The notes below the pieces were generated by a model. It was not told where the DNA came from, searched no databases, and worked only from the letters and a program-made list of their open reading frames with translations. Both the position numbers and the translations under genes were made by a program. This document shows positions 1-64,000 of a DNA stretch of 64,000 nucleotides, in pieces. The stretch covers positions 3,968,001-4,032,000 of the forward strand of contig CP114179.1 of assembly GCA_039555135.1 (NCBI GenBank). Direction: 5' to 3'. How positions within the stretch are numbered: the first letter of the stretch is position 1; the number at the start of each line of letters is the position of its first letter. The DNA comes from Phycisphaeraceae bacterium D3-23. Lineage in GTDB: Bacteria > Planctomycetota > Phycisphaerae > Phycisphaerales > Phycisphaeraceae.

Positions 1-1
1 G

Positions 2-556
2 CCACGTGCAGTGGCGCCCAACCGGCTGGTGCTGGGTGTGATGCTCGCGCCCGACGGCATGGGGCTTGTCGTCACCAACCTGACCGAAGGCTATGGCGCT
101 GCAGACGCGGGTGTCGAGGTCGGCGACGTCATCACACACCTCATGGGCAAGAAGGTGATCGCGATCCAGCAGCTCGTCGGCGTGCTCCAGGAGAGCGCGA
201 TGGGCGACAGCGTGACCATCTCCCTGCTGCGTGACGGCGAAACGATGGACCTCGACATCGAGCTGCGTGAGAATGAGCCTGATCCGCGTAGCCGGGGCGA
301 GCGGATGAACCGGATGGGCGGCGAGGTCAGCGACCGCAACGTCGGGTTTGAGCGGGTCATCCAACACGACGCCGAGATCCGTCCGCGAGACTGCGGCGGG
401 CCGCTTGTGAACCTGGAGGGCGAGGTCGTCGGCTTTAACATCGCCCGCGCGGGCCGGATCGCGACCTATGCGATCCCGGCGTCGCTGGTGCAGGAGAAGA
501 TCGCCGAGCTCATCGCCGAAGATACTGAGGAGGCCGCGGTTCGGCCCGAGGGGTAA
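2..556 (+). CDS. HtrA-like PDZ/serine-protease-fold protein, C-terminal part (5' end outside window)
   Basis: The reading frame is open to the left edge, so the true start lies outside; GTG at 11 is only the first internal start codon. The visible part begins with a PDZ domain (residues about 5-90, with GAADAGVEVGDVI) and is followed by the second half of a trypsin-like fold with RPRDCGGPLVN and VGFNIARAG near residues 125-150. In DegP/HtrA proteases the matching motif is GNSGGPLV, where Ser is the nucleophile; here a Cys stands in that place. The order PDZ then a protease-like half suggests a multi-domain periplasmic protein with a second, possibly non-catalytic, protease domain. Family placement is confident; activity is not. 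Confidence 0.75.
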   Translation, partial: PRAVAPNRLVLGVMLAPDGMGLVVTNLTEGYGAADAGVEVGDVITHLMGKKVIAIQQLVGVLQESAMGDSVTISLLRDGETMDLDIELRENEPDPRSRGERMNRMGGEVSDRNVGFERVIQHDAEIRPRDCGGPLVNLEGEVVGFNIARAGRIATYAIPASLVQEKIAELIAEDTEEAAVRPEG

Positions 557-722
557 ACCGCAGGTTCGCAGCCAGGCAACAGCCATCCTTGCCCAGATTT
601 TGACGTAAGTAGAATAAAATCAAAGACTTGCGACTGATCGCTGTCTTTGCGATGCATTTAAGTATGCCCATCAATCACGTCGATAACACCTGTGTTACGC
701 AAGTATGCAGGGAGCGATCGTT

Positions 723-3700
723 ATGGGCCAAATCACCACCGGCGTCGGCCTGATCAGCGGGCTGGATATCGCGGGGATCGTCGATCAGCTCGTCTCGATC
801 GAGGCCCGGCCACGCACCCTCCTGCAGAATCGCAACGAGGTCCTGCGCTCGCAGCAGGTCGCGTTCCAGGAGATCAACGCCCGGCTGCTCTCGCTCAAGA
901 ACGCCTCGTCCGGGTTCTCAGGCGATGCGCTCTTCAGCAGCACGGTCGCCAACAGCTCAAACGACAATGTCCTCACCGCGAGCTCCGGCGTCGGCGCAGT
1001 GCCCGGCACGTACAGCTTTATCGTCAACCGCCTGGTCGCCGCACAGCAGACGATCTCGCAAGGATTCGCGGACGCGAGTTCAACGCCCGTCGCGCCCTCC
1101 GGCACGACGCTCACCTTCGACCGAGGCGAGGCCCGGCTCGATTCACAGACCCGGCTCGCGAACCTCAACGGCGGGGCGGGTATCAACCGTGGCTTCATCC
1201 GCATCACCGACCGCTCGGGCGCGACGGCGCTGGTCGACCTGACCTCGGTCGTGACGGTGGACGATGTCATCGACAAGATCAACCAGACGACCGGCGCGAA
1301 TGTCTTCGCCGAGGTCGACGGCGACCGCCTCCGGGTCACCGACGCCTCGGGCTCAACCGCAGGCGACCTGCTCATCACCGACGTTGGTGTCACCGCCACC
1401 GCGACCTCACTCGGGCTCGCGGGCAACGGCTCGACCGACGGCGTCGGCGGGGACGATTCGCTCACCGGGCTCAAGATCAACACCGTCGGCGAAGACACAC
1501 TCCTCGCCTCGCTCAACGACGGGAAGGGCGTCCGCGGCGGTGTCGGCACGGCCTTCACTATCACCGCAGCCGGCGGCGCGACCGTCAACGTCGATCTCGC
1601 TAACGCCCTGACCCTCGGCGATGTGTTCGAGCAGATCGAGACCCAGTCGGGCGGTGTGCTCTCCGCGCTGGCGAACGCCGACGGCACGGGGATCCAGATC
1701 ATCGATAGCTCCGGCGGTGGCGGGGGGTTCGCGATCACCGCCGGCGGCGCGCCCAACGCGCTCGCCGACCTCGGGCTGGTCGTCGGGGCCGACAACGATG
1801 CCGACGGCGTCATCGCGGGCGGCCGGGTCATCGCGGGGATCAACTCCAAGCTGGTCGGCGGGCTCTTCGGCGGCCAGGGCGTCGCGGGCATCACCGGCGA
1901 GGGCCAGGTCCCCGTCACCACCGCGACCAACATCGCCGACCTGTTCCAAGGCACCGGCGCAAGCACGAACGGCGACGGCAACCGCGATATCCAGTTCGTC
2001 GCCAAGGACAACCCGGGCCAAAACTACAACTTCGACCTCGACGCCTACACGACGCTGGGTGACTTCTTCAACGCCGTGAGCACCAACACCGGCGGGCGCA
2101 TCACGCTCTCGATCCAGAACCGCGCGATCGTCGTGACCGACAACACCGGTGGCGCGGGCAAGCTCAGCGTCAACGACGGCACGTTCGGCGCAACCTCCGC
2201 GACGACGCTCGGTATCGCCGGGGTCCACGACGGCAACGTTGCGACCGGCGTCAACCTCGACCCGCAGGGCACGCCCGTCTCCGGCTCGCAGGTCGACTTC
2301 ACCAACTCGCTGGGCGTCTCTACCACCATCGACTTCGGCAGCGCGACCTCCGTTGCCGACATCCTCGACAGCATCAACGACAGCGGGCTGGGCCTGACCG
2401 CGTCCGTCAACAGCGCCGGCACGGGCATCCAGATCGTCGACAACGCCGGCGGCCTGGGCGACCTCATCATCGCCGACAGCACCGGCAGCGCCGCGCAGCA
2501 ACTCGGGATCGAAGGCAGCTTCGCCCAGGGCGTTGCCGACACGGGCGACCTCGAGTTCTCCTACCTCAACGGCGGGACTCGGCTGGACGCGCTGGGTGTC
2601 GAACGCGGCCGATTCACCATCCGCGACAGCGACGGCGACACCGCCACCGTCGACATCACGCAGGGTAACGAGAACACCATCGACGACCTGCTCAGCGAGA
2701 TCAACAGCCGTGGCCTCGACATCCTCGCGCGTGTCAATGACACGGGCGACGGTATCATCATCGAGGACCTGGGCTCCGGCGCCGTTGCGATCGAGATCGA
2801 AGAAGACGGCTCCACCACCGCACGCGACCTGGGCCTGCTCGGCACCGCCACCGCCGCCGGAGCCGACTTCGCCGGCTCGTTTGAACGCACCATCGATGTC
2901 AGCGCGACCGACTCGCTGCAGGACGTCGCCAACCTGATCAACGACGCGAACATCGGCGTCTCGGCGTCGGTCATCAACGACGGCTCGCCTGCCGCGCCGT
3001 TCCGGCTCTCGCTGAGCTCCGAGACCGCGGGCTCAGGCGGGGCGTTTACCTTCGACGACGGCGTCGCCGACCTCGGCGCATCGACCCTGAGCCGGGCCCA
3101 GGACGCCGTCGTGTTTTATGGCGGTAACGACCCGACCAACTCCATCATCATCGAGTCCAAGTCCAACACACTCTCCTCCGTCATCCCCGGCGCGGATATC
3201 ACGCTGCTCACCACGAGCGACCAGCCCACACAGGTCACGATCGCCCGCGACGATGAGGCCGTGATCGCGAGTGCAAACGACTTTGTTACCGGCTTCAACG
3301 CCCTGATCGACACACTGGACAAGTACGACTCCTACGACGCCGAGGAAGAGGTCCGCGGGCTGCTGCTGGGCGACAGCACCATCAGCCGGATCCGCTCGGG
3401 CATCTACAACGCTGTCATCAATCCCAACAACGCACTCACCGGCCAGTTCAAGATGCTCGCGCAGGTCGGCATCCGCGTCGGCGCCGGGGCAAAGCTCGAG
3501 TTCGACGAGACCAAGTTCCGCCAGGCCCTGCAGACCGACCGCGAGGCCGTCGAGGCCCTGTTCAACTTCGAGCAGTTCGAGGTCGACCCCGACACCGGTG
3601 AAACGACCGATACCCTCGTCGCCCAGGGCATCGGCACCGAGATCGACAAGCTCCTCGAACGCCTGACCGACACGATCGATGGCACCGTCCAGCGCCAACT

Positions 3701-3890
3701 CGACGTCATCGACCAGCAGGTCCAGCTCAACGAGAACCGCATCGAAGACCTCACCGACCTCCTCCAGGCCAAGCGTGAACGGCTGCAGGCCCAGTTCGTC
3801 GCGATGGAGCGCGCCCTCGCCGACCTCCAGGACCAGAGCTCGGCCCTGTCGCAGATCGCCGCCATCCAGCCGATCCAGCGTTCATCCTAA
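723..3890 (+). CDS. fliD: Flagellar filament capping protein FliD (hook-associated protein 2), very long
   Basis: FliD forms the cap at the filament tip and helps flagellin assemble. ATG 723 is chosen over ATG 705 because GGGAG lies 8 bases upstream and the protein then begins MGQITTGVGLISGLDI, a typical FliD start. The N-terminal FliD domain covers about residues 1-115 and the C-terminal FliD domain about 780-1050, ending in a coiled coil (QLDVIDQQVQLNENRIEDL). Between them lie several copies of a flagellin-hook-IN-like unit of about 90-100 residues. At 1055 residues it is about twice the usual 450-500. fliS follows on the same strand. A weak sigma-28-like match (TAAAATCA at 615, CTGAT at 634) lies upstream but is not convincing. 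Confidence 0.93.
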   Translation: MGQITTGVGLISGLDIAGIVDQLVSIEARPRTLLQNRNEVLRSQQVAFQEINARLLSLKNASSGFSGDALFSSTVANSSNDNVLTASSGVGAVPGTYSFIVNRLVAAQQTISQGFADASSTPVAPSGTTLTFDRGEARLDSQTRLANLNGGAGINRGFIRITDRSGATALVDLTSVVTVDDVIDKINQTTGANVFAEVDGDRLRVTDASGSTAGDLLITDVGVTATATSLGLAGNGSTDGVGGDDSLTGLKINTVGEDTLLASLNDGKGVRGGVGTAFTITAAGGATVNVDLANALTLGDVFEQIETQSGGVLSALANADGTGIQIIDSSGGGGGFAITAGGAPNALADLGLVVGADNDADGVIAGGRVIAGINSKLVGGLFGGQGVAGITGEGQVPVTTATNIADLFQGTGASTNGDGNRDIQFVAKDNPGQNYNFDLDAYTTLGDFFNAVSTNTGGRITLSIQNRAIVVTDNTGGAGKLSVNDGTFGATSATTLGIAGVHDGNVATGVNLDPQGTPVSGSQVDFTNSLGVSTTIDFGSATSVADILDSINDSGLGLTASVNSAGTGIQIVDNAGGLGDLIIADSTGSAAQQLGIEGSFAQGVADTGDLEFSYLNGGTRLDALGVERGRFTIRDSDGDTATVDITQGNENTIDDLLSEINSRGLDILARVNDTGDGIIIEDLGSGAVAIEIEEDGSTTARDLGLLGTATAAGADFAGSFERTIDVSATDSLQDVANLINDANIGVSASVINDGSPAAPFRLSLSSETAGSGGAFTFDDGVADLGASTLSRAQDAVVFYGGNDPTNSIIIESKSNTLSSVIPGADITLLTTSDQPTQVTIARDDEAVIASANDFVTGFNALIDTLDKYDSYDAEEEVRGLLLGDSTISRIRSGIYNAVINPNNALTGQFKMLAQVGIRVGAGAKLEFDETKFRQALQTDREAVEALFNFEQFEVDPDTGETTDTLVAQGIGTEIDKLLERLTDTIDGTVQRQLDVIDQQVQLNENRIEDLTDLLQAKRERLQAQFVAMERALADLQDQSSALSQIAAIQPIQRSS

Positions 3891-4026
3891 GCGATGAAGG
3901 ACGGGCCAAGCAGGCCGCGTCCACCGACCATTATTGGACCCCGATTCACCGGCTGGATCACCCGCCCGCCGCACGCCGATAGCCCTTGGGTCACGCCTCA
4001 CGCCTTGCCCGCACCGACACACACCT

Positions 4027-4413
4027 ATGACTCCCCCAGCCCCCAACGCCTACCTCCGGAACCAGGTCCTCGCCGCGAGCCCCGAGCAGCTCCGGCTGAT
4101 GCTCTTTGACGGCGCGCTGCGCCAGTGCCGTGCGGGGCTCACGGGCCTCGACGAGAAGAACTACGACGTCTCCTACACCAGCATCTCCAAGGCCCAGAAG
4201 ATCGTGCTCGAGCTCTCCAACTCGCTTAAACCCGACATCCTGCCCGACGTCTGCGAGAAGCTCGCCGCGCTCTACACCTACATCTACCGCCTGCTCATCG
4301 ACGCCAGCACCCAACGCGACACCGCGCCGCTCAACGAAGCAATCCAGCTCCTGAGCTACGAACGCGAGACCTGGGTCCTGCTGATGGAAAAAAACGCTGC
4401 CGACGCCGCGTAG
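4027..4413 (+). CDS. fliS: Flagellar export chaperone FliS
   Basis: FliS binds the C-terminus of flagellin in the cytoplasm, stops early polymerisation and delivers it to the export gate. ATG 4027 gives a 128-residue protein, the normal family length, beginning MTPPAPNAYLRNQVLAASPE; the frame is open further upstream but that part is proline-rich and unlike FliS. The helical core with SPEQLRLMLFDGALR (residues 18-32) matches the family. It lies 136 bases after fliD on the same strand, the usual fliD-fliS order, and ends at a strong hairpin shared with the convergent trpS. Confidence 0.92.
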   Translation: MTPPAPNAYLRNQVLAASPEQLRLMLFDGALRQCRAGLTGLDEKNYDVSYTSISKAQKIVLELSNSLKPDILPDVCEKLAALYTYIYRLLIDASTQRDTAPLNEAIQLLSYERETWVLLMEKNAADAA

Positions 4414-4445
4414 TCCAATACACAAAACGATATGTACCCGTAGCG

Positions 4446-4472
4446 AAGCCCACGTTCACCGAACGTGGGCTT
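4446..4472. terminator. Bidirectional terminator hairpin between fliS and trpS
   Basis: AAGCCCACGTTC (4446-4457) pairs perfectly with GAACGTGGGCTT (4461-4472) around a 3-base loop, between convergent genes. Closely similar GAAGCCCAC hairpins recur at 6243, 17888 and 45092. A T-tract is weak, so rho-independent strength is uncertain. Confidence 0.7.
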
Positions 4473-4480
4473 GTCATTCC

Positions 4481-5461
4481 CTACAACCCCACCGCCGCGC
4501 GCACCCGCGACACAACCCGCGACACCTGCGCGTCCGCCTGCTCCGCCCCATCCTTGAGCACCTGGTCGATGTACCCCGGGTCATCGATGAGCGCCGCACG
4601 CTTGCTGCGGGCCTCGCCGAACTCATCCAGGATCATCTCGAACAGCGCCTGCTTCGCGTGGCCATACCCCATGCCCGGCTTGCGATAGCGATCGGCCAGC
4701 TCCGCTGTGCGCGGGTCGTCCCTACCCGCCAGCCCTGCAAACATCTGGTACACCGTGCAGCCGTCGGGGTCTTTGACATCATCAACCCCCTTGCTGTCGG
4801 TAACGATCTTCATGATGCGTTTGCGCAGCGGCTTCTCGTCCATGAACGGATCGACCGCGTTGCCGTAGCTCTTACTCATCTTGTGGCCGTCGATGCCGGG
4901 CAGGACGCCGGACTCTTTCTGGATCATCGGCGCGGGCAGCTTGAAGACCGGGTCGTCGTCGCTCGAGAAGTAGTGGTTGAACTTGCTCGCCAGGTCGCGG
5001 GTGATCTCGATGTGCTGCCGCTGGTCTTCGCCGACGGGCACGAGGTCCGGGTCGACGCTCAGGATGTCGGCCGCCTGCAGGATCGGGTAGGTGTACAGCC
5101 CGACCGACGCGGGCAGGCCCTTGGCGACCTTGTCCTTGTAGCTCGTGGCCTTGTCCATCATGTGCTTGGGGCAGACGCACGACAGGACCCAAGCGAGTTC
5201 CGTCACGGCCGGGACATCCTGCTGAAGATAGATGTTCGACTTCGCGGGGTCGAGCCCGAATGCGATGTAGTCCACCACGATCTGCCGGATATTCGCACGA
5301 AGCAGCTCGGCATCGCGCCCGGAGGTCAGCGCGTGGTACGACGCGACAAAGACGAACATCTCGTGCGTGTCCTGCAACTGCACAAACTGCTTGATCGCCC
5401 CGGCATAGTTGCCCAGATGGAGCTGACCCGACGGCTGTAATCCTGAAAGCACACGTTTCAT
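4481..5461 (-). CDS. trpS: Tryptophan--tRNA ligase
   Basis: The enzyme charges tRNA-Trp. It is a class Ic synthetase with the HIGH-like motif HLGN at residues 16-19 and the KMSKS loop in GHKMSKSYGN. The start MKRVLSGLQPSGQ at 5461 is chosen because it matches the family and gives 326 residues, the usual length; upstream in-frame codons are not conserved. There is no Shine-Dalgarno sequence; instead TACAAT ends 8 bases before the ATG, so the mRNA is probably leaderless. The 3' end converges on fliS. Confidence 0.95.
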   Translation of the reverse strand: MKRVLSGLQPSGQLHLGNYAGAIKQFVQLQDTHEMFVFVASYHALTSGRDAELLRANIRQIVVDYIAFGLDPAKSNIYLQQDVPAVTELAWVLSCVCPKHMMDKATSYKDKVAKGLPASVGLYTYPILQAADILSVDPDLVPVGEDQRQHIEITRDLASKFNHYFSSDDDPVFKLPAPMIQKESGVLPGIDGHKMSKSYGNAVDPFMDEKPLRKRIMKIVTDSKGVDDVKDPDGCTVYQMFAGLAGRDDPRTAELADRYRKPGMGYGHAKQALFEMILDEFGEARSKRAALIDDPGYIDQVLKDGAEQADAQVSRVVSRVRAAVGL

Positions 5462-5469
5462 AGGGCGGG

Positions 5470-5475
5470 ATTGTA
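5470..5475 (-). promoter_or_regulatory. -10 element of trpS, leaderless type
   Basis: TACAAT on the minus strand lies 8 bases before the trpS ATG, which places the expected transcription start at or next to the start codon. Confidence 0.55.
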
Positions 5476-5554
5476 GTGGATCGGGCGCAAGCCGAGGACG
5501 GCGACAATCCTCAACAAAACTCAACAACCCAAACCGCATCCGCCCCCACGCCGA

Positions 5555-5574
5555 GGGCTGAGTCCGCGAAGCCC
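5555..5574. repeat. Small palindrome with CTGAGTCCGCGAAG core, copy 1
   Basis: GGGCT/AGCCC arms enclose GAGTCCGCGA. It lies just downstream of the trpF stop. The same core recurs at 47592 (inside xseA) and at 47709, with a related core in the repeats at 21169, 37159 and 57314. Confidence 0.6.
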
Positions 5575-5578
5575 TGGA

Positions 5579-6217
5579 TCAAGCCCAGGAAGAATCCATC
5601 AACCCAACCGCGCGACAAAACGCCGCGATCCGCCCCGCATCTTTCACGCCGCGTGACGACTCCACCCCGCTCGACACATCCACCGCGTACGGCCGGACCA
5701 CCTCGACCGCCTCCGCGACGTTCTCGGGTGTCAGCCCGCCCGCAATGATGATGGGTTTCGTGAACCCCGGCTGCACCGCCGCGAGTGCGTGCCAGTCGAT
5801 CGTCTCGCCGCTGCCACCCGCCGCCGCATCGAATAGCAGGGCACAGACGCGCGGGTCGGCGTCCCACGCGAGCGCGGTGTCGAGCCGGTCGGGATCAAAC
5901 GCCAAGGCCTTGATGATGCGCAGGCCCGGCAGCTCATCAAGCAGTGCGATCGACTCGTGGCCGTGGAGTTGTACGGTGTGGACCCCCGTCGCGTGGCAGA
6001 CGCGCAGGATGTGCTCGGCTTCATCGTCCACAAACAACCCCACCGGCTCGACGAACGGCGGTAATGAAGCCACCACCCGCGCCGCGTCGGGCACCTCCAC
6101 ATAGCGCGGCGACGCCTCGACAAACACCAGCCCGGCCGCGTCAGCGCCGGCGTCCACCGCCGCGCGGGCCATCGCCTCGTCCTTGATCCCACAGATTTTG
6201 ATGCGCGTGCGTGTCAT
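5579..6217 (-). CDS. trpF: Phosphoribosylanthranilate isomerase
   Basis: TrpF converts N-(5-phosphoribosyl)-anthranilate to CdRP in tryptophan biosynthesis. It is a TIM barrel with the signature KICGIK at residues 7-12 (catalytic Cys), VQLHGHE near residue 81, IAGGLTPENV near 158 and DVSSGVESS near 179 (phosphate binding). Length 212 is normal. No other trp biosynthesis gene is adjacent; trpS downstream is a functional but not a pathway neighbour. The upstream side carries a double hairpin shared with the end of uvrD. Confidence 0.95.
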   Translation of the reverse strand: MTRTRIKICGIKDEAMARAAVDAGADAAGLVFVEASPRYVEVPDAARVVASLPPFVEPVGLFVDDEAEHILRVCHATGVHTVQLHGHESIALLDELPGLRIIKALAFDPDRLDTALAWDADPRVCALLFDAAAGGSGETIDWHALAAVQPGFTKPIIIAGGLTPENVAEAVEVVRPYAVDVSSGVESSRGVKDAGRIAAFCRAVGLMDSSWA

Positions 6218-6242
6218 GGCTTCGTCATTGGAATACTAAACC

Positions 6243-6295
6243 GAAGCCCACGGATTCCATCCGTGGGAGCCCCACCCATGCAATGCGTGGGCTTC
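6243..6295. terminator. Double hairpin of the GAAGCCCAC family downstream of uvrD
   Basis: GAAGCCCACG (6243-6252) pairs with CGTGGGCTTC (6286-6295), and each half also folds alone: CCCACGGAT/ATCCGTGGG at 6248-6268 and CCCAC.CAT/ATG.GTGGG at 6271-6291. It sits between the uvrD stop and trpF, so it likely ends the uvrD transcript. Confidence 0.6.
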
Positions 6296-6307
6296 TTTGG
6301 TAATCGA

Positions 6308-8692
6308 CTAAAACGGCAAATCCTCATCCCCATCGTCGGTGATCACCTCCCCCGTCGCGCCATCAAGCCGTTCGAGGTTGGCGTACTGCAGGATCAGCGT
6401 CTTTCGGCCGTGCGTGTTGAACCGCACGGTCGCCCGGCTGATCGAGCCCATCGCCGCGACGTCGAGCACCTCGCCGATGCCGAACTGGGCGTGGCGGACT
6501 TTGGAACCCTTGGGGAACAGCGACGCCTGCTTCGCCGCGACCGAGCGCGGGGGCTGATCGCTGTAGTCGTCGCCGAACGGGTCGCGGTCGTCGGCGCTGT
6601 CGACCTCCTCGACCACGTCGCGCGGCAGCTCATCGAGGAATCGGCTACGCATCGTCGACTGCGGGATGCCGAACACGGTGCGTGACCTTGCGTGGCTGAG
6701 GTACAGCCGCTTCTCCGCTCGGGTGATGCCAACGAACGCGAGCCGGCGTTCTTCTTCGAGCTCCTTGTCGTCGTTGTTCGCCCGCTGGTGGGGGAGCAGC
6801 CCGTCCTCGAACCCGATCATCGCGACGGCCGGGAACTCGAGCCCCTTCGCGGCATGCAGCGTCATCAGCGTCACCGACCCCATCTCGGAGTTGACCGCAT
6901 CGACATCCGACACGAGCGCGACGCGTTCGAGGTAGCCCAGCAGCTTGTCGTGCAGCGGCACGTGCATCACCCGCCCGTCCGAGTCGGCCTGCACCTCGGC
7001 GACGAGCTCCTGCTCGAACTGCTGGGCCGAGGTCACGAGCTCGCCGAGGTTGGCGAGGCGTTCCTGATCCGGGTCGGACTTGTCATTACGGTAGAAATCT
7101 TCGAGACCGCTCTCGCGCAGGACACGCTCGACGAAGAAGCGGAAGGAGGATTCCTCGTTGCTGATCGTGACGGGCGTCTGCGCCGCTTCGGACTCGGGCT
7201 TGGCTTCGTCGGGTCCACTCTCTTGGAGGGCGTCGCGCCAGCCCTGCAACACCTTGTCGAACTTCGCGACGCTGTTCTGCGCCCGGGTGTTCACGGCCGT
7301 CAGCGCCATTGGGTTCGCGAGGACTTCGTCCATCGGCGTGTTCTCGGCGAGCGAAAATGCCTGCATCGCCTTGACGGTCGTTGCGCTGATCCCGCGGGCC
7401 GGGGTGTTGATGATCCGCAGCAGGTTGACCTCATCCGCCGGGTTCGCGATCGCGCGGAGGTAGGCGACGGCGTCTTTGATCTCTTTGCGGTCGTAGAAGG
7501 CCGTGCCCCGCGCGATCTGGTACGGGATGCCTGCGTCGCGAAGCGCGTCCTCCATTACACGCGACAGCGAGTTGATGCGGTAGAACACCGCCATCTGCCC
7601 CCAGGCGATGTTGCCGTTTTCGTTCAATTCGCGGAAGGTCTCGGCCACGCCGTGCGCCTCGCCGCGTTCGTCGTGGTAGGTGACGATCTGGACGGGCTCG
7701 CCCTGGGCGTTGTCGGTCCACAGCCGCTTGTGCTTTCGGCCGCGGTTGTTCTGGATCAACGCATCGGCCGCGGCGAGGACCTGCGGCGTCGAGCGGTAGT
7801 TCTGCTCGAGCGCGACGGTCTTGGCCTCGGGGTAATGGTCCTCGAACTCGAGGATGTTGCGGATGTTCGCGCCGCGCCAGCCGTAGATCGACTGGTCCGG
7901 GTCGCCGGTCGCCATCATGTTCTGATGGCCCGACGCCAGGGCGTTGGCGATCATGAACTGCGCGTGATTGGTGTCCTGGTACTCGTCGATCAGCACGTAC
8001 TGGTACTTGTCGCGCAGCTGGTCGAGCACGGGCTTGTGGTCGCGCATCAGCTCGACGGTCTTGAGCAGGAGGTCGTCGAAGTCCAGCGCGTGGTTTTTCT
8101 CAAGGATCGCGGCGTATTTCTTGTACACCTTGGCGACGGTGCGGTCGTAGAAATTGCTTGCGCCGTCGGCGAAGGCCTCGGGGCCGATGAGCTCGTTCTT
8201 CGCGCTGCTGATCGCCGAGAGCATCGACGCGGGCGGGAAGTTTTTGGTGCTGATCTCAAGGTCTTCGAGGGTCTGCTTCATCGCCCGCTTCTGGTCGGAC
8301 GTGTCGTAGATCGAGTAGCCGGGGATGAGGCCGATCTGTTCGCCGTACTGCCGCAGCAGCCGGGCGCAGAGGGAGTGGAACGTACACATCGTGACGGCCT
8401 TGGCCTGGCGCTCGGTGAGCATGGTGGCCATGCGGTCGCGCATCTCGGCGGCGGCCTTGTTGGTGAAGGTGATCGCCAGCACGTTCCACGGCGCGATCCC
8501 GACGCGCTGGATCAGGTGCGCGACCCGCCGGGTGATCACCCGCGTCTTGCCCGAGCCCGGCCCGGCGAGCACGAGCAGCGGACCATCCACATGCACGACC
8601 GCCTCGCGCTGAGGCGCGGTGAGGTCACTGAGCAGCGGGTCGTCGTCGTGCGTGTGGGCGTCGTCCATGACAGGGGCGTGTTCGCTATCCAT
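6308..8692 (-). CDS. uvrD: UvrD/PcrA-type superfamily 1 DNA helicase
   Basis: This 3'-5' helicase acts in nucleotide excision repair, mismatch repair and removal of obstacles to replication. All SF1A motifs are visible: Walker A AGPGSGKT (about residue 44), motif II LIDEYQDTN, motif III TGDPDQSIYGWRGA, motif IV LEQNYRST, motif V TLMTLHAAKGLEF and motif VI FVGITRAEKRLY. Length 794 fits PcrA/UvrD. The C-terminus ends in a tudor-like region (GSKVRHAQFGIGEVLDV) typical of PcrA. TAAACT lies 6 bases before ATG with no ribosome-binding site, so the mRNA is probably leaderless. Whether it should be named uvrD or pcrA cannot be settled here. Confidence 0.95.
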   Translation of the reverse strand: MDSEHAPVMDDAHTHDDDPLLSDLTAPQREAVVHVDGPLLVLAGPGSGKTRVITRRVAHLIQRVGIAPWNVLAITFTNKAAAEMRDRMATMLTERQAKAVTMCTFHSLCARLLRQYGEQIGLIPGYSIYDTSDQKRAMKQTLEDLEISTKNFPPASMLSAISSAKNELIGPEAFADGASNFYDRTVAKVYKKYAAILEKNHALDFDDLLLKTVELMRDHKPVLDQLRDKYQYVLIDEYQDTNHAQFMIANALASGHQNMMATGDPDQSIYGWRGANIRNILEFEDHYPEAKTVALEQNYRSTPQVLAAADALIQNNRGRKHKRLWTDNAQGEPVQIVTYHDERGEAHGVAETFRELNENGNIAWGQMAVFYRINSLSRVMEDALRDAGIPYQIARGTAFYDRKEIKDAVAYLRAIANPADEVNLLRIINTPARGISATTVKAMQAFSLAENTPMDEVLANPMALTAVNTRAQNSVAKFDKVLQGWRDALQESGPDEAKPESEAAQTPVTISNEESSFRFFVERVLRESGLEDFYRNDKSDPDQERLANLGELVTSAQQFEQELVAEVQADSDGRVMHVPLHDKLLGYLERVALVSDVDAVNSEMGSVTLMTLHAAKGLEFPAVAMIGFEDGLLPHQRANNDDKELEEERRLAFVGITRAEKRLYLSHARSRTVFGIPQSTMRSRFLDELPRDVVEEVDSADDRDPFGDDYSDQPPRSVAAKQASLFPKGSKVRHAQFGIGEVLDVAAMGSISRATVRFNTHGRKTLILQYANLERLDGATGEVITDDGDEDLPF

Positions 8693-8698
8693 CGACGC

Positions 8699-8704
8699 AG
8701 TTTA
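8699..8704 (-). promoter_or_regulatory. -10 element of uvrD, leaderless type
   Basis: TAAACT on the minus strand ends 6 bases before the uvrD ATG (8692); no Shine-Dalgarno is present. Confidence 0.55.
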
Positions 8705-8727
8705 GCAGCACCGCAGATCGGTCGGCG

Positions 8728-9420
8728 TTAGTTCAGCCCCAGCCCATGCTCGCCCGTACACGGTCCCATCCGCTGGGCGATCTGGAGGGTCCGGCGGGTC
8801 TGCCGCAGCATCGAGATCAGCCGGTCCGCGCGGCGGATGGGGCAAGGCTCGGCCAGGACGCCGTAGCGCTCCTCGCGGTCCCGGCTCAGGGTGTTCCACG
8901 CCAAGTCCGTCAGCGCCGCAGTCGGCAGCTCGGGCGTCGCCCAGTTCTGTACAGCAGTCACCCCGGCCAACTGCTGGAGCGCATCATCTTCGAGCAGCAC
9001 TTCAAGCGCCTGCCGCTGCGCATCGAGGTCGATCTCCATCGCGCTTCGTTCGGTGGGCTTGAGCATCGCGCGGCGGTAGCCACCCGCGCCCGGCTCGACC
9101 TCTTCGCGGAGCTTGGCGCGGGCGACGCCCTGGAGCAAGATGTTGTATCGGCCGTCGGGGAAGCGGTCGTGCTGGACGATGTAGCCGACGCAGAGGTGGT
9201 CGCGGATGGGGGGCCGGCCCTCGTAGTCGTCTTTGAAGTCGTCGCCGTCGAACACCGCCATCGCGATGAGCCCGGCGCTGTCGAGCGCATCGCGCGTCAT
9301 CGCGCGGTAACGCTCCTCGAAGATGTGCAGCGGCGCGGTCGTGTGAGGCAGCAGCACGCACTGGTTCAGCGGGAACAGCGCGAGGGGCTTGTTGAAGTCG
9401 ATGGTGAGGGTGAACGACAT
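8728..9420 (-). CDS. LON substrate-binding-domain protein (peptidase-less)
   Basis: The protein matches the N-terminal substrate-binding domain of Lon with no ATPase or peptidase domain. Visible signatures are LALFPLNQCVLLPHTTAPLHIFEERYRAM (residues about 12-40, shown across its key residues FPLN and HIFE.RY) and VGYIVQHDRFPDGRYNILLQG further in. At 230 residues it is a stand-alone LON-domain protein, a widespread but poorly understood family. ATG 9420 is chosen because the conserved part starts soon after; an ATG pair at 9471-9474 would add 18 unconserved residues. No clear ribosome-binding site is seen for either start. Confidence 0.85.
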   Translation of the reverse strand: MSFTLTIDFNKPLALFPLNQCVLLPHTTAPLHIFEERYRAMTRDALDSAGLIAMAVFDGDDFKDDYEGRPPIRDHLCVGYIVQHDRFPDGRYNILLQGVARAKLREEVEPGAGGYRRAMLKPTERSAMEIDLDAQRQALEVLLEDDALQQLAGVTAVQNWATPELPTAALTDLAWNTLSRDREERYGVLAEPCPIRRADRLISMLRQTRRTLQIAQRMGPCTGEHGLGLN

Positions 9421-9513
9421 GGCGGGCGGGCTGGGGGTAGGGGCGCGGTCGGTGCGGATGGATATTGGCATCATAGGCGGGCGGCCTGGGGCTGGTTAGG
9501 TCTACCGCCAGCC

Positions 9514-9587
9514 AGTGAACAGTAAGCAGTACACAGTGAACAGATGGAAAGTTCCTTCTATTCACTGCGTACTGTTGACTATTCACT
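9514..9587. repeat. Inverted repeat with AGTGAACAGT arms between the LON-domain gene and cysE
   Basis: Arm 9514-9540 and the reverse complement of 9561-9587 agree at 23 of 27 positions (AGTGAAYAGT...CAGTGAA), around a 20-base loop. The AT-richer composition differs from the flanks. It lies downstream of cysE and upstream of the LON-domain gene, both on the minus strand. Confidence 0.7.
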
Positions 9588-9601
9588 CCCGCGCCTGCGG
9601 C

Positions 9602-10570
9602 CTAGATCGACCAGTTGGCCTGACTGTCGCCGCCGCGGGCTTTGAGCTGGGGCTCGGGCTGGGTGGAGAGGACGACATGGTCGGGCGGGACGCTCTTGGT
9701 GAGGAAGACTGAGCCGGCGATGGTGGAGCGTGCGCCGATGACGGTATCGCCGCCGAGGATGGTGGCCCCGGCGTAGATGGTGACGTCGTCTTCGAGGGTG
9801 GGGTGTCGTTTTTTGTTGCGCAGGTCCTGGCCGCCTTTGGTGGACAGTGCGCCGAGGGTGACGCCCTGGTAGACCTTGACGCGTCGGCCGATGTGTGTGG
9901 TTTCGCCGATGACGACGCCGGTCGCGTGGTCGATGAAGAACGAGTCGCCGATGGTCGCGCCGGGGTGGATGTCGACGCCGGTTTCGTTGTGGGCGTACTC
10001 GCTCATGATGCGTGGGAGCATCGGGACATTGAGTCGGTAGAGCGCGTTGGCGACGCGGTGGATGAAGACCGCATCCACGCCGGGGTAGCAGAACACGGCC
10101 TCGTCGGTGTGCTTCGCGGCGGGGTCGCCATCGAACGCGGCCTGCACGTCGAGCGCGAGCACGCGGCGCAGCTCGGGGAGCCCCTGCAGGAATGCGTCGG
10201 TGATGGTCCGGGCCTGCGTGTCGCAGTCGTCGCAGTCATCGCCTTTGCCGTCCTGCTGCGCGTTCTCGCGGTAGCGGAGGGACTGGCGGACCTGTTCGTA
10301 GAGGAGCGTGTCGAGTTCGGCGACGAGTGAGCCGACGTGGTAGCGGACGCGGTCGCTAGAGAGGCGCTGTTCGTCGAAGAAGCCGGGGAAGACGATCTTG
10401 CGGATGAGCTCGATGCACTGGACCGCGCGGGCCCGGCTAGGGAGGAACGTCGCGTCGATGTGCTGGGTCCGGCTGTCGCCGGGGTAGCTCGCGACGAGCG
10501 CATCGACGACGCCGTCAAGCTGTGTCGAGCGCGTCAGGTCGGCGGGCGGGGTGGGGGTATTGCGGTCCAT
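9602..10570 (-). CDS. cysE: Serine O-acetyltransferase
   Basis: CysE makes O-acetylserine for cysteine synthesis. The C-terminal left-handed beta-helix is clear: GVDIHPGATIGDSFFIDH, TGVVIGETTHIGRRVKVYQG, RHPTLEDDVTIYAGATILGG, with the catalytic His-Asp region in FIDHATG. The N-terminal 150 residues are helical and the protein is long (322 residues), like the EpsC/plant-like long form. ATG 10570 is preferred to the adjacent GTG 10573, because TAAGAT ends exactly 6 bases before the ATG, the leaderless pattern used elsewhere in this window. A structured RNA locus lies upstream on the same strand. Confidence 0.93.
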   Translation of the reverse strand: MDRNTPTPPADLTRSTQLDGVVDALVASYPGDSRTQHIDATFLPSRARAVQCIELIRKIVFPGFFDEQRLSSDRVRYHVGSLVAELDTLLYEQVRQSLRYRENAQQDGKGDDCDDCDTQARTITDAFLQGLPELRRVLALDVQAAFDGDPAAKHTDEAVFCYPGVDAVFIHRVANALYRLNVPMLPRIMSEYAHNETGVDIHPGATIGDSFFIDHATGVVIGETTHIGRRVKVYQGVTLGALSTKGGQDLRNKKRHPTLEDDVTIYAGATILGGDTVIGARSTIAGSVFLTKSVPPDHVVLSTQPEPQLKARGGDSQANWSI

Positions 10571-10576
10571 CACGCC

Positions 10577-10582
10577 ATCTTA
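10577..10582 (-). promoter_or_regulatory. -10 element of cysE, leaderless type
   Basis: TAAGAT on the minus strand lies 6 bases before ATG 10570; no ribosome-binding site is present. Confidence 0.5.
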
Positions 10583-10642
10583 GCGGCGGTGTCACGCGCG
10601 GTCCGCCGGGTGCGGAAGTCCCTAGAGGTTGGCTGGCAGTCG

Positions 10643-10676
10643 CACACAGCAGACCTGCGGACAGGTCAGTTGTGTG
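10643..10676. other. Long stem-loop downstream of the structured RNA
   Basis: CACACA and TGTGTG form an outer stem, and GACCTG and CAGGTC form an inner stem with a 4-base loop. It lies between the structured RNA at 10720-10921 and cysE, in a 480-base stretch with no convincing protein gene. It may be the 3' end or terminator of that RNA, though no T-tract follows. Confidence 0.4.
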
Positions 10677-10719
10677 GCACCCGGGCAGGTGGTTGTGTGA
10701 ATCGCGAATCGGACTGCAC

Positions 10720-10921
10720 GGTTTCGGGAGGCCGTCGGCGTGTTCCGAACCTCAAGATCAGGTGGGTGCTTCGCCGGGTCGTCCGGGTCTTCCCCGTCGC
10801 GTCCATCCGGTGACTTGCGTCCGTGGGTGGATGCGGGGGCTTGACCGTCGCGCCCGAGCCCGCTCCCTTGAGGTTCAATAGGTTCGAGAGCACTTGCCGA
10901 ATGGATCGGCCTCTCGAAACC
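10720..10921 (-). ncRNA. Structured RNA, candidate 6S-like RNA
   Basis: On the minus strand the ends GGTTTCGAGAGGCCG (10907-10921) and CGGCCTCCCGAAACC (10720-10734) pair over 15 positions with one mismatch. Inside, GAACCTCAAG pairs with CTTGAGGTTC, and CCCCCGCATCCA nearly pairs with TGGACGCGACGGGG, giving a rod about 200 nt long interrupted by an open bubble. Size and shape, and the CACCCACCT stretch before the GAGGTTC strand, resemble 6S RNA (RNA polymerase inhibitor). The 5' strand can alternatively fold locally (GGTTtCGAGAG with CTCTCGAACC). The class is an inference; RNase P and tmRNA signatures were looked for and are absent. Confidence 0.42.
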
Positions 10922-11001
10922 GGGCAGTCGCGCCGGCCGGATGTTCGCCCGGCCGGTTGCCACGCGTCGCCGCGTGGCCGGTGACTCTATCGACCATTCT
11001 A
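10922..11001 (-). promoter_or_regulatory. Promoter and 5' hairpins of the structured RNA
   Basis: On the minus strand TAGAAT (10996-11001) could be a -10 box. It is followed by two strong GC hairpins, CCACGCG-gcga-CGCGTGG and CCGGCCGG...CCGGCCGG, before the rod at 10921. If transcription starts near 10989 the primary transcript would be about 270 nt and would need trimming to a 6S-sized form. Confidence 0.3.
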
Positions 11002-11053
11002 CCCCGCGTCCGCCAGCAGGCCAGCGCGTTGTTTGTATTTTTTCGTGGCGGGG

Positions 11054-11755
11054 TCAGACTTTGTGGCTCGGGATGGATTGGGTGCATTGATCTTTCGATG
11101 TTCTAATCAATGCCAGCCGCTGCGCTTCGAGTGTGTTCGCGATGTAGGACCAGTAAAACGTGCCGACCACCATCCAGCAGAGCCCGCTGAGTATCAGCAA
11201 GCCCGCGAATGCATCAACGGTGTTGGGTCGCACCAACGCGACGAAAACCATCACCGCCTGCAAGGCGCAGCAAACGATGGCGACACCCATCGCGCCGCGC
11301 ATGCCGGCACGGGAAGTGATGCCGATCGCAATGGCAAAGATGCAGGCGTAATGCGCGAGGAGCGCCACCACAAAGACCCCAAGGACCGTATCGATACCGA
11401 CCGTGCGGTACACGGCGGAGTATGACGACAGCACCGACACGATGCTCACGGCCACACCGAGAAACGAGAGCCACGTCGCGTACTTGACGGGCGTCCAGAA
11501 CAAGCCGGCCGGCATGCGCCAAAGCAGAAATGCCAAGCCGATCACCCAGGGGACGATGCCAAGCCCGATGGCGAGCATGGTGATCAGGCCGAACGCCAGC
11601 CCACGGCACGGCTCGACCGCATTGAACGGCCAGCGCTTGGCGACATTTAGCCCGGTACTCTGCTCTACCGCGAAGCCGCACTCCGGGCAGTGCGCATCCA
11701 TCCGCAGCGAACGAAGGTTGTAGCCGCATTGGAAACAAGGCAGGTCGGCATCCAT
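11054..11755 (-). CDS. Zinc-ribbon membrane protein, function unknown
   Basis: The 233-residue protein begins with a zinc ribbon (CFQCGYNLRSLRMDAHCPECG, two CxxC pairs at residues 6-9 and 23-26) and continues with about six hydrophobic segments spread over residues 55-215. ATG 11755 is chosen because the ribbon starts there; the longer frame upstream overlaps the aldo/keto reductase and is not protein-like. This arrangement, a ribbon followed by membrane helices, is common among uncharacterised planctomycete proteins. It lies 67 bases after the aldo/keto reductase on the same strand. Function not recognised. Confidence 0.75.
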   Translation of the reverse strand: MDADLPCFQCGYNLRSLRMDAHCPECGFAVEQSTGLNVAKRWPFNAVEPCRGLAFGLITMLAIGLGIVPWVIGLAFLLWRMPAGLFWTPVKYATWLSFLGVAVSIVSVLSSYSAVYRTVGIDTVLGVFVVALLAHYACIFAIAIGITSRAGMRGAMGVAIVCCALQAVMVFVALVRPNTVDAFAGLLILSGLCWMVVGTFYWSYIANTLEAQRLALIRTSKDQCTQSIPSHKV

Positions 11756-11822
11756 ACGCGCAGCGGTTTCACATGGCAAAGCCGGTTCGTTGGCCGACAC
11801 TGCTTTCGAGGATGAGTCGGGC

Positions 11823-12596
11823 TCACCCACCCGCCACCGCCTCGATGTTGGCCTGCATGTGCGCCGCGTTGAGGGTGCCGACGACGGCCGCGCCGACACC
11901 GGGATGGGCGAAGACGAAGCGCAGGGCCTCGTCGGCGGGGAGGTGGCCCGAGCCCAGCGCTTTTTTGACGATGACGCCGACGCCTTGCTCATGCGCGAGC
12001 GCGATCGTGTCGGCGAGTTCAGGCGCGGCGGGGCTGTACTCGACCATCGCGACATCCGCCCAGTCGAACGACTGCGCGAAGCCCGCAGCCGTTTTGCCCG
12101 AGAGCCCGATCGCGCGGACCGTGCCGGCGTCGCGCAAGGCGCAAAGCGTTTCGACGGCGTCGGTCTCGTTGAGGATGTGCCGGTCGTCGCCGTGGCTGTG
12201 GATGAACACGATGTCGAGCGTGTCCCGGCCCAGGCGTTTTCGGCTGCGGTCGATGCTTGTGCGGATGGATGCGTCGTCGTAGCGGTACTCGGAGTGCGGC
12301 CCGCCATCAATGACGCGAAACGTCTCGCCGACTTTGGTGGAGACCACGAGGTTGTCATGCCGCTTACGGCTTAGCGCGAGCCCGACACGTTCTTCACTGA
12401 GCCCATACGCCGGGGCGGTGTCGATGTAGTTCAGCCCCAAGTCGAGCATCTCGTGGATGATCGTGATGGCCTTGTCCTCGTCGGGCATACGGTAGCGGCC
12501 GGGGTACTTGGTCCCGAGGTCGCGGCCGATCTTGAACGCGCCAAAACCGATCGGCGTGACAGCGAGGCCGGTGCGGGCTAGGGGTTGCGGGTCCAT
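11823..12596 (-). CDS. Aldo/keto reductase
   Basis: This is an NAD(P)H-dependent oxidoreductase of the aldo/keto reductase superfamily. The tetrad is visible: Asp and Tyr in NYIDTAPAYGLSEERVG (about residue 53), Lys in VVSTKVG, His in VFIHSHG. The C-terminal cofactor-binding part has VKKALGSGHLP and VGTLNAAHMQANIEA. At 257 residues it is a little short for the family (about 280-320). Its start overlaps the end of the FAD oxidoreductase by 19 bases, so the two are probably translated together. The substrate is unknown. Confidence 0.88.
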   Translation of the reverse strand: MDPQPLARTGLAVTPIGFGAFKIGRDLGTKYPGRYRMPDEDKAITIIHEMLDLGLNYIDTAPAYGLSEERVGLALSRKRHDNLVVSTKVGETFRVIDGGPHSEYRYDDASIRTSIDRSRKRLGRDTLDIVFIHSHGDDRHILNETDAVETLCALRDAGTVRAIGLSGKTAAGFAQSFDWADVAMVEYSPAAPELADTIALAHEQGVGVIVKKALGSGHLPADEALRFVFAHPGVGAAVVGTLNAAHMQANIEAVAGG

Positions 12597-13807
12597 GTGT
12601 CGGTCGTCTCCCACGGCGGAGGGGCCACGGTCGGGTGGGGCATCTTGGCGAAGGCGTCCGTGCCGGTCACGGGCGAGACGCCCGTACCATCGGTGGCTGG
12701 TGGATTCAGCCGGCCGATGATATCCGCCGCGAGGATCGGCGCAAGCGCGAGCTTGGTCGGCCAGCAGGTGAGGACGTTGCCGTCTTCGAGTACGGCGCAG
12801 TGCTCGGGGCGCTTGTTGCCGGGCATTTGTTGCTCGGCCCGGTCGACGCGGTAGCTCGCCCACTCGACATCGGCAAGGTCGAGCCCCGGGAGGACGGCCG
12901 CGACCTCGCGCTTGGCGAACGCGAGCAGCTCGTCGCGCTCCATGCAGACGCCGTCCTCGGAGATCTGTCCGCCGACCTGCCAGACGACTCGGCCCTCGGC
13001 GTCGCGGTCGGACGTGATCGTCGCGCGGGTCTTCGCGCCGTCGACGCAGTGGCCTTGCAGGAGCGGTAGCGTCGGCGAGCGCATCATGACCATGTGCAGC
13101 GGCCGGCGCTGCATCGTGCCGTTGGGTAGACCGATCGCGGCGCGCAGTTGCGCGTTGCCGGCCCCGGCGGTGAGGACGACGTGCGCGGGGCGTACACGAA
13201 CACTGTGGAGTTCGAAGGAGCGGACCGTGCCGTCTTGCACCTTGAACTCTTCGACATCCGCTTGGATGCAGCGGCTCCCGTGGTGCTGAAGCAGCATGGC
13301 CAGGGCGCTTTCGGGGGCGATGACCTGCTCGTCGAGCCGGAACACGCCGCCCGGGCAGGCGCGTAGGGCTTCGGGGACATCGTCGCCGGTGAGCTTGATG
13401 GGTTTGACTTTGAGCCCGGCCCGTGCGCCGACCATGCCGAGCTTGGAGGACAGCGACTGCGTGCGCCAGAGCAGGCAGTGCTCGCTGCGGATGCGCGTGC
13501 CGCGGAGGTCGGGCTGGGCCTGGCCCGCGAGGCAGCGCCGCCAGAGCGCGGGCATCTCTTTGATGGCCTGCGCCGAGCCGGTCATGCCGCCTTTGAGGGT
13601 GTACTTGAGCCCGCTGTGGATGATGCCCTGGGCGCAGACGGTTTGGCCCTGGCCCAGCGCGTGCTTCTCGATGAGGATAGCGTGGTAGCCCGCACGGACG
13701 AGTTCGTCGAGGAGCCAGAGCCCGGCGACGCCGCCGCCGAAGATGGCGACGTCGACCGCGAGGCCGGCGGTGTCGTGCGGGGTGTTGGGGGGTGGGGTGT
13801 CGGTCAC
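12578..13807 (-). CDS. FAD-dependent oxidoreductase (DAO/GlpA-like)
   Basis: The N-terminal Rossmann fingerprint VDVAIFGGGVAGLWLLDEL (residues about 18-36) binds FAD and is followed by IIHSGLKYTLKG, a DAO-type second motif. The C-terminal half (RVDRAEQQMP, TCWPTKLALAPILAADI) completes the fold. At 409 residues it resembles glycerol-3-phosphate dehydrogenase/L-2-hydroxyglutarate-type enzymes, but the substrate is unknown. The C-terminal tail contains a palindromic insert coding DGTGVSPVTGTDA. GTG 13807 is the start and lies 12 bases after the LysM gene, so LysM, oxidoreductase and aldo/keto reductase may form one operon. Confidence 0.8.
   Translation of the reverse strand: MTDTPPPNTPHDTAGLAVDVAIFGGGVAGLWLLDELVRAGYHAILIEKHALGQGQTVCAQGIIHSGLKYTLKGGMTGSAQAIKEMPALWRRCLAGQAQPDLRGTRIRSEHCLLWRTQSLSSKLGMVGARAGLKVKPIKLTGDDVPEALRACPGGVFRLDEQVIAPESALAMLLQHHGSRCIQADVEEFKVQDGTVRSFELHSVRVRPAHVVLTAGAGNAQLRAAIGLPNGTMQRRPLHMVMMRSPTLPLLQGHCVDGAKTRATITSDRDAEGRVVWQVGGQISEDGVCMERDELLAFAKREVAAVLPGLDLADVEWASYRVDRAEQQMPGNKRPEHCAVLEDGNVLTCWPTKLALAPILAADIIGRLNPPATDGTGVSPVTGTDAFAKMPHPTVAPPPWETTDTWTRNP
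12669..12685 (-). repeat. In-frame palindromic insert in the FAD oxidoreductase
   Basis: ACGGGC and GCCCGT form a hairpin with a 5-base loop, coding GTGVSPV in the oxidoreductase tail. Layout and peptide resemble the ACAGGC/GCCTGT modules at 22092 and 29031, which code GTGFQPV. Confidence 0.55.
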
Positions 13808-13819
13808 GCGCGGGTCGCG

Positions 13820-14887
13820 TTACTCCGCGCCGCCGACGGCGGGGGGGATGACGAGGGTCATGCCTTCGCGGAGCTTGGCGGGGTCGTCGCCGATGGTGTC
13901 GCGGTTGTGGTTGTAGATGACGTCCCACTTCTCGGCGTCGTTGTAGAAGCGTTGGGCGATGCGATAGAGGTTGTCGCCGGGTTGGACGGTGTAGGCGTCG
14001 CGTCGGCCGGGCGTGGGCGCGGGCGGCTCGGTGCGTGGGCGCTCGACGACGTCGGGCCGGGGCATGCGGAGGACGTCGCCGATGCTGAGGCGTGTCGGGT
14101 CGATGGTGGGGTTGGCCTGCGCGATGGCTTCCCAGGCGGTCTGCGTGCCGTAGAACCGTTCGGCGATCGTGACGAGCATGTCGCCCGCGGTGATGGTGTA
14201 GGTCGCGGGGATGCCGCTGGTGTCGGCGGCACGCTCGGCGGGTCGGGCGGGGAACGTGGGACGCTCGGCGGGCTCGGGCTGGGGCTGCGTTTCGGGCGTC
14301 GCTTCCACGGTCGTCGTGTCAGGCTGCGCAACGGGTGCCTGCTCACCTTCAATCGGCGTGCCGTCGGGTGTCTCGCTTGGCCCGGCATCCGCAACGATTT
14401 CTTCTACGGGCGCTTCTTCGGGCGCTTCTGCGGGGCGTGTCGGCGGCGGGGCACTGGCCTCGGTGTTCCCGAGGTTGCGTGCCTCGGCGAGCGAGCGAGG
14501 GAGCCCGGCCGGCTCAGGGCCGAGGTCAACAACGGTCGGCGTATCGGTTTCGGCGTCGGCCGGATCGATCTCGGGCGGGTTGGGGAGTGCCGTCGCGGTT
14601 CGCGGGTTGCGGCCGGGGCGTTCGGCGGGTCCGGTATCGCGCGCTGTTGTCGGTGGGGCCGCATCGGGCGCGCTGCGGTCGCCTGTCGGGCGTTGCGGCG
14701 GGGCCGTCGTGCGTCCGTCTGCCGATGTGCTATCTCTGTTCGCGTCGGCGACCTCGCTCGCGTCGGTCGCGTTGGAGACATCGCTGACGGGCTGGGGTGT
14801 GCCGGATGTGCGGGTCGCGTAGTAGCCGGCGACGAGGATCAGCAGCCCGACGGCCACCACCAGAGCGATTTTGTATGAAGCATTCAT
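13820..14887 (-). CDS. Membrane-anchored protein with two LysM domains
   Basis: The protein has an N-terminal membrane segment (ALVVAVGLLILVAGYYA, residues 7-23), then about 220 residues rich in Ala, Pro, Thr and Glu, then two LysM domains near residues 235-285 and 300-350 (TYTITAGDMLVTIAERFYG and YTVQPGDNLYRIAQRFYND). LysM binds peptidoglycan or related glycans, so this is likely a wall-associated spacer protein. ATG 14887 is chosen because GGAGG lies 6 bases upstream; the longer frame has no such site. No catalytic domain is seen. Confidence 0.85.
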   Translation of the reverse strand: MNASYKIALVVAVGLLILVAGYYATRTSGTPQPVSDVSNATDASEVADANRDSTSADGRTTAPPQRPTGDRSAPDAAPPTTARDTGPAERPGRNPRTATALPNPPEIDPADAETDTPTVVDLGPEPAGLPRSLAEARNLGNTEASAPPPTRPAEAPEEAPVEEIVADAGPSETPDGTPIEGEQAPVAQPDTTTVEATPETQPQPEPAERPTFPARPAERAADTSGIPATYTITAGDMLVTIAERFYGTQTAWEAIAQANPTIDPTRLSIGDVLRMPRPDVVERPRTEPPAPTPGRRDAYTVQPGDNLYRIAQRFYNDAEKWDVIYNHNRDTIGDDPAKLREGMTLVIPPAVGGAE

Positions 14888-15067
14888 CGCGGACCTCCGT
14901 GTTCGCATTAGGGGCCGAATTGTAACACCGGGCGGACGTTTCGGCCACGCCCATTCAACCGCGCCTACGATGTATCCGATTGAGCAGGTAGGCCCACGCG
15001 AATCGTTTGACACCCCATGGGGGGGCGGATACGGTTTGGCTCTTAAATACCCCTTGGAGTCAGTCTG

Positions 15068-15427
15068 ATGACAAATCAGGAGTCGCGGCTAGCATTGGAT
15101 GTCGAAGGTGAAGTGACCCGGGTCGGGTTCCTCGACCGCAACATCCTCGAAGAAGCCAGCATCCAGAAGATCGGCAGCGAGATCGGCGACATGATCGACG
15201 CCTCGGCCAACCCGAAGCTCGTGCTCGACTTCGACAACGTCGAGCATCTGTCCTCGGCCGCGCTGGGCACGCTCATCACGATCAACAACAAGGTGAAGGC
15301 CAAGGGTGGCCAACTCCGCCTGGCCAACATCGACAAGCAGATCTACGAGGTCTTTGTGATCACGAAGCTCAACAAGCTGTTCCAGATCCACGACGACGTC
15401 GCCAGCGCGATGGCGAGCTTCAAGTAA
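15068..15427 (+). CDS. STAS-domain anti-sigma factor antagonist (SpoIIAA/RsbV-like)
   Basis: Proteins of this family free a sigma factor by binding its anti-sigma kinase and are switched by Ser phosphorylation. The 119 residues form a single STAS domain; the phosphorylatable Ser is expected in VEHLSSAALGTL (residues 58-69). GGAG lies upstream of ATG 15068. The partner kinase gene follows after 42 bases. No sigma factor or PP2C phosphatase is adjacent, so the target is unknown. Confidence 0.9.
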   Translation: MTNQESRLALDVEGEVTRVGFLDRNILEEASIQKIGSEIGDMIDASANPKLVLDFDNVEHLSSAALGTLITINNKVKAKGGQLRLANIDKQIYEVFVITKLNKLFQIHDDVASAMASFK

Positions 15428-15469
15428 ACCGGCCCCGTGCGCCACGCCGCCGGAGGCCGACGCGAAGTG

Positions 15470-15898
15470 ATGGGTGAATCGACCACGAAATCCTGGGTCA
15501 TCCCCAGCACGCTGACCCATGCGGTCGACGTGCTCAAGCACATCGTCTCCGCGGTCGAGGACGCGGGCTACCGCCGCGAGGCCGTCTTCGCCATCCGGCT
15601 CGCCCTCGACGAAGCCCTCGCCAACGCGGTGAAGCACGGCAATGACGGCGATGAATCTAAGACCGTTACCGTCGAGATGGACGTCAACGCCGAGCGTGCG
15701 ATCATCTCCGTCGAAGACCAGGGCGAGGGCTTTATCCCGTGCGACCTGCCCGACCCGACGGCCGACGAAAACCTCAGCCGACCCTGCGGACGGGGCGTGA
15801 TGCTGATGAACGCCTACATGACGCACGTCACATTCAGTGAGTCGGGAAACCGCGTCACCTTGACCAAGACCTACGACTGCAAGCTGCCCCACGGCTAG
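15470..15898 (+). CDS. Anti-sigma factor serine kinase (RsbW/SpoIIAB-like)
   Basis: This is a GHKL-fold ATPase of the RsbW type that would phosphorylate the STAS protein encoded just upstream. N box DEALANAVKHGN (residues about 41-52), G1 box DQGEGF and G2 box GRGVMLMNAY are all present. ATG 15470 gives 142 residues, the normal size; GTG 15437 would add 11 poorly conserved residues. The Bergerat-fold residues (Asn in the N box, Asp in G1) are intact, so it should be active. Confidence 0.88.
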   Translation: MGESTTKSWVIPSTLTHAVDVLKHIVSAVEDAGYRREAVFAIRLALDEALANAVKHGNDGDESKTVTVEMDVNAERAIISVEDQGEGFIPCDLPDPTADENLSRPCGRGVMLMNAYMTHVTFSESGNRVTLTKTYDCKLPHG

Positions 15899-15930
15899 AC
15901 GTCCTTTTCACCCTCATTGCAACACTGCCC

Positions 15931-16479
15931 GTGACCCTCGCCGACACCTCCGAACCCGCGCCGCCGTCGCCTGACGAACCCCCGTCTACACCGGGCGCGC
16001 CGCCGCCCGCCCCCCTGACGATCGACCTGTCGCTACAGACCGACGACGCCGAACCGCCGCTCGCGGGCTGGCTCGAAGGGATGTTGTCGCGCGCAGCCGA
16101 GCACGCGGGTGTGACCTGCGGTCGGCTGTCGCTCGTGGTCGTGGACGATGAGGAAATGGCCCAGCTTCACGAGCAGTGGAAAAATGTGCCCGGCACGACG
16201 GACGTCCTGACGTTCGACCTCGCCGAGCCCGACGCCCCGGACGATTGGGTCGAAGGCGACATTGTGCTGTGCATCGACGAGGCCCGCCGCGTTGCTTTGG
16301 ATCGCGGCCACGCGCTGCGCCATGAGGCGCTGCTCTACGCCATTCACGGCATGCTGCACCTGTTGGGCGAGGACGACCAGGACCCCGCCGGCTACGAGCA
16401 GATGCACCACCGAGAAGACGACATCCTGACTCGGCTGGGCGTGGGCAAGGTGTTCGACACCGACGCGAATGACGCCTGA
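15931..16479 (+). CDS. ybeY: Endoribonuclease YbeY (rRNA maturation factor)
   Basis: YbeY is a metal-dependent RNase needed for 16S rRNA 3' processing and ribosome quality control. The core HGMLHLLGEDD (about residues 140-150) and the GTTDVLTFDL segment identify it. The usual third metal ligand (His in HxxxHxxxxxH) is Asp here. About 35 Pro-rich residues precede the domain, so the start (GTG 15931) could be later. The next gene is a CorC/CNNM-like protein, the common ybeY-corC order. Confidence 0.85.
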   Translation: MTLADTSEPAPPSPDEPPSTPGAPPPAPLTIDLSLQTDDAEPPLAGWLEGMLSRAAEHAGVTCGRLSLVVVDDEEMAQLHEQWKNVPGTTDVLTFDLAEPDAPDDWVEGDIVLCIDEARRVALDRGHALRHEALLYAIHGMLHLLGEDDQDPAGYEQMHHREDDILTRLGVGKVFDTDANDA

Positions 16480-16555
16480 CCGACTAGCGATTTTTCGCTG
16501 CCCACCGTCCCGGCGGTGCGCGGTTTGATCGATACCCGGGAGACGAGAGCCCACC

Positions 16556-17851
16556 TTGAATCCGGCCATCTGGATCACCCTTGTCGCCTGTGTGCTCGGT
16601 TGCTACTTCGCAGCCAGCCATACTGCGCTCAAGACCTACTCGCGCAAACGGCTCAACGACCTGCTCGACCCGCGCGGCCTCGCGGGCCGGGCCGAGCGCG
16701 TTGCTAACCGGCTCGACCAGCTCCTGCTGATGACCGGCATGCTGCGGGTCTCGCTCGGCGTGGTGATGGCGATGTCCGTGCTTTTCGTCGTCGAGAGCGA
16801 GCGATGGATCGAAAGCGTGGTCGGCATGTACCTCGTCGCCGGTGCGATTGCTTCCGTACTCTTGAGCATCTTCCTCGTCGCGATCCCCGTGAGTTGGGCG
16901 CGCTACCGGCGCGAACGCCTGCTCGCCTGGTCCGCGCCGATCCTGCACGTGATGCTTCTGGTCTGCGCGCCGTTCGCCGTCGCGCTGCACATCTTCGACC
17001 CAATCATACGCCGCATCTCCGGGGCCGACCTGCGCACCGATGACGACAGCGATATCTCCGACGAGGTGCTCTCAACGATCGAAGACCACGAAGACGCTGG
17101 CGATATCGATGAGACCCAGAAAGAAATGCTCGAGGGCGTCTTCGAGCTCCATGACACCAACGCCGACGAGATCATGACCCCACGGACGGATGTGCACGGG
17201 CTCGATGTCGAAGCGACCATGCTCGATGTCAAGAAGGCCGTGCTCGACTTCGGCCACTCGCGCATCCCGGTGTACGAAGAGTCACTCGATAACATCATCG
17301 GCGTGCTCTACATCCGCGACCTCGTGCGGTTTGTCGGCACCGACGACGACTTCCACCTCCGGCAGATCATCCGCGAGCCGTTCCTCGTGCCCGAGTCCAA
17401 GCCGGTGAAGGCCCTGCTCGCCGAGTTCAAGCAGCGCAAGGTCCACATGGCGATCGTGCTCGACGAGTACGGCGGCACCGCCGGGCTTGTCACGATCGAA
17501 GATATCCTCGAAGAGATCGTCGGCGAGATCCAGGACGAGTACGACCACGAAGAGGAGGAGCCGGGCATCCGGGAGCCGGCAGAAGGTGTTTTCGAGGCTG
17601 ACGGGCGCGTCGAGATCGACGACCTCGAAGACAAGCTCGGTATCGACTTCCCCGAGGACCGCGACTACGACACCGTCGGCGGGTTTGTCTTTGCCGAACT
17701 GGGCCACATCCCCGAGCAGGGCGAGTCGTTCGCGTACGCCGAGTACCGCGTGACCGTGGTTGAGGCAGAGCGGACCCGCGTCGTGTCGGTACGCATCGAG
17801 CTTTCGGACGAACGCGCCGAGACGACGCCCAGCGGCGCGCACGGGCAATGA
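16556..17851 (+). CDS. CNNM/CorC-like membrane protein with CBS pair
   Basis: The protein has a CNNM-type transmembrane region (residues 1-145, with four hydrophobic segments), a CBS pair (about 200-320, with EIMTPRTDVHGLD, DNIIGVLYIRDL and LDEYGGTAGLVTIEDILEEIVGEI) and a CorC_HlyC C-terminal domain (345-425). Such proteins are linked to magnesium/cobalt efflux. TTG 16556 is the best start; a GGGAG-like site lies about 14 bases upstream. It follows ybeY by 76 bases. Length 431 is normal. Confidence 0.9.
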   Translation: MNPAIWITLVACVLGCYFAASHTALKTYSRKRLNDLLDPRGLAGRAERVANRLDQLLLMTGMLRVSLGVVMAMSVLFVVESERWIESVVGMYLVAGAIASVLLSIFLVAIPVSWARYRRERLLAWSAPILHVMLLVCAPFAVALHIFDPIIRRISGADLRTDDDSDISDEVLSTIEDHEDAGDIDETQKEMLEGVFELHDTNADEIMTPRTDVHGLDVEATMLDVKKAVLDFGHSRIPVYEESLDNIIGVLYIRDLVRFVGTDDDFHLRQIIREPFLVPESKPVKALLAEFKQRKVHMAIVLDEYGGTAGLVTIEDILEEIVGEIQDEYDHEEEEPGIREPAEGVFEADGRVEIDDLEDKLGIDFPEDRDYDTVGGFVFAELGHIPEQGESFAYAEYRVTVVEAERTRVVSVRIELSDERAETTPSGAHGQ

Positions 17852-17887
17852 CCGGAGTGGATCGTCAGAACAGCATGGTTGCGAAGC

Positions 17888-17908
17888 CCACAGATTCCAT
17901 CTGTGGGT
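17888..17908. terminator. GAAGCCCAC-family hairpin between the CorC-like gene and cysS
   Basis: CCCACAGAT and ATCTGTGGG pair perfectly around TCC, downstream of the CorC-like gene stop. It is the same design as the hairpin at 6248-6268 and probably ends transcription before cysS. Confidence 0.5.
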
Positions 17909-17970
17909 GCCCCCATCCCCACCCCAACAGCATCTTGCGATTCCCCCACGGCGGCACGATGCAGGCCCGC

Positions 17971-17976
17971 TAAACT
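17971..17976 (+). promoter_or_regulatory. -10 element of cysS, leaderless type
   Basis: TAAACT lies 7 bases before ATG 17984 and no Shine-Dalgarno is present. Confidence 0.5.
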
Positions 17977-17983
17977 ACCCCGC

Positions 17984-19492
17984 ATGACCGCCCACGACTT
18001 CCCCGACATCCGCTTCTACAACGCCCTGACCAAGCGCGTCGAGCCCTTCGCACCCGTCGCGCCACCGCAGGTGTACATGTACAACTGCGGCCCGACCGTC
18101 TACGACTACGCCCACATCGGCAACTTCAAGGCCTTCCTCTTCGCCGACGTCCTGCGCCGCTTCCTCGAACTCGTCGGCTACGACGTCAAGCAGGTCATGA
18201 ACCTCACCGACGTCGGCCATATGACCGAGGACGACATCGCCGACGGCGGGGGCCAGGACAAGATGGATGCCGCGAGCGAGCGCCTCGCCGCCGCGAAGAA
18301 GTCCGGCAAGCTGCCGCAAGGCGTCGATATCGACCCGACCGACCCATACCAGATCGCGCAGTTCTATATCGACGCCTTCATCACCGACGCGAAGCTGCTG
18401 GGCGTGAAGGTCGCCGAGGACTACCCGGGCAAGATGCCCCGCGCGACCGCGCATGTCCAGGGTATGCAGGCGATGACGCAGACGCTCATCGACAAGGGGC
18501 ATGCCTATGTCGCGTCCGACGGCGTCGTGTATTTCTCGGTCGAGACCTTCCGCGAATACGGCAAACTCTCGGGCAACACGCTCGACAACCTGCGCGGCGG
18601 CGCGGGCGGCCGGGTCAGCGACGCCAACCAGTCCGCCAAACGCCACCCCGGCGACTTCCTCCTGTGGAAACCCGATGATTCGCACCTGATGAAGTGGGAC
18701 AGCCCGTGGGGCGCGGGCTACCCCGGCTGGCACCTCGAGTGCTCGGTGATGGCCCGCGAGCTGCTCGGCCGCGACGTGATCGACATCCACACCGGCGGCG
18801 AAGACAACATCTTCCCCCACCACGAATGCGAAATCGCGCAGTCACGCTGCGCACACGGCACGGACAGCTTCGCCCAATTCTGGATGCACGCCCGCCACCT
18901 GATGGTCGAGGGCGAAAAGATGTCCAAGAGCAAGGGCAATTTTTATACCGTGCGACAAGTCCTCGACGGCGCGGTCACCGGCAACACGGTCGATCCGGCG
19001 GTGCTGCGCCTCGAACTTATCAAAGCCCAGTACCGCAGCAACCTCAACTTCACCCGCAAGGGGCTCGAAGACTCCGCCAGCGCGGTGCGCAAGCTGCGAA
19101 CGTACGTGGACGGGTTGGGCGACATCAAGCCGGCCGACGTTGGGATGGAGCATCCCTTCGTCGTGCGTTTTGTCGAAGCGCTTGCCGATGACCTCAACAC
19201 CGCCGGGGCCCTGGGCGAGGTGTTCGGCTACCTGAACGAACCCGACACCGACCCGGCGGTTGCGCTGGGGGTGCTCAAGCAGTTCGATGTAGTCTTGGGT
19301 GTGCTGAGCCCCACAGCGGCTGGCAGCACAAGCGATGACAGCGCGGTCGATCAACAAGTCGCTGCGCTCGACGCAGCCCGCGCCGCCAAAGACTTCGCCG
19401 CGTCCGACGCGATCCGTGCCGAGCTCGAAGCCGCGGGCTACGACGTCAAAACCACCAAGGACGGCACCGTGGCAACCAAGCGATTGGCGTAA
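17984..19492 (+). CDS. cysS: Cysteine--tRNA ligase
   Basis: The enzyme charges tRNA-Cys. The class I HIGH motif appears as [15 protein letters not shown] (residues about 24-38), the KMSKS loop as [10 protein letters not shown], and zinc ligands lie in the Cys of NCGPT, HLECSVM and HHECEI. ATG 17984 is chosen over the longer frame from 17879, because the family starts there and a -10-like TAAACT lies 7 bases upstream. Length 502 is slightly above the usual 460-490. The gene ends at a perfect 27-base inverted repeat. Confidence 0.95.
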
Positions 19493-19501
19493 AGCTTTCC
19501 T

Positions 19502-19576
19502 GTTTAGCGGGCGACGCGCAGCGTCCCGAGTTGCGTCACCATTGACCAGCGGGACGCTGCGCGTCGCCCGCTAAAC
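19502..19576. repeat. GTTTAGC-bounded palindrome, copy 1 (convergent terminator position)
   Basis: Arms 19502-19528 and 19550-19576 are perfect inverted copies of 27 bases (starting GTTTAGCGGGCGACGCGCAG) around a 21-base loop. It lies between the convergent cysS and GspE-N-like genes and could act as a terminator in both directions. Related GTTTAGC-bounded elements lie at 20388 and 44230. Confidence 0.8.
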
Positions 19577-19588
19577 TTCGTCGGGTCC

Positions 19589-20059
19589 CTACGCCGCCTC
19601 GCTGTCGTCCACCACATCCACACCTTCGTAAGCGTAGAGGTTCGCGATGAACTCTTCGATCGGGCGCATCTCGGCCAAGACGAAGTGGTACGACAGGCCG
19701 GGCTTGGTCTGCATCAACTCGATCGCGCTCGAGAGCGTCTCGACCGTCGTGGCACAGACCAGCTCGCCGCCCTCCATGCGGATGGGCAGGACGAGCGTGT
19801 CCCACGCCTCACGCGGGGTGAACAGCGATAGGACATCGGGGTCGAACGTTTCTTTGCAGAGCTTGGCGTAGGGCGCGCGGCCGGCGATCTGGTCGGCGAC
19901 CGCCTGGTTGACCGTGTGTTCGTCGATGCCGAACATCGTCTCGGCCAGCTTGCCAAACGGCGCGTAGCGCTCGGCCTGACTGGCGAGAACTTGGTCCACC
20001 TGCTCGGCGTCCAGGACGCCGCGTTCGATCATGATCTGTCCGATTTGGTCACTATCCAT
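19589..20059 (-). CDS. GspE N-terminal-domain protein (MshEN-like), stand-alone
   Basis: The 156-residue protein resembles the N-terminal domain of type II secretion/type IV pilus ATPases (GspE/PilB/MshE): IGQIMIERGVLDAEQVDQVL at residues 5-24, and later PYAKLCKETFDPDVLSLFTPREAWDTLVLPI. No ATPase domain follows. MshE-type N domains can bind cyclic di-GMP. ATG 20059 has AGGAG 5 bases upstream, which decides the start. It may be a small regulator or an adaptor. The target is unknown. Confidence 0.75.
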   Translation of the reverse strand: MDSDQIGQIMIERGVLDAEQVDQVLASQAERYAPFGKLAETMFGIDEHTVNQAVADQIAGRAPYAKLCKETFDPDVLSLFTPREAWDTLVLPIRMEGGELVCATTVETLSSAIELMQTKPGLSYHFVLAEMRPIEEFIANLYAYEGVDVVDDSEAA

Positions 20060-20481
20060 GAGGGGCTCCTGACCCGGCAGCACGATGGGGCGATGCGCGG
20101 CAGGCAAATCCTGAGCCGCATCACAGGGGGCATCGGCCAAGTCGGGGTGGCAGATAAGCCGATCGCGCTCAACACCGCTAAAGGGTCTGTCATTCATCAG
20201 GATTCACCGGGTTATCAGTCCCAAACACACGGCTCAGCCGGCGACACAGCGCTGCCGGCCCCTCGGCCGACCCGCTCGTGACACCACGCGGCGGGCCGGG
20301 AGAGAAGGACGCACCGAAGACGGGCACGTTTACAGTCATCGCAGTGTCAATGCAAAGTCCGGCAGAGAACGCCATACTGCGATGCGTGTTTAGCCGACCG
20401 CCCAGCGGGCGGCGCGTCGCAGCACTGCATACACGCGCCGCCCGCTGGGCGGTCGGCTAAACAACGCGGTGTATGGCGTGA
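20060..20481. other. Intergenic stretch between the GspE-N-like gene and pgsA
   Basis: Apart from the palindrome at 20388-20462 I see no supported gene here. A 61-codon minus-strand frame at 20190-20375 has no family resemblance and no ribosome-binding site. The promoter of the GspE-N-like gene should lie in this stretch but is not obvious. Confidence 0.5.
20388..20462. repeat. GTTTAGC-bounded palindrome, copy 2
   Basis: Arms 20388-20417 and 20433-20462 are perfect inverted copies of 30 bases (starting GTTTAGCCGACCGCCCAGCG) around a 15-base loop. It lies 19 bases downstream of the pgsA stop. Confidence 0.85.
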
Positions 20482-21159
20482 TCAATCCCCGCCGGCCTTC
20501 TCTTGCGCCCGCGCGATCTTGATCGCCCCGGTGATGTAGGGCAGCCCGCTGAGGATCGTCACAAGTACCGTGGCGTAGACGAGCACATCGCGCACCCATC
20601 GCAGCCAAGTCAGGTCGGTTGTGTCGCTGGTGACTTCACGGATGAAGACGATCAGCAACACCGCCGGGACGACGATGGATTGGAGAATCATCTTCAGCTT
20701 CCCCCACACGTTCGCGCCGAACCTATGCCCGCTACCTTCGAGTTCGCCGCGGATACCTGTGACTAAGAGTTCACGCGACAGCATGACGACGACCATCCAC
20801 GGGTAGACGCCAGACATGTGTGAAGAGGAATGCGCTACCCAGCCGCGCGTTGCGATCACATGCGCGTCGTACGAAGTAAACCCCGGCCCAGCGAGAAACA
20901 CCAGCGCACCCAGCACCAGCACCTTGTCGCAGAACGGGTCCATGATTCGGCCGAACTTCGACTCGACCTGCCATCGGCGGGCGTAGTAGCCGTCCATGGC
21001 GTCGGTCGCCGCGGCGGCGATAAACAGGACGATCGCGGGGATGAGGAGCCACGCCACGCCGGCGTTGAACTGGTAGAACGCGAGGACGCCGAAGAACACC
21101 GCCGCGAGCACCAGCCGGAGGACGGTGAGCAGGTTCGGGATGTTTTTGCGGGCGATCAC
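20482..21159 (-). CDS. pgsA: CDP-diacylglycerol--glycerol-3-phosphate 3-phosphatidyltransferase
   Basis: PgsA makes phosphatidylglycerol phosphate at the inner membrane. The CDP-alcohol phosphatidyltransferase motif DG(x2)AR(x8)G(x3)D(x3)D is present as DGYYARRWQVESKFGRIMD followed by PFCD (about residues 54-76), among four to five hydrophobic helices. GTG 21159 is the start, and TACGAT ends 6 bases before it, so the mRNA is probably leaderless; that -10 box is formed partly by a repeat element. Length 225 is somewhat longer than usual (about 180-200). Confidence 0.9.
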   Translation of the reverse strand: MIARKNIPNLLTVLRLVLAAVFFGVLAFYQFNAGVAWLLIPAIVLFIAAAATDAMDGYYARRWQVESKFGRIMDPFCDKVLVLGALVFLAGPGFTSYDAHVIATRGWVAHSSSHMSGVYPWMVVVMLSRELLVTGIRGELEGSGHRFGANVWGKLKMILQSIVVPAVLLIVFIREVTSDTTDLTWLRWVRDVLVYATVLVTILSGLPYITGAIKIARAQEKAGGD

Positions 21160-21165
21160 GGCCCC

Positions 21166-21171
21166 ATCGTA
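21166..21171 (-). promoter_or_regulatory. -10 element of pgsA, overlapping a repeat
   Basis: TACGAT on the minus strand lies 6 bases before GTG 21159. Its first three bases belong to the GTAGGG end of the repeat at 21169-21206. Confidence 0.45.
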
Positions 21172-21206
21172 GGGTGGGTGGAGCGAGTCCGCGAGCGATA
21201 CCCACC
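21169..21206. repeat. GTAGGGTGGGT repeat, copy 1
   Basis: A 38-base unit from GTAGGGTGGGTGGAGC to GATACCCACC, with GGTGGGT and ACCCACC forming inverted ends. Copies lie at 37159-37196 and, inverted and expanded, at 57314-57375. Confidence 0.75.
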
Positions 21207-21261
21207 GGGGGCTGCCGACGAGTTAGAAAGCGACGTGGTGGGTAGTCCTTCCGGACTCACT

Positions 21262-22581
21262 TTATGCGCCCGGCGTCGCCGCCGCGAGGCCCGCGAGGCG
21301 GCCGCTGCACCAGGCCCATTGGAAGTTGTACCCGCCGATGCGGCCGTCGACGTCGAGCACCTCGCCGCAGAGGTAGAGCCCGTCGCAGCGTTTGCTCGCC
21401 ATCGTCGCGGTCGTGACTTCGTCCATCGGCACGCCCCCGGCCGTGACCTCGGCGAACTTGAACCCGCGGTCGCCGACTACCGGCAGCGGCAGGGCGGTCA
21501 GCGCGTGGCACAGCGCCCGCCGGTCGTCCCGACTAAGTCGAGCCAGCGGGAGGTCGAGTTCGATACCCAAGTACTTGTCGAGAATCGCCTGCGCGAAACG
21601 CTCGGGGAAACGCAGCCGAAGCTGGGTCTGGATGGCCCGGGTCGGGTGCTGTTTGGCGGCGTCGAGCCAGACCTGTTCGAGCTGTTCGAAGGTGAGGTCG
21701 GGGCAGAAGCTCACGGTGAGCTTGGACTTGCCGCTGACCGCTTTCCCGGGGCGGAGGTGCCGGCTCATGTCCATCGCTGCGGGGCCCGAGAGCCCGAAGT
21801 GCGTGAGCAGCATCGCGCCTTGCTGCTTGTGCAGCGCTTTGCCGGTGCTGCCCGAGAGGGTGAGTTCGGCGTCGAGGGCGATGCCCGAGAGGGACATGAG
21901 GAAGTGGCCGTCTTGCAAAAGGAGCGGGACGAGCGCGGGCCAGGTCTCGGTGACGGTGTGGCCCAGGCGTTCGATGATTTCGTAGGCCGCGCCGTCGCTG
22001 CCCGAGGCGGGGAGGGCCTCGCCGCCGGTGGCGAGGACGACGCGGTCGGCGGTGTACGGGCCGCGCGAGGTCTGGATCATGAAGTGCCTGGTGGCACAGG
22101 CATCCTGCCTGTGGTTGGGGCCTTCCACAGGCTGGAAGCCTGTGCCACTGGCCACCTGGATGTTGGTGACGCGGTGTTCGGTGAACACTTCGACGCCGGC
22201 GTTGCTCATCGCGCGTTGCAACGCGTCGAGTACGGTGCGGGCCTTGTCGGTGACGGGGAAGAGCTTGCCGGTCTCCTCGCGTTTGAGCTCGACACCGAGC
22301 GCCGCGAAAAAAGCGGTCGTCTCCTTGACGCTGAAGGACTTGAGGATTTTCTTGACCGTGTTGCGCGATGCGCCGCCGAAGTAGTCGACAGGGTTGACGA
22401 TGTCGTGCGTGACGTTGCAGCGCCCGCCCCCGGCGATGAGGATCTTTGCGCCGAGTTTTTTGGCCCCGTCGAATACGGCGACGCGCGTGCCGTCGGGTGC
22501 ATTGCGGCCCGCGAAGATCGCCGCCATCATCCCGGCCGCGCCGCCGCCGATGATCGCGATGTGGGTGTGGTTGGCGGCCAT
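21262..22581 (-). CDS. HI0933-family flavoprotein (NAD(P)/FAD-dependent oxidoreductase)
   Basis: The protein belongs to the HI0933/YhiN family of FAD-binding proteins of uncertain reaction. The N-terminus has HIAIIGGGAAGMMAAIFAG (residues about 6-24), then GGGRCNVTHDI, a family signature, and the C-terminus has GGVPMDEVTTATM and GLYLCGEVLDVDGRIGGYNF. ATG 22581 is chosen; GTG 22605 would add 8 residues. A palindromic module in frame (22092-22147) codes TGFQPVEGPNHRQDACAT between conserved blocks and adds about 20 residues, yet the frame stays open. Length 439. Confidence 0.88.
   Translation of the reverse strand: MAANHTHIAIIGGGAAGMMAAIFAGRNAPDGTRVAVFDGAKKLGAKILIAGGGRCNVTHDIVNPVDYFGGASRNTVKKILKSFSVKETTAFFAALGVELKREETGKLFPVTDKARTVLDALQRAMSNAGVEVFTEHRVTNIQVASGTGFQPVEGPNHRQDACATRHFMIQTSRGPYTADRVVLATGGEALPASGSDGAAYEIIERLGHTVTETWPALVPLLLQDGHFLMSLSGIALDAELTLSGSTGKALHKQQGAMLLTHFGLSGPAAMDMSRHLRPGKAVSGKSKLTVSFCPDLTFEQLEQVWLDAAKQHPTRAIQTQLRLRFPERFAQAILDKYLGIELDLPLARLSRDDRRALCHALTALPLPVVGDRGFKFAEVTAGGVPMDEVTTATMASKRCDGLYLCGEVLDVDGRIGGYNFQWAWCSGRLAGLAAATPGA
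22092..22147 (-). repeat. In-frame TGFQPV/RQDAC palindromic module in the HI0933-type gene
   Basis: TGGCACAGGC and GCCTGTGCCA form the outer arms; each half is itself a hairpin (ACAGGC-5 bases-GCCTGT). Read on the coding strand it gives GTGFQPVEG...RQDACAT. A homologous module in the same orientation to coding lies in korA at 29031-29099. Confidence 0.85.
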
Positions 22582-22604
22582 GGCATTAGGCTGGGGTGTG
22601 GCCA

Positions 22605-23027
22605 CTAGGCCCGCGAAAGTGTAAACACTTCCCCAAGCGTGAGGTGTTCATGCCAATCTGAGGCGAGGTCTTTGGAGTAACGATCTTCGATTGCAAGCAG
22701 TAGTCTCTCAAGCTCCAGGTCATCTACGCGCAAACCAAAAAATGATCTACCCACGGCACGGTAGAGGTCCATGACCTTCGTATCTGGCGTGAAACGGAGA
22801 TAATAAGTGGGGGGAGGCGCGAAAGCGGATTGGATGGCTCGAAGAAACCACCGGATTTCTTCTTTACTTGCTATGGGGAAAGCCCGCCGCCACTCGCGTC
22901 CCACACAGCGTGGAGATGCGAGCCGGCTGAGTTGCCGTGCCGAAAACCACCAACCCAACAATTCGTTCGCGAGTATGCAGATGGCCACGCAGATCAGAGC
23001 AGCGATGGTATAGGTCGGGAGTGGCAT
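22605..23027 (-). CDS. Hypothetical protein with N-terminal membrane helix
   Basis: I do not recognise a family. The 140 residues start with a hydrophobic helix (YTIAALICVAICILANELLG, residues 6-25) followed by a charged, probably cytoplasmic, domain with EEIRWFLRAIQSAF and DLELERLLLAIEDRYSK. Base composition is visibly lower in G+C than in neighbours and third positions are not G/C-biased, which suggests transfer or weak selection. It lies 15 bases after the rpsA start region and its stop touches the next gene. Confidence 0.6.
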   Translation of the reverse strand: MPLPTYTIAALICVAICILANELLGWWFSARQLSRLASPRCVGREWRRAFPIASKEEIRWFLRAIQSAFAPPPTYYLRFTPDTKVMDLYRAVGRSFFGLRVDDLELERLLLAIEDRYSKDLASDWHEHLTLGEVFTLSRA

Positions 23028-23042
23028 GGGGTGATACCCGAC

Positions 23043-24707
23043 TTACTTCTTCTTCAAGCTATCCATGGACAGCCCGCCGAGCCCGATGCCGCCGAGGTCC
23101 ATGCCGCCCTTGAGTTTGCTCTGGTCGATCTTCTTCTTGGCGGGCTGGATGTGGGTCATCTCTTCGTTGTCCCGGCCGCGTCGCCCGCCGCCGCCCTGGC
23201 CGCCGCCGCCCTTCGGGCCGCTGTCTTTACGCAGCGACAGCGAGATCTTGTGGTTGTCCGTGTCGATGCTCTTGATGCGGAATTCTTTTTCCTCGCCGAC
23301 CTTGACGATGTCGGTGACCTGGTTCACGCGTTGGTCGGCCAGCTCGGAGATATGCACGAGCCCCTCGACGCCTTCTTCGAGCTCGACGAACGCGCCGAAG
23401 TCCTGCACGCTGACGACCTTGCCCGTGACCTTGGTGTCCTCGGCGTACTTACCTGCGGCCTGGGACCACGGGTCGCCCGTCGTCTGCTTCAGGCTCAGCG
23501 ACATGCGCTGCTTGGCGGGGTCCATCGTGAGCACCTTGAGCCGCAGCGACTGGCCGACACTGATCGCGTCCTCGGCCCGGTGGATTCGCTTCCAGCTGAT
23601 CTCGCTGATCGGCAGCAGCGCCTCGACGCCTTGCTCGAGCTGGATGAACGCGCCGAAGTTCGCGGTGCGGACGACCCGGCCCGTGACCTCTTCGCCGACG
23701 TGGACGGTCGCGCTCACGGCGTCCCACGGGTCGGGCTGGATCTGCTTCATGCCAAGCGCGATGCGGTCTTTCTCGGCCTCGATCTTCAGGACCTTGACCT
23801 GGACCTTTTCGCCCTGCTTGACGACGTCGCCGGGGTTTTTGACGTGGCTGTAGGACATGTCCGAGACGTGGACGAGGCCGTCGACCCCGCCGATATCGAC
23901 GAACGCGCCAAAGGGCATAAGCTTGGAGACGGTGCCCTCGACGGTCTGGCCGACCTCGAGCGTGGCCATGAGTTTGGTCTTGTCCTGCTTGCGTTGGCGC
24001 TCGAGGTGGGCGCGTCGGCTGAGCATGACCTTCTTGTGCTTGCGGTCGATCTCGGTGACGAGCGCGGGGATCTTCTGGCCGACGAAGGCTTCGATGGCGT
24101 CGTCTTCGAGGTGGTGGATGTCGACCTGGCTCATGGGCATGAACGCGCGGATGTTGCCGACGAGCTCGAGCTCGAGGCCGCCCTTGTTTTTGCCGGTGAC
24201 GCGGGCCTCGACGGTGCTGCCTCGGCCGAGGTTGTCCCAGTTGGTGCGTGAGATCGCGCCCTCGCGGGAGAGGAACATGAGTCCCTGGCCCTCATCGACC
24301 TTGTCGACGACGAAGTCCATGATCGAGCCCAGACGCGGGGCGCGGTCGAATTGCTGGAGGGGCACGACGCCCTGGAGTCGGCCGGTGGAGCCCTGGACAT
24401 CGACAAAGACGTCTTCGCCACGCACGGCGGTGATGCGTCCGCGACGCATCTCGGTATGGACTTCTTCGTCGGCCGCGCCTTCGCCCTTGGGTTTCTCGAG
24501 CTCGGCGTGCTGCTGCTGTGCCTGGTCCATCAGGGATTCGATGTTGTCATCGCCCAGCGCGGCCTGGAGCTCGGCGTCGAGGTCCTGCTCGGTGGCGGGC
24601 GCCGGGGTCGGCTCCGGCGCGGCCGGGGCTTGGTCCTGCGCTTCGACGGGCTTGTCGGCGTCGGTGGCGTCGGTGGGTTCGGTCGGCTGGGGGGCGTTGG
24701 CTTCCAT
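23043..24707 (-). CDS. rpsA: 30S ribosomal protein S1-like protein (five S1 domains)
   Basis: S1 unfolds mRNA at the 30S subunit and helps initiation. An acidic, Pro/Ala-rich N-terminus of about 80 residues is followed by five S1 (OB-fold) domains near residues 85-150, 165-235, 250-325, 335-410 and 425-495; repeats such as VEGTVSKLMPFGAFVDI, VTGRVVRTANFGAFIQL and VTGKVVSVQDFGAFVELEEG are clear. The tail is rich in Gly, Arg and Lys and ends in KKK. Length 554 is near the 6-domain E. coli protein. Leaderless genes nearby would need little S1 help, which makes this of interest. Confidence 0.88.
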   Translation of the reverse strand: MEANAPQPTEPTDATDADKPVEAQDQAPAAPEPTPAPATEQDLDAELQAALGDDNIESLMDQAQQQHAELEKPKGEGAADEEVHTEMRRGRITAVRGEDVFVDVQGSTGRLQGVVPLQQFDRAPRLGSIMDFVVDKVDEGQGLMFLSREGAISRTNWDNLGRGSTVEARVTGKNKGGLELELVGNIRAFMPMSQVDIHHLEDDAIEAFVGQKIPALVTEIDRKHKKVMLSRRAHLERQRKQDKTKLMATLEVGQTVEGTVSKLMPFGAFVDIGGVDGLVHVSDMSYSHVKNPGDVVKQGEKVQVKVLKIEAEKDRIALGMKQIQPDPWDAVSATVHVGEEVTGRVVRTANFGAFIQLEQGVEALLPISEISWKRIHRAEDAISVGQSLRLKVLTMDPAKQRMSLSLKQTTGDPWSQAAGKYAEDTKVTGKVVSVQDFGAFVELEEGVEGLVHISELADQRVNQVTDIVKVGEEKEFRIKSIDTDNHKISLSLRKDSGPKGGGGQGGGGRRGRDNEEMTHIQPAKKKIDQSKLKGGMDLGGIGLGGLSMDSLKKK

Positions 24708-24839
24708 GGTCTCGTCTGCCGGTGGGCGTTTTCGGGGGCGATCGGTCGTTTGGCGTGAACCGCTTAGTTTACTCGGGCCAGCGGTGGGGTGCTAGGTGCG
24801 GGCTGGAGGATTGGCGCGGGATTTGGGGAGGGCAGGTTG

Positions 24840-25504
24840 CTACTTGCTGACGTGCGGGTTGCCCTTGACCCAGAACCGTAGCGGCTGATCGACCCAGTCG
24901 CCGGCGTAGTCGATGCCGATGCGTGGTCCCGAGGCGATGCGGTGGGTGGGGAGCTTCCGGGCGCGGGCCTGCTCGACCCAAAGCCGATCGCCGGTGCAGA
25001 GGTCGGCGGCGTTGAGGTCGCGGTCGATGGCGAGGGCCTGGCAGAGCTTGGCGGGCCCCGAGCAGAGGTCGGTGTCGCGCATGGGCTTTTTGTTTTTTGC
25101 AGTGCGGTTTCGTTGCATCGTGTCGAGGCCTTCGACCGGTTGGAGCGCGCGCGGAGGAGTACGGCCTGTGGGTGTTGCTCGTCGCGGGTGACGAGGTTCA
25201 TGCAGTAGTGCATCCCGTAGGTGAAGTAGACGTAGCACGTTCCGCCGCGCTGCCACATGGCGTCGTTGCGTGGGGTGCGGCGTCCGCCGAAGGTGTGGGC
25301 GGCGCGGTCGTCGGGCCCGAGGTAGGCCTCGGTCTCGACGATGAGTCCGGCGAGGCGCGTGCCGTCGAGGAGTGTACGGACGAGTCGTTGGCCGAGGAGC
25401 GCTTGGGCGACGGCGTTAGTGTCGCGCTGGTAGAACGCGCGCTCGATGCGCGGGAGGTCGCCACGCGGCACGGGGAGCAGACGTGGTGCGTCAGCCGGTG
25501 GCAT
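24840..25504 (-). pseudogene. mpg: 3-methyladenine DNA glycosylase (AAG/MPG), frameshifted as read
   Basis: The enzyme excises alkylated purines. The first part (25504 to about 25150) reads LAGLIVETEAYLGPDDRAAH with the catalytic Glu, and YVYFTYGMHYCMNLV; the frame then changes and the rest reads LQPVEGLDTM, DLCSGPAKLCQAL, GPRIGIDYAGDW and RFWVKGNPHVSK, ending at 24840. The break falls in GCGCGCGCG (25145-25153), where removing two bases restores the consensus LLRALQPVEG. It may be a sequencing or assembly error, a recent mutation or a slippage-prone switch. The start overlaps the upstream gene by 14 bases. Confidence 0.85.
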
Positions 25505-26754
25505 CGGTGTTCGGTTTGCCGGGGAGGACGCTGAGGATGAGCGTGAGCAGCAGTCCGGCGAGTGCGATTGCGCCGCCGACGAGAATGAGCGGCCTGGCGG
25601 TGGTGCTGCGGATCGCCACCCAGCGCGGCGGAGTATCGCCCTCCCATGGCCCGGGCGCTAGGACGATCTCGCGCAGCGTCGGTTGCGGAGCGGCGGGTCG
25701 GTAGTCCATCTCCTGATCGCCTGCGAGGGGAGCGCGTGATCGCGGGGATGATCTGACGGGTCACGGGGTGGGTATCGACGACACGCATCGTGACTGCGGA
25801 CGCGGCCGTGTCGGGCTCGGCGGCGATAGCGAAGCCGAGGTCCTTGCTGGCGAGCGTATAAGCGAGGCGGACCTGGCCGAGCCCCGCGATGTCGTAGGTC
25901 TGCGGCGGCAGCACGCGTTGACCAGCGGCGAGGTCGAAGGGCAGCCAGACGAATGTTTCGCCTGCGGGGCCGGCGGCGCTGTTGGCGGTGAAGCGCAGCG
26001 CCACGAGCGCCCGGTCGGGGCAGTCCCGCAGCGGCCAGTCGCGATCGACCGCCGGGGTTGGGGTCGGCGTCAGCATAGGTACAACCGTGTCTGGTTCGAT
26101 ATCGATACGGCTTCTGTCTGGCGTGAGCGTCCCGTCGGCGATGTAGGCGACGGCGTGGACTTGTGCGCGGTAGTTGAGTTGCGAGCGTAGTCCCGGCTGT
26201 TGGTGCAGCGGGATCGAAAGTTCGCCGAGTCCGCTGTCGTGCCACAGCGGGAGCCCATCAATCGGGACTTGTTGTGGCTGCTCGTTGCCGACCTGCACGA
26301 AAAGGACACGCTGGGCCGGGTCGAGGTAGCGCGTTTGAAACGCGGCGGCCTCGTCGCCGATCGTTTGCACCGCGATGAGACCGCGTGTCTGGAAGCGCCA
26401 GCTTGTGGATTGCCCGAGTGTTGTGATGGCGACACCGACGACGAAGATAAACACGCCGATGTTCCGCCAGCGCCACGCCACCCGGCGGAGCGTCGTCCAT
26501 AACATCACGCAGACCCAAAGCAGCAGCGCAACTTGGAACGGTGTCCATCGCAGCACGCCGACCTGCGTCGCGTCGATCCATTGTGTCTGCCAGAGATACC
26601 GCCCGCCGACCGGCACCAGCGCGGCCGCGATATAGCCCATGACCAACACCGCTAGGGAAGCAAGCACCCACCACGAGCTGAACAGCCGGGTCGCCCAGCG
26701 CAGCGGCGCGGGGAGCTGGTCGTCGGGGTGGGGCGGGGGTGTCGGTGTGGGCAC
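25491..26754 (-). pseudogene. ResB-like membrane protein (cytochrome c biogenesis?), frameshifted as read
   Basis: From GTG 26754 the protein has three N-terminal membrane helices (WVLASLAVLVMGYIAAALV, FQVALLLWVCVMLW, IGVFIFVVGVAITTLG), then a large probably periplasmic domain of about 230 residues. The frame then changes near 25727-25730 (a run of four G on the plus strand), and the other frame continues LAGDQEMDYRPAAPQP and ends with a fourth helix (PLILVGGAIALAGLLLTLIL). Removing one base in the run joins the two. The topology resembles ResB, but no motif proves it. Immediately followed by mpg. Confidence 0.55.
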
Positions 26755-26780
26755 GCGGTCGGCTCGGTTGAGGGGCGGCG

Positions 26781-26786
26781 ATTATA
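26781..26786 (-). promoter_or_regulatory. -10 element upstream of the ResB-like gene
   Basis: TATAAT on the minus strand, a perfect consensus, lies 26 bases before GTG 26754. No good -35 is visible. Confidence 0.4.
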
Positions 26787-26821
26787 GAGCCCACGGTTGG
26801 CCGAGGTTTGGCGCGGCCGGT

Positions 26822-26827
26822 TATACT
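26822..26827 (+). promoter_or_regulatory. -10 element upstream of crcB
   Basis: TATACT lies 31 bases before ATG 26859, so crcB has a short leader. I looked for a fluoride riboswitch in the leader and did not find its conserved parts. Confidence 0.35.
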
Positions 26828-26858
26828 CGCCCGCTTCGTTGCTGGGACGCACCGCACT

Positions 26859-27242
26859 ATGTGGAAGACGCTGGTTGGCATCGCGATCGCCGGGGCCGTG
26901 GGCACCCTCGCCCGCTACGGGCTGAGCACGCTCATCGACCGAAAGTTCGAGCACAGCTTCTACGGCACGCTCGCCGCCAACGCGCTGGGCTGCCTGCTCT
27001 TCGGTGTCGTCCTCGCCTGGGTGCTCGCCCGGGTCTCGACCGACCCGAATCACCCGGCCCGGCTGATCCTGCTCACCGGCTTCATGGGCGCGTTCACCAC
27101 GTTCTCGGCCTACGCCTACCTCAGCCACGACCTGATCGGCCGACAGCAGTGGGGCGCCGCGCTGGGTCACATCCTTGCGCACAACGTGCTGGGCATCGCG
27201 CTCTTCGTCGCCGGCCTGGCGCTGGGCAGCAAGCTCGCATAA
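26859..27242 (+). CDS. crcB: Fluoride channel Fluc/CrcB
   Basis: CrcB exports fluoride as a dual-topology dimer in the inner membrane. The 127-residue protein starts MWKTLVGIAIAGAVGTLARYGLS and has four hydrophobic helices; the signature GFMGAFTTFSAYAYLS (residues about 76-91) with the TTFS break and the helix-1 Arg are present. ATG 26859 gives the typical length; the frame is open further upstream without family resemblance. It is divergent from the ResB-like gene. Confidence 0.92.
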   Translation: MWKTLVGIAIAGAVGTLARYGLSTLIDRKFEHSFYGTLAANALGCLLFGVVLAWVLARVSTDPNHPARLILLTGFMGAFTTFSAYAYLSHDLIGRQQWGAALGHILAHNVLGIALFVAGLALGSKLA

Positions 27243-27416
27243 TCGCAACACTGCCCCCTCCGTCAAGCCGTGGCGGAGTCCGCGAAGCTTCGGATCGCGT
27301 GCCCGATCCATCCCTCGTTCCCCGCCACGCCCCCGTGGAACCCCTCAGCCCCACACCCATCTGATCCCGCTATCATATGGGGTTTGGCTTTTGCCCAACC
27401 CCCCGGACGCCTTGAT

Positions 27417-29480
27417 ATGCCTGCCCCCGAGACGACACTGACACCCGCCCCCGACGCGCTGACCTCCGCCGTCGTCCGCTTCGCCGGCGACTCGGGCGAC
27501 GGCATGCAGCTCGCGGGCACCCAGTTCACCGACACCTCCGCGCTCGTCGGCAACGACGTCGCAACCCTGCCCGACTACCCGGCCGAGATCCGCGCGCCCG
27601 CCGGCACCGTGGCCGGTGTGTCGGGGTTCCAGATCAACTTCGCGGCCCAGGCGATCTTCACGCCCGGCGACCAGGTCAACGCGCTCGTCGCCATGAACCC
27701 CGCCGCGTTCAAGGCCCACATCACCGACGTCGAGCCCGGCGGGATCGTCATCGTCAACGACAGCGAGTTCTCCAAGACCAACCTCAAGAAGGCCGGGTAC
27801 CCCGTGCCCGAGGGCAGCAAGGTCCCGTACAACCCGCTCGAAGACGAGCAGCTCATCCAGAAGTACAAGCTGCTGCGCATCCCGATCACGAAGCTGAACC
27901 AGGAGGCGCTCAAGGACAGCGGGCTGTCACCGAAAGACATCAATCGCTGCAAGAATATGTACGCGCTCGGGCTGGTGTACTGGCTCTACGAGCGGCCGCT
28001 CGATACGACGATCCGCCACATGACCGAGGTCTTTGCCGAGAAGAAGGGCAAGCCCGAGGTCGCAGATGCCAACATCGCGGCGCTCAAGGCCGGCTACTTC
28101 ATGGGCGAGACGGCCGAGCTGTTCCCGGGCCGCTACCGCGTCGCGCCCGCGCCGATCAGGCCCGGCACGTACCGCAAGGTCACGGGCAACGAGGCGCTGG
28201 CGATGGGGCTCGTTGCTGCGGCCGAGCTCGCGAAGAAGAAGCTGCACTACTGCACCTACCCGATCACCCCGGCCAGCGACATCCTGCACTACCTCGCGCC
28301 GCAGAAGCACTTCGGCGTCCGCACGTTCCAGGCCGAGGACGAGATCGCCGCGGTCTGCGCCGCGATCGGCGTCGCGTTCGCGGGCCAGCTCGGTGTCACC
28401 GGCACGTCGGGCCCGGGGCTCGCGCTCAAGGGCGAAGCGATCGGGCTCGCCGTGATGACCGAGCTGCCGCTGGTGATTGTGGATGTCCAGCGCGGTGGCC
28501 CATCGACAGGTCTACCGACCAAGACCGAGCAGTCCGACCTGTGGCAGGCGATGCTCGGCCGCAACGGCGACTGCCCGGCCGTGGTCCTCGCGCCCCAGTC
28601 CCCGGGCGACTGCTTTGGCGCCGCGATCGAGGCCTGCCGCATCGCGTTGACCCGTATGGTCCCCGTGCTGCTGCTCACCGACGGCTACATCGCCAACGGC
28701 TCCGAGCCCTGGCGCATCCCGCAGGCCGACGGGCTTGAGCCGATCGAGGTGAAGCATGCCCCAACGAGCCGTGACCGTCAGGGAGCGGGGCCTAGCGCGA
28801 ATGGTGATGGCCAAGCCAACACCTTTGAGCCCTACACCCGCGATGAAAACCTGACCCGCCCCTGGGCCGTGCCCGGCAGCCCCGGCACCGAGCACCGCCT
28901 GGGCGGGCTCGAAAAACAGAACAACACCGGCAACGTCAGCTACGACCCCGAGAACCACCAGCTCATGACCCGTATCCGCGCCGAGAAAGTCGCGCGCGTG
29001 GTCAACATGGTGCCCGACCTCGAAGTGCATGGTGGCACAGGCTTCCAGCCTGTGGATGGTGCTGGGAAAACCGATGACAGGCAGGATGCCTGTCCCACCG
29101 GCGACCTGCTTGTCCTTGGCTGGGGTGGTCCCTACGGCTCGATCCGCACCGCCGTTGACAACGCCCGCGCGGCCGGCAAAAGTGTCAGCGCCGCGCAGCT
29201 CCGTTACCTCAACCCGATGCCCGCGAACCTCGGCGAGGTGCTCAAGCGCTTCGACAAGGTGCTCATCCCCGAGCTCAACAACGGCCAGCTCCGCCTGCTC
29301 ATCCGCGGCAAGTTCCTCGTCGACGCGCGCGGGCTCAACCGCATCCAGGGCAAGCCCTTCCGCATCGAAGAGATCGAGCAGGCCATCGACCTGATGCTCT
29401 CGGGCGCGTGGGGCGACGCCGAGGCGCTCTACCCGCAGGACGGCAGGGTCGATCCGGACGCCCAGGCGTTGGGGGTGTAG
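27417..29480 (+). CDS. korA: 2-oxoacid:ferredoxin oxidoreductase, fused gamma/alpha subunit (KorA type)
   Basis: With KorB it oxidises a 2-oxoacid, probably 2-oxoglutarate, to its CoA ester using ferredoxin. The N-terminal 200 residues form the gamma domain (VVRFAGDSGDGMQLAG at residues 18-33), followed by the alpha domain (GNEALAMGLVAAAELA, YPITPASDILHYLA, TSGPGLALKGEAIGLAV). Two palindromic modules sit in frame: 28758-28791 (codes SRDRQGAGP) and 29031-29099 (codes TGFQPVDG...RQDACPT), placed between conserved blocks. ATG 27417 is chosen; a longer frame exists. korB lies 660 bases downstream, separated by two small genes. Confidence 0.92.
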   Translation: MPAPETTLTPAPDALTSAVVRFAGDSGDGMQLAGTQFTDTSALVGNDVATLPDYPAEIRAPAGTVAGVSGFQINFAAQAIFTPGDQVNALVAMNPAAFKAHITDVEPGGIVIVNDSEFSKTNLKKAGYPVPEGSKVPYNPLEDEQLIQKYKLLRIPITKLNQEALKDSGLSPKDINRCKNMYALGLVYWLYERPLDTTIRHMTEVFAEKKGKPEVADANIAALKAGYFMGETAELFPGRYRVAPAPIRPGTYRKVTGNEALAMGLVAAAELAKKKLHYCTYPITPASDILHYLAPQKHFGVRTFQAEDEIAAVCAAIGVAFAGQLGVTGTSGPGLALKGEAIGLAVMTELPLVIVDVQRGGPSTGLPTKTEQSDLWQAMLGRNGDCPAVVLAPQSPGDCFGAAIEACRIALTRMVPVLLLTDGYIANGSEPWRIPQADGLEPIEVKHAPTSRDRQGAGPSANGDGQANTFEPYTRDENLTRPWAVPGSPGTEHRLGGLEKQNNTGNVSYDPENHQLMTRIRAEKVARVVNMVPDLEVHGGTGFQPVDGAGKTDDRQDACPTGDLLVLGWGGPYGSIRTAVDNARAAGKSVSAAQLRYLNPMPANLGEVLKRFDKVLIPELNNGQLRLLIRGKFLVDARGLNRIQGKPFRIEEIEQAIDLMLSGAWGDAEALYPQDGRVDPDAQALGV
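28758..28791 (+). repeat. In-frame GCCCC...GGGGC insert in korA
   Basis: GCCCC and GGGGC bracket 24 bases coding TSRDRQGA within a stretch (about residues 449-468) that appears extra relative to the KorA pattern (IEVKHA then FEPYTRDE). The boundaries of the insert are uncertain. Confidence 0.45.
29031..29099 (+). repeat. In-frame TGFQPV/RQDAC palindromic module in korA
   Basis: GGTGGCACAGGC and GCCTGTCCCACC form the outer arms (11 of 12 pairs); inner hairpins are ACAGGC-ttcca-GCCTGT and ACAGGC-aggat-GCCTGT. It codes GGTGFQPVDG...RQDACPT between PDLEVH and GDLLVLGWGG. Confidence 0.85.
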
Positions 29481-29482
29481 CC

Positions 29483-29710
29483 ATGCCCATCGAGCTCACC
29501 GACGAACGACGCAAGCACCTGATCGCGCAGATCACGTCCTTCATGTACGACGAGCTCGACACTGAGATCGGCGAGTTGCGTGCGACGCTCGTGCTCGAGT
29601 TCATGATGAAACACAGCGCCGCCGAGGCGTACAACCAGGGCGTCACGGACTGCCGGGCGTACCTGACCAACAAGCTGGCCGATATGGAGATCGACCTGCA
29701 CGAGGATTAG
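29483..29710 (+). CDS. DUF2164 family protein
   Basis: A 75-residue soluble helical protein that begins MPIELTDERRKHLIAQITSF and includes LDTEIGELRATLVLEFMM and AYNQGVTDCRAYL, which match the small DUF2164 family of unknown function. The ATG lies 2 bases after the korA stop, within the kor gene set, so it is probably co-transcribed. No metal-binding or catalytic motif is visible. Confidence 0.75.
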   Translation: MPIELTDERRKHLIAQITSFMYDELDTEIGELRATLVLEFMMKHSAAEAYNQGVTDCRAYLTNKLADMEIDLHED

Positions 29711-29711
29711 T

Positions 29712-30101
29712 TTGAATCAGCTATTCAAAGAAGATGATGCAGGGTACAGGTTCGTCAGCAACCGAACGCTGGTTGGTGCGTTTGGCGTTTTCGTACTCTT
29801 TCTGGCAGGCTTAGGTGTTCTGCTTGCGATGCGTCAAAGTGACGTGGCGCGTGGGGAAGATTTTTTGTTCTTCGGGGCGATTCTTGTGTTGTTCCTCGTG
29901 ATTGGCTTTACTCTGATTTACGTTGCTTGGCGTGGCCGTATCCCGATTTGGGTTCAATCCGTCATGCAAATCGACAGTGAGGGAAATGAGGTGCCTACAG
30001 GTGACCCAACGCTGGACAAAGAGATTTCTGTGTTTTGGCCGATATCGCTCATCCTGCTCGCATTTGCGGGTTCCATCCTCGTCTATGTTTTCGTCCTATA
30101 G
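29712..30101 (+). CDS. Hypothetical three-helix membrane protein
   Basis: TTG 29712 begins a 129-residue protein one base after the DUF2164 stop. It has three hydrophobic helices (LVGAFGVFVLFLAGLGVLLA at 21-40, FGAILVLFLVIGFTLIYVAW at 54-73, and PISLILLAFAGSILVYVFVL at the end). G+C is clearly lower than in korA and korB. No family is recognised. It interrupts the kor gene set and is probably co-transcribed with it. Confidence 0.6.
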   Translation: MNQLFKEDDAGYRFVSNRTLVGAFGVFVLFLAGLGVLLAMRQSDVARGEDFLFFGAILVLFLVIGFTLIYVAWRGRIPIWVQSVMQIDSEGNEVPTGDPTLDKEISVFWPISLILLAFAGSILVYVFVL

Positions 30102-30143
30102 TCTGAGTCCACACAGCTGATTCAGTAGCCCGAGTTTTAATCC

Positions 30144-31157
<1,014 letters not shown>

Positions 31158-31179
31158 GGATCTAATCCTGGCTCAAACT

Positions 31180-31209
31180 AAAGCCCTGCCGTGGCCACGG
31201 CCGGGCTTT
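31180..31209. terminator. Bidirectional terminator between korB and the SDR gene
   Basis: AAAGCCC-T-GCCGTGG pairs with CCACGGC-C-GGGCTTT around the dyad centre with one mismatch; A and T runs flank it in both orientations. It overlaps the stop codon of the convergent SDR gene. Confidence 0.65.
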
Positions 31210-31930
31210 ACGGGCTCGCCAGCACAAACGTCTCCCCGCTCGCCATCGTCGTCTCGCCCGTGATGCAGTCCGCGATCGCCTCGGCGACCTGCTCGGGCGA
31301 GAGCGTCTTGTCTTTGGGCAGCATCTTTTCGTCGAACATCGCACGCAGCATCTGGGTCTCGATCGCGCCGGGCGCGATCGAATACGCCTTGATGCCGACC
31401 GGATGGCCCTCATCCGCAGTGGCTTTGGTCAGTAGGTTGACCGCGGCTTTGGTGGCGCCGTAGATGTTGAAGCCGGGGAACGGGTCGATCGACGCCATCG
31501 ACGAGACGTTGACGATGACGCCGTGCTTCTGCTGCTTGAACGTCGGCCAGCAGGCACGGATCGTATGGACCACGCCGTGGAAATTGATCGCGGTGCAGTC
31601 GGCCAGGGTGGCGTCCTCGACCTGGTCGATCGGCTGGAGCGGGGCATAGCCCGCGACGTTCGCGAGCGCGTCGATGCGGCCGTACGCCTCGACCGCGGCA
31701 TCGACCAGCGCTCGGACCGATGCGGCGTCCGTGATATCGGTGGGGACCGCAAGGGCGGCGCAGTTCGGGTCCGAAGCGCGCACCAGCGCGGCGGTCGCTT
31801 CGAGTGTCGCCGCCGTCCGGCCCGCCAGCACGCATCGGTAGCCCAGCCGACAAAGCTGCACTGCCAAGGCCCGGCCCACGCCGCTGCCGGCCCCGGTGAT
31901 GATCGCGACGGGTTGTTCATGCTCGGGCAT
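31208..31930 (-). CDS. Short-chain dehydrogenase/reductase
   Basis: A classical SDR: TGAGSGVGRAL (residues about 13-23) for NAD(P) binding, NVAG near residue 90, Ser in VNVSSMAS and the YGATK active site (YxxxK). ATG 31930 has AGGAG 7 bases upstream, which decides the start over the longer frame; the result is 240 residues, normal for SDRs. The substrate is unknown. It lies opposite the site-2 protease gene, back to back. Confidence 0.88.
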   Translation of the reverse strand: MPEHEQPVAIITGAGSGVGRALAVQLCRLGYRCVLAGRTAATLEATAALVRASDPNCAALAVPTDITDAASVRALVDAAVEAYGRIDALANVAGYAPLQPIDQVEDATLADCTAINFHGVVHTIRACWPTFKQQKHGVIVNVSSMASIDPFPGFNIYGATKAAVNLLTKATADEGHPVGIKAYSIAPGAIETQMLRAMFDEKMLPKDKTLSPEQVAEAIADCITGETTMASGETFVLASP

Positions 31931-32042
31931 TTCGGCTCCTGCTTTCGCAAAGGTGATGGGGGTCGTCCGGGATGATAGGCGGGCTTGCCCGGCTCGGCGG
32001 GGTGGCTGCAGTTTCCACCGCGTCGTGCACGACGAACGCACC

Positions 32043-32048
32043 TATACT
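32043..32048 (+). promoter_or_regulatory. -10 element of the site-2 protease gene
   Basis: TATACT ends 9 bases before ATG 32058, just outside the leaderless spacing seen elsewhere, so at most a very short leader is expected. Confidence 0.4.
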
Positions 32049-32057
32049 GACCCACCC

Positions 32058-32846
32058 ATGCAAAACGGCTCCTTCAAACTCTTCCGCGCCTTCGGTATCG
32101 ATGTCTTCCTGCACTGGTCGTGGTTCCTCATGGCTGTGCTGATTATCCCGCGCATGGGCTACTTCACGGGGCCCGATGCGCTGGTCTGGAAATCGCTGCT
32201 CTTCGTCTCGCTCTTCGTCATCGTCATCCTCCACGAGTTTGGCCACGCGCTCGCCTGCCGATCCGTCGGCGGGCAGGCGCGCAACATCGTGCTCTGGCCC
32301 CTGGGCGGCGTCGCGTTTGTGAACCCGCCCGCGCGCCCCGGCGCGGTGCTCTGGTCGATCGCGGCCGGCCCGCTGGTCAACGTCGTGCTCATCCCCGTCA
32401 CCGTCCTCGCCTACCTCGCCGTCGATGGTTGGAGCATCATCAACACCCCGTTCGCCGGCACGGACCTGCAGCTCTACGTCTTCGCCGTGATGGTGATGAA
32501 CCTCATGCTGCTCATCTTCAACATGCTCCCCGTCTACCCGCTCGACGGCGGGCAGGTGCTGATGTCGCTCTTGTGGTTCGTCGTCGGCCGGGTCAAGGCC
32601 TTGAAAATCGCGAGCTTCATCGGCCTCATCGCCGCAGGCGGGCTCGGCGTCCTCGCGCTGATGATGGGTGATATGTGGCTGCTGCTCATGACCGCCTTCG
32701 TCGGCTGGCAGGCGTTCAACGGCTTCCGCCTCGCCAACGCCATGGCCCGCATGGACCCCCGCCGCTTCGACGAACGCCTCGCCAAGCAGCACCAGGACCA
32801 GTCCGTCGACGACCGCGTCCGCGCGGACGTCGATCCGTGGCGCTGA
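32058..32846 (+). CDS. Site-2 protease family (M50) membrane metalloprotease
   Basis: The protein has about six hydrophobic helices, the zinc site HEFGH in ILHEFGHALA (about residues 59-68) and the third ligand in NMLPVYPLDGGQ. These match the M50 family of intramembrane proteases that release regulatory domains. It has no PDZ or CBS domain. ATG 32058 gives 262 residues. The substrate is unknown; the nearest neighbours do not suggest one. Confidence 0.9.
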   Translation: MQNGSFKLFRAFGIDVFLHWSWFLMAVLIIPRMGYFTGPDALVWKSLLFVSLFVIVILHEFGHALACRSVGGQARNIVLWPLGGVAFVNPPARPGAVLWSIAAGPLVNVVLIPVTVLAYLAVDGWSIINTPFAGTDLQLYVFAVMVMNLMLLIFNMLPVYPLDGGQVLMSLLWFVVGRVKALKIASFIGLIAAGGLGVLALMMGDMWLLLMTAFVGWQAFNGFRLANAMARMDPRRFDERLAKQHQDQSVDDRVRADVDPWR

Positions 32847-32867
32847 ACGACTCGGTAGTTCTTTTTA

Positions 32868-32971
32868 GACAGGATTACAGGATTACAGGATTTTCAGGAT
32901 TCACAGGATGATGCAGGGATCAGATGCGTCGTCTCTGATCCTGTTCATCCTGAAAATCTTGTAATCCTGTC
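32868..32971. repeat. GGATTAC palindromic element between the protease gene and mqnE
   Basis: Left part GACAGGATTACAGGATTACAGG...TTTTCAGGAT and right part ending ATCTTGTAATCCTGTC are inverted copies with small gaps; the left arm has an extra ACAGGATT unit. It fills the gap between two convergent genes and may act as terminator. Such GGATTACAGGATT elements are, from memory, seen in many bacterial intergenic regions. Confidence 0.75.
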
Positions 32972-32975
32972 AAAA

Positions 32976-34142
32976 CTAGACCGCCTGCAACTTTTCATCC
33001 ACGCGCCACTCCGCGCCGTCGCGGATGACGCGGCGGTACAGCGTGTCGCGTTCGATGGGGGTGTAGCCCGCTTCGCGGATGAGTTTTTGCAGATCGGCGG
33101 CCGTCGTTTCTTGGTGGGTGCTTGCGCCGCCGACCTTGGTGATGTCGTACCAGACGACGGTGCCGTCGACATCATCGACGCCCCAGTTCAGCGCGAGCTG
33201 GGCCATTGGTAGTGTCTGCATGATCCAGAAACACTTGACGTGGTCGAAGTTGTCCAGCATCAGCCGGCAGACCGCGAGCATGCGCAGGTTGTCCAGCCCC
33301 GTCGGCCCGGGCAGGTGCTCGAGTTCCGACCCGTCGGGGAAGAACGGCAGCGGGATGATCGTTTGGAAACGACCGGCGTGTCCCTGCTCGATCGCTTCGT
33401 CCTGTGCGTCGCGCAACAAGACCAGGTGGTTGATGCGGTCTTCGAGGGTCTCGACGTGGCCGTAGAGCATGGTGGCGTTGGACATGAGCCCGAGCTCGTG
33501 GGCGGTGCGGTGGACGTTGATCCATTCGAGCCCGCCGATCTTGCCGCGGAAGACTTCGTTGTGGACGCGGTCGTCGAAGACTTCTGCGCCGCCGCCGGGC
33601 AGTGAGCCGAGCCCGGCCTCGATGAGGTCTTCGAGCATGCCTTTGATCGTGCCGGCCCCGGGCTGGCCCTTGCGGTCACGCTTGTGGATGCGGGCGAGGT
33701 GGGTGAGCTCGACGGCGGTGAATGCCTTGAGGTGGATCGTCGGCGTCGCGGCGCGGACGGCCTTGAGCAGGTCGGTGTAGTAGTCGAACTTCAGCTTCGG
33801 ATGCAGCCCGCCGACGATGTGCATCTCGGTGGCGCCGGCCGCTGAAGCTTGCTCCGCCTGGGCGACGACTTCTTCGATGGAGTATTGGTACGCGCCGTCC
33901 TGGCCGGGCTTGCGGTGGAACTCGCAGAACTTGCATGAGAGGACGCAGAGGTTGGAGTAGTTGAGGTGGCGGTTGACGTTGTAGTAGGTCGCGTCGCCGT
34001 GGCGCTTATGGCGGACGTGGTGGGCGAGTTCGCCGAGGGTCCAGACATCGCGGGTGGTGAGCAGTGCGAGGCCGTCGGCGGCGTCGAGGCGCTCGCCGGC
34101 GTAGACCTTGTCGGCAATGGGTTGGAGGGCGGAGTCGTGCAT
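32976..34142 (-). CDS. mqnE: Aminodeoxyfutalosine synthase (radical SAM, futalosine menaquinone pathway)
   Basis: MqnE joins the enolpyruvyl-benzoate product of MqnA to SAM-derived adenosine, an early step of menaquinone synthesis by the futalosine route. The radical SAM cysteines are CVLSCKFC (about residues 68-75), followed by EMHIVGGLHPKLKFDYY and GGGAEVFDD, which are specific to MqnE/MqnC-type enzymes. ATG 34142 starts MHDSALQPIADKVYAGERL, a typical beginning; the upstream frame covers a repeat. Length 388. A TACCAT lies 9 bases before ATG, so a very short leader is possible. Confidence 0.92.
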   Translation of the reverse strand: MHDSALQPIADKVYAGERLDAADGLALLTTRDVWTLGELAHHVRHKRHGDATYYNVNRHLNYSNLCVLSCKFCEFHRKPGQDGAYQYSIEEVVAQAEQASAAGATEMHIVGGLHPKLKFDYYTDLLKAVRAATPTIHLKAFTAVELTHLARIHKRDRKGQPGAGTIKGMLEDLIEAGLGSLPGGGAEVFDDRVHNEVFRGKIGGLEWINVHRTAHELGLMSNATMLYGHVETLEDRINHLVLLRDAQDEAIEQGHAGRFQTIIPLPFFPDGSELEHLPGPTGLDNLRMLAVCRLMLDNFDHVKCFWIMQTLPMAQLALNWGVDDVDGTVVWYDITKVGGASTHQETTAADLQKLIREAGYTPIERDTLYRRVIRDGAEWRVDEKLQAV

Positions 34143-34182
34143 GGTTAGTAGATGGTAGGGCGGGGGTGGGGCGTGGGCAAAG

Positions 34183-34312
34183 GCCGGGTTTCGGGTCTGG
34201 GGTTTCGGGTCTCGGCCTGCGGGATTACTGATGGGAGTTGCGTGACCAGACATCTGTATCATGGCAACTACTGTTGATCCTTCCGGCACGAAACCCGAGA
34301 CCCCAGACCCGG
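34183..34312. repeat. Inverted TCGGGTTTCGGGTCTGGGG units around the mqnE-acpS gap
   Basis: Left unit near 34183-34215 (GGGTTTCGGGTCTGGGGTTTCG) and right unit 34289-34312 (CGAAACCCGAGACCCCAGAC) are inverted copies. They flank the promoter region between the divergent mqnE and acpS. A similar pair lies at 35773-35979. Confidence 0.6.
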
Positions 34313-34320
34313 CACCCGCC

Positions 34321-34731
34321 ATGATCCTCGGCCACGGCATCGACCTCGTTGACACCGCGCGTATCGCGCGGCTGATGTCGGATCACGACGACCGGTTCCT
34401 GGACCGCGTGTTCACGGCCGGGGAGCGGGCGTACTGTGATGGCGGCGGGAAGAACCGCTTGCAGCGCTACGCCGCGCGGTTCGCCGCGAAGGAGGCGGTG
34501 CTCAAGGTGCTCGGGACGGGCTGGTCGGGGGGGATCGCGTGGACGGATGTGGAGGTGCTCAAGGACCCGGGCGGTCGGCCTTGCGTCGCACTGCATGGCG
34601 AGGCGGCGGCGATCGCGTCCGGGCTCGGCATCACTCGCTGGCACCTGTCGCTGAGCCACCTGCCCGACCATGCGCTGGCCAGCGCGATCGGCGAGGGCGA
34701 GTACGAAGGGGCATCGACCGACCCGGCATAA
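34321..34731 (+). CDS. acpS: Holo-[acyl-carrier-protein] synthase
   Basis: AcpS transfers 4'-phosphopantetheine from CoA to acyl carrier protein. The family signatures are GHGIDLVDTARI (residues 4-15) with the Mg-binding Asp, and ARFAAKEAVLKVLGTG (about 51-66) with Glu and Lys. ATG 34321 is chosen since the family begins MI.GIGID; an upstream in-frame ATG at 34261 would put a repeat-coded tail on the protein. Length 136 is slightly long. Confidence 0.93.
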   Translation: MILGHGIDLVDTARIARLMSDHDDRFLDRVFTAGERAYCDGGGKNRLQRYAARFAAKEAVLKVLGTGWSGGIAWTDVEVLKDPGGRPCVALHGEAAAIASGLGITRWHLSLSHLPDHALASAIGEGEYEGASTDPA

Positions 34732-34797
34732 ACCGCGATAGGTGATGCGTGCCGCTGCGGCTATGATGTCGGTGTTCCGGAGTTGTTGAGACCTTTG

Positions 34798-35535
34798 ATG
34801 GCACGCCGAAGCGACATCCCGCCCTACGAGATCATGCGTCAACGCGCGGCCGACAAGGCCGCTGCGGCGTCTCGACCGGCTGCGCCCACCGAGCCCGCGC
34901 CACCCGTGGGCGCGGGGCCTTCGCCGTGGTGGGTGGGGGCGACCGTGCCGATCGTGCTGCGGGTCCCGCGTGGGCTGGCGGCCCTGTCGATCCTTGGGCT
35001 GCTGCTGCTGGTGATCCTGTCATATTGGGTCGGCTCGGCCCGGGGGCGGTCGGCGGCCCAGCAGCAAATCGCGGACGCCAACCCGGACGCCTCGGCCTTG
35101 GCCGGGCCGCGGGGGGTGGGCCACGTCTCGATCTCACGTGAGCAGGACGCTGGGGAGGGCCCAGGCGACGCCTCAGCGGGGGATGGGGCCGATTCCGAGC
35201 CGCAGGTGGTCCAGACGACCTTCGACGAGCGGCGGGAGCGTGGGCTCAACTACTTCCGTCTGGTGAAGACCAGCCGGGAGGAGGGCGAGCAGATCGCGGT
35301 GTTTATGGCCCAGGCCCAGATTGACATCCAGCTCGTTCTGGTAGAGAATGATCGGTCCTGCATCGTGTACGCGGTGGAACGCGGGTTCCGCGGCGACGAG
35401 CTCAACTCCGACGCCCGTCGGCAGCACGAGAGCCACCTGCGGGCGCTGGGAAACCAGTGGAAACAGCTGGGCAGCGGGCACAGCAATTTTGGAACGATGA
35501 TCCCCGAGCGCTACTCGGGGCCCGGGTCGGGCTGA
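34798..35535 (+). CDS. Hypothetical single-pass membrane protein
   Basis: The 245-residue protein has a basic cytoplasmic start, a helix at about residues 60-80 (LAALSILGLLLLVILSYWVG), a low-complexity linker and a C-terminal domain with GLNYFRLVKTSREEGEQIAVFMAQ and DRSCIVYAVERGFRGD. The C-terminal part vaguely resembles a SPOR-like ferredoxin fold, but no motif proves it. ATG 34798 starts MARRSDIPPYEIMRQRAADK, a style seen in several planctomycete proteins. Function unknown. Followed after 32 bases by the small basic protein. Confidence 0.7.
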   Translation: MARRSDIPPYEIMRQRAADKAAAASRPAAPTEPAPPVGAGPSPWWVGATVPIVLRVPRGLAALSILGLLLLVILSYWVGSARGRSAAQQQIADANPDASALAGPRGVGHVSISREQDAGEGPGDASAGDGADSEPQVVQTTFDERRERGLNYFRLVKTSREEGEQIAVFMAQAQIDIQLVLVENDRSCIVYAVERGFRGDELNSDARRQHESHLRALGNQWKQLGSGHSNFGTMIPERYSGPGSG

Positions 35536-35567
35536 CGCCCCACCGGACAAACGCAAGGACCGATACG

Positions 35568-35771
35568 ATGAGTCTCGACAGCAGCCTAAAAATCGGAGGC
35601 GGCCTGGCCGGCCACCGCAACGTCCTCACCCGCGCCGAACGCGTCGCCAAGCTCAAGGCGCTCGGTGAGTTCGATATGGATGGCGACGACCCCATGGGGC
35701 TCCGCAAGGTCGGCAACCGCAAGGTCACCACCGGCAAGAAGAAAAAGAAGAAGGCCGAGGCGGAAGAGTAG
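35568..35771 (+). CDS. PVC-type small basic protein
   Basis: The 67 residues MSLDSSLKIGGGLAGHRNVL, then TRAERVAKLKALGEFDMDGD, then a run of six Lys near the end, match the small basic protein family shared by Chlamydiae, Verrucomicrobia and Planctomycetes, thought to be ribosome-associated. AAGGA lies about 8 bases upstream of ATG 35568. A strong hairpin with a T-tract (35831-35862) follows. The protein supports the phylum assignment. Confidence 0.85.
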   Translation: MSLDSSLKIGGGLAGHRNVLTRAERVAKLKALGEFDMDGDDPMGLRKVGNRKVTTGKKKKKKAEAEE

Positions 35772-35772
35772 G

Positions 35773-35979
35773 CATTCGGGTTGTGGGTCTGGGGCTTCGG
35801 GTCTCGGCCGCGACATCAACGAACTTGTTGCAGCGTCGTCCTATGCGGGCGACGCTGTTTTTGTGTTATCGTTTTGGTGGACGAAACCCAGGGGGCGGAC
35901 GCCCGGCGCATTGAATCATCTGCCCGCTCGCAGACACCGGCCGACATCCCAGACCCTAGACCCCAGACCCGAAACCCGA
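35773..35979. repeat. Inverted TCGGGTTTCGGGTCTGGGG units around the small-basic-protein 3' region
   Basis: Left unit 35773-35810 and right unit 35950-35979 (AGACCCTAGACCCCAGACCC then GAAACCC) are inverted copies enclosing about 140 bases with the terminator at 35831. The design repeats the pair at 34183-34312. Confidence 0.6.
35831..35862 (+). terminator. Intrinsic terminator of the small basic protein gene
   Basis: CAGCGTCG pairs with CGACGCTG (8 bp, 11-base loop) and is followed by TTTTT, a typical rho-independent terminator. Confidence 0.8.
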
Positions 35980-35980
35980 T

Positions 35981-37162
35981 ATGAAAACCGACCACCTCAT
36001 TACCGACAGGCTCCACGCGATCGACGCCTCGGGGATCCGCAAGGTCTTCGACCTCGCCGCGAAGCTCGACGACCCGATCAACCTGTCGATCGGCCAGCCC
36101 GACTTCGATGTCCCCGACGCCATCAAGGATGCCGCGTGCGACGCGATCCGGGGCGGGCACAACAGCTACACCCAGACGCAGGGCATCGCCGACCTCCGCG
36201 CGAAAGTTGCGGCACGTCTCGCGGCCGAGTTCCCCGACACGCTCGGCGGCGTGGGCGACAACGCACTGCCCGCCGACACGGGCCTGCTCATCACCTCCGG
36301 CGTCTCGGGCGCGCTCATGCTTTTGCTCATGGCCACGGTGCAGCCCGGCGACGAGGTCCTGATCCCTGACCCGTATTTCGTGATGTACAAGCACCTCGTC
36401 AAGCTCGCGGGCGGGACGCCGGTGTTTGTCGACACCTACCCCGACTTCCAGGTCAGCGCGGCGAAGATCGAGCCGTTGATCACCGAGCGGACGAAGCTGG
36501 TGCTGTTCAACACGCCGAGCAACCCGACGGGGGTGGTCGCGATGCCCGACGCCTGCCGGGAGGTCGCGGAGCTGTGTGAACGGCGGGGGGTGCTGCTGGT
36601 AAGCGATGAGATCTACGACGAGTTCTGCTATGAGAAAGTAGATGTGGGCCAGGCCGAGCCGCGCATCCCTTCGCCGCTGCGGACGACGCGGAACGTGCTG
36701 ATGCTGCGCGGCTACTCAAAGACCTACGCGATGACCGGTTGGCGACTGGGTTATGCGGTGGGCCCGGCCGGGGTGGTCGAGCAGATGACGAAGCTGCAGC
36801 AGTACTCGTTCGTCTGTGCCCCCTCGATGGTGCAGCTCGCGGGGGTGCTGGCGATGGAGGTCGATGTCTCGGCTCATGTCGAGGCCTACCGCGCCAAGCG
36901 TGACCGCGTCGTCGAACGGCTAAGCCCGCACTACGAACTCACCACACCCGGCGGCGCGTTCTACGCCTTCCCGAAAGTCCCCGAATCGCTGGGCATTACA
37001 GCGTCTCAATTTGTCGAGCGTTGTGTCGCGAAGAACCTACTCGTCATCCCTGGCAGCGTATTCAGCGAACGTGACACCCACTTCCGCCTGAGCTACGCAA
37101 CGACCGACGACACGCTCGAGCGCGGGCTGGATGTGCTGGTCGATCTCGCAACATCAAGGTAG
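35981..37162 (+). CDS. Class I/II aminotransferase (aspartate aminotransferase-like)
   Basis: A PLP enzyme of fold type I. Motifs: INLSIGQPDFDVPD (about 33-46), NTPSNPTG (about 173-180), SDEIYDEF and the PLP Lys in RGYSKTYAMTGWRLGYAVG. It resembles aspartate/prephenate-type aminotransferases; exact substrate unknown. Length 393 is normal. The stop codon TAG is part of the GTAGGGTGGGT repeat that begins at 37159, so the repeat fixes the C-terminus. Confidence 0.92.
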   Translation: MKTDHLITDRLHAIDASGIRKVFDLAAKLDDPINLSIGQPDFDVPDAIKDAACDAIRGGHNSYTQTQGIADLRAKVAARLAAEFPDTLGGVGDNALPADTGLLITSGVSGALMLLLMATVQPGDEVLIPDPYFVMYKHLVKLAGGTPVFVDTYPDFQVSAAKIEPLITERTKLVLFNTPSNPTGVVAMPDACREVAELCERRGVLLVSDEIYDEFCYEKVDVGQAEPRIPSPLRTTRNVLMLRGYSKTYAMTGWRLGYAVGPAGVVEQMTKLQQYSFVCAPSMVQLAGVLAMEVDVSAHVEAYRAKRDRVVERLSPHYELTTPGGAFYAFPKVPESLGITASQFVERCVAKNLLVIPGSVFSERDTHFRLSYATTDDTLERGLDVLVDLATSR

Positions 37163-37196
37163 GGTGGGTGGAGCAAGCCCGCGAGCGCAACCCACC
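37159..37196. repeat. GTAGGGTGGGT repeat, copy 2, supplying a stop codon
   Basis: A 38-base unit nearly identical to the one at 21169-21206. Its TAG (37160-37162) is the stop of the aminotransferase gene. It separates this gene from the convergent birA. Confidence 0.75.
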
Positions 37197-37206
37197 GTGG
37201 ACGGAA

Positions 37207-38013
37207 TCAGGGCAGCACACTCGTCGTCACTGCCGGCAGATGCACGATCTCGCCGGAGTCGCGCCGGACGATCAGGCCCAGCGCCGGGTCGAGGTCGATG
37301 ACCGTGCCCGCGATGGTTTCACCATCGCACTGAAACCGTGCGTCGTACCCGAGCGGGCTTCGGCTGCGCCATTCGTCGAGCATGCCTGTGTCATCGCCGG
37401 TCGCCAAGTGCATACCGCATTGCCCGATGAGTTCGGCTGCGACATGCAGGCGATCGACATCATGTCCATGCATGGCGAGCGACGTGATACGGTTCGCCAG
37501 TTCGGGCGGCAGCATGGCGGTGTCGGTTTCCGTGAGGTGTACATTCAATCCGATCCCGATGATCGCGGCGTTGATATCGCGTTCGATCAGGATGCCCGCG
37601 AGTTTGCGCCCATCGACAAGGATATCGTTGGGCCATTTGATGCGGACGCGGCCGGCGTCGCTATCCATGAAACGCTCCGCCGTTTTTGCGACAGCCACCG
37701 CGACGCGGTATGTGAGGGCGTCGAGCGGTTGGCGGTTGCTAAGGCCGGGCCAGGCCAGGCTCATCAGCACTGCGGAGGCCGGCGGGGCGACCCAAGTTCG
37801 TCCCAGCCGTCCACGCCCGGCGGTTTGTTCATCCGCGAGAGCCGCAGACCATGCGCCCGCGTGCTGTCGGGCAATGTCCTGCGTGCTCGCGGTTCGGCGA
37901 TAGATATGGACGGCCGGCGGGCTGACCTCAGGGAAGCGTTTGTAAGTTTCGGCTGCCGAGAGGACGTCGGCCCATGCGGTGATCGGCGTATCGGCTGGGC
38001 GCTGACTTTTCAC
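37207..38013 (-). CDS. birA: Biotin--[acetyl-CoA-carboxylase] ligase
   Basis: BirA attaches biotin to the carboxyl carrier protein. Visible motifs are TASTQDIAR (about 41-49), GRGRLGRTW (66-74, biotinoyl-AMP binding), KWPNDILVDGRKLAGILIE (125-143) and GIGLNVH. There is no N-terminal helix-turn-helix, so it is a monofunctional ligase, not a repressor. The GTG start overlaps the nadC stop (GTGA), so translation is probably coupled. Length 268. Confidence 0.93.
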   Translation of the reverse strand: MKSQRPADTPITAWADVLSAAETYKRFPEVSPPAVHIYRRTASTQDIARQHAGAWSAALADEQTAGRGRLGRTWVAPPASAVLMSLAWPGLSNRQPLDALTYRVAVAVAKTAERFMDSDAGRVRIKWPNDILVDGRKLAGILIERDINAAIIGIGLNVHLTETDTAMLPPELANRITSLAMHGHDVDRLHVAAELIGQCGMHLATGDDTGMLDEWRSRSPLGYDARFQCDGETIAGTVIDLDPALGLIVRRDSGEIVHLPAVTTSVLP

Positions 38014-38894
38014 GGTGTATCCAGTCCGATGTCGAGCGAATTCGCGGAATGGGTCAACGCGCCCACCGAGATCCGATCGACGCCGGTGTGGGCGATGGCT
38101 TTGACCGTATCGAGATTGACGCCGCCGCTGGCTTCGAGTTCGACGTCCGGGGCGGCCGCATCGCGCATCGCCACCGCGTCGCGCAGCGTCTCGGGCGGCA
38201 TGTTGTCCAGCAGCACGATATCCACCGGGGCCTTGAGGACCGATTCGAGCTGGTGCAGGTTGTCCACTTCGACTTGGAAGAACTGAAGCTGCGGGTTGAG
38301 CCGGTACGCCTCGGCATGCGCGGCGCTGAGCCGGTTGGCCAACTGCTCAAGCGGCGTCCCAGCGAGGTGGTTGTCTTTGACGAGCACGGCGTCGTACAGC
38401 CCGAGCCGGTGCGTGCCACCGCCGCCGCAGGCGACCGCGTATTTTTGCAGGCCGCGCAAGCCCGGGAGTGTTTTACGGGTGTCGAAGATGCGTGCCTCGG
38501 TGCCTTCACACCGCGCGACATAGGCCGCAGTGATTGACGCGATCCCCGAGAGGTGCGTGAGTAGGTTGAGCGCGACGCGTTCGATCGCGAGGACATCGCG
38601 CGTCGGGCCTTGCAGGACGGCGATCGACACGCCGGGGGTGGCCGGGTCGCCGTCGGTGGCGGAGGACTCGAGTACGACTTCATCGCTGTAGATCGAGCAG
38701 ACGGTAGCGAGCGTCGCGAGCCCCGCGACGACGCCTGGCTCGCGTGGGACGATGTGTGTGGTGGTGTGAGCATCCTCGGGGATGAAGCAGCATGAGGTGA
38801 CATCGATCCCGACCGGGCCGAGGTCTTCAAGCCGCGCGGTGCGGACCAGCGTGGCCAGTTCATCGGGTGGCATGAAGCGATGTAGGTCCGGCAT
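38010..38894 (-). CDS. nadC: Nicotinate-nucleotide diphosphorylase (quinolinate phosphoribosyltransferase)
   Basis: NadC makes nicotinate mononucleotide from quinolinate and PRPP in NAD synthesis. Motifs: RLEDLGPVGIDVT (about 20-32), DTRKTLPGLRGLQKYAVACGGG (key residues TRKT and HR in GTHRLGL), KDNH near 175 and EVEVDN-like VEVDNLHQL. Length 294 is normal. TAGACT lies 6 bases before ATG, so the mRNA is probably leaderless. birA overlaps its end. Confidence 0.94.
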   Translation of the reverse strand: MPDLHRFMPPDELATLVRTARLEDLGPVGIDVTSCCFIPEDAHTTTHIVPREPGVVAGLATLATVCSIYSDEVVLESSATDGDPATPGVSIAVLQGPTRDVLAIERVALNLLTHLSGIASITAAYVARCEGTEARIFDTRKTLPGLRGLQKYAVACGGGGTHRLGLYDAVLVKDNHLAGTPLEQLANRLSAAHAEAYRLNPQLQFFQVEVDNLHQLESVLKAPVDIVLLDNMPPETLRDAVAMRDAAAPDVELEASGGVNLDTVKAIAHTGVDRISVGALTHSANSLDIGLDTP

Positions 38895-38900
38895 GTCGAA

Positions 38901-38906
38901 AGTCTA
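38901..38906 (-). promoter_or_regulatory. -10 element of nadC, leaderless type
   Basis: TAGACT on the minus strand lies 6 bases before ATG 38894; no ribosome-binding site. Confidence 0.5.
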
Positions 38907-38946
38907 GCACGCGGCAAGGCCTTGCGCATCTGTCAACGCACATCGC

Positions 38947-39021
38947 AGCCCGCAGCAAACCTGCTGCGCGGAAGTTTTGACAAACGATGCGATTGACCGC
39001 GCAGCAAGGTTGCTGCGGGCT
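38947..39021. repeat. AGCCCGCAGCAA palindrome between nadC and the ASCH gene
   Basis: Arms 38947-38971 and 38997-39021 are inverted copies (23 of 25 positions), each with its own GCAGCA/TGCTGC dyad. The stop codon of the ASCH gene (39020-39022) overlaps the right end (TAGCCCGCAGC on the minus strand). Confidence 0.75.
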
Positions 39022-39709
39022 ATGCCCGTGTGCGATGGATCGAGACCCGGTACGCATTGGGCCCGACGGCGACGAAGCGCAACAGGTCGCCGGGCTTTGC
39101 GTCTGCAGCGTCGTACAGCTTGCCCCAGCCGCGCCATCGCAGCATCCGCCCCTGCGCAAACTCGGTCTCGACCCGCTCATTGCCGGGGAGTTCGAGTGTA
39201 ATCTTGCGGCCGACGGCGGCGCGTTGATTTTGCCTCTGTCCACCTTTCGCCTGGGGCAGCGATGCGTAGCGGTTGCGGATTGCACCCTCGGTTAGCACGC
39301 GGTCTCTGACGGGATTGAGCGATGCGTCCAATACATACCACGCCTTCATGTACGCGATCTTGTACTTCGGCCCTACGTCGATCGGCTCCACCTGGCACAG
39401 GCGGATCAGCGTCGCGCATCGGCTGTCGCGTTTCATCTCCCAGTACGCGTCGTCCCCGCCGATCTCGACGCGGTAGCGTTCCTCGATCTGTTTGTATTGC
39501 GTCGGCGAGAGGTTGTCCCACGACAGCACCTCGCCTGCGATCGCCATCGCCATGAACGGCCCGCCCGACGCCTTCAAGAACAGCCGCTCGCCCGGTGCTA
39601 CCCGGCCGTGCGGCGGCTGCCGCGTCTTGGTTAGCCGCGACTCGATCGTCTTGCGACCGGCAAGGATCTCACGGATATAGTTCGGCTTGAGGATCGCGAC
39701 GTGGAGCAT
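39020..39709 (-). CDS. ASCH-domain protein
   Basis: The N-terminus MLHVAILKPNYIREILAGRK, with TIESR and GERLFLKASGGP following, fits the ASCH fold (PUA-like, predicted RNA-binding). ATG 39709 is chosen because the fold begins there and TATCCT ends 6 bases upstream. After about residue 130 a second region (ITLELPGNERVETEF, KPGDLLRFVAVGPNAYRVS) is less clear. Length 229 is longer than minimal ASCH proteins (about 120). Its role is unknown. Confidence 0.75.
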   Translation of the reverse strand: MLHVAILKPNYIREILAGRKTIESRLTKTRQPPHGRVAPGERLFLKASGGPFMAMAIAGEVLSWDNLSPTQYKQIEERYRVEIGGDDAYWEMKRDSRCATLIRLCQVEPIDVGPKYKIAYMKAWYVLDASLNPVRDRVLTEGAIRNRYASLPQAKGGQRQNQRAAVGRKITLELPGNERVETEFAQGRMLRWRGWGKLYDAADAKPGDLLRFVAVGPNAYRVSIHRTRA

Positions 39710-39715
39710 GCGGTG

Positions 39716-39721
39716 AGGATA
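39716..39721 (-). promoter_or_regulatory. -10 element of the ASCH gene, leaderless type
   Basis: TATCCT on the minus strand lies 6 bases before ATG 39709. Confidence 0.45.
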
Positions 39722-39819
39722 GCGGAGGCGGGTCGAATGTGTCGGTCCACCTGGCGCGATCCGGGCCTTCGCCGACTCAGGCCTCGGCGCGATTCGCGGA
39801 GGAGTTGACCGATGCAGAC

Positions 39820-41775
<1,956 letters not shown>

Positions 41776-41841
41776 TTGGGTGCTCCTGGTTCGCGCAGGA
41801 TTTTAGCCGGGGGCAAGGCGGAGCACGAGCGTAGGTCGCAC

Positions 41842-41872
41842 AAAAAAACACCCGCCCAAGTTGGGCGGGTGT
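41842..41872 (-). terminator. Intrinsic terminator of the PEP-CTERM gene
   Basis: On the minus strand ACACCCGCCCAA pairs with TTGGGCGGGTGT around a single base and is followed by TTTTTTT, 42 bases after the stop. Confidence 0.88.
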
Positions 41873-41913
41873 CCATCGTATCGGGAGAGTTTCCGCTTTC
41901 GCGGCGGTTGGCC

Positions 41914-42690
41914 TTAGGCGCGACGCCGGCGTGCGATAAGCAGGCCGCCGAGGCCGAGGAGCGCCAGGCTACCGGGTTCAGGAATGTCGGTGTCGGTATT
42001 GATCGTGAAGTTCTTCTTCGCGATGAGTGCCGCCGAACCGCTTTCGCTCAGGGCGAAGAGCGAGTCGTCGATGACGATCTCGATCTTGGAAGCACCGAAG
42101 TCATAGTCGATGCCTGCGGCAGTGAGGGCAGCATTGACGTCGTAGCTGATGCTGAGGTCCCAAGGCGTCGCGACAGTCGTGCCGCCGCTGAGGTCGGCGG
42201 TGCCGAAGGCCGAGGCAGCAGCAAGGGTGATCGGGGTGCCGAGTGCGGCGCCGTCGATTTCGAGGACGGTGATGCTGGCGATGCTCATGCCGTAGGCGAC
42301 CTGGGTCGCGGCCGAGCCGGTGCCGACCAGGCTGTAGTCGCCTGATTCGCTGACGGTGAAGGAGGTGATGACCGTCCCGGGGGCGGACATCAGGGTGTAG
42401 TTGAGCTGGGCGTCGGTGATGTCCGAGCTACCACCGTTGCCTGCGGCGCTGAAGCCGGCGGGGTCGAAGTCGAGCTGGTCGCCAACGATGCTGGGGGCAC
42501 CGAAGAGTGGGGCCGTATCGCCAGGCGAGTTCGCGGTTTCGGTGACATCAAGGTACATGACCGTGGTGCCGGAAAAATCGCCATAGTTGATCGGTGCGGC
42601 GTCGGTTTGCGTTCCGACAGCGATGGCACCTGCGGCGACCAGCACTTGTGCGGTCTTGAGTGCCAGGGGGGTGTGATCCAGAAGGGTCAT
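41914..42690 (-). CDS. PEP-CTERM sorting-domain protein
   Basis: The protein has a probable N-terminal signal (LKTAQVLVAAGAIAVGTQTDA, of which the last residues precede cleavage) and a C-terminal PEP-CTERM tail, IPEPGSLALLGLGGLLIARR plus RRA, which exosortase would process. The 190 residues between are rich in Ser, Thr, Gly and Ala and look like a beta-rich extracellular domain without a known motif. GGAG lies 7 bases before ATG 42690. A strong terminator follows. No exosortase is in this window. Confidence 0.88.
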   Translation of the reverse strand: MTLLDHTPLALKTAQVLVAAGAIAVGTQTDAAPINYGDFSGTTVMYLDVTETANSPGDTAPLFGAPSIVGDQLDFDPAGFSAAGNGGSSDITDAQLNYTLMSAPGTVITSFTVSESGDYSLVGTGSAATQVAYGMSIASITVLEIDGAALGTPITLAAASAFGTADLSGGTTVATPWDLSISYDVNAALTAAGIDYDFGASKIEIVIDDSLFALSESGSAALIAKKNFTINTDTDIPEPGSLALLGLGGLLIARRRRA

Positions 42691-42950
42691 TTCTAATCTC
42701 CGTGTTCGATGTGTGAGACGGTTCGATCGGGCTTCTTGCCTGGCGTAAGAAGGTCACTTCCTAGCCATTGAGAACATCAAAAACTATTCCTACCACCGGC
42801 AATGATACACGACTCAGGGGAGAACACAAGCACGTTCTGACGGAATTTACCCAAACCGAACAGCTGGAAGCGGGGTCATGCCGCGGGTAAACCTGTAAAT
42901 CACGGGGAATGAGCAGGTTATCGGGCATCAGCCGCAGGAAAAAAAGTTTT
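42691..42950. other. Intergenic region upstream of the PEP-CTERM gene
   Basis: About 260 bases, AT-richer in the middle (near 42770-42800), between the divergent-side start of the PEP-CTERM gene and the carA stop. A promoter is expected but I cannot point to a convincing -35/-10 pair. Confidence 0.35.
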
Positions 42951-44189
42951 CTACCCACCTACTGAGACCTGCTCGACGCTGTTCCTGGCCCGTTGGGCGT
43001 GGTCCATCTGATCTGCCGTCGGAGCCGTGCCTGTCTGCATCATGGCCACGAAACAGTCGAACAGGTACCGCGCGTCGTGAGGGCCTGGGCTCGCTTCGGG
43101 GTGGTATTGCACGGCGAAGACCGGCAGATCGCTGTGGCGGAACCCCTCGAGCGTCTGGTCGTTCAGATTGATGTGGGTCGGCTCGCCGCCGGCCATCTCA
43201 AGCGACTGGGTCTCGACCGCGAAGCCGTGGTTCTGGCTGGTGATCTCGACCTTACCCGTGTCTTGGTTCTGCACCGGCTGATTGCCGCCGCGGTGGCCGA
43301 ACTTGAGCTTGTACGTCTCAGCGCCCAGCGCGAGCGAGAGCAACTGATGGCCCAGACAGATGCCAAAGGTTGGCTGCTCGGCCATGACCTGCTTGAGCGT
43401 CGCGATCGTCTCGCTCACCGCAGCCGGGTCGCCCGGGCCGTTGGAGACGAACAGCCCGTCGGGCTTGTGCTCGCGGATCACTTCCGGTGTCGCGTCCCAA
43501 GGCAACACCGTCACGTCGCAGCCCGAATCCACCAGATTCCGCAGGATGTTCAGCTTCGCGCCGCAGTCGATCGCGACGACCTTGTACCGCTTGGTCGGCG
43601 GGGCGATTGTGCCCTGGATCGGCGACCACTCTCCGAGGTCTTCGTTCCACGCGATCGGTTCGGTCCGGCTGACTTCCTTCGCGAGGTTTCGCCCCACGAG
43701 CCCGATAGAGTCCCGCGCCATCTGCACGAGTTCTTCATCGGACTTCCTAGAGTCGGTACACAGGACGCCGTCCATCGCGCCGTCGACGCGGAGCTTGCGG
43801 GTCAGCGCCCGGGTGTCGATCCCGGCGATGCCGGTGAGCCCCTGTTGCGCAAGCCATGCTTCGAGCTTCGCGGTGCTGCGGTAGTTGCTTTCGAGGTTGG
43901 CGAGCTCACGGACGACGAAGCCCGCGCAGTGGGCCTTGTTGGATTCGAGGTCGCCGTCGGACGTGCCGTAGTTGCCCTGGAGGGGGGTGGTCATGGTGAC
44001 GATTTGGCCGGCGTAGGAGGGGTCGGTGAGGATCTCCTGGTAGCCCGACATGGAGGTGTTGAAGCAGACCTCGCCCTCGACGCATCGGGGCTCGGTGGCG
44101 CCGAAGGCGGTGCCGGTGAAGATGCTGCCGTCGGCTAAAGCAAGTCGGCAGGCGGGGCGGGAAGCGGCGGTATCGATGGGGGTAGGCAT
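42951..44189 (-). CDS. carA: Carbamoyl-phosphate synthase small subunit
   Basis: CarA hydrolyses glutamine and passes ammonia to CarB for pyrimidine and arginine synthesis. The N-terminal domain has CFNTSMSGYQEILTDPSYAG, and the class I amidotransferase domain has SNGPGDP, FGICLGHQLLSLALGA with the nucleophile Cys, and QYHPEASPGPHD with His/Glu. Length 412 is slightly longer than average (about 380). TAAAAT ends 8 bases before ATG without a ribosome-binding site. carB is not adjacent. Confidence 0.95.
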   Translation of the reverse strand: MPTPIDTAASRPACRLALADGSIFTGTAFGATEPRCVEGEVCFNTSMSGYQEILTDPSYAGQIVTMTTPLQGNYGTSDGDLESNKAHCAGFVVRELANLESNYRSTAKLEAWLAQQGLTGIAGIDTRALTRKLRVDGAMDGVLCTDSRKSDEELVQMARDSIGLVGRNLAKEVSRTEPIAWNEDLGEWSPIQGTIAPPTKRYKVVAIDCGAKLNILRNLVDSGCDVTVLPWDATPEVIREHKPDGLFVSNGPGDPAAVSETIATLKQVMAEQPTFGICLGHQLLSLALGAETYKLKFGHRGGNQPVQNQDTGKVEITSQNHGFAVETQSLEMAGGEPTHINLNDQTLEGFRHSDLPVFAVQYHPEASPGPHDARYLFDCFVAMMQTGTAPTADQMDHAQRARNSVEQVSVGG

Positions 44190-44197
44190 AGCCGGGG

Positions 44198-44203
44198 ATT
44201 TTA
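44198..44203 (-). promoter_or_regulatory. -10 element of carA, leaderless type
   Basis: TAAAAT on the minus strand lies 8 bases before ATG 44189; no Shine-Dalgarno. Confidence 0.5.
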
Positions 44204-44229
44204 GCAGGTGTGGCGTGGTGCGAGACAGC

Positions 44230-44313
44230 GTTTAGCCCGAGCCCCAACGGGGCCGGCGTTCGGGCCGCCATTCGCGCAACGGTGCGCGCCGCCCGTTGGG
44301 CGGTCGGCTAAAC
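44230..44313. repeat. GTTTAGC-bounded palindrome, copy 3, supplying a stop codon
   Basis: Left arm 44230-44258 (GTTTAGCCCGAGCCCCAACG...) and right arm 44285-44313, whose reverse complement starts GTTTAGCCGACCGCCCAACG, are imperfect inverted copies. The GTTTAG of the right arm codes the last Val and the stop of the glycosylase gene (44308-44313). Confidence 0.75.
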
Positions 44314-45057
44314 AGCTTCCCACACCCCCATCTCGACGAGTTGTTTCTCCGCCTGCTCCGCCCAGCCGCGGTTGGCCAGCGGGCTCGCGGGGCTGGGGTG
44401 CAGGACCCGGCCAAACGTCACGTCCATGTCGCCCAGGACACGCTTGGCCTGCTTCTCCGCGAAGGCCCCGACGCCGATGACCCACTGCGGCGACAGCGCT
44501 TCGACGACTTCGCGCAGGTGCGTATCGCACGCCGCTTCCAACGGCTCACGTTCCGCGGCCGGGAGTTTGTCGGGCGTGCGGTTCTTGCCGCCTTCCTCCA
44601 TGAAAACAAGCGGGCAGTAGTTCAAGATGAAATGCCCGCCGGCCCCTGAGTTCGTGCGATTGAAGAAGTCGTCTGCCTTGGGATAACGCTCTGCGAACAA
44701 CCCCCACAGCCGACGCCCCGACACCTCCGACCGGGTACACGCCAGCCCCTCGACCGGCCGCTTGGGATGCTCGTTCATCGGCTTACCGATCGGCGCGTCC
44801 AGTTGCAAGTAGTCCCGCACCGCCGCGACCTCACCGAATGGCGCGCCGGTCTGCGCCATGCCCCAGGGCCCGGGGTTCATGCCGAGCAGCACGATGCGCT
44901 TGGTCGAGTCGCCGTACTGCCGGACGTACTGCTCGTGCATCGCGAAGGCGTAGTCGTAGGGGTTGTAGACATGCGTGACGGGCTCGGCGAAGCGCAGGGT
45001 GTCGAGCGTCTTGCTGAGCGTCTTCGCGGCGGTGAGGATCGTGTCTGCGGTGGGCAT
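44308..45057 (-). CDS. SMUG1-like uracil-DNA glycosylase
   Basis: The enzyme removes uracil and related lesions from DNA. The SMUG signature GMNPGPWGMAQTGAPFGE (about residues 59-76, first active-site motif with Asn) and HPSPASPLANRGW (second motif with His) are clear. Length 249 fits. TATCCT ends 6 bases before ATG 45057. The last Val and the stop are encoded by a palindromic repeat, so the C-terminus was probably altered by its insertion. Confidence 0.9.
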   Translation of the reverse strand: MPTADTILTAAKTLSKTLDTLRFAEPVTHVYNPYDYAFAMHEQYVRQYGDSTKRIVLLGMNPGPWGMAQTGAPFGEVAAVRDYLQLDAPIGKPMNEHPKRPVEGLACTRSEVSGRRLWGLFAERYPKADDFFNRTNSGAGGHFILNYCPLVFMEEGGKNRTPDKLPAAEREPLEAACDTHLREVVEALSPQWVIGVGAFAEKQAKRVLGDMDVTFGRVLHPSPASPLANRGWAEQAEKQLVEMGVWEAV

Positions 45058-45063
45058 GGGCTA

Positions 45064-45069
45064 AGGATA
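45064..45069 (-). promoter_or_regulatory. -10 element of the SMUG-like gene, leaderless type
   Basis: TATCCT on the minus strand lies 6 bases before ATG 45057. Confidence 0.45.
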
Positions 45070-45091
45070 CAACGGTGGTGTCATGATGAAA

Positions 45092-45120
45092 GAAGCCCAC
45101 GCTCATCGAGCGTGGGCTTC
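45092..45120. terminator. GAAGCCCAC-family hairpin downstream of gap
   Basis: GAAGCCCACGCTC and GAGCGTGGGCTTC pair perfectly (13 bp) around ATC, 30 bases after the gap stop. A likely terminator of gap. Confidence 0.7.
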
Positions 45121-45149
45121 GGGTTTACTTCGGTGGATGAATGCCGGGG

Positions 45150-47695
<2,546 letters not shown>

Positions 47696-47708
47696 GTTGG
47701 ACGATCCG

Positions 47709-47728
47709 CGGCTTCGCGGACTGAGCCC
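47709..47728. repeat. CTGAGTCCGCGAAG palindrome, copy 3, xseA-xseB gap
   Basis: Reverse complement reads GGGCTCAGTCCGCGAAGCCG. It lies between xseA and the -10-like TATAAA of xseB. Confidence 0.55.
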
Positions 47729-47734
47729 TCGGCG

Positions 47735-47740
47735 TATAAA
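47735..47740 (+). promoter_or_regulatory. -10 element of xseB, leaderless type
   Basis: TATAAA lies 5 bases before ATG 47746 and 8 before the in-frame ATG 47749, so either start fits a leaderless transcript. Confidence 0.4.
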
Positions 47741-47745
47741 CTTCC

Positions 47746-47991
47746 ATGATGCCTGATGAAACCGCCGATACCCCGGATGTCGCCGCCGCGTCGCTCTCGT
47801 TTGAGCAGGCGATCGAGAAGCTGGAGACGATGATCGACGCGATCGAGTCCGGCGAGGTCGGTCTTGAAGACGCGATCGCCCGGTACGAGCAGGGGCAGCA
47901 GTTGGTGAAGCGCTGCCGATCGATTTTGGACAAGGCCGAGCAGCGGATCACGGAACTTGCCCCTGCCGCCGAGGGGGAAGATGCACAGTAG
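47746..47991 (+). CDS. xseB: Exodeoxyribonuclease VII small subunit
   Basis: The 81-residue helical subunit of exonuclease VII. The core LSFEQAIEKLETMIDAIESG, then EVGLEDAIARYEQGQQLVKR, matches the family almost throughout. It follows xseA on the same strand but has its own -10-like TATAAA, so it may be transcribed independently. The start is ATG 47746 or 47749. Confidence 0.94.
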   Translation: MMPDETADTPDVAAASLSFEQAIEKLETMIDAIESGEVGLEDAIARYEQGQQLVKRCRSILDKAEQRITELAPAAEGEDAQ

Positions 47992-48025
47992 CTTGGCCGA
48001 CACGGACGTAGACGAGTAACCGCGT

Positions 48026-49525
48026 ATGAACCCGGACTGGGTCTGGCTGATCTTTGTGACGGCGATGGGGGGCTGCGTAGGCAGCTTCCTGAACGTAGTG
48101 ATCTACCGCCTGCCGGCCGGCATGAGCGTGGTGTCCCCGCCGTCGCGATGCCCGAGTTGTGAACAGAAGCTCGCGTGGTACGACAACGTGCCGGTGCTGG
48201 GCTGGCTCTGGCTGCGCGGCAAATGCCGGACGTGCAAGAACCCCATCAGCATCCAGTACCCGATCGTCGAGGCGTTGGTTGCGCTGATGTTTGGCGGGAC
48301 GTACGTGCTGCTGTTCATGACCGACCTGCGCGCACCGTTTGTTGACTCGGCGTATGGCCAGCCGCTCGGGGTGACGCATGCCTGGCCGATCGGGCTGGTC
48401 TGGCTCACGCTGCTCGCGGGGCTGTTCGCCGCGACGGTGATCGATGCGCGGTACTACATCATCCCGCTCGAAATCCCGTGGGTCATCTCGGCCATCGCGG
48501 TCGTAGTGCTGCCTGTGGGGGCCTGGCTGTCCCCGGGCCTCGTGGACTTCGCGGGCAGCAAGCTCGAACACGAGCCCTTCCTCCCCTTCGTCGGCCACAC
48601 CGGCGCGATGGTCGCCTTCGGCGGCGCGGCGGGGCTCGCGCTCGCGCTGCTGCTGCGATGCCTCGGCGTCGTGCCCGACAGCTTCGAGGGCGAAGACGAC
48701 TTTGATATCGAGACCGACCCCCCGGAAGATGACGCCGGCCCGACACTAACTCGGCTGCAGAGCTTCGTCGTCTGGCTCGCTCCGGCCGGGTTCGTCCTGG
48801 GCATCGGGCTTAACGCCTATCTGCAGATCGGCGCGGGCAAGCTGCCCGGGCTGCTGCACATCGTCGCCGGCGGTGTCGTGGGCTACCTTGCGGTGCGCGT
48901 GCTTGTCCTTGCCTTGCAGTTCAGTGTCCTCGAACACGACGTGACAGAAAACGCCACGGACCTCGAAGACGAGGAAGACGACGTCCCGCCGCTCAAGCAC
49001 CCCCGGCTTGTCGTCCTTAAAGAGTGCTTCTTCATCGGCTTCCCGCTGCTGGGCATGCTCGTGGGCCACTACCTCGCCCGGCATGTCTGGACCGAGCCGA
49101 TCTCCGACGCCGGGTGGTACGGCACGCTCGGCGGGGTCGTCCTGGGCTTCCTCGTCGGCGGGGGCGTGATCTGGGCGATCCGCATCCTCGGCACGTTCGC
49201 GTTCGGCAAAGAAGCGATGGGCATGGGCGATATCCACCTGCTCGCCGCGATCGGCGCGGTCATCGGCTGGTGGGAGTCGGTCTTCCTGTGCATCTTCGTC
49301 GCGCCATTCCTGGGGCTCGCCGTCGTCTTGATGACACTCGACATGGCCGGCGTGGTGAAAAAGCCCAGCCGACAGATCCCGTATGGGCCATACCTCGCGG
49401 GGGCGGCGGTGCTGATCCTGCTGCTGGGGATGGGCCGAGTGGACTTGTTTGGCATCCTCCAGTCCTTCCAGCCACTGCCCGCCGGGGCGGGGCATGGACC
49501 GGCCGCGCCACTTTTTGTACCTTAG
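48026..49525 (+). CDS. Type IV prepilin peptidase (A24 family), extended
   Basis: The enzyme cuts and methylates prepilins. The N-terminal methyltransferase-like domain has CVGSFLNVVIYRLP and the CPSC...CRTC zinc ligands (about residues 49-76); catalytic Asp motifs are expected at FAATVIDARYYIIP and GMGDIHLLAAIGA (GxGD). An insert of roughly 200 residues with an acidic stretch (EGEDDFDIETDPPEDD) and extra helices separates the two Asp regions. At 499 residues it is nearly twice the usual 250-290. A prepilin gene lies 2.7 kb downstream. Confidence 0.9.
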   Translation: MNPDWVWLIFVTAMGGCVGSFLNVVIYRLPAGMSVVSPPSRCPSCEQKLAWYDNVPVLGWLWLRGKCRTCKNPISIQYPIVEALVALMFGGTYVLLFMTDLRAPFVDSAYGQPLGVTHAWPIGLVWLTLLAGLFAATVIDARYYIIPLEIPWVISAIAVVVLPVGAWLSPGLVDFAGSKLEHEPFLPFVGHTGAMVAFGGAAGLALALLLRCLGVVPDSFEGEDDFDIETDPPEDDAGPTLTRLQSFVVWLAPAGFVLGIGLNAYLQIGAGKLPGLLHIVAGGVVGYLAVRVLVLALQFSVLEHDVTENATDLEDEEDDVPPLKHPRLVVLKECFFIGFPLLGMLVGHYLARHVWTEPISDAGWYGTLGGVVLGFLVGGGVIWAIRILGTFAFGKEAMGMGDIHLLAAIGAVIGWWESVFLCIFVAPFLGLAVVLMTLDMAGVVKKPSRQIPYGPYLAGAAVLILLLGMGRVDLFGILQSFQPLPAGAGHGPAAPLFVP

Positions 49526-49593
49526 TGGCTTGGAGACTCGAAAAGCCCCACCGAACACGGCGGAGCCGTACCCCCCTGCGAAAGGATTTTGCG

Positions 49594-50274
49594 ATGTCGG
49601 TGACCCGAACCCTGCCCCTCTTCCTGCTGTTGTCCGTCGTCATATTCGCGACGGGCTGCCAGCGTCCGCTCGAAGAACGCAATGCGCTGTTCGACCAAAA
49701 TGTCGAGGCCCAGGACGAGATCGATCGTCTGCGGCTGGCGAACGACCGCCTGGAGATGGATTACAGCGCGCTGATGGCGGACAACAACAACCTCCGCAAC
49801 GAGAACAGCCGGCTGCTCGCCCAGCAGGGCCAGAACACCGGGGGCGGTGTCGAGGGCGGCGCGAACCAGGGCGCGAGCACGGGCTTTGAGGATGTGCCCA
49901 ACGTGCAGATCGAGCGTACGGAGATGCAGATCGCCGTGCGTGTGCCGGGCGATGTGCTGTTTGCCTCGGGTGAGGCGGAGCTCAAGGCCTCGTCGCAGCG
50001 CACGCTCAACGAGATCGCCGACATCCTCGAAGCGCAGTACCCCAACAACACGCTGCGGATCGAGGGCTACACCGACTCAGACCCGATCGTCCGCTCCGGC
50101 TGGGCGGACAACCTCGAGCTCTCGCTCGAACGCGCCGCGTCCGTCCACCGCTACCTCGCCCAGCGCGGGATCAGCGACGAGCGCATGTACGCCGCCGGCT
50201 TCGGCGATGCCCGGCCCCGCGCGAACAAGCCCGCGAGCCGACGCGTCGAGATTGTCGTCGTGCTTCAAGAGTAG
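49594..50274 (+). CDS. OmpA-family lipoprotein
   Basis: A lipoprotein signal with lipobox FATGC (Cys at about residue 22), then a coiled coil (EAQDEIDRLRLANDRLEMDY), a Gly-rich linker and an OmpA-like peptidoglycan-binding domain (residues about 115-225) with LRIEGYTDSD and RAASVHRYLAQRGI. AAAGGA lies upstream of ATG 49594. It resembles Pal/MotB-type wall anchors. Length 226. Confidence 0.9.
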   Translation: MSVTRTLPLFLLLSVVIFATGCQRPLEERNALFDQNVEAQDEIDRLRLANDRLEMDYSALMADNNNLRNENSRLLAQQGQNTGGGVEGGANQGASTGFEDVPNVQIERTEMQIAVRVPGDVLFASGEAELKASSQRTLNEIADILEAQYPNNTLRIEGYTDSDPIVRSGWADNLELSLERAASVHRYLAQRGISDERMYAAGFGDARPRANKPASRRVEIVVVLQE

Positions 50275-50304
50275 AACACCGTCTCAATCAACCAACCCCC
50301 AACG

Positions 50305-50335
50305 CGGACTGGTCGCTACAGCAACCAGTCCGTTT
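50305..50335 (+). terminator. Terminator hairpin of the OmpA lipoprotein gene
   Basis: CGGACTGGT pairs with ACCAGTCCG (9 bp, 10-base loop), then TTTCACTTT follows. Confidence 0.7.
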
Positions 50336-50365
50336 CACTTTGAATCTTGGACCAGTCCACACCCC

Positions 50366-51004
50366 ATGATCGGCATCCTTGACTACGGCATGGGCAACCT
50401 CCGCTCGGTGCAGAAAGCGCTCGAGCGCATCGGCGCGGACGCAAGCATCGTTTCGGATGTCGATGCGATTCAGTCGTGCGATCGGCTTGTCCTACCAGGC
50501 GTCGGCGCGTTCAGCGATGGCATGCAGCACCTGCGCGGCGCAGGATTTGTTGAGCCCATCCGCGACTACCTCGTCACGGGTCGGCCCGTGCTTGGCATCT
50601 GCCTGGGCTTGCAGCTCCTCTTCGATTCCTCCGCAGAAGGCGCAGCCGACGCCAGCCAACCCGTCCAAGGCCTGGGCGTCCTGCCCGGCGTCGTCCAGCG
50701 CTTCCACGAAGACCAGGGCCCCGACCAGCCCCGGCTCAAGGTCCCGCACATGGGCTGGAACAGCATCGACTTCGCGCCCAACTGCCCGCTGTTTCACGGG
50801 CTCTGCCCCGGCGACCACGTGTACTTCGTCCACGCCTACCACTGCCGACCCAGCGACCCCGCGCACGTCGCCGCGACCACCACCTACGGCCAGCCGGTCT
50901 GTGCCGCCGTCCATCGCGACAACCTTTGGGCGACCCAGTTCCACCCCGAAAAGTCCCAACACGTCGGGCTCACCATCCTCAACAACTTTGCGTCCACCAC
51001 ATGA
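50366..51004 (+). CDS. hisH: Imidazole glycerol phosphate synthase, glutaminase subunit HisH
   Basis: HisH supplies ammonia to HisF in histidine synthesis. The class I amidotransferase motifs are LDYGMGNLRSV (5-15), LPGVGAFSDGM, the nucleophile in GRPVLGICLGLQLLF (Cys about 80) and QFHPEKSQHVG (His/Glu). ATG 50366, 212 residues. The last four bases ATGA overlap the start of the phosphatase-like gene that follows. No other his gene is in the window. Confidence 0.95.
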   Translation: MIGILDYGMGNLRSVQKALERIGADASIVSDVDAIQSCDRLVLPGVGAFSDGMQHLRGAGFVEPIRDYLVTGRPVLGICLGLQLLFDSSAEGAADASQPVQGLGVLPGVVQRFHEDQGPDQPRLKVPHMGWNSIDFAPNCPLFHGLCPGDHVYFVHAYHCRPSDPAHVAATTTYGQPVCAAVHRDNLWATQFHPEKSQHVGLTILNNFASTT

Positions 51005-52110
51005 CTATGACCAAGCCACGCCACGACGACGCGATCGCGTTCCCGCTGCTTGCCGATCCTGCCCATTACCGACCTTGCCAGTGGGACCTCGCGGCTGATG
51101 ACGAGCGTCGCTCGTACTGGATCGGCCTGTTCCGCAGCCAGTTCGAGTCGCTGCTCCAACACGCGGCCGATGTGCTCGCAGACGAAGGCATCCACCCGGG
51201 CGAACCCACAAAGCGGGCACGCGCCGAGTTCACCGCCTACCTCGATCGCGTCACCGAAGTGCCCGCCGCATTTGGCCCGCTCAACGTGCTGACGATCTGT
51301 CAGCGCCGCGAAGAGGTCCTCCGGGCGCACGGCATCGCGGACCCGTACCGGCTGATCAAGCAGCAGGAAAACGAACGCGCGATGCGGGGCCTGCCCGGGC
51401 TGCTTGCCCAGCTCGATGCCATGCCGCACACCGAGCGACACACGGCCATCATCGAAGGTGTCTTCGCGGGCAACATCTTTGATATGGGCGCGGCCGAGAC
51501 ACTGAAACTCTACGCCGCGGGCAACGTGGATTTCGCGACGGTCCGCGCCAAGCTCAAGCCCCGGCCCTGGCGGTTCGATGCGCTCGACGCGTGGCACGAT
51601 CGCATGGCCGACGCCGCGAACGACAGCCCGTACCGCGCGGCCGTGTTGTTCGTCGATAACGCCGGCCCAGACGTCGTGCTGGGCATGCTGCCTCTCGCGC
51701 GGGAGATGGTCAAGATGGGCACAACGGTCGTCCTTACCGCAAACACCGAGCCGTCGCTGAACGACGTGACACACGACGAGCTGACGCTGCTGGTTGCGCA
51801 GGCCGGCGAGTCCGACCCGGTGATCGCGGCAGCCCTGGCCGACGGGGCGCTCCGCCTGGTGGCGTCGGGCAACTGGGCCCCGCTGATCGACATGAAGCGG
51901 GTGTCGCCCGCGCTGGCCGCCGAGGCGGCCGCGCTGCCGGTGGACCTCGTGGTGCTGGAGGGTATGGGCCGGTCGATCGAGAGCAACTTCGACTCGGCAT
52001 TCACCTGCGATGTGCTCCGGCTCGCCATGATTAAGGACGCGGGCGTCGCGCAAGCGATCGACGCCGAGCCCTTCGACCTCGTGATGCGGTTCGACCCCAG
52101 ATCGGGGTAA
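51001..52110 (+). CDS. DUF89/ARMT1-like damage-control phosphatase
   Basis: The protein fits the metal-dependent DUF89 phosphatase family (like the C-terminal domain of human PANK4), which removes damaged phospho-metabolites. Signatures: FVDNAGPDVVLGMLPLAREM (about residues 220-239), TANTEPSLNDVT and LEGMGRSIESNFDSAF. ATG 51001 overlaps the hisH stop, so translation is coupled; an alternative ATG lies at 51007. Length 369. The substrate is unknown. Confidence 0.85.
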   Translation: MTMTKPRHDDAIAFPLLADPAHYRPCQWDLAADDERRSYWIGLFRSQFESLLQHAADVLADEGIHPGEPTKRARAEFTAYLDRVTEVPAAFGPLNVLTICQRREEVLRAHGIADPYRLIKQQENERAMRGLPGLLAQLDAMPHTERHTAIIEGVFAGNIFDMGAAETLKLYAAGNVDFATVRAKLKPRPWRFDALDAWHDRMADAANDSPYRAAVLFVDNAGPDVVLGMLPLAREMVKMGTTVVLTANTEPSLNDVTHDELTLLVAQAGESDPVIAAALADGALRLVASGNWAPLIDMKRVSPALAAEAAALPVDLVVLEGMGRSIESNFDSAFTCDVLRLAMIKDAGVAQAIDAEPFDLVMRFDPRSG

Positions 52111-52187
52111 ATCGCGATTGCCTGCAACCAATCAGCCGACTCGGGCGTATCAACCGGGGAGACCCAACCCCAACCCGTCCACCCGAT

Positions 52188-52784
52188 ATGCCCATCAACA
52201 CCCCCCCCCAAAAAACGCGCTCCGCAGGATTCACGCTCATCGAGCTGCTGGTCGTGATCTCGATCATCGGCATCATGATCGGCTTGCTGCTCCCGGCCCT
52301 GGCCAACATCCGCCAGGACACGCGGAAAGTCACTTGCGCGTCCAACATGCGCCAGATCGGGCTCGCGTTTGAGGCGTACAAGGTCGACAACAAAGAGATC
52401 ATGCCCATCGCCCGTTACATGCCGCCGCCGCTGCTGAGTGCGGACACGGACCCGCCGCTTCATGTCGCGCTGGAAGACCAGCTCCCGCTTGACGGCAATG
52501 GCACCAACGCGGTCTGGAAATGCCCGGACGATGACATCATCTTCGACCTCTCGGGATCGAGCTACGACTATATCTCGGCGGTCGGGGGCCAGCGTCTCAA
52601 CGATTTTTTCTTGATCCGCATGGGTATGATCGATGAGAGCCAGATGGTGATCAGCCGGGACTTCGACAACGCCAGTGTCGATCTCGAAGATGGGGAAGAA
52701 CAGCTCGACCTGCCCGCGCGGCACCTCCGCCGCAACAACCTATGGGGCGATGGACACGTGGGCGTGGTCAATCTCGACGGGTAA
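52188..52784 (+). CDS. Prepilin-type N-terminal cleavage protein (pseudopilin)
   Basis: The type III signal GFTLIELLVVISIIG (residues 14-28) is the cleavage site for prepilin peptidase and is followed by a helix rich in Leu and Ile. The C-terminal domain (about 140 residues) includes GDGHVGVVNLDG, similar to the H-X9-DG tail of planctomycete pseudopilins. It is a type II secretion or type IV pilus-like protein. A prepilin peptidase gene lies 2.7 kb upstream. Confidence 0.9.
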   Translation: MPINTPPQKTRSAGFTLIELLVVISIIGIMIGLLLPALANIRQDTRKVTCASNMRQIGLAFEAYKVDNKEIMPIARYMPPPLLSADTDPPLHVALEDQLPLDGNGTNAVWKCPDDDIIFDLSGSSYDYISAVGGQRLNDFFLIRMGMIDESQMVISRDFDNASVDLEDGEEQLDLPARHLRRNNLWGDGHVGVVNLDG

Positions 52785-52833
52785 GCAGAATCTTTTCAAG
52801 AACGCACGGAACCTACCGTGATGGAGCAGACCG

Positions 52834-53457
52834 ATGGCGATGCATGTCGAAGAAGTCAAGCCGATCGAGACCCGGAAGAAGGTGCTGGCGGGTGTGATGG
52901 TGCTGCTCGCGGTCGCCGCGCTTGCCTGGGGCGGGTACAAGTTCTGGCTGGCGTTTTCCGATCCGGCGATGCCGCAGACCGTTGACGATGTCGAGGACCT
53001 GATGAACGACCCGCGTTACGCGGCGATGTCGCGGGACGAGCGCGAGCCGTACCAGGAGCACATGAACGAGATGTTCGGCGGCCTGAGCGAGGCAGATCGT
53101 CAGCGGCTGGGCGAGTTGGTGATGTCAAACGACACCGCGATGCGGGAGATGATCGACCAGGGGATGGACTTCATGCGTGGCATCCACAGGCCGCTGGCGG
53201 ATGCCGAGACCGAGCAGCAACGCGACGCGATTCTTGATGGCATGATCGCGATGATGGCCGGCATGGAGGCCCGGAACAACGGGCAGGCCAGACCGAGCGG
53301 CGACGAGATGTCCGAAGAGCAGCAGTCGCAGATGGAGCGTGGCATGAACATGGCCATGGACTCGGGCGATCCGCAGGGGATCGGCTACATGTCCGAGCTG
53401 TTCAAGCTGCTCAACAACCGCCGGCAGGAACGCGGCATGAGCCCGATGGGTGAGTAG
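52834..53457 (+). CDS. Hypothetical single-pass membrane protein with Met-rich C-terminus
   Basis: The 207-residue protein has an N-terminal helix (VLAGVMVLLAVAALAWGGYKF, key part residues 17-36) and then an acidic, Met-rich region (MIAMMAGMEARNNG, SQMERGMNMAMDSGD). No family is recognised. It follows the prepilin gene by 49 bases on the same strand and may share its role in a surface system. The ATG at 52834 has no strong ribosome-binding site. Confidence 0.65.
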   Translation: MAMHVEEVKPIETRKKVLAGVMVLLAVAALAWGGYKFWLAFSDPAMPQTVDDVEDLMNDPRYAAMSRDEREPYQEHMNEMFGGLSEADRQRLGELVMSNDTAMREMIDQGMDFMRGIHRPLADAETEQQRDAILDGMIAMMAGMEARNNGQARPSGDEMSEEQQSQMERGMNMAMDSGDPQGIGYMSELFKLLNNRRQERGMSPMGE

Positions 53458-53490
53458 CGAGCGGTTGTTGCTTGCGTAGCATTCGCCGCG

Positions 53491-54390
53491 TCAAGACGAC
53501 GTCTCCTGCTCAATCAACCCCAGCACCGCCTCGCGCAGCTTGCCCGTCACGACGCCCGGCCTGCCGTCCGCGATCGGCTTCTTCTCCACCGCCGTGACGG
53601 GTAGGACCCGCCAGTTCGCGTTGGTCAGGAACACCTCGTCGGCGTTCAGTAGATCTTCGACCGACAGCATCCTTCGCTCGACCGCGAGGCCGAGGGCCTG
53701 GGCGCGTTCGATCACGACGGCCCGGGTCGTGCCGGGCAGCACCGGGGCGGGCAGTGCGCCTTGCTCTTCCTCGCCGTGCGCGATCGGGGTGAGGAGGCGG
53801 CCGTCCTTGACAAGGAAGACATTGGAGACCGCGCCCGACGCGAGGTGGTTGGTGACGTTGAGCCAGAGGGTCTCCGAGCAGCCCGCCGCCGCGGCCTGGC
53901 GCAGCGAGCGCAGTCGGCCCCAGTAGCTGAGCGTCTTGTGCCCCGCCGTGACATCGAAGGGGTTCGCGCCTTGGCCGTAGATCGAGACCGTGACACCCTG
54001 CTCGAAGTAGGCCGGGTCGAACGCGGTCGGCTGGCTGGGCACGATCGCGACGGTCTGCCGGACCTGCGCCGCTGGTGTGCCGTCTTCCTGCTTGAGCATG
54101 GAGATCGTCCCGGCGGTGACGGTGAGGCGTAGGCGGGCGTGTTCGAGTTCGTTGGCTTCGAGGGTCTGCTGGACGGCGTCGGCGAGGGGTTGGGTCTGCA
54201 TGTCGGCGGCGAGGCCGAGTTCCCTTGCCGAGTTTTTCAGCCGATCGAGGTGGGTGTCGAGGCGAAACACCTTGCCGTGGTGGGCGGACATGGTCTCGAA
54301 GAGTCCGACGGCGTGCTGGAGCCCTGCGTCCTCGACGCTGACATGGGCCTGGTCGGCGGGCAGGATTTGGCCGTTGAGGTAGATTTTCAT
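53491..54390 (-). CDS. Class IV aminotransferase (branched-chain aminotransferase / ADC lyase family)
   Basis: A fold type IV PLP enzyme. Motifs: VEDAGLQHAVGLFETMSAHHG near the start, LRLTVTAG, the PLP Lys in AGHKTLSYWGRLRSL (about 147-161), SGAVSNVFLVKDG and LLNADEVFLTNA. Length 299 fits both IlvE and PabC. The sequence alone does not decide between branched-chain aminotransferase, D-amino acid aminotransferase or aminodeoxychorismate lyase. Confidence 0.88.
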   Translation of the reverse strand: MKIYLNGQILPADQAHVSVEDAGLQHAVGLFETMSAHHGKVFRLDTHLDRLKNSARELGLAADMQTQPLADAVQQTLEANELEHARLRLTVTAGTISMLKQEDGTPAAQVRQTVAIVPSQPTAFDPAYFEQGVTVSIYGQGANPFDVTAGHKTLSYWGRLRSLRQAAAAGCSETLWLNVTNHLASGAVSNVFLVKDGRLLTPIAHGEEEQGALPAPVLPGTTRAVVIERAQALGLAVERRMLSVEDLLNADEVFLTNANWRVLPVTAVEKKPIADGRPGVVTGKLREAVLGLIEQETSS

Positions 54391-54516
54391 AGTGGCTAGG
54401 GCCCAGGGCCTAGTAGTTAGGGTTGCAGGTTTGTAATGAGTTAGACTATACTACTCGGCTCGGTTGGACGAAGCCCGGCGTCTTCCCATCCACCCGAGTT
54501 CCACCCCCGTAACGCC

Positions 54517-54522
54517 TACGAT
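54517..54522 (+). promoter_or_regulatory. -10 element of rpmE, leaderless type
   Basis: TACGAT lies 8 bases before ATG 54531; no Shine-Dalgarno, which is notable for a ribosomal protein gene. Confidence 0.5.
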
Positions 54523-54530
54523 TGCCCGCC

Positions 54531-54794
54531 ATGAAAACCGATATCCACCCCAAGTACCAGACGGTCGTGTTCAAGGACGTGTCTGCGGACGTGTCGTTCC
54601 TCTCGAAGTCGACGATGTCGAGCAAGGAAACCGTGACCTGGGAAGACGGCAACGAGTACCCGCTGATCAAGGTGGACATCTCCTCGGAAAGCCACCCGTT
54701 CTACACCGGCAAGCAGAAGTTTGTCGATGCGGCCGGCCGGGTCGAGAAGTTCCAGAAGAAGTTCTCGGGCGGCTACTTCGACAAGAAGAAGTAG
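54531..54794 (+). CDS. rpmE2: 50S ribosomal protein L31, type B (zinc-free)
   Basis: The 87 residues [20 protein letters not shown], with [20 protein letters not shown] and [10 protein letters not shown], match type B L31. The CxxC zinc ligands of type A are absent. TACGAT 8 bases upstream suggests a leaderless mRNA. A terminator follows at 54811. prfA lies about 1.4 kb downstream, beyond the sulfatase. Confidence 0.95.
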
Positions 54795-54810
54795 CATCGC
54801 ACATCCTACC

Positions 54811-54842
54811 CAGCCGTACGGTCCTGATCGTGCGGCTGTTTT
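54811..54842 (+). terminator. Intrinsic terminator of rpmE
   Basis: CAGCCGTACG pairs with CGTGCGGCTG (one mismatch, 8-base loop) and is followed by TTTT. Confidence 0.75.
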
Positions 54843-54887
54843 GTGCGCGTCGCGGGGACGGGGGTTACGATCAGTTTGGAGCCGGCC

Positions 54888-56198
54888 ATGACATCGCGAC
54901 TTACAACCCGGTTGGCCTTCGCGTTTGCGATGCTGTCGGTATGGGCCGCCGGGGCGCAGCCCAACATCGTGCTCATCATGGCCGATGACCTGGGCTACGG
55001 CGACCTGGGCTGCTACGGCAGCGAAGACCAGCACACCCCGCACCTTGATGCGCTGGCCGATGCGGGCATCCGTCTGACCGACTACCACAGCAACGGCACC
55101 GTGTGCAGCCCGACCCGCGCGGCGCTGATGACCGGCCGCTACCCGCAACGCACCGGCGTCGAAGGCGTCGTCACCGCGGCCAACCACCGCGAAGTCGGCC
55201 TGCCGCTCGAAGAAGTCACCCTCGCCGAAGTCCTGCGCGACGCGGGCTACGTCACCGCGCTCTTTGGCAAGTGGCACCTGGGCTACGACCCACGCTTTGG
55301 CCCAACGCGGCAGGGCTTCGACACCTTCGAGGGCTTTGTCTCCGGCAACATCGACTACCAGAACAAGATCGACCAGGTCGGCGAAGAAGACTGGTGGGTC
55401 GGCGAGCAACGCCTGCTTGAGCCGGGCTACTTGACGACGGTGATCACCGACCGGGCAGTGGACTGGATCGGCGAGCAGTCGGATCGGCCATTCTTTCTTT
55501 ACCTTTCGCATGGTGCGCCGCACTACCCGTACCAAGGGCCGGACGACCCGGGCTTCCGTGTCCCGGGCGAGGCGCGTGTGGCTTCGCCGCGTCAGGATAT
55601 CGATGCGGCGTACCGCGAAATGATCACGGCGCTGGACGATAGTGTCGGCCGGGTCGTGGCGGCGCTGGAAACGCACGGCCTGGAAGAAAACACGCTCATC
55701 ATTTTCTGCTCGGACAACGGCTGTACCGGGCGTGTCGGCTCGTCGGGGCCCTGGCGTGGGCACAAGGGCCAGGTGTATGAGGGCGGCCACCGCGTGCCGT
55801 TCATCGCGGCTTGGCCGGGCACGATCGATGCCGGCGAGGTCCTGGATGACCTGGCAATGAGTATGGACCTGCTGCCGACGTTCGCGGCGTTGGCGGGTGC
55901 GGCGCTACCCGAAGGGGTTGAGATCGACGGTGTCAACCTGGTTGACCATTGGGCGGATGGATTGACCCAGCCCCGCCGGGTGCATTGGCGCTCGGGGCTT
56001 CAGGGGGCGATGCGTGAGGGCCGATGGAAGCTGGTGGTCCGAGGGGACAAGGACTATGCGCTCTTCGATCTGGATGAAGACCCCGCCGAGCAGCATGATG
56101 TGTCGATGCAGCACGGTGAGATCGCGACGGCAATGCGTGTCGCGCACTCTGACTGGCTACGCGAATCCCGAGCGGGTGTCGAGCGTGTTTCGCCTTGA
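54888..56198 (+). CDS. Secreted sulfatase (formylglycine-dependent, Cys type)
   Basis: Sulfatases cleave sulfate esters, in planctomycetes often from algal polysaccharides. The signal peptide (LTTRLAFAFAMLSVWAAGA) is followed by PNIVLIMADDLGYGDLGCYG with metal-binding Asp pair, and CSPTRAALMTGRYPQRTG, where the Cys of CxPxR becomes formylglycine. Metal ligands near the centre are in IFCSDNG. GGAG before ATG 54888. Length 436 is typical. No formylglycine-generating enzyme is in the window. Confidence 0.93.
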   Translation: MTSRLTTRLAFAFAMLSVWAAGAQPNIVLIMADDLGYGDLGCYGSEDQHTPHLDALADAGIRLTDYHSNGTVCSPTRAALMTGRYPQRTGVEGVVTAANHREVGLPLEEVTLAEVLRDAGYVTALFGKWHLGYDPRFGPTRQGFDTFEGFVSGNIDYQNKIDQVGEEDWWVGEQRLLEPGYLTTVITDRAVDWIGEQSDRPFFLYLSHGAPHYPYQGPDDPGFRVPGEARVASPRQDIDAAYREMITALDDSVGRVVAALETHGLEENTLIIFCSDNGCTGRVGSSGPWRGHKGQVYEGGHRVPFIAAWPGTIDAGEVLDDLAMSMDLLPTFAALAGAALPEGVEIDGVNLVDHWADGLTQPRRVHWRSGLQGAMREGRWKLVVRGDKDYALFDLDEDPAEQHDVSMQHGEIATAMRVAHSDWLRESRAGVERVSP

Positions 56199-56226
56199 TC
56201 GTTGTTGAGAGTAACGAAGGAGTACC

Positions 56227-57309
56227 ATGCCCGACCCTAACCCCAACCTGATCACGAAACTCGAGGAGATTGCTGCGCGGTTTGATGAGCTCGAAGCGCA
56301 GCTCGCGGACCCGGCCGTGGTGACGGACCACAACGTGGTGATGCGGCTGAGTATCAAGCGGGCGGCGATCGTGGGCGTGGTTGAGCGGTACCGGGATTAT
56401 CAGAAGCAGCAGGAAGACCTGGCCGAGGCGCGTGAGATCATCGCGGACGGCAGCGACGCGGAGCTGGTCGAGCTGGCGAACGAGCAGGTCGAAGAGCTTG
56501 AGGGCCAGTCGGGCGCGCTGCTCGAAGCGATCGGCAACGAGCTGGTGACGGCGGACGACGCGGCGGTCGGGGCGGTGATCCTCGAAGTACGCAGCGGCGC
56601 GGGGGGCGACGAGGCGGCGCTGTTTGCGGGTGAGGTCTACGAGATGTACCAGACGTTTGCCAAGTCACGTGGCTGGAAGCTGGAGACGATGGACTTCTCC
56701 GCCGGCGAGCAGGGCGGGGTGCGCAACGTCACCGCGAGCGTGAAAGGCGAGGGCGTCTGGCAGGGGCTGGGCTATGAGGGCGGGGTGCATTGCGTGAAGC
56801 GTGTGCCCGCGACCGAGACGCAGGGCCGGGTGCATACGAGCACGTGTACCGTCGCGGTGCTGCCCGAGCCCGAGGACATCGAGGTCAACATCCCGGATAG
56901 CGACGTGGACATCCACGTCACGACCGCGCAGGGCCCGGGCGGGCAGAACGTGAACAAGGTCGCCACGGCGGTGCACATGATCCACAAGCCCTCGGGGATC
57001 GAGGTGCGGATGCAGGAGAGCAAGAGCCAGCAGCAAAACCGCGACAAGGCCTGGCAGCTCTTGCGGGCGCGGGTGTACGAGATGGAGCAGGCGAAGATTG
57101 ATGCGGAGCGCGCCGAGACGCGCAGCGAGATGATCGGCACCGGCGGCCGCAGCGAGCGGGTGCGGACCTACCGCTGGAAAGACAACATGATCGTCGACCA
57201 CCGTCTTGGCGAGAGCTTCAACCTCGGCAAGGTGATGGCGGGGGAGTTGCAGCCGATGATCGACTTGCTGATCGAACGCGACCGGGCCCAGCGGTTGGCG
57301 GCGCTGTGA
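56227..57309 (+). CDS. prfA: Peptide chain release factor 1
   Basis: RF1 reads UAG and UAA. The PxT tripeptide is PAT in RVPATETQGRVHTS (about residues 194-207), specific to RF1, and GGQ lies in TAQGPGGQNVNKVATAVH. GGAG lies upstream of ATG 56227. Length 360 is normal. Several genes here end in TAG, so RF1 use is expected. It lies 28 bases after the sulfatase stop. Confidence 0.96.
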   Translation: MPDPNPNLITKLEEIAARFDELEAQLADPAVVTDHNVVMRLSIKRAAIVGVVERYRDYQKQQEDLAEAREIIADGSDAELVELANEQVEELEGQSGALLEAIGNELVTADDAAVGAVILEVRSGAGGDEAALFAGEVYEMYQTFAKSRGWKLETMDFSAGEQGGVRNVTASVKGEGVWQGLGYEGGVHCVKRVPATETQGRVHTSTCTVAVLPEPEDIEVNIPDSDVDIHVTTAQGPGGQNVNKVATAVHMIHKPSGIEVRMQESKSQQQNRDKAWQLLRARVYEMEQAKIDAERAETRSEMIGTGGRSERVRTYRWKDNMIVDHRLGESFNLGKVMAGELQPMIDLLIERDRAQRLAAL

Positions 57310-57313
57310 TTGC

Positions 57314-57375
57314 GTAGGGTGGGTATCGGTCGCGGACTCCCTCCACCGGTCGCGGACTCCCTCCACCCACCCTAC
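57314..57375. repeat. GTAGGGTGGGT repeat, copy 3, with internal tandem duplication
   Basis: GTAGGGTGGGT (57314-57324) and ACCCACCCTAC (57365-57375) form the ends. The centre CGGTCGCGGACTCCCTCCAC (20 bases) is present twice in tandem (57327-57346, 57347-57366). Confidence 0.8.
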
Positions 57376-57431
57376 ATCCTTCTGCCCGCCCCTTTTGGCC
57401 TCGCCCGCCGTGGTCCGCCGATAACACTCCC

Positions 57432-60206
57432 ATGCGTCTAAACATCGCCAGGGCGGTCGTTGTCGTCACCTCGCTGGTCGCGGTGGTGCTGCTGCTCGCC
57501 GCCGAGCCCGTGCTCGCCCAGCAGCACGAGCGCTCCCGCCGGCTCGAACGCCGGTTCGACTTTGAGGAGACCGACGACCGCGGCAACAAGATCGGCTTCA
57601 GCGGCAGCGTCCTGCCCCGGCACTGGTATATCGTCGGACGACAGCCCCAGGGCGCCGACGAACGCTTCCGCCGGATACCGCTGCACGCGTCGCTCACCGA
57701 TGCGGTCGGCTACCCCGACTTCGCCGAGGTCGGATACGACCGCAGCCACAGCGTGTCGGGCGATTTCTCGCTCAAGCTCGAACTCACCGGCGGCGGCACC
57801 GGGGCCTACGTCGAGGTCGGTGCGGTCCCCGCGATCGCGGCGAGTGACTACATGCTCACCGCCTGGGTCCGCACCGAACAGCTCGAACACGCCTGGGCCG
57901 AGGTCCGCGTCTACTACATCGACAACACGCGCGGCCGCATCGCGTCCAGCGTCCGCCGGTCCGAGCCGTTCCAGACCGACGGCGAGTGGGAGCAGGTCGC
58001 GGTCCGCCTGCCCGGCGACCACGCCGACGCCGAGTACATCGGCGTCGAGCTGCTCATCGTCCAGCCCGGCATGTCGCCGACGCATCCGCTGGGCGCACGC
58101 CAGGTCGTCCGGCAGGACATCGACGGCGGCGCGTGGTTCGACGACATCGCGCTGTGGAAACTCCCCCACGTCGAGCTCCGCACCCAGCGGCGAACCAACA
58201 TCATCGCGGGCCAGAAGCCCGAGATCACCGCCACCGTCCGCGACCTCAGTGGCCAGCACCTGCAGGCCCGGCTCACGGTCTACGACCACGACTACAACGT
58301 CGTCGATCGACAGACCCTCCCCGTCGGCGCAGGCGAATTGAGCTCGTGGTCGTGGGAGCCCGACCTGCCGGGTTTTGGCTGGTACTTCACCGAGCTACTT
58401 GTCAGCGAAGACGACGGCACGGGCACGTTCCGCAACACCGTCGAGCACACCATCGGCGCGATGCTCTACCTGCCCGAAGACCCCGGCGCGTTGGGCCGCG
58501 ACCTCGCGCGCTTCATGCTCGTCGCCGAGGGCATGCCCGACGACCAGCTCCCGCTGCTACAGGAAATCCTTGAACAGACCGGCCAGAGCGGCGCGGTCTT
58601 GAGTGCCTGGGCCCGCGGCACGACCGTCGAGACACTCATCGACCGCCAGCAAAAGCTCGACCCGATCATCCGCGCCCTCACCGTCGGCGGGGGCAACGCG
58701 GTCGTCTCGTTCCACCCCGTCCCCGTCGAGCTTGCCGGGCTCGGTGTCTCCGGCTCGACCGACCCGCTCTCCGTGTTGCTCGGAGAAGAGGCGGTCTGGC
58801 TGCCGTACCTCAAGCCCGTGCTCGTGCGCCACGGCCAGCGCATCAGCCAGTGGCAGCTCGGCGGCTCGTCACGCGCCGACGCGTTCTACTCCGGCCAGCT
58901 TGCACGCGACCTCGACGCCGTCGAGCGCGAGTTCGACCGCATGGCCCCGTCGCCCACGCTCATCGTCCCCTGGCGACTCGACCAGCCCCCGCGCGGCTCG
59001 GTGCAGTCACGACAACGCGCCGTCGCTATGGACTGGCCCCAGGGCTTCACGCCCGACGCCCTCGCCGACGCGCTCGAAACCTGGCCTGTCCCGCCCGACC
59101 AGGTCCGCCTCGATATCCGCCTGGCCGACGCCGACCAGATGCGCCACGCCCAGCGCATCACCGACCTCGTGCTCCGCATGCTCCACGCATGGGAACAGCA
59201 GAACGGCGCGATCGGGCTGCCCACCCCGTGGACGCAAGGCGACGAGCGCGAAGTGTCGCTGCTCCCCGATCCCGCGCTGGGCGTCTGGGTCACGACCGCT
59301 CGCCGGCTCGCCGGCCAACGCGTCGTCGGCCACATGCCGCTTGGGCACGGGCTGCGCTGCATGATCCTCGACGGCCGGCAGGGCGGCATGCTCGTCGTCT
59401 GGAACGAAAACGCCGACGCCGACACCGTCGATGTCGCGCTGTACCTGGGCCAAAGCCCTCAGCGCATCGACCTCTGGGGCAACCGCACCGCCATCACCGA
59501 AACCAGCGGCAAGCACACCCTGCGCGTCGGCCGAACACCCACCTTCATCACCGGCATTGACGCGACCCTCGCGCTCTTCCGCGCAAGCTTCACACTCGAC
59601 GACCCCTTCATCGAATCCACCCAGACCGTCCACCGCCGAACACTCACACTCACCAACCCCTGGCAGCGCACCGTCAACGGCCGGTACACACTCACCGGGC
59701 CCGCCGGCTGGACCATCCAGCCCCAGATGCACCAGTTCTCTATCCCGCCCGGCGGCACGATCGAGGTCCCCCTCGCCATCCGCTTCCCCATCCACGAATC
59801 CGGCGGTATCAAATCACTCAGCGCACGCTTCAGCTTTGAAGCCGACCGCAGCTACGAGGTCGTCATGCAGACCCCTATCGAGCTCGGCCTCCGCGACGTC
59901 CAGTTCGAGGCCTCCGTCGCGCTCGAGGCCGGCCAAACCCCCGGCACCACCGACGCCGTCGTGACCCTCAACGTCTCCAACCGCGGCGGCGAGTCCACCG
60001 CCCTCTACCTCTTCGCCGCCACGCGCGACCGCCCCCGGCGCGAAATCCTGGTCCCCGGCATCGAGCCCGGCGAGTTCATCACACGCCGCGTCCGATTCAC
60101 CGACGTCGGCGACCTCCTCACCGAAGGCCACATCCGCTGCGGCGTCCGCGAAGCCAACGGCCCGGCCATCCTCAACCAACTCCTCGAACTCGACGTGCAG
60201 GAGTAG
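57432..60206 (+). CDS. Very large secreted protein, function unknown
   Basis: The 924-residue protein has a signal peptide (VVVVTSLVAVVLLLAAEPVLA), then about 200 residues resembling a carbohydrate-binding jelly-roll (VSGDFSLKLELTGGGTGAYVE, YMLTAWVRTEQLEHAWAEVR), a middle of about 350 residues with a repeating alternation of strands and helices, and a C-terminal 200 residues with Ig-like beta repeats (TLTNPWQRTVNGRYTLTG, VVTLNVSNRGGESTALYLF). No catalytic motif is recognised. It may be an extracellular glycan-active or surface protein. Confidence 0.7.
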   Translation: MRLNIARAVVVVTSLVAVVLLLAAEPVLAQQHERSRRLERRFDFEETDDRGNKIGFSGSVLPRHWYIVGRQPQGADERFRRIPLHASLTDAVGYPDFAEVGYDRSHSVSGDFSLKLELTGGGTGAYVEVGAVPAIAASDYMLTAWVRTEQLEHAWAEVRVYYIDNTRGRIASSVRRSEPFQTDGEWEQVAVRLPGDHADAEYIGVELLIVQPGMSPTHPLGARQVVRQDIDGGAWFDDIALWKLPHVELRTQRRTNIIAGQKPEITATVRDLSGQHLQARLTVYDHDYNVVDRQTLPVGAGELSSWSWEPDLPGFGWYFTELLVSEDDGTGTFRNTVEHTIGAMLYLPEDPGALGRDLARFMLVAEGMPDDQLPLLQEILEQTGQSGAVLSAWARGTTVETLIDRQQKLDPIIRALTVGGGNAVVSFHPVPVELAGLGVSGSTDPLSVLLGEEAVWLPYLKPVLVRHGQRISQWQLGGSSRADAFYSGQLARDLDAVEREFDRMAPSPTLIVPWRLDQPPRGSVQSRQRAVAMDWPQGFTPDALADALETWPVPPDQVRLDIRLADADQMRHAQRITDLVLRMLHAWEQQNGAIGLPTPWTQGDEREVSLLPDPALGVWVTTARRLAGQRVVGHMPLGHGLRCMILDGRQGGMLVVWNENADADTVDVALYLGQSPQRIDLWGNRTAITETSGKHTLRVGRTPTFITGIDATLALFRASFTLDDPFIESTQTVHRRTLTLTNPWQRTVNGRYTLTGPAGWTIQPQMHQFSIPPGGTIEVPLAIRFPIHESGGIKSLSARFSFEADRSYEVVMQTPIELGLRDVQFEASVALEAGQTPGTTDAVVTLNVSNRGGESTALYLFAATRDRPRREILVPGIEPGEFITRRVRFTDVGDLLTEGHIRCGVREANGPAILNQLLELDVQE

Positions 60207-60313
60207 CCATCTAGCGCCATGATCCGAATCGTGTGGAACTGGAGCGCCGCGCCCCGGCCGCCAAGCCCGGTCTATTGCCACCGACCGTTCCCTACATCGA
60301 AAGACAAACGCCC

Positions 60314-60730
60314 ATGACACTCCGCCTGATGAACCTCGCATGGACGACCATGCTCCTGATCGCCCTCGGCGTCACCGCCGGGTGCAGCACCACGACGCAA
60401 TCCTCGCGCGACGTGTCGGCCGACCCCGTGTTCCGCCACATCGTCATGTTCAAGTTCAACGACACCGCCACCGAGCAGCAGATCGCCGACATCGTCGCGG
60501 GCTTCAACGCGCTGCCCGGCCAGATCGAGCAGATCACCGCCTACGAGCACGGGCTGAACACCAACACCGACGACAACGCGAACGGCTTTACCCATATCTT
60601 CCTCGTGACGTTCGCAAATGAAGAAGGCCTCGCCGTCTACGGCCCGCACCCCGCCCACCAGGCGTTCGTCGCCGAACTGCTCCCGGTGCTGGACGAAGTA
60701 CTCGTCGCGGACTACTGGGCCGGCGGGTAG
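60314..60730 (+). CDS. Dabb-domain lipoprotein
   Basis: Lipobox GVTAGC (Cys about residue 24) and then a stress-responsive A/B barrel (Dabb) domain: HIVMFKFNDTATEQQIADIV (residues 42-61), HGLNTNTDDNANGFTHIFLVTF and GPHPAHQAFV. Length 138. Dabb proteins form small barrels; their roles vary. Export to the periplasm as a lipoprotein is less usual for the family. It follows the large secreted protein by 107 bases. Confidence 0.85.
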   Translation: MTLRLMNLAWTTMLLIALGVTAGCSTTTQSSRDVSADPVFRHIVMFKFNDTATEQQIADIVAGFNALPGQIEQITAYEHGLNTNTDDNANGFTHIFLVTFANEEGLAVYGPHPAHQAFVAELLPVLDEVLVADYWAGG

Positions 60731-60839
60731 ACCATCGGCGGGCAGAAAACTGACGTAGGCCTAGGGAATGTAGGCGTCGGCCTGTAAACTATGACTCGTC
60801 TTGTTTCGTGCCCCATCGCCTACCTTCTGGGAGCCCATC

Positions 60840-62207
60840 ATGCCTGAGCCCACCCGCCGACAGTTCGTCCAGTCCGCCGCGGCCGTCGCCGCCGGGCTCT
60901 CCCTGCCACGCCTCGCTTGCGCCCAGCCGGCCAACGCCAACAGCAAACTCAGCCACGCCTGCATCGGCGTCGGCGGGATGATGGGCGGCTACGACCTCGG
61001 CCAGTTCGCCGGCCACCCGCGCGTCAATATCACCGCCCTCTGCGATGTCGACCGCAACATCCTGAACGCCGCCGCCGCGAACTTCCCCGACGCCCGGCTG
61101 TACGCCGACTGGCGCGAGATGCTCGACCAGGAAGGCGACCGCATCGACTCGGTCAACATCACCGTCCCCGACCACATGCACGCCGCCATCGGCCTCGCCG
61201 CCGCGAAGCGCGGCAAGCACATCTACTGCCAAAAACCCATGTGCCATGACGTCGCCGAGGTCCGCGCGCTCACCGACGCCGCCGCCGACGCAGGCGTCTG
61301 CTCACAGCTGGGCACGCAGCACGCCTCGGGCACCGGCGACCGCATGGGCGTCCACTTCATCCAGCAAGGCGCGATCGGCAAGATCAGCCGCGTCGTCCTC
61401 TGCTCCAACCGCTCTGGCGTCGAGCCCTACCGCCCGCTGGGCCCGCGCCCCGACCACACCGACCCCGTCCCCGACCACCTCGACTGGGACCTCTGGCTGG
61501 GCACTGCGCCCGAGCGCCCCTACGTCAACAGCATCTACCACGTCCACCGCTGGCGCGGCTGGCTCGACTTCGGCACCGGCTGGCTGGGCGACATCGGCTG
61601 CCACATCTTCGACGCCCCGTGGAAAGCACTCCGCCTCACCGCGCCCACCTCCGTCGTCGCCGAGGACGTCCAGCAGTCCTGGATCGAGTCCCCCGAGCGC
61701 CGGGCCGACACCTGGCCCCAGGGCCAGCACGTCGTCTGGAAGTTCCCCGGCCAGGACAACGACCTCATCGACGGCGACGAGCTCCACGTCGACTGGTACG
61801 ACGGCGAATACTTCCCCCCCGACGACCTACGCAACATCGTCCTCGAACACGAGCCCAGCTACCCCGAAGAGGCCTCCCTCTTCGTCGGCGAGACCGGCAT
61901 CATGCTCCTCCGACACGGCGGGTACCCGACCTTCTACCCCCGCGAAATCATGAACGAGCTCGAACGCCCCGAGCTCCCCGCCATGAGCCACTACCACCGC
62001 TTCCTCGACGCCTGCCTCGGCGGCGAAGACAGCAACTCCCCCTTCCACATCACCGGCCCCATGGCCGAGGCCATCCTGCTCGGCACCGTCGCCGTCCGAA
62101 ACCCCGGCCAAACGCTCCACTGGGACCCCGACCACCTCGCCATCACCAACAGCGACACCGCCCAGCAGATGCTCGCGCGCGAATACCGCGCGGGGTGGGG
62201 CGTTTAG
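60840..62207 (+). CDS. TAT-exported Gfo/Idh/MocA-family oxidoreductase
   Basis: The N-terminus TRRQFVQSAAAVAAGLSLPRL is a twin-arginine signal. The Rossmann part follows (GVGGMMGGYDLG, ITALCDVDRNILNAAA, IDSVNITVPDHMHAAIGLAA) and the EKP-like motif is QKPMCHD, with the Lys of the active site. The C-terminal domain includes DFGTGWLGDIGCHIFDAPW. Length 455. Exported Gfo/Idh proteins are abundant in planctomycetes and probably act on sugars. GGGAG lies upstream of ATG 60840. Confidence 0.9.
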   Translation: MPEPTRRQFVQSAAAVAAGLSLPRLACAQPANANSKLSHACIGVGGMMGGYDLGQFAGHPRVNITALCDVDRNILNAAAANFPDARLYADWREMLDQEGDRIDSVNITVPDHMHAAIGLAAAKRGKHIYCQKPMCHDVAEVRALTDAAADAGVCSQLGTQHASGTGDRMGVHFIQQGAIGKISRVVLCSNRSGVEPYRPLGPRPDHTDPVPDHLDWDLWLGTAPERPYVNSIYHVHRWRGWLDFGTGWLGDIGCHIFDAPWKALRLTAPTSVVAEDVQQSWIESPERRADTWPQGQHVVWKFPGQDNDLIDGDELHVDWYDGEYFPPDDLRNIVLEHEPSYPEEASLFVGETGIMLLRHGGYPTFYPREIMNELERPELPAMSHYHRFLDACLGGEDSNSPFHITGPMAEAILLGTVAVRNPGQTLHWDPDHLAITNSDTAQQMLAREYRAGWGV

Positions 62208-62357
62208 CCAGGCCGACGGCCCCGTGATCCAGGATCAGTTCTTGCGGCTGGATGTGGAGACGAGACGCGATGCGCCGCCCGTGCGTGCCGGTGGCATCAA
62301 CCTGCGATTACATGTCTGCAGTGAGGAGGTCGCGGTGTCTTGCGCGATCCTATCCGT

Positions 62358-62387
62358 GTGACGCCGCCGCAATGCCGCGCCTACAAT
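62358..62387 (+). promoter_or_regulatory. Promoter of the SDR gene
   Basis: GTGACG (62358-62363) and TACAAT (62382-62387) are 18 bases apart, giving a leader of about 45 bases before ATG 62436. Confidence 0.4.
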
Positions 62388-62435
62388 CGGGCGAATCCAT
62401 CGAACCGAATCCTCTTGATTGACCAAGGACCCGCC

Positions 62436-63173
62436 ATGAACGAGATCAAAGACAAAGTCATCATCATCACCGGCGCCAGCAGCGGCATCGGCGAGGCCTG
62501 CGCCCGCGAGCTCGTCGATCGCGGGGCCAAGGTCATGCTCGCCGCCCGCCGCGCCGACCGCCTCGAAAAACTCGCCAACGAGCTCTCCAGCGACGGCAGC
62601 GCCGCCGGCTACCACGAGACCGACGTCACGAAGAAAGACCAGCTCGAACAGCTCGCCGCCGCGACGCTCGAGAAGTTCGGCCGCATCGACGTCCTGGTCA
62701 ACAACGCCGGGCTCATGCCCCTGTCGCCCCTCGAGAAGCTCAAGCTCGACGAGTGGGAGCAGATGGTGGATGTGAATATCAAGGGCGTGCTCTACGCCTT
62801 CGCCGCCGTGCTCCCGAAGATGCTCGACCAGGGCAGCGGGCACATCATCAACGTCTCCTCCGTCGCCGGCCACGTCGTGTTCCCCGGGGCCGCGGTGTAC
62901 TGCGCCACCAAGTTCGCCGTCCGCGCCTTCGCCGAGGGCATCCGCCAGGAGTCCAAGGGCCGGCTGCGCAGCACGATCATCTCCCCGGGCGCGGTCGATA
63001 CCGAACTGACCGACCACATCAGCGACGAAGACACCAAGGAAGCGATGGGCGACATCGTTGCGATCGCGATCAAGCCGGACGCCATCGCCCGCGCCGTCGC
63101 CTTCGCCGTCGAGCAGCCGGGCGAGGTGGACATCAACGAGATCATCGTCCGCCCGACCAAGCAGGATCTGTAG
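62436..63173 (+). CDS. Short-chain dehydrogenase/reductase
   Basis: A classical SDR with [11 protein letters not shown] (residues 13-23), NNAG near 88, Ser in INVSSVAG and YCATK (YxxxK). Followed by SPGAVDTEL. Length 245. It resembles YdfG/serine 3-dehydrogenase-like reductases; substrate unknown. ATG 62436 is preceded by a plausible promoter. Convergent with the hypothetical gene at 63214. Confidence 0.9.
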
Positions 63174-63213
63174 GCCCGCCTGCCACTCGGCTATGCGCTG
63201 CCGGAGACACACC

Positions 63214-63933
63214 TCACGCCGCCTGCCGCTTCCCCACCCGCATCGAGTACACCGGCCCCAGCACGATCGACACCGGCAGCGACATCGGGCCCCGCACACA
63301 CGTCGGGCTTGCAAAACACACCGCCACCTCCACCCGGTCGCCCGGCCGCGCCCACGGCGGGGCAGTCACCTCAGACTCGGTCACCCCCATCACCTGCCAC
63401 CGCCGCCACGCCGACCATTCGCCCGAGCCCGTCGGCTGTATCCGTACATGCACATACACCATCATCGCCCCGCGCGGCATGGCCTTGCGCTGGGGGTGCG
63501 CGGCGTCGCGCACGGTCAGGCGCAGCCCGCCTTGCATCGTGGGCATCAGGAACAGGTGGGGCGGTGCGCTGGGCACACGCAGCCGCGCCCGCGACGGGTT
63601 CACCGGCCGCAGGCCGATCGCCGCCAACCGCTTGGTCCGGTCCCCCGCGTGCTCCGCCGTAATCAGGAACGCCCGCACGAGCTTCACCCGCCGCCGTGTC
63701 TCCTTCACCAGCGCCGCCAACGCCTCGTCCTTCGCCCGCACCGTCACCGCCGTGCGCATCGCCGGCGTCTGACTCACCCGGTACGCGGCCGCCGCCTGCT
63801 CGTAAAGCGTATGGAACGCCTCCGCTTCCGGGGGCGTAACGCCGTACGTTTCTGGCGATGCCAGCAGGTGCTTCGCTAGCTGCGCGGCGAATGCTATACG
63901 TTTACCCTCTTGCCTCGGCAGATAGTCCGGCAT
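63214..63933 (-). CDS. Hypothetical protein (planctomycete-type, C-terminal beta domain)
   Basis: The 239-residue protein starts MPDYLPRQEGKRIAFAAQLA, followed by a helical part (residues 1-90) with VTVRAKDEALAALVKETRRR and a beta-rich C-terminal half. From memory it resembles a family of uncharacterised proteins with an MxDYxP start and an alanine-rich helical domain, but I cannot confirm this. ATG 63933 is chosen over GTG 63942. Function unknown. Confidence 0.6.
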   Translation of the reverse strand: MPDYLPRQEGKRIAFAAQLAKHLLASPETYGVTPPEAEAFHTLYEQAAAAYRVSQTPAMRTAVTVRAKDEALAALVKETRRRVKLVRAFLITAEHAGDRTKRLAAIGLRPVNPSRARLRVPSAPPHLFLMPTMQGGLRLTVRDAAHPQRKAMPRGAMMVYVHVRIQPTGSGEWSAWRRWQVMGVTESEVTAPPWARPGDRVEVAVCFASPTCVRGPMSLPVSIVLGPVYSMRVGKRQAA

Positions 63934-64000
63934 CCCACACACCCCTTTCTAGAATCAACGCGGGTCCTCCCCCATTATCGAACCCCCCCCCCCGCCCGCT

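Follow-up and report, generated by a model that had tools for sequence, protein, structure and literature searches.

The persistence of REP-associated transposases (RAYTs) and the spread of REPs still await a full explanation. Among the closest described systems, the REPs of O. terrae GTAG-20 have a GTGG foot, form head-to-head dimers and are associated with RAYTs, and intragenic REP copies that code for 20-30 residues are presented, in the part of the study that deals with them, as a feature of the GTAG superfamily; the passage on CGTC repeats reports these without an association with transposases (PMC3733652). Feet of the form GT[AG]G are also named in a survey whose sections on class 3 TnpA-Y1 describe planctomycete proteins with HUH and a Y----Q motif that accompany many-copy repeats, and from which a few unexpectedly long proteins were discarded as fusions or annotation errors (PMC6006769). 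In the account given of the Marinomonas system, the foot guides cleavage, and a GTGG foot keeps CA cleavage and adds CC cleavage (PMC8266576).

The locus analyzed here lies in a window of 64,000 nucleotides from Phycisphaeraceae bacterium D3-23, to which coordinates refer unless marked as genome positions. The gene korA (27417-29480, plus strand) encodes the alpha subunit of a 2-oxoacid:acceptor oxidoreductase that passes TIGR03710 (610.5 bits, cut-off 482.75) and matches Pfam POR_N and POR, with PFOR_II slightly below its cut-off. There is no second copy of korA in the genome, the sole further match being a short stretch (genome 3990021-3990176) at the site of a sister repeat. At 29031-29099, korA contains a 69-bp module that encodes the peptide GGTGFQPVDGAGKTDDRQDACPT and is a head-to-head (inverted) dimer of REPs with the GTGG feet outside: the first unit (29031-29054, plus strand, GGTGG-CACAGGC-TTCCA-GCCTGTG, with the core CACAGGC and a 5-nt loop) is read GGTGFQPV; a 21-nt spacer (29055-29075, plus strand), not common to the other dimers compared, follows; and the second, inverted unit (29076-29099, minus strand, GACAGGC-AGGAT-GCCTGTC-CCACC, with the core GACAGGC) is read DRQDACPT on the korA strand. 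The original prediction of an in-frame palindromic element at this place is borne out, given that the reading frame is open across the module and that the single strand folds into two strong hairpins and a small spacer hairpin, with an outer GGTGG/CCACC stem closing the structure (-20.9 kcal/mol, z -4.1, none of 200 shuffles equally stable). With up to 3 mismatches, the inner palindromes have 3 and 5 matches in the window against 0.09 and 0.00 expected, the search patterns being derived from the korA site itself and the matches being that site and a second one at 22095-22144. Fold stability and the excess of copies over expectation rule out a chance palindrome.

Compared with its orthologs, the window KorA has 23 residues in place of a loop of 4-5 residues, so that the stretch from PDLEV to LLVLG comprises 31 residues as opposed to 12-13 (18 in one row) in 79 loci from other genomes, out of 80 fetched (L051 was missed by the motif filter and L150 does not cover the site), and 12-13 in a second set of 23 other rows that span the site and share two organisms with the first. 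The alignment proposed as a check thus came out as anticipated: none of the other KorA rows has the peptide (0 of 79 and 0 of 23), and these rows include three genomes of the same genus that show G-D-A-D, G-D-E-D and G-D-P-D-G at the insert point, while a fourth genome of the genus (G004) yielded no KorA match. Its absence from these rows, same-genus genomes included, indicates that the insert is recent and rules it out as an old KorA feature. That about 20 residues were added inside a conserved domain holds as regards the insertion and needs correction in the details, the net gain being 18-19 residues and the module being located just before the weak PFOR_II match. Further upstream, a repeat pattern search shows a unit of a second repeat family (GCCGTGACCGTCAGGGAGCGG, 28768-28788, plus strand) in frame in korA, where it is read SRDRQGA, with NRDRDGA at the equivalent place of KorA in L046. 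This family has 70 matches in the genome when up to 3 mismatches are allowed (control 3), and 6 of its 29 elements are intragenic by a strict count, without the copy in valS, in fetched regions that cover about 12% of the genome and were picked around repeats.

The genome search bore out the expectation of further copies. A degenerate REP pattern with at most one mismatch finds 100 units of the korA type in the single contig of 4.62 Mb (control 1), which are grouped into 65 elements that include 34 inverted dimers. The stems covary with their partners (CACAGGC..GCCTGTG, GACAGGC..GCCTGTC, GGCGGGC..GCCCGCC), the unit of 24 bp (8 codons) falls within the 20-40 bp of REP palindromes, and the tetranucleotide foot is GTGG, that of the GTAG/GTGG superfamily; 22 of 26 units carry a G at position -1, an indication that the mobile unit starts with GGTGG. 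The sister dimer (22091-22148, minus strand, 58 bp foot to foot), identified by the palindrome search and by relatives, is read SGTGFQPV...HRQDACAT in frame within a 461-aa open frame for an HI0933-like flavoprotein (21265-22647, minus strand; PF03486, 248 bits). Exact dimers of the ACAGGC pattern occur in only 3 of 298 genomes of the class, namely this one, G002 and G284. A different subfamily, GGCGGGC, contributes 26 dimers of 92-98 bp (e.g., genome 118052-118143) that are rarely in genes and, where printed, mostly have additional hairpins in a conserved arrangement in their interior.

The ACAGGC elements depart from the mostly extragenic location of REPs. According to a home-made codon model, the calls of which are backed by Pfam and relatives only at the korA site and in nine other genes, 8 of 17 are intragenic, compared to 2 of 32 GGCGGGC elements, one of the two being doubtful (p 1.6e-3), and to none of the 26 elements built from 25-bp units, counted in the same fetched regions as the second family (p 1.7e-4). 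When the two units in valS are counted once, these values become 3.6e-3 and 4.2e-4, respectively, and under other cuts of the classes the comparison with GGCGGGC (2 of 32) stands at 8 of 20 (p 0.0043) or 7 of 19 (p 0.009). Moreover, a single codon phase is common to all 15 units in the 11 intragenic elements that were kept, on either strand. These 11 come from a stricter list of 24 intragenic hairpins, were required to belong to the 100 units as well and to lie wholly in a gene, and leave aside 12 chance hairpins in several phases outside the REP-unit list and one element (2581784) with a GGCGGGC unit in another phase, which is not inside the gene over its full length and still counts among the 2 of 32. 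Under a looser criterion without a score limit, 12 of 15 elements inside genes share the common phase, and the other three (1764534, 2600114 and 3578070) each score weakly as coding sequence on one flank or both. Stop codons do not force this phase, the 24-bp GTGG unit being free of stops in all six frames; with the usual GTAG foot, there would be one stop. The claim that the element is built to be tolerated in coding sequence is accordingly upheld as far as the stop-free unit and the lack of 25-bp units in genes of the fetched regions go, and the korA insert could be regarded as the minor, passive component of a Y1-transposase system adapted to, or filtered for, life in reading frames.

Beyond korA, nine genes that host such REPs are recognized by Pfam: those for a DEAD-box helicase, ScpA, ValRS, aconitase, a nucleotidyltransferase, an AAA protein, glutamate synthase, a radical-SAM HemN-like protein and the flavoprotein. 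Where same-genus genomes allow a comparison, which is the case for one to three of them per gene, the REP peptides of these hosts are absent or different, with no clean alignment gap at glutamate synthase or, against G002, at the AAA protein; at three host loci, the corresponding loop of relatives is occupied by other REP-like peptides.

Reading the hosts of intragenic REPs brought to light a RAYT that is encoded in frame within the 1314-aa open frame of ValRS of the same genome (L193:1124-5065, genome 1597786-1601727, minus strand), a frame that also holds a dimer of the second family (TSRDREGADP...GPLPDGRGS). At 20.5 bits, this RAYT is below the Pfam Y1_Tnp cut-off of 23, and the search of the genome with that model gave three other genes. 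A single frame matches both TIGR00422 (804.9, cut-off 612.1) and NF047646 (80.7, cut-off 80; 85.6 for the RAYT alone); the codon score supports the same frame throughout the insert, which is placed between the positions that align with 363 and 376 of ValRS 1gax; the stretch from the upstream REP to the beginning of the conserved domain contains no in-frame ATG, and no second valS was found in the genome. Translation of the valS RAYT as a domain inserted into ValRS would be possible. Inverted ACAGGC REPs at genome 1599806 and 1600309 flank the RAYT, which lies between 1599806 and 1600331. No other RAYT found in this genome is adjoined by REPs of the korA subfamily. Among the other Y1 genes, the RAYT in L126 is flanked by 25-bp units, L127 is near GGCGGGC units, and L128 and L320 have none of the tested units. 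As the sole Y1 gene found here with inverted REPs of the korA subfamily adjoining, the valS RAYT appears to be their likeliest mobilizer.

Several other matches deserve mention in their own right. The RAYT in L126 (genome 1312894-1313430) is free-standing and flanked by inverted GTGG-GGCAGACATTCCTGTCTGCC palindromes, which makes a classical REPtron, and L128 (genome 2956902-2957162) is a further Y1 transposase with no tested repeats nearby. Seven RAYT matches in frames of 294-495 aa (L320-L326) resemble non-coding or shadow extensions in sequence and were excluded as in-frame inserts.

In the scenario that we consider highly probable, the korA module is a non-autonomous mobile dimer of GTGG REPs that was inserted by an HUH/Y1 single-strand transposase (RAYT), most likely the one in valS, into a disordered loop of KorA and has stayed there because it is frame-neutral, with stop-free units of 24 bp and a total of 69 bp.

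The ValRS site is not peculiar to this genome. In 24 of the 25 genomes of the order (G006 lacks one ValRS flank), an in-frame insert of 525-672 nt is present at one point of ValRS in five, namely this genome, G022, G008, G026 and G027, whereas in the remaining 19 the aligned flanks are 21-126 nt apart, and all gap lengths are multiples of three; a sixth insert, in G134, emerged from a RAYT search of 392 genomes of the phylum, 16 of which matched at E 1e-25. Among the 51 genomes of the family of the window organism, this one gave the sole match of the RAYT model in a frame of more than 500 aa. The loop is occupied by RAYTs in three genomes (this one, G022 and G134; NF047646 scores of 87.4 and 86.7 for the latter two) and by a second Y1 type with HUH and a Y----Q motif in the other three (Pfam Y1_Tnp 28.2 in G008, 24.9 in G026 and 29.7 in G027). 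The three RAYTs are bounded by GTGG REPs with differing stems in the same phase. The second type is bounded by inverted second-family repeats, CGAGCC.., in G027 and in G008, where stem changes are compensated; agreement of these repeats with the CnGA foot of class 3 is uncertain, and the flanks in G026 differ. Judging by the sequences, the site holds two transposase types within one genus, that of G022 and G026, whose N-terminal ValRS parts are identical at 267 of 307 positions while the inserts align at only 39 of 127. The HxGH, KMSKS, HUH and tyrosine motifs are intact in all six ValRS-transposase frames; those read from L298, L306 and L311 are cut by the locus ends, the open frames themselves having 1283, 1216 and 1271 aa. 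A RAYT is also in frame in LeuRS of G140 (L329:1-3672; LeuRS 877.2, cut-off 548.4; RAYT by NF047646 83.3, cut-off 80), with a GTAG-footed palindrome on its 3' side; the exact letters KMSKS were not found in this frame. A RAYT within a DUF1156 methylase frame of G396 (L330:1116-2702), where the downstream frame is probably shifted, was not counted.

A broader reading, to which we assign about even chances, holds that two unrelated HUH/Y1 types live as in-frame, unspliced inserts in essential planctomycete genes for aminoacyl-tRNA synthetases and that one ValRS loop has been reoccupied recurrently, the occupants borrowing host expression, being safe from crude deletion and spreading frame-neutral 8-codon REPs to housekeeping genes such as korA. 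The less exciting alternative would be a loop that tolerates inserts and is reused by chance; the intact catalytic motifs speak against decay. In a tree whose rows were selected by likeness to the valS RAYT, the three valS RAYTs form a group with weak support (66/89; 68% of 200 bootstrap trees; an equally low value in 2 of 500 label shuffles), and this grouping would fit one old gain as well as repeated homing.

Returning to the module itself, whether the dimer was moved whole could be questioned. Two REPs might instead have been inserted singly, one to each side of loop residues native to KorA, a history that we regard as the less probable one, albeit worth serious attention: single REPs also occur in genes, and the spacers of six dimers of this genome are unrelated in sequence and 3, 12, 15 or 21 in length, unlike the GGCGGGC dimers with their conserved inner structure. 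Because spacers differ between dimers, these need not move as one unit. However, the foot-to-foot length is 1 modulo 3 in seven of the eight two-unit elements of the ACAGGC class, including some that are not intragenic, the eighth being a tandem pair, which speaks for insertion of the dimer. A selected, functional extension of KorA, in place of a tolerated mobile element, appears very improbable: in-frame retention in a core enzyme and the recurrence of similar peptides in several proteins would be compatible with function, but the insert is lacking in every other KorA row compared, the same peptides are found in unrelated proteins, and the loop is modeled with low confidence. In the AlphaFold2 model (40 sequences, mean pLDDT 72.8), which matches the fold of 6n2n (TM 0.67 by query length, E 5.6e-38), the insert corresponds to residues 539-561, with pLDDT below 50 at 541-559. 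Membership in the palindromic element families of Rickettsia, such as RPE-4 and RPE-6, with which korA REPs share a way of life as in-frame palindromes in core genes, is scarcely credible given that the foot is GTGG rather than CGTC and that the CGTC repeats are reported, in the passage concerned, without the transposase association seen here for a subfamily flanking a RAYT (PMC3733652), so that the element is more than the mere analog of these repeats originally proposed and fits the GTAG/GTGG REP superfamily, with its RAYT.

The mobile REP dimer, inserted by a RAYT, hence remains our preferred account of the korA module, and it has implications beyond this gene. A transposase fused in frame into an essential synthetase, at a site held by different transposase types in two species of one genus, suggests persistence by hiding in an indispensable frame; the valS case predicts fusion proteins, and the common codon phase could provide a measurable target rule. 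Surveys can miss or discard in-frame transposase fusions, and among the matches listed in a search of titles and abstracts of the open-access literature, we found no report of tRNA synthetases or host genes that contain a RAYT or another transposase. Inteins and homing endonucleases are likewise cases of an in-frame nuclease that occupies a constant position in an essential gene; here, however, no splicing family is among the matches listed for the ValRS and LeuRS frames, and the insert seems to be retained in the host protein. Intragenic REPs are already known, and the korA module is a further case of them. With the REPtrons of the GTAG superfamily as presented for O. terrae GTAG-20, the present system shares the foot, the palindrome, the dimers, the association with a RAYT and the intragenic copies, and it differs from that description in that the RAYT itself is in frame in an essential gene and that one subfamily lies preferentially within genes, where it keeps to one codon phase (PMC3733652). 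Likewise, the second Y1 type resembles class 3 TnpA-Y1, as characterized in the relevant sections, in the Y----Q motif, HUH, the planctomycete hosts and the many-copy repeats, the distinction being that three such proteins are here in frame in ValRS (PMC6006769).
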